6,451 nt of DNA from positions 1-6,451 of the forward strand of contig JAFGDF010000016.1 of assembly GCA_016932235.1 (NCBI GenBank), given 5' to 3'. This DNA comes from Deltaproteobacteria bacterium. Its GTDB lineage: Bacteria > Desulfobacterota > DSM-4660 > Desulfatiglandales > HGW-15. Below, in pieces: positions 1 to 6,451 of the stretch. The notes below the pieces were generated by a model. That model saw nothing but the letters and a program-made list of their open reading frames with translations. It ran no database searches and was not told the DNA's origin. How positions within the stretch are numbered: the first letter of the stretch is position 1; the number at the start of each line of letters is the position of its first letter. The translations under genes were made by a program, and so were the position numbers.

Positions 1-879
1 ATGATTCGGGAAGTGGACATTGCCTCCTTCCCGGAAGAGAAGCTGACTGATTTATTGAAGGGTCCGGTTCCCGACAAATTGCCGGTTTTCGCAATATGGT
101 ATCCAGACCAGATGGGAGAAAAAGCGCCGATCTGGATCAAGGAATTGGCGCCGTCATTCGTGGAGGCTTTTATTCAGTCTCCCAAACGCAAGGAGCTGGC
201 TGAAAGCCTGATAAACGGGGAATCCGTAGTCTGGATTTTTATCCCATCCGGAAACGCTAAAAAAGACGAGCCTGCAAAGGCATTAATTGAGCGGGAACTG
301 GATGTCGCGATACAGACCTATTCCAAAATGCCCTATACCATCCTGTCCGGCGCCAAACAGAAAAAACTGTCCTACGGATTTCCCATCATGACTGTTTCGC
401 CGCATGATCCCGCGGAACGCCTTTTCATTGATATGCTGTTGAAAAGCGAATCGGACCTTTATGAGCACACCGATGAACCGATGGTTTTCCCGGTCTTTGG
501 CCGAGGTCGGGCGCTTGGATGCCTATTCGGAGAATATATCACGGAAAGGAATATCCAGGATGCATCCGCTTTTTTGTCGGGCTCCTGCAGCTGCGAGGTG
601 AAGGCATTGAATCCCGGTGTGGACCTGCTTATTGCCGCTCCCTGGGATCAGGTTGTTTTTGATTCTTTTGTAGAGGACACCCCTTTGCCGGAGCTGACCG
701 GCGTTATGCCTGATGCTCCCGCGCAAGTCGAACAATACGCTGCCGGGATCCCGGCAGATGTTCCCATAAAGAATTCGAACGGGGTACTAAAGTCCTATGG
801 AATAGCTTTAGGCTCAGTAGTGGCAATCGTAATTTTCGTAGGCATTATCTTGACCATTTGGCAGAAGAAAAATAAATGA
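1..879 (+). CDS. Membrane-anchored protein of unknown function, first gene of ABC transporter operon (possibly 5'-partial)
   Basis: I do not recognise a named family with certainty. The readable product is 292 residues: a soluble domain of about 260 residues, one hydrophobic segment at about 264-287, then a basic tail (WQKKNK). This predicts a single C-terminal anchor. Conserved-looking blocks are a Trp/Pro-rich N-terminal part (residues 28-46), a VFGRGRALG block (165-173) and a Cys-X-Cys block (SCSCEV, 195-200) followed by NPGVDLL (204-210). From memory, and not checked, similar proteins occur next to MacB-type ABC genes in Planctomycetes-like bacteria. The basic C-terminus would lie in the cytoplasm, which puts the main domain outside. 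That topology normally needs an N-terminal signal peptide, and none is visible, so the ATG at base 1 may be an internal Met and the true start upstream of the window. The stop overlaps the permease start (ATGA, 876-879), implying translational coupling. It is probably an accessory or substrate-binding partner of the transporter (inference). Confidence 0.75.
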   Translation: MIREVDIASFPEEKLTDLLKGPVPDKLPVFAIWYPDQMGEKAPIWIKELAPSFVEAFIQSPKRKELAESLINGESVVWIFIPSGNAKKDEPAKALIERELDVAIQTYSKMPYTILSGAKQKKLSYGFPIMTVSPHDPAERLFIDMLLKSESDLYEHTDEPMVFPVFGRGRALGCLFGEYITERNIQDASAFLSGSCSCEVKALNPGVDLLIAAPWDQVVFDSFVEDTPLPELTGVMPDAPAQVEQYAAGIPADVPIKNSNGVLKSYGIALGSVVAIVIFVGIILTIWQKKNK

Positions 880-2162
880 AAATACAGCATCTGGTATTAA
901 AGGAAATAATCCACCGTAAATTTAATTTCTCCCTGAGCGTATTTGCGACATTGATCGCAACCGCATCCCTGATTGGTTCCATTGTTCTTTTACGTGTGCA
1001 TGATATTAAGACCCAATCAATCCTTCAAGAAAAAGAGGCGAAGCTTCAGGAGCGCATGGACATACTCCAGGATGATATGCGTAAAGCGATGCTCATCCTG
1101 GGCTTTAATATCGTCATTCTCCCAAAGGATCAGAATCTTGCGGACTGGTATTCGGACGATTATTCCGCCAAGGATATGCCCGAGTCTTATGTTGACCGTC
1201 TGGCCAATTCCGATATCGTCTCCATACGGCATCTTTTGCCCAGCCTGCAACAGAAGATTGAATGGCCGGAACGAAGACGGAAGATCATTTTAGTGGGCAC
1301 GCGCGGAGAAGTCCCCAACCTGCACCAGACACCACAGAAACCTATGGTTCAGCCCGTACCTTTCGGATCTATCACTCTGGGCTATGAACTCCATCGCAGT
1401 ATGGATATCCGGGTAAATGACATCGTCAAACTCATGGGCAAAACGTTTACCGTAAACAGATGTTACGAAGAGAGGGGAAATCAAGACGACATCACTGCAT
1501 GGATAAACCTGAAAGAGGCCCAGGAACTGCTGGGGAAAGAAGGGCGAATCAGCGCAATCCTGGCTCTTGAATGTTTGTGCACCGGAAACGCGCTGCCGAC
1601 AATCAGAAAGGAGATCGCCGCTATTCTCCCGGACACCCAGGTGATCGAAAGGGGATCCCGCGCCCTGGCCAGGGCGGAAGCCAGGACTAAAGTGGCTCAG
1701 GAGGCCGCCGTGACCCTTGAAAAGGAGAAATTAGCGAGGGAAACCATACGTAATGAGAAGGAACGAATGGCATCCATTTTAATACCTGTTATTCTGTTGG
1801 CCTGCGCCCTCTGGATAGCAATCATGGGCTTCATTAATGTGCGTTCAAGGCGTGAGGAGATTGGTATTCTGAGGACGGTGGGTGTTTCGGCCAGAGATAT
1901 ATTCATGCTTTTTACATGGAAACATCTGTCAATAGGTATCCTGGGGGGATTTTTAGGGCTGGTTCTTGGGATTATTCTGCCATTCATGTCTCCCGGTCCT
2001 GATCAGGTCATTAAAATAGGATCTGTCGGATCCCTAATATTTTGGTTGGGTTTAGGGGCGCTTTCGGTGATCGGCGCCTCATTTCTGTCTATCGTTGCCG
2101 GCTGGATTCCCGCCATGATTGCATCCCGTCAGGACCCTGCGGAAGTACTGAGAGGTGAATAA
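876..2162 (+). CDS. MacB/FtsX-type ABC transporter permease
   Basis: Inner-membrane permease of the type VII (MacB/LolC/FtsX-like) ABC superfamily. The 428 residues show the standard layout: TM1 at about 18-40, a large extracytoplasmic domain at about 41-298, then TM2 (299-320), TM3 (350-371) and TM4 (387-412). Family signatures are EEIGILRTVG (327-336), just after TM2, and the C-terminal DPAEVLRGE ending. These proteins transmit ATPase movement to the periplasm and usually expel or extract lipoproteins, peptides or drugs rather than import solutes. Two helical, charged stretches likely to form coiled coil sit at either end of the periplasmic domain (about 44-72 and 262-298, rich in Ala/Glu/Lys/Arg). 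The domain carries Cys196, Cys233 and Cys235 (CLC), the last two forming a CXC that echoes the CXC of the preceding gene product. It overlaps the upstream gene by 4 bp and runs into the ATPase gene. The substrate cannot be told from sequence. Confidence 0.93.
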   Translation: MKIQHLVLKEIIHRKFNFSLSVFATLIATASLIGSIVLLRVHDIKTQSILQEKEAKLQERMDILQDDMRKAMLILGFNIVILPKDQNLADWYSDDYSAKDMPESYVDRLANSDIVSIRHLLPSLQQKIEWPERRRKIILVGTRGEVPNLHQTPQKPMVQPVPFGSITLGYELHRSMDIRVNDIVKLMGKTFTVNRCYEERGNQDDITAWINLKEAQELLGKEGRISAILALECLCTGNALPTIRKEIAAILPDTQVIERGSRALARAEARTKVAQEAAVTLEKEKLARETIRNEKERMASILIPVILLACALWIAIMGFINVRSRREEIGILRTVGVSARDIFMLFTWKHLSIGILGGFLGLVLGIILPFMSPGPDQVIKIGSVGSLIFWLGLGALSVIGASFLSIVAGWIPAMIASRQDPAEVLRGE

Positions 2163-2163
2163 T

Positions 2164-2826
2164 ATGATGATCCAGCTAAAAAACGTCACCAGGAGCTTCA
2201 GTGGTCCAAAAGGCAAGGTAATTGCCCTGAATGATGTTTCTCTTTATTTGTCATCAGGCGAAATGCTTGCAGTCAATGGCCCTAGCGGCTGCGGCAAGTC
2301 CACACTCTTAATGACAGCCGCCGGCATGCTGAAACCGGATCAGGGCGATGTTCTGTTTTGGGGGGAAGATCATCCTTACAATCTCCCTCCAGACAAGCGG
2401 AGCCGTCTTTGTGCCGGCCTGATCGGCTTTGTCTTCCAGCAGTTCCACCTTATACCTTATTTAACGGTGAGAGAGAACATCATCCTTCCTTCACTGTCCA
2501 TACCCGGTAAAGACCTGGATCGGCGAGCACAGGAACTCATTCAGCAGTTCGGCCTTCATGACCGCGCCGATCATGTTCCATCTCAGCTCAGCACGGGGGA
2601 ACGGCAACGGACTGCATTGGCGCGCGCGCTTTTTAACCGGCCAAAAATCATTATGGCGGATGAACCCACAGGGAATCTGGATGATGAAAATGCCGATATC
2701 GTGCTGAAACATTTGAGCCTCTATGTTTCAGAGGGAGGAAGCGTACTGCTTGTCACACACAATGCCGGTGCCGCCTATTACGCAACACGAATCCTGAAGA
2801 TGAGGGATGGCCGCCTGCTTCAATAA
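2164..2826 (+). CDS. ABC transporter ATP-binding protein, LolD/MacB type
   Basis: Cytoplasmic ATPase that powers the permease encoded just upstream. With the ATG at 2164 the product has 220 residues, normal for a stand-alone LolD-like subunit. All nucleotide-binding motifs are intact: Walker A GPSGCGKST (39-47), Q-loop FVFQQFHLIPYLTV (89-102), signature LSTGERQR (142-149), Walker B IIMADEPTGNLD (162-173) and the switch His in LVTHN (199). The FQQFHLIPYLT and DEPTGNLD wording is typical of the MacB/LolD/FtsE branch that works with FtsX-like permeases. An in-frame GTG at 2155, inside the permease end, would add three residues. The ATG at 2164 is preferred because AGAGG at 2151-2155 lies 8 nt upstream; ATG at 2167 is also possible. 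It is the last gene of the operon. No second ATPase or outer-membrane partner is visible. Confidence 0.95.
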   Translation: MMIQLKNVTRSFSGPKGKVIALNDVSLYLSSGEMLAVNGPSGCGKSTLLMTAAGMLKPDQGDVLFWGEDHPYNLPPDKRSRLCAGLIGFVFQQFHLIPYLTVRENIILPSLSIPGKDLDRRAQELIQQFGLHDRADHVPSQLSTGERQRTALARALFNRPKIIMADEPTGNLDDENADIVLKHLSLYVSEGGSVLLVTHNAGAAYYATRILKMRDGRLLQ

Positions 2827-2866
2827 AAGGGGGCAATATTCAGCTATCTGATCGCTTTTTTTACGC

Positions 2867-2895
2867 TTGCCTTAGTTTGGGAGATCGGATATAAT
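2867..2895 (+). promoter_or_regulatory. Putative sigma70-type promoter for the corrinoid protein gene
   Basis: A perfect -10 hexamer TATAAT (2890-2895) lies 17 bp after a -35-like TTGCCT (2867-2872, 4 of 6 to consensus). The spacing is ideal and the site is in the AT-rich gap between the ABC operon and the corrinoid gene. Transcription would start near 2902, leaving a leader of about 110 nt. A second, weaker candidate is TTGATT (2939-2944), 16 bp, TATAAG (2961-2966). This is prediction by consensus only. Confidence 0.55.
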
Positions 2896-2997
2896 CTAAA
2901 AAATTGACCCAGGGCGGCAATATTAAAACTGGAAAATGTTGATTTTTGGTTGGAAAAAGATATAAGAGTCAGTACATAACAATTAGCTATAGAAAAA

Positions 2998-3003
2998 GGA
3001 GGT
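2998..3003 (+). promoter_or_regulatory. Strong ribosome binding site of the corrinoid protein gene
   Basis: GGAGGT, a full Shine-Dalgarno core, sits 7 nt before the ATG at 3011 and fixes that start. It is much stronger than the sites seen in the ABC operon, which fits a protein needed in quantity as a methyl carrier. Confidence 0.85.
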
Positions 3004-3010
3004 AGCAATT

Positions 3011-3643
3011 ATGGCAGGTGATCTGGCTGGATTGATAGCGGAATTGAAGGAACAGGAGGCGTTGGATGCAGTAAAGAAAAGGCTGGCTGAAGGATCTGAC
3101 CCCATGAAGATTCTTGAAGAGGCAAGAGAAGGGATGGGTGTCGTGGGTCAGAGATTCGGCAGCGGACAATATTTTATCCCCGACCTGATCTACTCAGGGG
3201 AGATATTGAGGGGCATTGCCCAACTTGTTGAGCCTTATATAAAAAGCTCGAAGACAGAGCAAAAAAAGCTCGGCAAGGTGATTATTGCCACAGTGGCAGG
3301 GGATATCCATGATATAGGAAAGGATCTGGTTGTCTTTATGCTGGATATAAGCGGATTCGAGGTCTATGACCTTGGAATCGACGTCCCGGTAAAGAATATT
3401 GTCGATAAGATGAAAGAGACAAAAGCCCCGGTAGTGGGATTGAGCGGTTTCCTCACCTTGGCATTTGACGCGATGAAGGAAACAATAGATGCTATTAAAA
3501 AGGAGGGGTTGAGAGATAAGGTCAAGATAATGATAGGCGGCGGACAGATTGACGATACGGTTCAAAAATATGTTGGCGCCGATGCCTGGGGAAAAGACGC
3601 CATGGCGGCGGTAACCCTGGCGAGGCAATGGCTTGTGAAGTAA
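3011..3643 (+). CDS. Corrinoid (B12-binding) methyl-carrier protein, MtbC/MtaC/MtmC-like
   Basis: Small cytoplasmic protein that holds a cobamide and shuttles methyl groups between two methyltransferases. The 210 residues match the usual stand-alone corrinoid protein length and two-domain order: a helical cap domain (about 5-85, with YFIPDLIYSGEILRG at 54-68) and a Rossmann-like B12-binding domain (about 88-210). The cobalt-ligand motif DXHXXG is present as GDIHDIGKD (97-105), with His100 the predicted lower axial ligand. Ser145 in VGLSGFLT and the GGG at 176-178 match the other conserved cobamide-contacting positions of the family. It has its own predicted promoter and a strong ribosome binding site. 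It points toward the URO-D-family methyltransferase gene across a shared terminator. The methyl donor cannot be assigned. No MtaB/MttB-type substrate methyltransferase or corrinoid reductive activase lies in the window. Confidence 0.95.
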   Translation: MAGDLAGLIAELKEQEALDAVKKRLAEGSDPMKILEEAREGMGVVGQRFGSGQYFIPDLIYSGEILRGIAQLVEPYIKSSKTEQKKLGKVIIATVAGDIHDIGKDLVVFMLDISGFEVYDLGIDVPVKNIVDKMKETKAPVVGLSGFLTLAFDAMKETIDAIKKEGLRDKVKIMIGGGQIDDTVQKYVGADAWGKDAMAAVTLARQWLVK

Positions 3644-3813
3644 AGACGGCGATTGGATCTTAAAAGCGAGGTATATCCAAATCATCTGTCACGTTCACAG
3701 GTGTTGGTATTATCTGATCTGAGAGGATGTGCTCGTGTCGGTGGTCCGTGTCTGTGTCCGTAAAAGCGGTGAAAGACCTCTCTCAGAATTGTAGTGCATA
3801 AGGCGTATGGTAG

Positions 3814-3833
3814 GGGCGCGATTCATCGCGCCC
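3814..3833. repeat. GC-rich short palindrome, likely dispersed intergenic repeat
   Basis: GGGCGCGATTCATCGCGCCC forms an 8-bp perfect GC-rich stem with a TTCA loop; one more A-T pair can close, leaving a 2-nt loop. It is preceded by GTAGG-like sequence (GGTAG at 3809-3813) and no T-run follows, so it is not a normal intrinsic terminator. From memory, GTAGGGGCGCGA-type palindromes recur between genes in many Deltaproteobacteria and other environmental bacteria. Copy number in this genome is unknown. Confidence 0.55.
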
Positions 3834-3869
3834 AAGAAGGCACATGGATTAAATACAAAAATTCGTAAA

Positions 3870-3913
3870 AAAAGCCAATGAATTCAGAATATGGTCTGAA
3901 TTCATTGGCTTTT
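3870..3913. terminator. Bidirectional intrinsic terminator between convergent genes
   Basis: Two perfectly complementary 19-nt arms (3870-3888 and 3895-3913) enclose a 6-nt loop ATATGG. The + strand stem is followed by a T-rich tract (3910-3920, one A interrupting). The - strand stem is followed by the complement of the A-run at 3867-3873, also a T-tract. It lies just 14 nt beyond the stop of the URO-D gene and 226 nt beyond the corrinoid gene, so it can end both transcripts. Confidence 0.92.
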
Positions 3914-3927
3914 ATTTTTTAATCTTA

Positions 3928-5277
3928 TTAATACTTTCCGTATTCCCTGGTGAACTCAACCATGGCCTTGATATTCTCCGCCTTTGCCTCATCGAAAAAC
4001 GCGCCATTGGCCATTATGAAACCACCGTCTTGGCCAACAGTATCGATAAGTTTTTTACAGTAATCTTTCACCTCATCAACGGTTCCTAATCCCAATAGAG
4101 AGGAGGGGACATTGCCGAGAAGACAGGCATTCTTTCCCAATGTCTCCTTTGCCTTCTTCATATCCGACTGGTCAACCATCCAGAGCGTTTTATTTTTTGG
4201 AATGTCCTGAATAATATCTAAACGCGTTTCCCAGTGTCCTTCAAGTGCGGGGAATGGTATGCATCCGCCTTCGATCAATCCGATTATCACCTTTCGAAAT
4301 GTGGGCCAGTAAAATTTTTTGAACTGCGCATCCGACATCATTCCGTCGGCGCCCTTGTGAAGAGGCATAAAGATTAAAGGATTCCCGGTCACCCGCGCTG
4401 ATCCTAATCCGACATTGACCATTATTGGAACCAAAACTTCCATTGCCTCGAGGATCTTATCAGGTCTGCGGAACAGATCCATCATAATTTGCCTTGTCCC
4501 CCTGAGCGTGTCGCCTATTGTGTCAAAAGGTGCCTTGCTGTATCCGGCGAGGATGTTGACGTATCCCAGAGTGGTCAACTCTGCGTTTAGGCCTCCTATG
4601 TATCCGGCCCATTTAATTGCCTCATCGGCCGCTGCGGCAAGCTTTTTAAAAGTTTCCTTCACCGGGGGAAGGCCAAAAGGAATAAAATCAAAGGCGACGC
4701 CGTACATCTCCTGAATACCGGGGAAATTCGGCAGCATCCGAAATCCGTCTAAGATGCCGAATACGCGCGGCAGGTAGTAATTGATGAAAAAACGTGAAGG
4801 ATCGGATATCAATATGTCATATTCCTCGGGCTTCATATATTCGCCGTCCAACATCTGGTAGCAGTGCTCTTTCTTCACTCCATGGCCCGGCCAGGCATAG
4901 AGTTTATAGTCCACCAATTCAAAGAACCTTCCGGGACCGGCCTGTGCCGCCCCGATATGCATATCCGGCTCCATTTCCAGTATGAATTTTTTAAACGCAT
5001 CCACGGCCTTCTGAGAATCATACATCGCGTCATAGGGCGTAATGCCGGCGTTAAGGAACGCGAACATACTGGGAAGAATAACCACCGGCACTCTATCCGG
5101 CTTTTTCTTCCCCTGAATCGCGTCTTTGATCCTGTTTAAACTCGCCTTATACTTTTCTTTAGTCTTAGGGCTTTTAAATTGTATATCCTTTCCCTCGGCG
5201 TTTTTTGGCGAAAGCAGCTTTTGAAACTGCGCCTCCTGCTTTTCATCCGCTGACATCTCTTCCCATTTCTTATCCAT
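3928..5277 (-). CDS. URO-D superfamily methyltransferase-like protein (MtaA/CmuA-related, not HemE)
   Basis: Cytoplasmic TIM-barrel protein of the uroporphyrinogen decarboxylase superfamily. Free-standing members outside heme synthesis usually move methyl groups to or from corrinoid proteins. The 449 residues include a charged N-terminal extension (about 1-45) longer than in HemE. Visible family blocks are PLHKGADGMMSDAQFKKFYW (305-324), FPALEGHWETRLD (342-354), CLLGNVPSSLLGLGT (385-399) and DGGFIMANG (417-425). The N-terminal arginine/glycine signature of true HemE is absent. The canonical zinc-binding His-X-Cys of MtaA/MtbA is also not seen; EGHWETR and GNVPSS stand in the corresponding regions, so the metal or substrate chemistry may differ. 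AGGAGGG (5286-5292), 8 nt upstream, supports the ATG at 5277. It lies downstream of the MoaD-like and oxidoreductase genes on the same strand and faces a corrinoid protein gene, its likely partner. The substrate is unknown. Confidence 0.9.
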   Translation of the reverse strand: MDKKWEEMSADEKQEAQFQKLLSPKNAEGKDIQFKSPKTKEKYKASLNRIKDAIQGKKKPDRVPVVILPSMFAFLNAGITPYDAMYDSQKAVDAFKKFILEMEPDMHIGAAQAGPGRFFELVDYKLYAWPGHGVKKEHCYQMLDGEYMKPEEYDILISDPSRFFINYYLPRVFGILDGFRMLPNFPGIQEMYGVAFDFIPFGLPPVKETFKKLAAAADEAIKWAGYIGGLNAELTTLGYVNILAGYSKAPFDTIGDTLRGTRQIMMDLFRRPDKILEAMEVLVPIMVNVGLGSARVTGNPLIFMPLHKGADGMMSDAQFKKFYWPTFRKVIIGLIEGGCIPFPALEGHWETRLDIIQDIPKNKTLWMVDQSDMKKAKETLGKNACLLGNVPSSLLGLGTVDEVKDYCKKLIDTVGQDGGFIMANGAFFDEAKAENIKAMVEFTREYGKY

Positions 5278-5285
5278 ATGCCTTA

Positions 5286-5292
5286 CCCTCCT
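5286..5292 (-). promoter_or_regulatory. Ribosome binding site of the URO-D-family gene
   Basis: AGGAGGG on the - strand lies 8 nt before the ATG at 5277. It is near-consensus and selects that start. Confidence 0.8.
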
Positions 5293-5331
5293 ATCCAGAA
5301 ATATTCTTTATTCATTTAATTGCGGATCCCC

Positions 5332-5360
5332 ATAATACCAGGGATATTATCCCCCGTGAA
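5332..5360 (-). promoter_or_regulatory. Candidate promoter of the URO-D-family gene
   Basis: On the - strand, TTCACG (5355-5360, 4 of 6 to the -35 consensus) is followed after exactly 17 bp by TATTAT (5332-5337, 5 of 6 to the -10 consensus). It overlaps the last codons of the MoaD-like gene and would start transcription near 5325, about 48 nt before the ATG. A 13-bp palindrome (GGGATA-T-TATCCC, 5341-5353) fills most of the spacer and could be an operator. Both are consensus-based guesses; the gene could equally be read through from the genes upstream. Confidence 0.35.
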
Positions 5361-5586
5361 TAGCCTGAAAAACATATGCCTGCGCTCCGTGTTGCATCTT
5401 GTCGTCTCTTTTCAGTATCCGGCCTTCCATAGCAACCACTGCTCCGCTGGATTCCGAGATTTTCAGAAGGAAGAGAAGCTGGTTGGCCGTCGCCCCATCC
5501 GGAACTTCAACCTCGATACCATCTTGATGGCGGTAATTGGGAAAATGTTCTCTCAAGGTCCCGAATAATTTAACGCTCATCTTCAT
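5347..5586 (-). CDS. MoaD/ThiS-like ubiquitin-fold sulfur carrier
   Basis: Small beta-grasp protein of 79 residues, the normal size for MoaD/ThiS. It opens with a short strand (MSVKLFGTLRE, 3-13), has VEVPDGATANQLLFLL (26-41) and a VAMEGRILKRDDKMQHGAQAYVFQ-type second half (51-74), and ends exactly in Gly-Gly (78-79). That terminus is adenylated by a MoeB/ThiF enzyme and converted to a thiocarboxylate, which donates sulfur to the pterin dithiolene of molybdenum or tungsten cofactor. It starts 13 nt after the oxidoreductase stop, with AAGAG (5596-5600) 9 nt before the ATG at 5586, so the two genes are co-transcribed. A second ATG at 5580 is possible but less well spaced. MoaD-like genes next to tungsten aldehyde oxidoreductases are a known arrangement, and they probably supply or tune cofactor for that enzyme. 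A role in thiamine or another sulfur transfer is less likely here. Confidence 0.88.
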   Translation of the reverse strand: MKMSVKLFGTLREHFPNYRHQDGIEVEVPDGATANQLLFLLKISESSGAVVAMEGRILKRDDKMQHGAQAYVFQAIHGG

Positions 5587-5599
5587 TCTAAGATACTCT

Positions 5600-6451
5600 T
5601 TAAAAGTCTAAAGTGCTGTCAATCTTCTCATCACTGATGGTAAAGACGGTATTATGGGGCGGCAGGGGCTCTTCATAATAAAATTTGGGCAGTCGATCGT
5701 CTTTATTAGTGAATCCCGCATTTCTATTAAATTCCCTCTCCGCTTTCAACACTCGGATACCAAGTGCAGGGATATCATCCGGTGCCAGATGTGTTCCAGA
5801 TTTAGAATTTATGGCCTTTAAAAGTGCTCCTCCACCTTCGGGGGTGGTAAGGGCCACAATAGCCATAAAACATATCCCCGTGCAATCAGCAGCGGCCATT
5901 GCGATTTGGAGGTTTCGGGATGCTTCAACCTGGCCTTCCGGGTTTAATGGATTGAGTTTTTGTTCCAAATAATCCCCAACCACGTTGCCGGCCGTGTGAT
6001 CAGCACCCATGGGTGAGGTGGCAAATGTAACGCCGTTGCCGAGCATAGCCCTTGGATCATAAGCGGCAACGCTCTGGCCTTTTACTACAGGAACCCGTTT
6101 GTGGTTGAAATGCCTTCCCACCGCTGCGGGGCCGTTTCCAAGGATCTTTCCGAATTTGGTTCCCTTGCCGATCTCTTCCACCATCTCAATGGCCGCGGCC
6201 TTATCCCCGAACTCCTTGTATCCTGCATCCATGGCGACCGCAATGGCTACTCCTGTGCTCATGGTATCAACGCCAATGTCATCGCACAGTTTATCGAGCC
6301 GGGCAATTGTATCCAGGTCATCTATGCCGCACATCCCTCCGGTTGCCCAGATGGTCTCATACTCTAATCCGCTGGTTACATACTTCCCCTCTTTATCCAC
6401 AAATACGTTGGAGCAATGGACAACGCACTGGGAGCAGCCCATATGGGTTGG
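5600..6451 (-). CDS. Aldehyde:ferredoxin oxidoreductase, C-terminal half (5'-partial, continues past window edge)
   Basis: Tungsten-bis-pterin enzyme oxidising an aldehyde to its acid with ferredoxin as electron acceptor. The open frame runs to the window edge (first codons Pro-Thr-His), so the Met at 6442 is internal. The 283 readable residues correspond to domains 2 and 3 of a protein usually about 600 long. Seen: the [4Fe-4S] ligand motif CSQCVVHC (residues 6-13 of the readable part), the fourth cluster Cys in DCTGIC (189-194), the two pterin-binding DXXGX(D/C) motifs DDIGVD (57-62) and DCTGIC, and GADHTAGN (149-156), whose His matches the active-site region. The N-terminal pterin-binding domain is off the window. 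The protein ends soon after LPKFYYEEPLPP, without the YY-X-RGWD tail common in the family. It leads an operon with the MoaD-like gene. The aldehyde cannot be assigned from this half. Confidence 0.93.
   Translation of the reverse strand, partial: PTHMGCSQCVVHCSNVFVDKEGKYVTSGLEYETIWATGGMCGIDDLDTIARLDKLCDDIGVDTMSTGVAIAVAMDAGYKEFGDKAAAIEMVEEIGKGTKFGKILGNGPAAVGRHFNHKRVPVVKGQSVAAYDPRAMLGNGVTFATSPMGADHTAGNVVGDYLEQKLNPLNPEGQVEASRNLQIAMAAADCTGICFMAIVALTTPEGGGALLKAINSKSGTHLAPDDIPALGIRVLKAEREFNRNAGFTNKDDRLPKFYYEEPLPPHNTVFTISDEKIDSTLDF

Follow-up and report, generated by a model that had tools for sequence, protein, structure and literature searches.

A Type VII ABC transporter with an anchored CxC partner: a candidate component of a larger extracytoplasmic system with giant secreted proteins

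The locus and its transporter genes

The window (the whole stretch of 6,451 nucleotides analysed, from a Deltaproteobacteria bacterium) begins with three ABC-system genes, referred to here as the partner, the permease and the ATPase, and ends within a tungsten-type AFOR gene. Its features are as follows.

1..879, + strand: partner ORF, 5'-incomplete, with a predicted thioredoxin-like extracytoplasmic region, a conserved GRGR block, a CxC motif and a C-terminal TM anchor
586..594, + strand: partner CSC motif, residues 196-198 (alignment columns with Cys in 80/83 and 79/83 sequences)
781..873, + strand: partner C-terminal transmembrane anchor, residues 261-291 (hydropathy peak)
876..2162, + strand: Type VII (MacB/LolC-like) ABC permease with an FtsX domain (PF02687, structure matches, hydropathy)
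1572..1580, + strand: permease CLC motif, residues 233-235, within an ALxCxC block (alignments of relatives)
2164 (ATG)..2826, + strand, with an alternative GTG start at 2155 that is the mechanical ORF start: LolD/FtsE-type ATPase (PF00005, TIGR02211)
3011-3643, + strand: corrinoid protein (B12-binding, MtbC/MtgC-like; Pfam/NCBIfam)
3928-5277, - strand: URO-D-type methyltransferase (MtaA/CmuA-like; Pfam/NCBIfam)
5347-5586, - strand: ThiS/MoaD-like protein with a C-terminal GG, adjoining the AFOR gene
5600-6451, - strand: tungsten-type AFOR, incomplete at the contig end

The sequence-only reading had described the first three ORFs as translationally coupled, and they are indeed real and coupled: all lie on the plus strand, and the partner and permease genes overlap by ATGA, such overlaps being frequent in the tight operons of this system. 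Judged by eye, the ATPase looks more likely to start at the ATG at 2164 than at the GTG at 2155. The partner gene had been taken to start at base 1, which is the contig edge and not the start of the gene; the best full-length relatives have 360-383 aa and residue 1 of the window partner aligns with residue 92 of the relative P0002, so that about 91 N-terminal residues lie beyond the edge. In the nearest relatives with context (loci L001 and L002) a gene for a giant secreted protein is located directly upstream of the partner, and the window's giant was therefore probably lost at the contig edge. The corrinoid protein and the URO-D-type methyltransferase, encoded on opposite strands between the ABC genes and AFOR, make up a pair for one-carbon methyl transfer.

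The earlier assignment of a MacB/LolD-type engine is borne out. The permease matches the FtsX-like domain PF02687 (45 bits against a cutoff of 25.5), which is present by precomputed annotation in 120/120 of the permease relatives listed, and it also matches LolC, LolE and MacB structures. Hydropathy alone places TM1 at residues 16-34 and further segments at 296-324, 349-374, 378-396 and 398-417, a large domain separating TM1 from the C-terminal segments. The ATPase matches PF00005 at 121.4 bits. The best NCBIfam scores, both below cutoff, are those of LolC/E for the permease (66.8 against 362.45 bits, so the match falls short of the equivalog) and LolD for the ATPase (TIGR02211, 184.1 against 307.75 bits); the FtsE (168.1 against 264.85 bits), FtsX (20.7 against 255) and YbbP (11.8 against 999) models are likewise not reached.

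Conserved cysteines in the partner, the permease and the giants

With the window's 5'-incomplete partner as query we found no Pfam or NCBIfam family at E<=1, in keeping with its description as unfamiliar, and no known adaptor or hydrolase emerged. Sequence comparison with the PDB gave chance-level matches only (E>=0.79), viral contigs and plasmids contained no relatives, and nothing in a viral structure library matched at E<=0.001. The family comprises 1280 proteins at E<=0.01. In full-length relatives the N-terminal part carries a signal peptide and also a CSVPVFRYALERW-like motif, the conserved Cys of which is invariant in a 19-row alignment (A2) and present in 77/83 partners of a wide set. 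The partner architecture thus has three elements, namely a conserved Cys close to the probable N-terminus of the mature protein, a CxC pair, and a TM anchor at the C-terminus, the last of these as proposed earlier and seen as the hydropathy peak at 261-291. One ORF of 1192 aa (L022:6661-10239) has a partner-like N-terminus and a long C-terminal extension with no Pfam match.

The reported CxC motifs are present, CSC at residues 196-198 of the partner and CLC at residues 233-235 of the permease, and both are conserved in homologues. In the wide sets Cys occupies the two partner columns in 80/83 and 79/83 sequences, and for the two permease columns the counts are 42/42 and 40/42; the ALxCxC block occurs in 120/120 permeases among the matches listed, of 2073 in total, and both permease cysteines are invariant within the conserved block of a 10-row alignment (A4). 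To our knowledge the E. coli LolC, MacB and FtsX proteins are without such a motif. Since both motifs are kept in distant relatives, their conservation is not expected by chance.

Structure prediction, which the sequence-only reading had proposed as a check of the fold, indicates a thioredoxin-like partner, the fold being found at residues 151-284 of the predicted P0002 model, with PDI-type structural matches. The cysteines of P0002 are at positions 28, 40, 265, 287 and 289 only, and these form no CXXC redox active site. The predicted fold with its PDI-type matches, and the presence of CxC in partner, permease and giant, would suit a thiol-disulfide system in which the anchored partner is an isomerase or reductase for four-Cys giants and the ABC transporter moves or presents a small thiol, with no metal involved. 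We consider this unlikely but deserving of serious weight, because the partner has no CXXC and because a ModABC-like importer, MoaD and MoeB proteins and two invariant cysteines of a tandem ModA protein, all described below, would be left unexplained.

The giants of at least 950 aa (n=37) are 957 to 2026 aa long. PQQ_2 propeller domains are present in those scanned, most of which have a methyltransferase domain in addition, and some malectin or laminin-G modules. All 33 of the 33 aligned giants (one gene appearing twice, in L009 and L020) have in common two single cysteines and a CxC pair. Great variation in the glycine loop of the methyltransferase domain makes methyltransferase catalysis doubtful. 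The predicted giant model has a mean pLDDT of 60.7, and its Cys region is of low confidence, too poor to judge a metal site; a Foldseek search with this model placed tetrathionate hydrolase and BamB at the top and the methyltransferase 3dlc at rank 33. A genome may have up to 24 giant matches at E<=0.001, of which at most 18 candidates were scored. In genome G257 a single partner match is accompanied by five giant matches at E<1e-100, of which one has an internal stop, as expected if one machine has many clients. Part of a published account (PMC5287468) places a beta-propeller protein family in the pore-bearing membranes of Gemmata obscuriglobus.

Some giants are lipoprotein-like, that of L001 having a lipobox-like LFAAGC as judged by eye. 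Together with the top, sub-cutoff NCBIfam scores of LolC/E and LolD, this is consistent with LolCDE-like sorting, whereby the ABC transporter extracts giants from the inner membrane, the partner is the periplasmic receiver and the CxC motifs are structural. However, the L009 giant and the other giant starts inspected have signal peptides without a lipobox, also by eye; the partner is membrane-anchored, which LolA is not known to be; and the near-invariant CxC, the importer and the sulfur-carrier genes would have no explanation. We regard such sorting as improbable.

Gene neighbourhood and co-occurrence

A genome scan yielded 17 partner loci, in records whose titles name Acidobacteria, Deltaproteobacteria, Verrucomicrobia/Opitutia, Planctomycetes and Kuenenia, and the partner was found in 5/199 Acidobacteria, 37/246 Planctomycetes and 27/240 Verrucomicrobia genomes. 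The linkage of partner and ABC genes that had been proposed extends across phyla. When the ORFs of 83 loci were clustered without prior choice, the recurrent clusters were the permease (44 loci), ATPases (44), the giant (36), a ModA/ModB cluster (30), ThiF (18) and ThiS (12), every other cluster occurring in at most 6 of the 83 loci. Profiles applied to the same loci, with score limits chosen by hand, found the permease in 46, the ATPase in 39, the giant in 36, tandem ModA in 34, ModB in 29, ModC in 28, ThiF/MoeB in 21 and ThiS/MoaD in 22. With the same profiles, 40 control regions from partner-positive genomes, placed by hand at round coordinates and longer than the test loci (19.5 kb against a mean of 15.6 kb), contained one ATPase and no other family. 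Loci L024-L088 were left out of the clustering, the Cys counts and the profile survey, 60 places having been refetched as longer stretches; overlapping or near-copy loci (L004/L005, and L009/L020 sharing one giant gene) were counted separately.

The permease mostly adjoins the partner where a locus contains both, and permease, ATPase, tandem ModA, ModB, ModC, ThiF and ThiS occur together in 14 loci. The expectation of constant ABC linkage holds in part: a permease is present in 46 of the 83 partner loci and absent from 37, a count that refers to the locus only and includes some loci cut by contig ends. Of these 37, 15 have the giant only and 9 have none of the families. The set is larger than the three-gene system first proposed, and in those 15 loci the partner is paired with a giant alone. 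Two genomes, G346 (L104, L146) and G403 (L103, L147), each have two partner copies, one beside permease, ATPase, tandem ModA and ModBC, and the other with giant, tandem ModA, ModBC, ThiS and ThiF and no permease in the locus. In two giant-partner loci of Planctomycetes a gene for an FHA-domain protein kinase follows the partner (L006:9081-10460 and L012:6935-8281), and clustering shows a similar gene in two further loci.

The substrate-binding protein (SBP) of the ModABC-like importer is a single chain of two ModA-like domains, with a hydrophobic stretch at its N-terminus; in some genomes these domains are separate genes. With 115.3 and 63.5 bits, both SBPs scored lie above the TIGR01256 modA cutoff of 62.5 bits, and ModB/CysT-type models match the importer permease below their cutoffs. 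In the second half of tandem ModA, C321 and C347 (L017 numbering) are present in 15/15 rows, within NGCG-like and PDxYxxCD-like motifs, and presumably this invariant pair lies near the oxyanion-binding serine of ModA. A MoeB-like ThiF and a MoaD-like ThiS are found in the same gene clusters as the importer, the ThiS/MoaD-like proteins ending in GG in 21 of 22 and in GGA in one. Tandem ModA is not present in the window, and no full-length copy was found in G001 and G002, the genomes of the nearest loci with context, nor in G074 and G173 from the same phylum search; the Mo/W link is thus weakest in the window's own group.

We then compared 71 partner-positive genomes (33/37 Planctomycetes, 27/27 Verrucomicrobia, 4/5 Acidobacteria and 7/8 others) with 68 genomes without a partner match, the latter from the Planctomycetes and Verrucomicrobia searches, none from the Acidobacteria search, and in handle order rather than at random. 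Left out of the positives were the Planctomycetes G219, G285, G307 and G452 (E 1e-9 to 3e-11), the acidobacterial G116, and G004, the locus of which (L004) is a near-copy of L005; G173 was kept despite E 1.8e-10. At E<1e-30, a limit set by hand after the scores had been seen, the giant is found in 63/71 positives and 2/68 negatives; at the loose limit of E<=0.001, which also admits pieces of propellers and methyltransferases, these become 70/71 and 36/68. Tandem ModA at E<=1e-30 is found in 62/71 positives (49 full-length, 13 matching about half of the model) and 1/68 negatives, or 49/71 and 1/68 for full-length matches, and the permease at E<=1e-20, in a search that covered the negatives, in 1/68; these limits too were chosen by hand. 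All of these are plain tallies that ignore the kinship of the genomes. Neighbours of the partner served to build the models of giant, ModA, ThiF and ThiS, so that the positive counts are partly circular, whereas the controls and negatives are not. MoaC is present in 55/71 positives and absent in 16, tallied without a matched control.

G239, one of the two negatives with a giant at E<1e-30 and the one with the permease and tandem ModA matches, has giant, partner, permease, ATPase, tandem ModA, ModB, ModC, ThiS and ThiF together. Its partner is diverged and keeps the N-terminal Cys, a CEC and the GRGR block that had been singled out as conserved, and its permease has ALECYC. The other, G237, gave no match to the permease or to tandem ModA.

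A Type VII permease with its ATPase would also suit a conventional MacB-type pump that exports a toxic compound, the giants, the importer and MoaD/MoeB then being neighbours without any connection to it. The permease and ATPase are separate, the window contains no HlyD-like adaptor, and partner, giant and tandem ModA resemble one another in phylogenetic profile, which together make this explanation highly improbable.

In view of the AFOR and MoaD genes in the window, we also examined co-occurrence of the partner with AFOR and rejected a link, AFOR being present in 12/71 positives and 12/68 negatives. G001 and G002 have an unusual number of AFOR_C matches, 23 and 17 respectively, some of which are pieces of one frame. 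Locus L002 has other genes downstream of the ATPase than the window has, and as AFOR showed no association either, the best interpretation of the window's AFOR, MoaD and corrinoid genes is that they are unrelated to the system.

A proposed maturation system and its relation to known systems

The partner, permease, giants and importer are joined by linkage, co-occurrence and conserved cysteines. Given conserved cysteines in the presumably extracytoplasmic parts of partner, permease, giant and tandem ModA, and the ModABC-like, MoaD and MoeB neighbours, the most economical model is that thiols mediate the delivery of a cofactor, or of redox equivalents, to the exported giants. We propose, with a probability of roughly 45%, that permease and ATPase form the engine, and the partner the anchored chaperone, of a larger system for extracytoplasmic maturation with a thiol hand-off to the secreted giants. 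We infer the direction of transport, the cargo and the client relation. ATP-driven movement of the permease would pass a thiol-bound cargo to the permease CxC, from there to the partner Cys and CxC, and finally to the Cys site of the exported giants; the importer and the MoaD/MoeB pair could supply or sulfurate this cargo. Candidate cargoes are a soft metal, Mo/W or sulfur species, or redox equivalents, and Cu is also a candidate. The metal or redox handling that the sequence-only reading had raised for the CxC motifs is a plausible role, now extended to the giant and tandem ModA. Against the maturation model, the extracytoplasmic cysteines may be plain disulfides, and the permease-less loci (37/83), the loose-limit giant matches in negatives (36/68) and the missing MoaC (16/71 positives) also count against it.

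A bolder version, which we hold to be doubtful and rather unlikely, is an undescribed extracytoplasmic cofactor assembly line, in which the ModABC-like importer, the Cys-bearing tandem binding protein and MoaD/MoeB would make thiolated Mo/W/Cu and the CxC relays of the Type VII ABC transporter would deliver it to four-Cys propellers. If true, secreted four-Cys propellers would be a new metalloprotein class of Planctomycetes, Verrucomicrobia and Acidobacteria-type bacteria. The larger system itself, whichever version applies, brings together a partner family without a Pfam model and a giant family with several copies per genome, and it offers a testable role for an uncharacterised Type VII ABC transporter. 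If the cargo were a metal-sulfur species, there would be a new route of post-export cofactor insertion with its client list at hand.

We found no publication on this system, which is weak evidence of absence as most subscription journals were outside the search; the larger gene system is apparently undescribed so far. Published work (PMC12646458) indicates that partner proteins can classify uncharacterised Type VII ABC systems and predict their function. The genes described here resemble the Type VII systems LolCDE-LolA, MacAB-TolC, FtsEX-EnvC and YbbAP-TesA in having an FtsX-domain permease, a LolD-like ATPase and a putative periplasmic partner, but this partner is an anchored, predicted thioredoxin-like protein with Cys and CxC, the permease has a CxC block, and both are linked to giant propellers, a ModABC-like importer, MoaD and MoeB. 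Unlike in MacAB, permease and ATPase are separate ORFs and the 5'-incomplete partner matches no Pfam family; unlike in YbbAP-TesA, the window partner has no hydrolase family match. ModABC molybdate transporters are similar in their SBPs (above the TIGR01256 cutoff) and, below cutoff, in a ModB/CysT-like importer permease, but here there are two ModA domains per protein, an N-terminal hydrophobic stretch and two invariant cysteines in the second half. Compared with the multi-thioredoxin proteins PDI b-b' and calsequestrin, the partner has no CXXC, and has an N-terminal Cys, a C-terminal anchor and a place in an ABC operon.

NosDFY acts as an ABC module in the assembly of nitrous oxide reductase. 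The proposed maturation system would work in a mode like that of NosDFY-NosL in servicing nitrous oxide reductase, with unrelated parts, and no window protein has a Pfam match to the NosL or NosD family at E<=1. The likeness, as far as part of one source describes it (PMC6530538), is that of an ABC module with a dedicated metal chaperone for a secreted enzyme; the client here would instead be a giant with a PQQ-type propeller and a methyltransferase fold.
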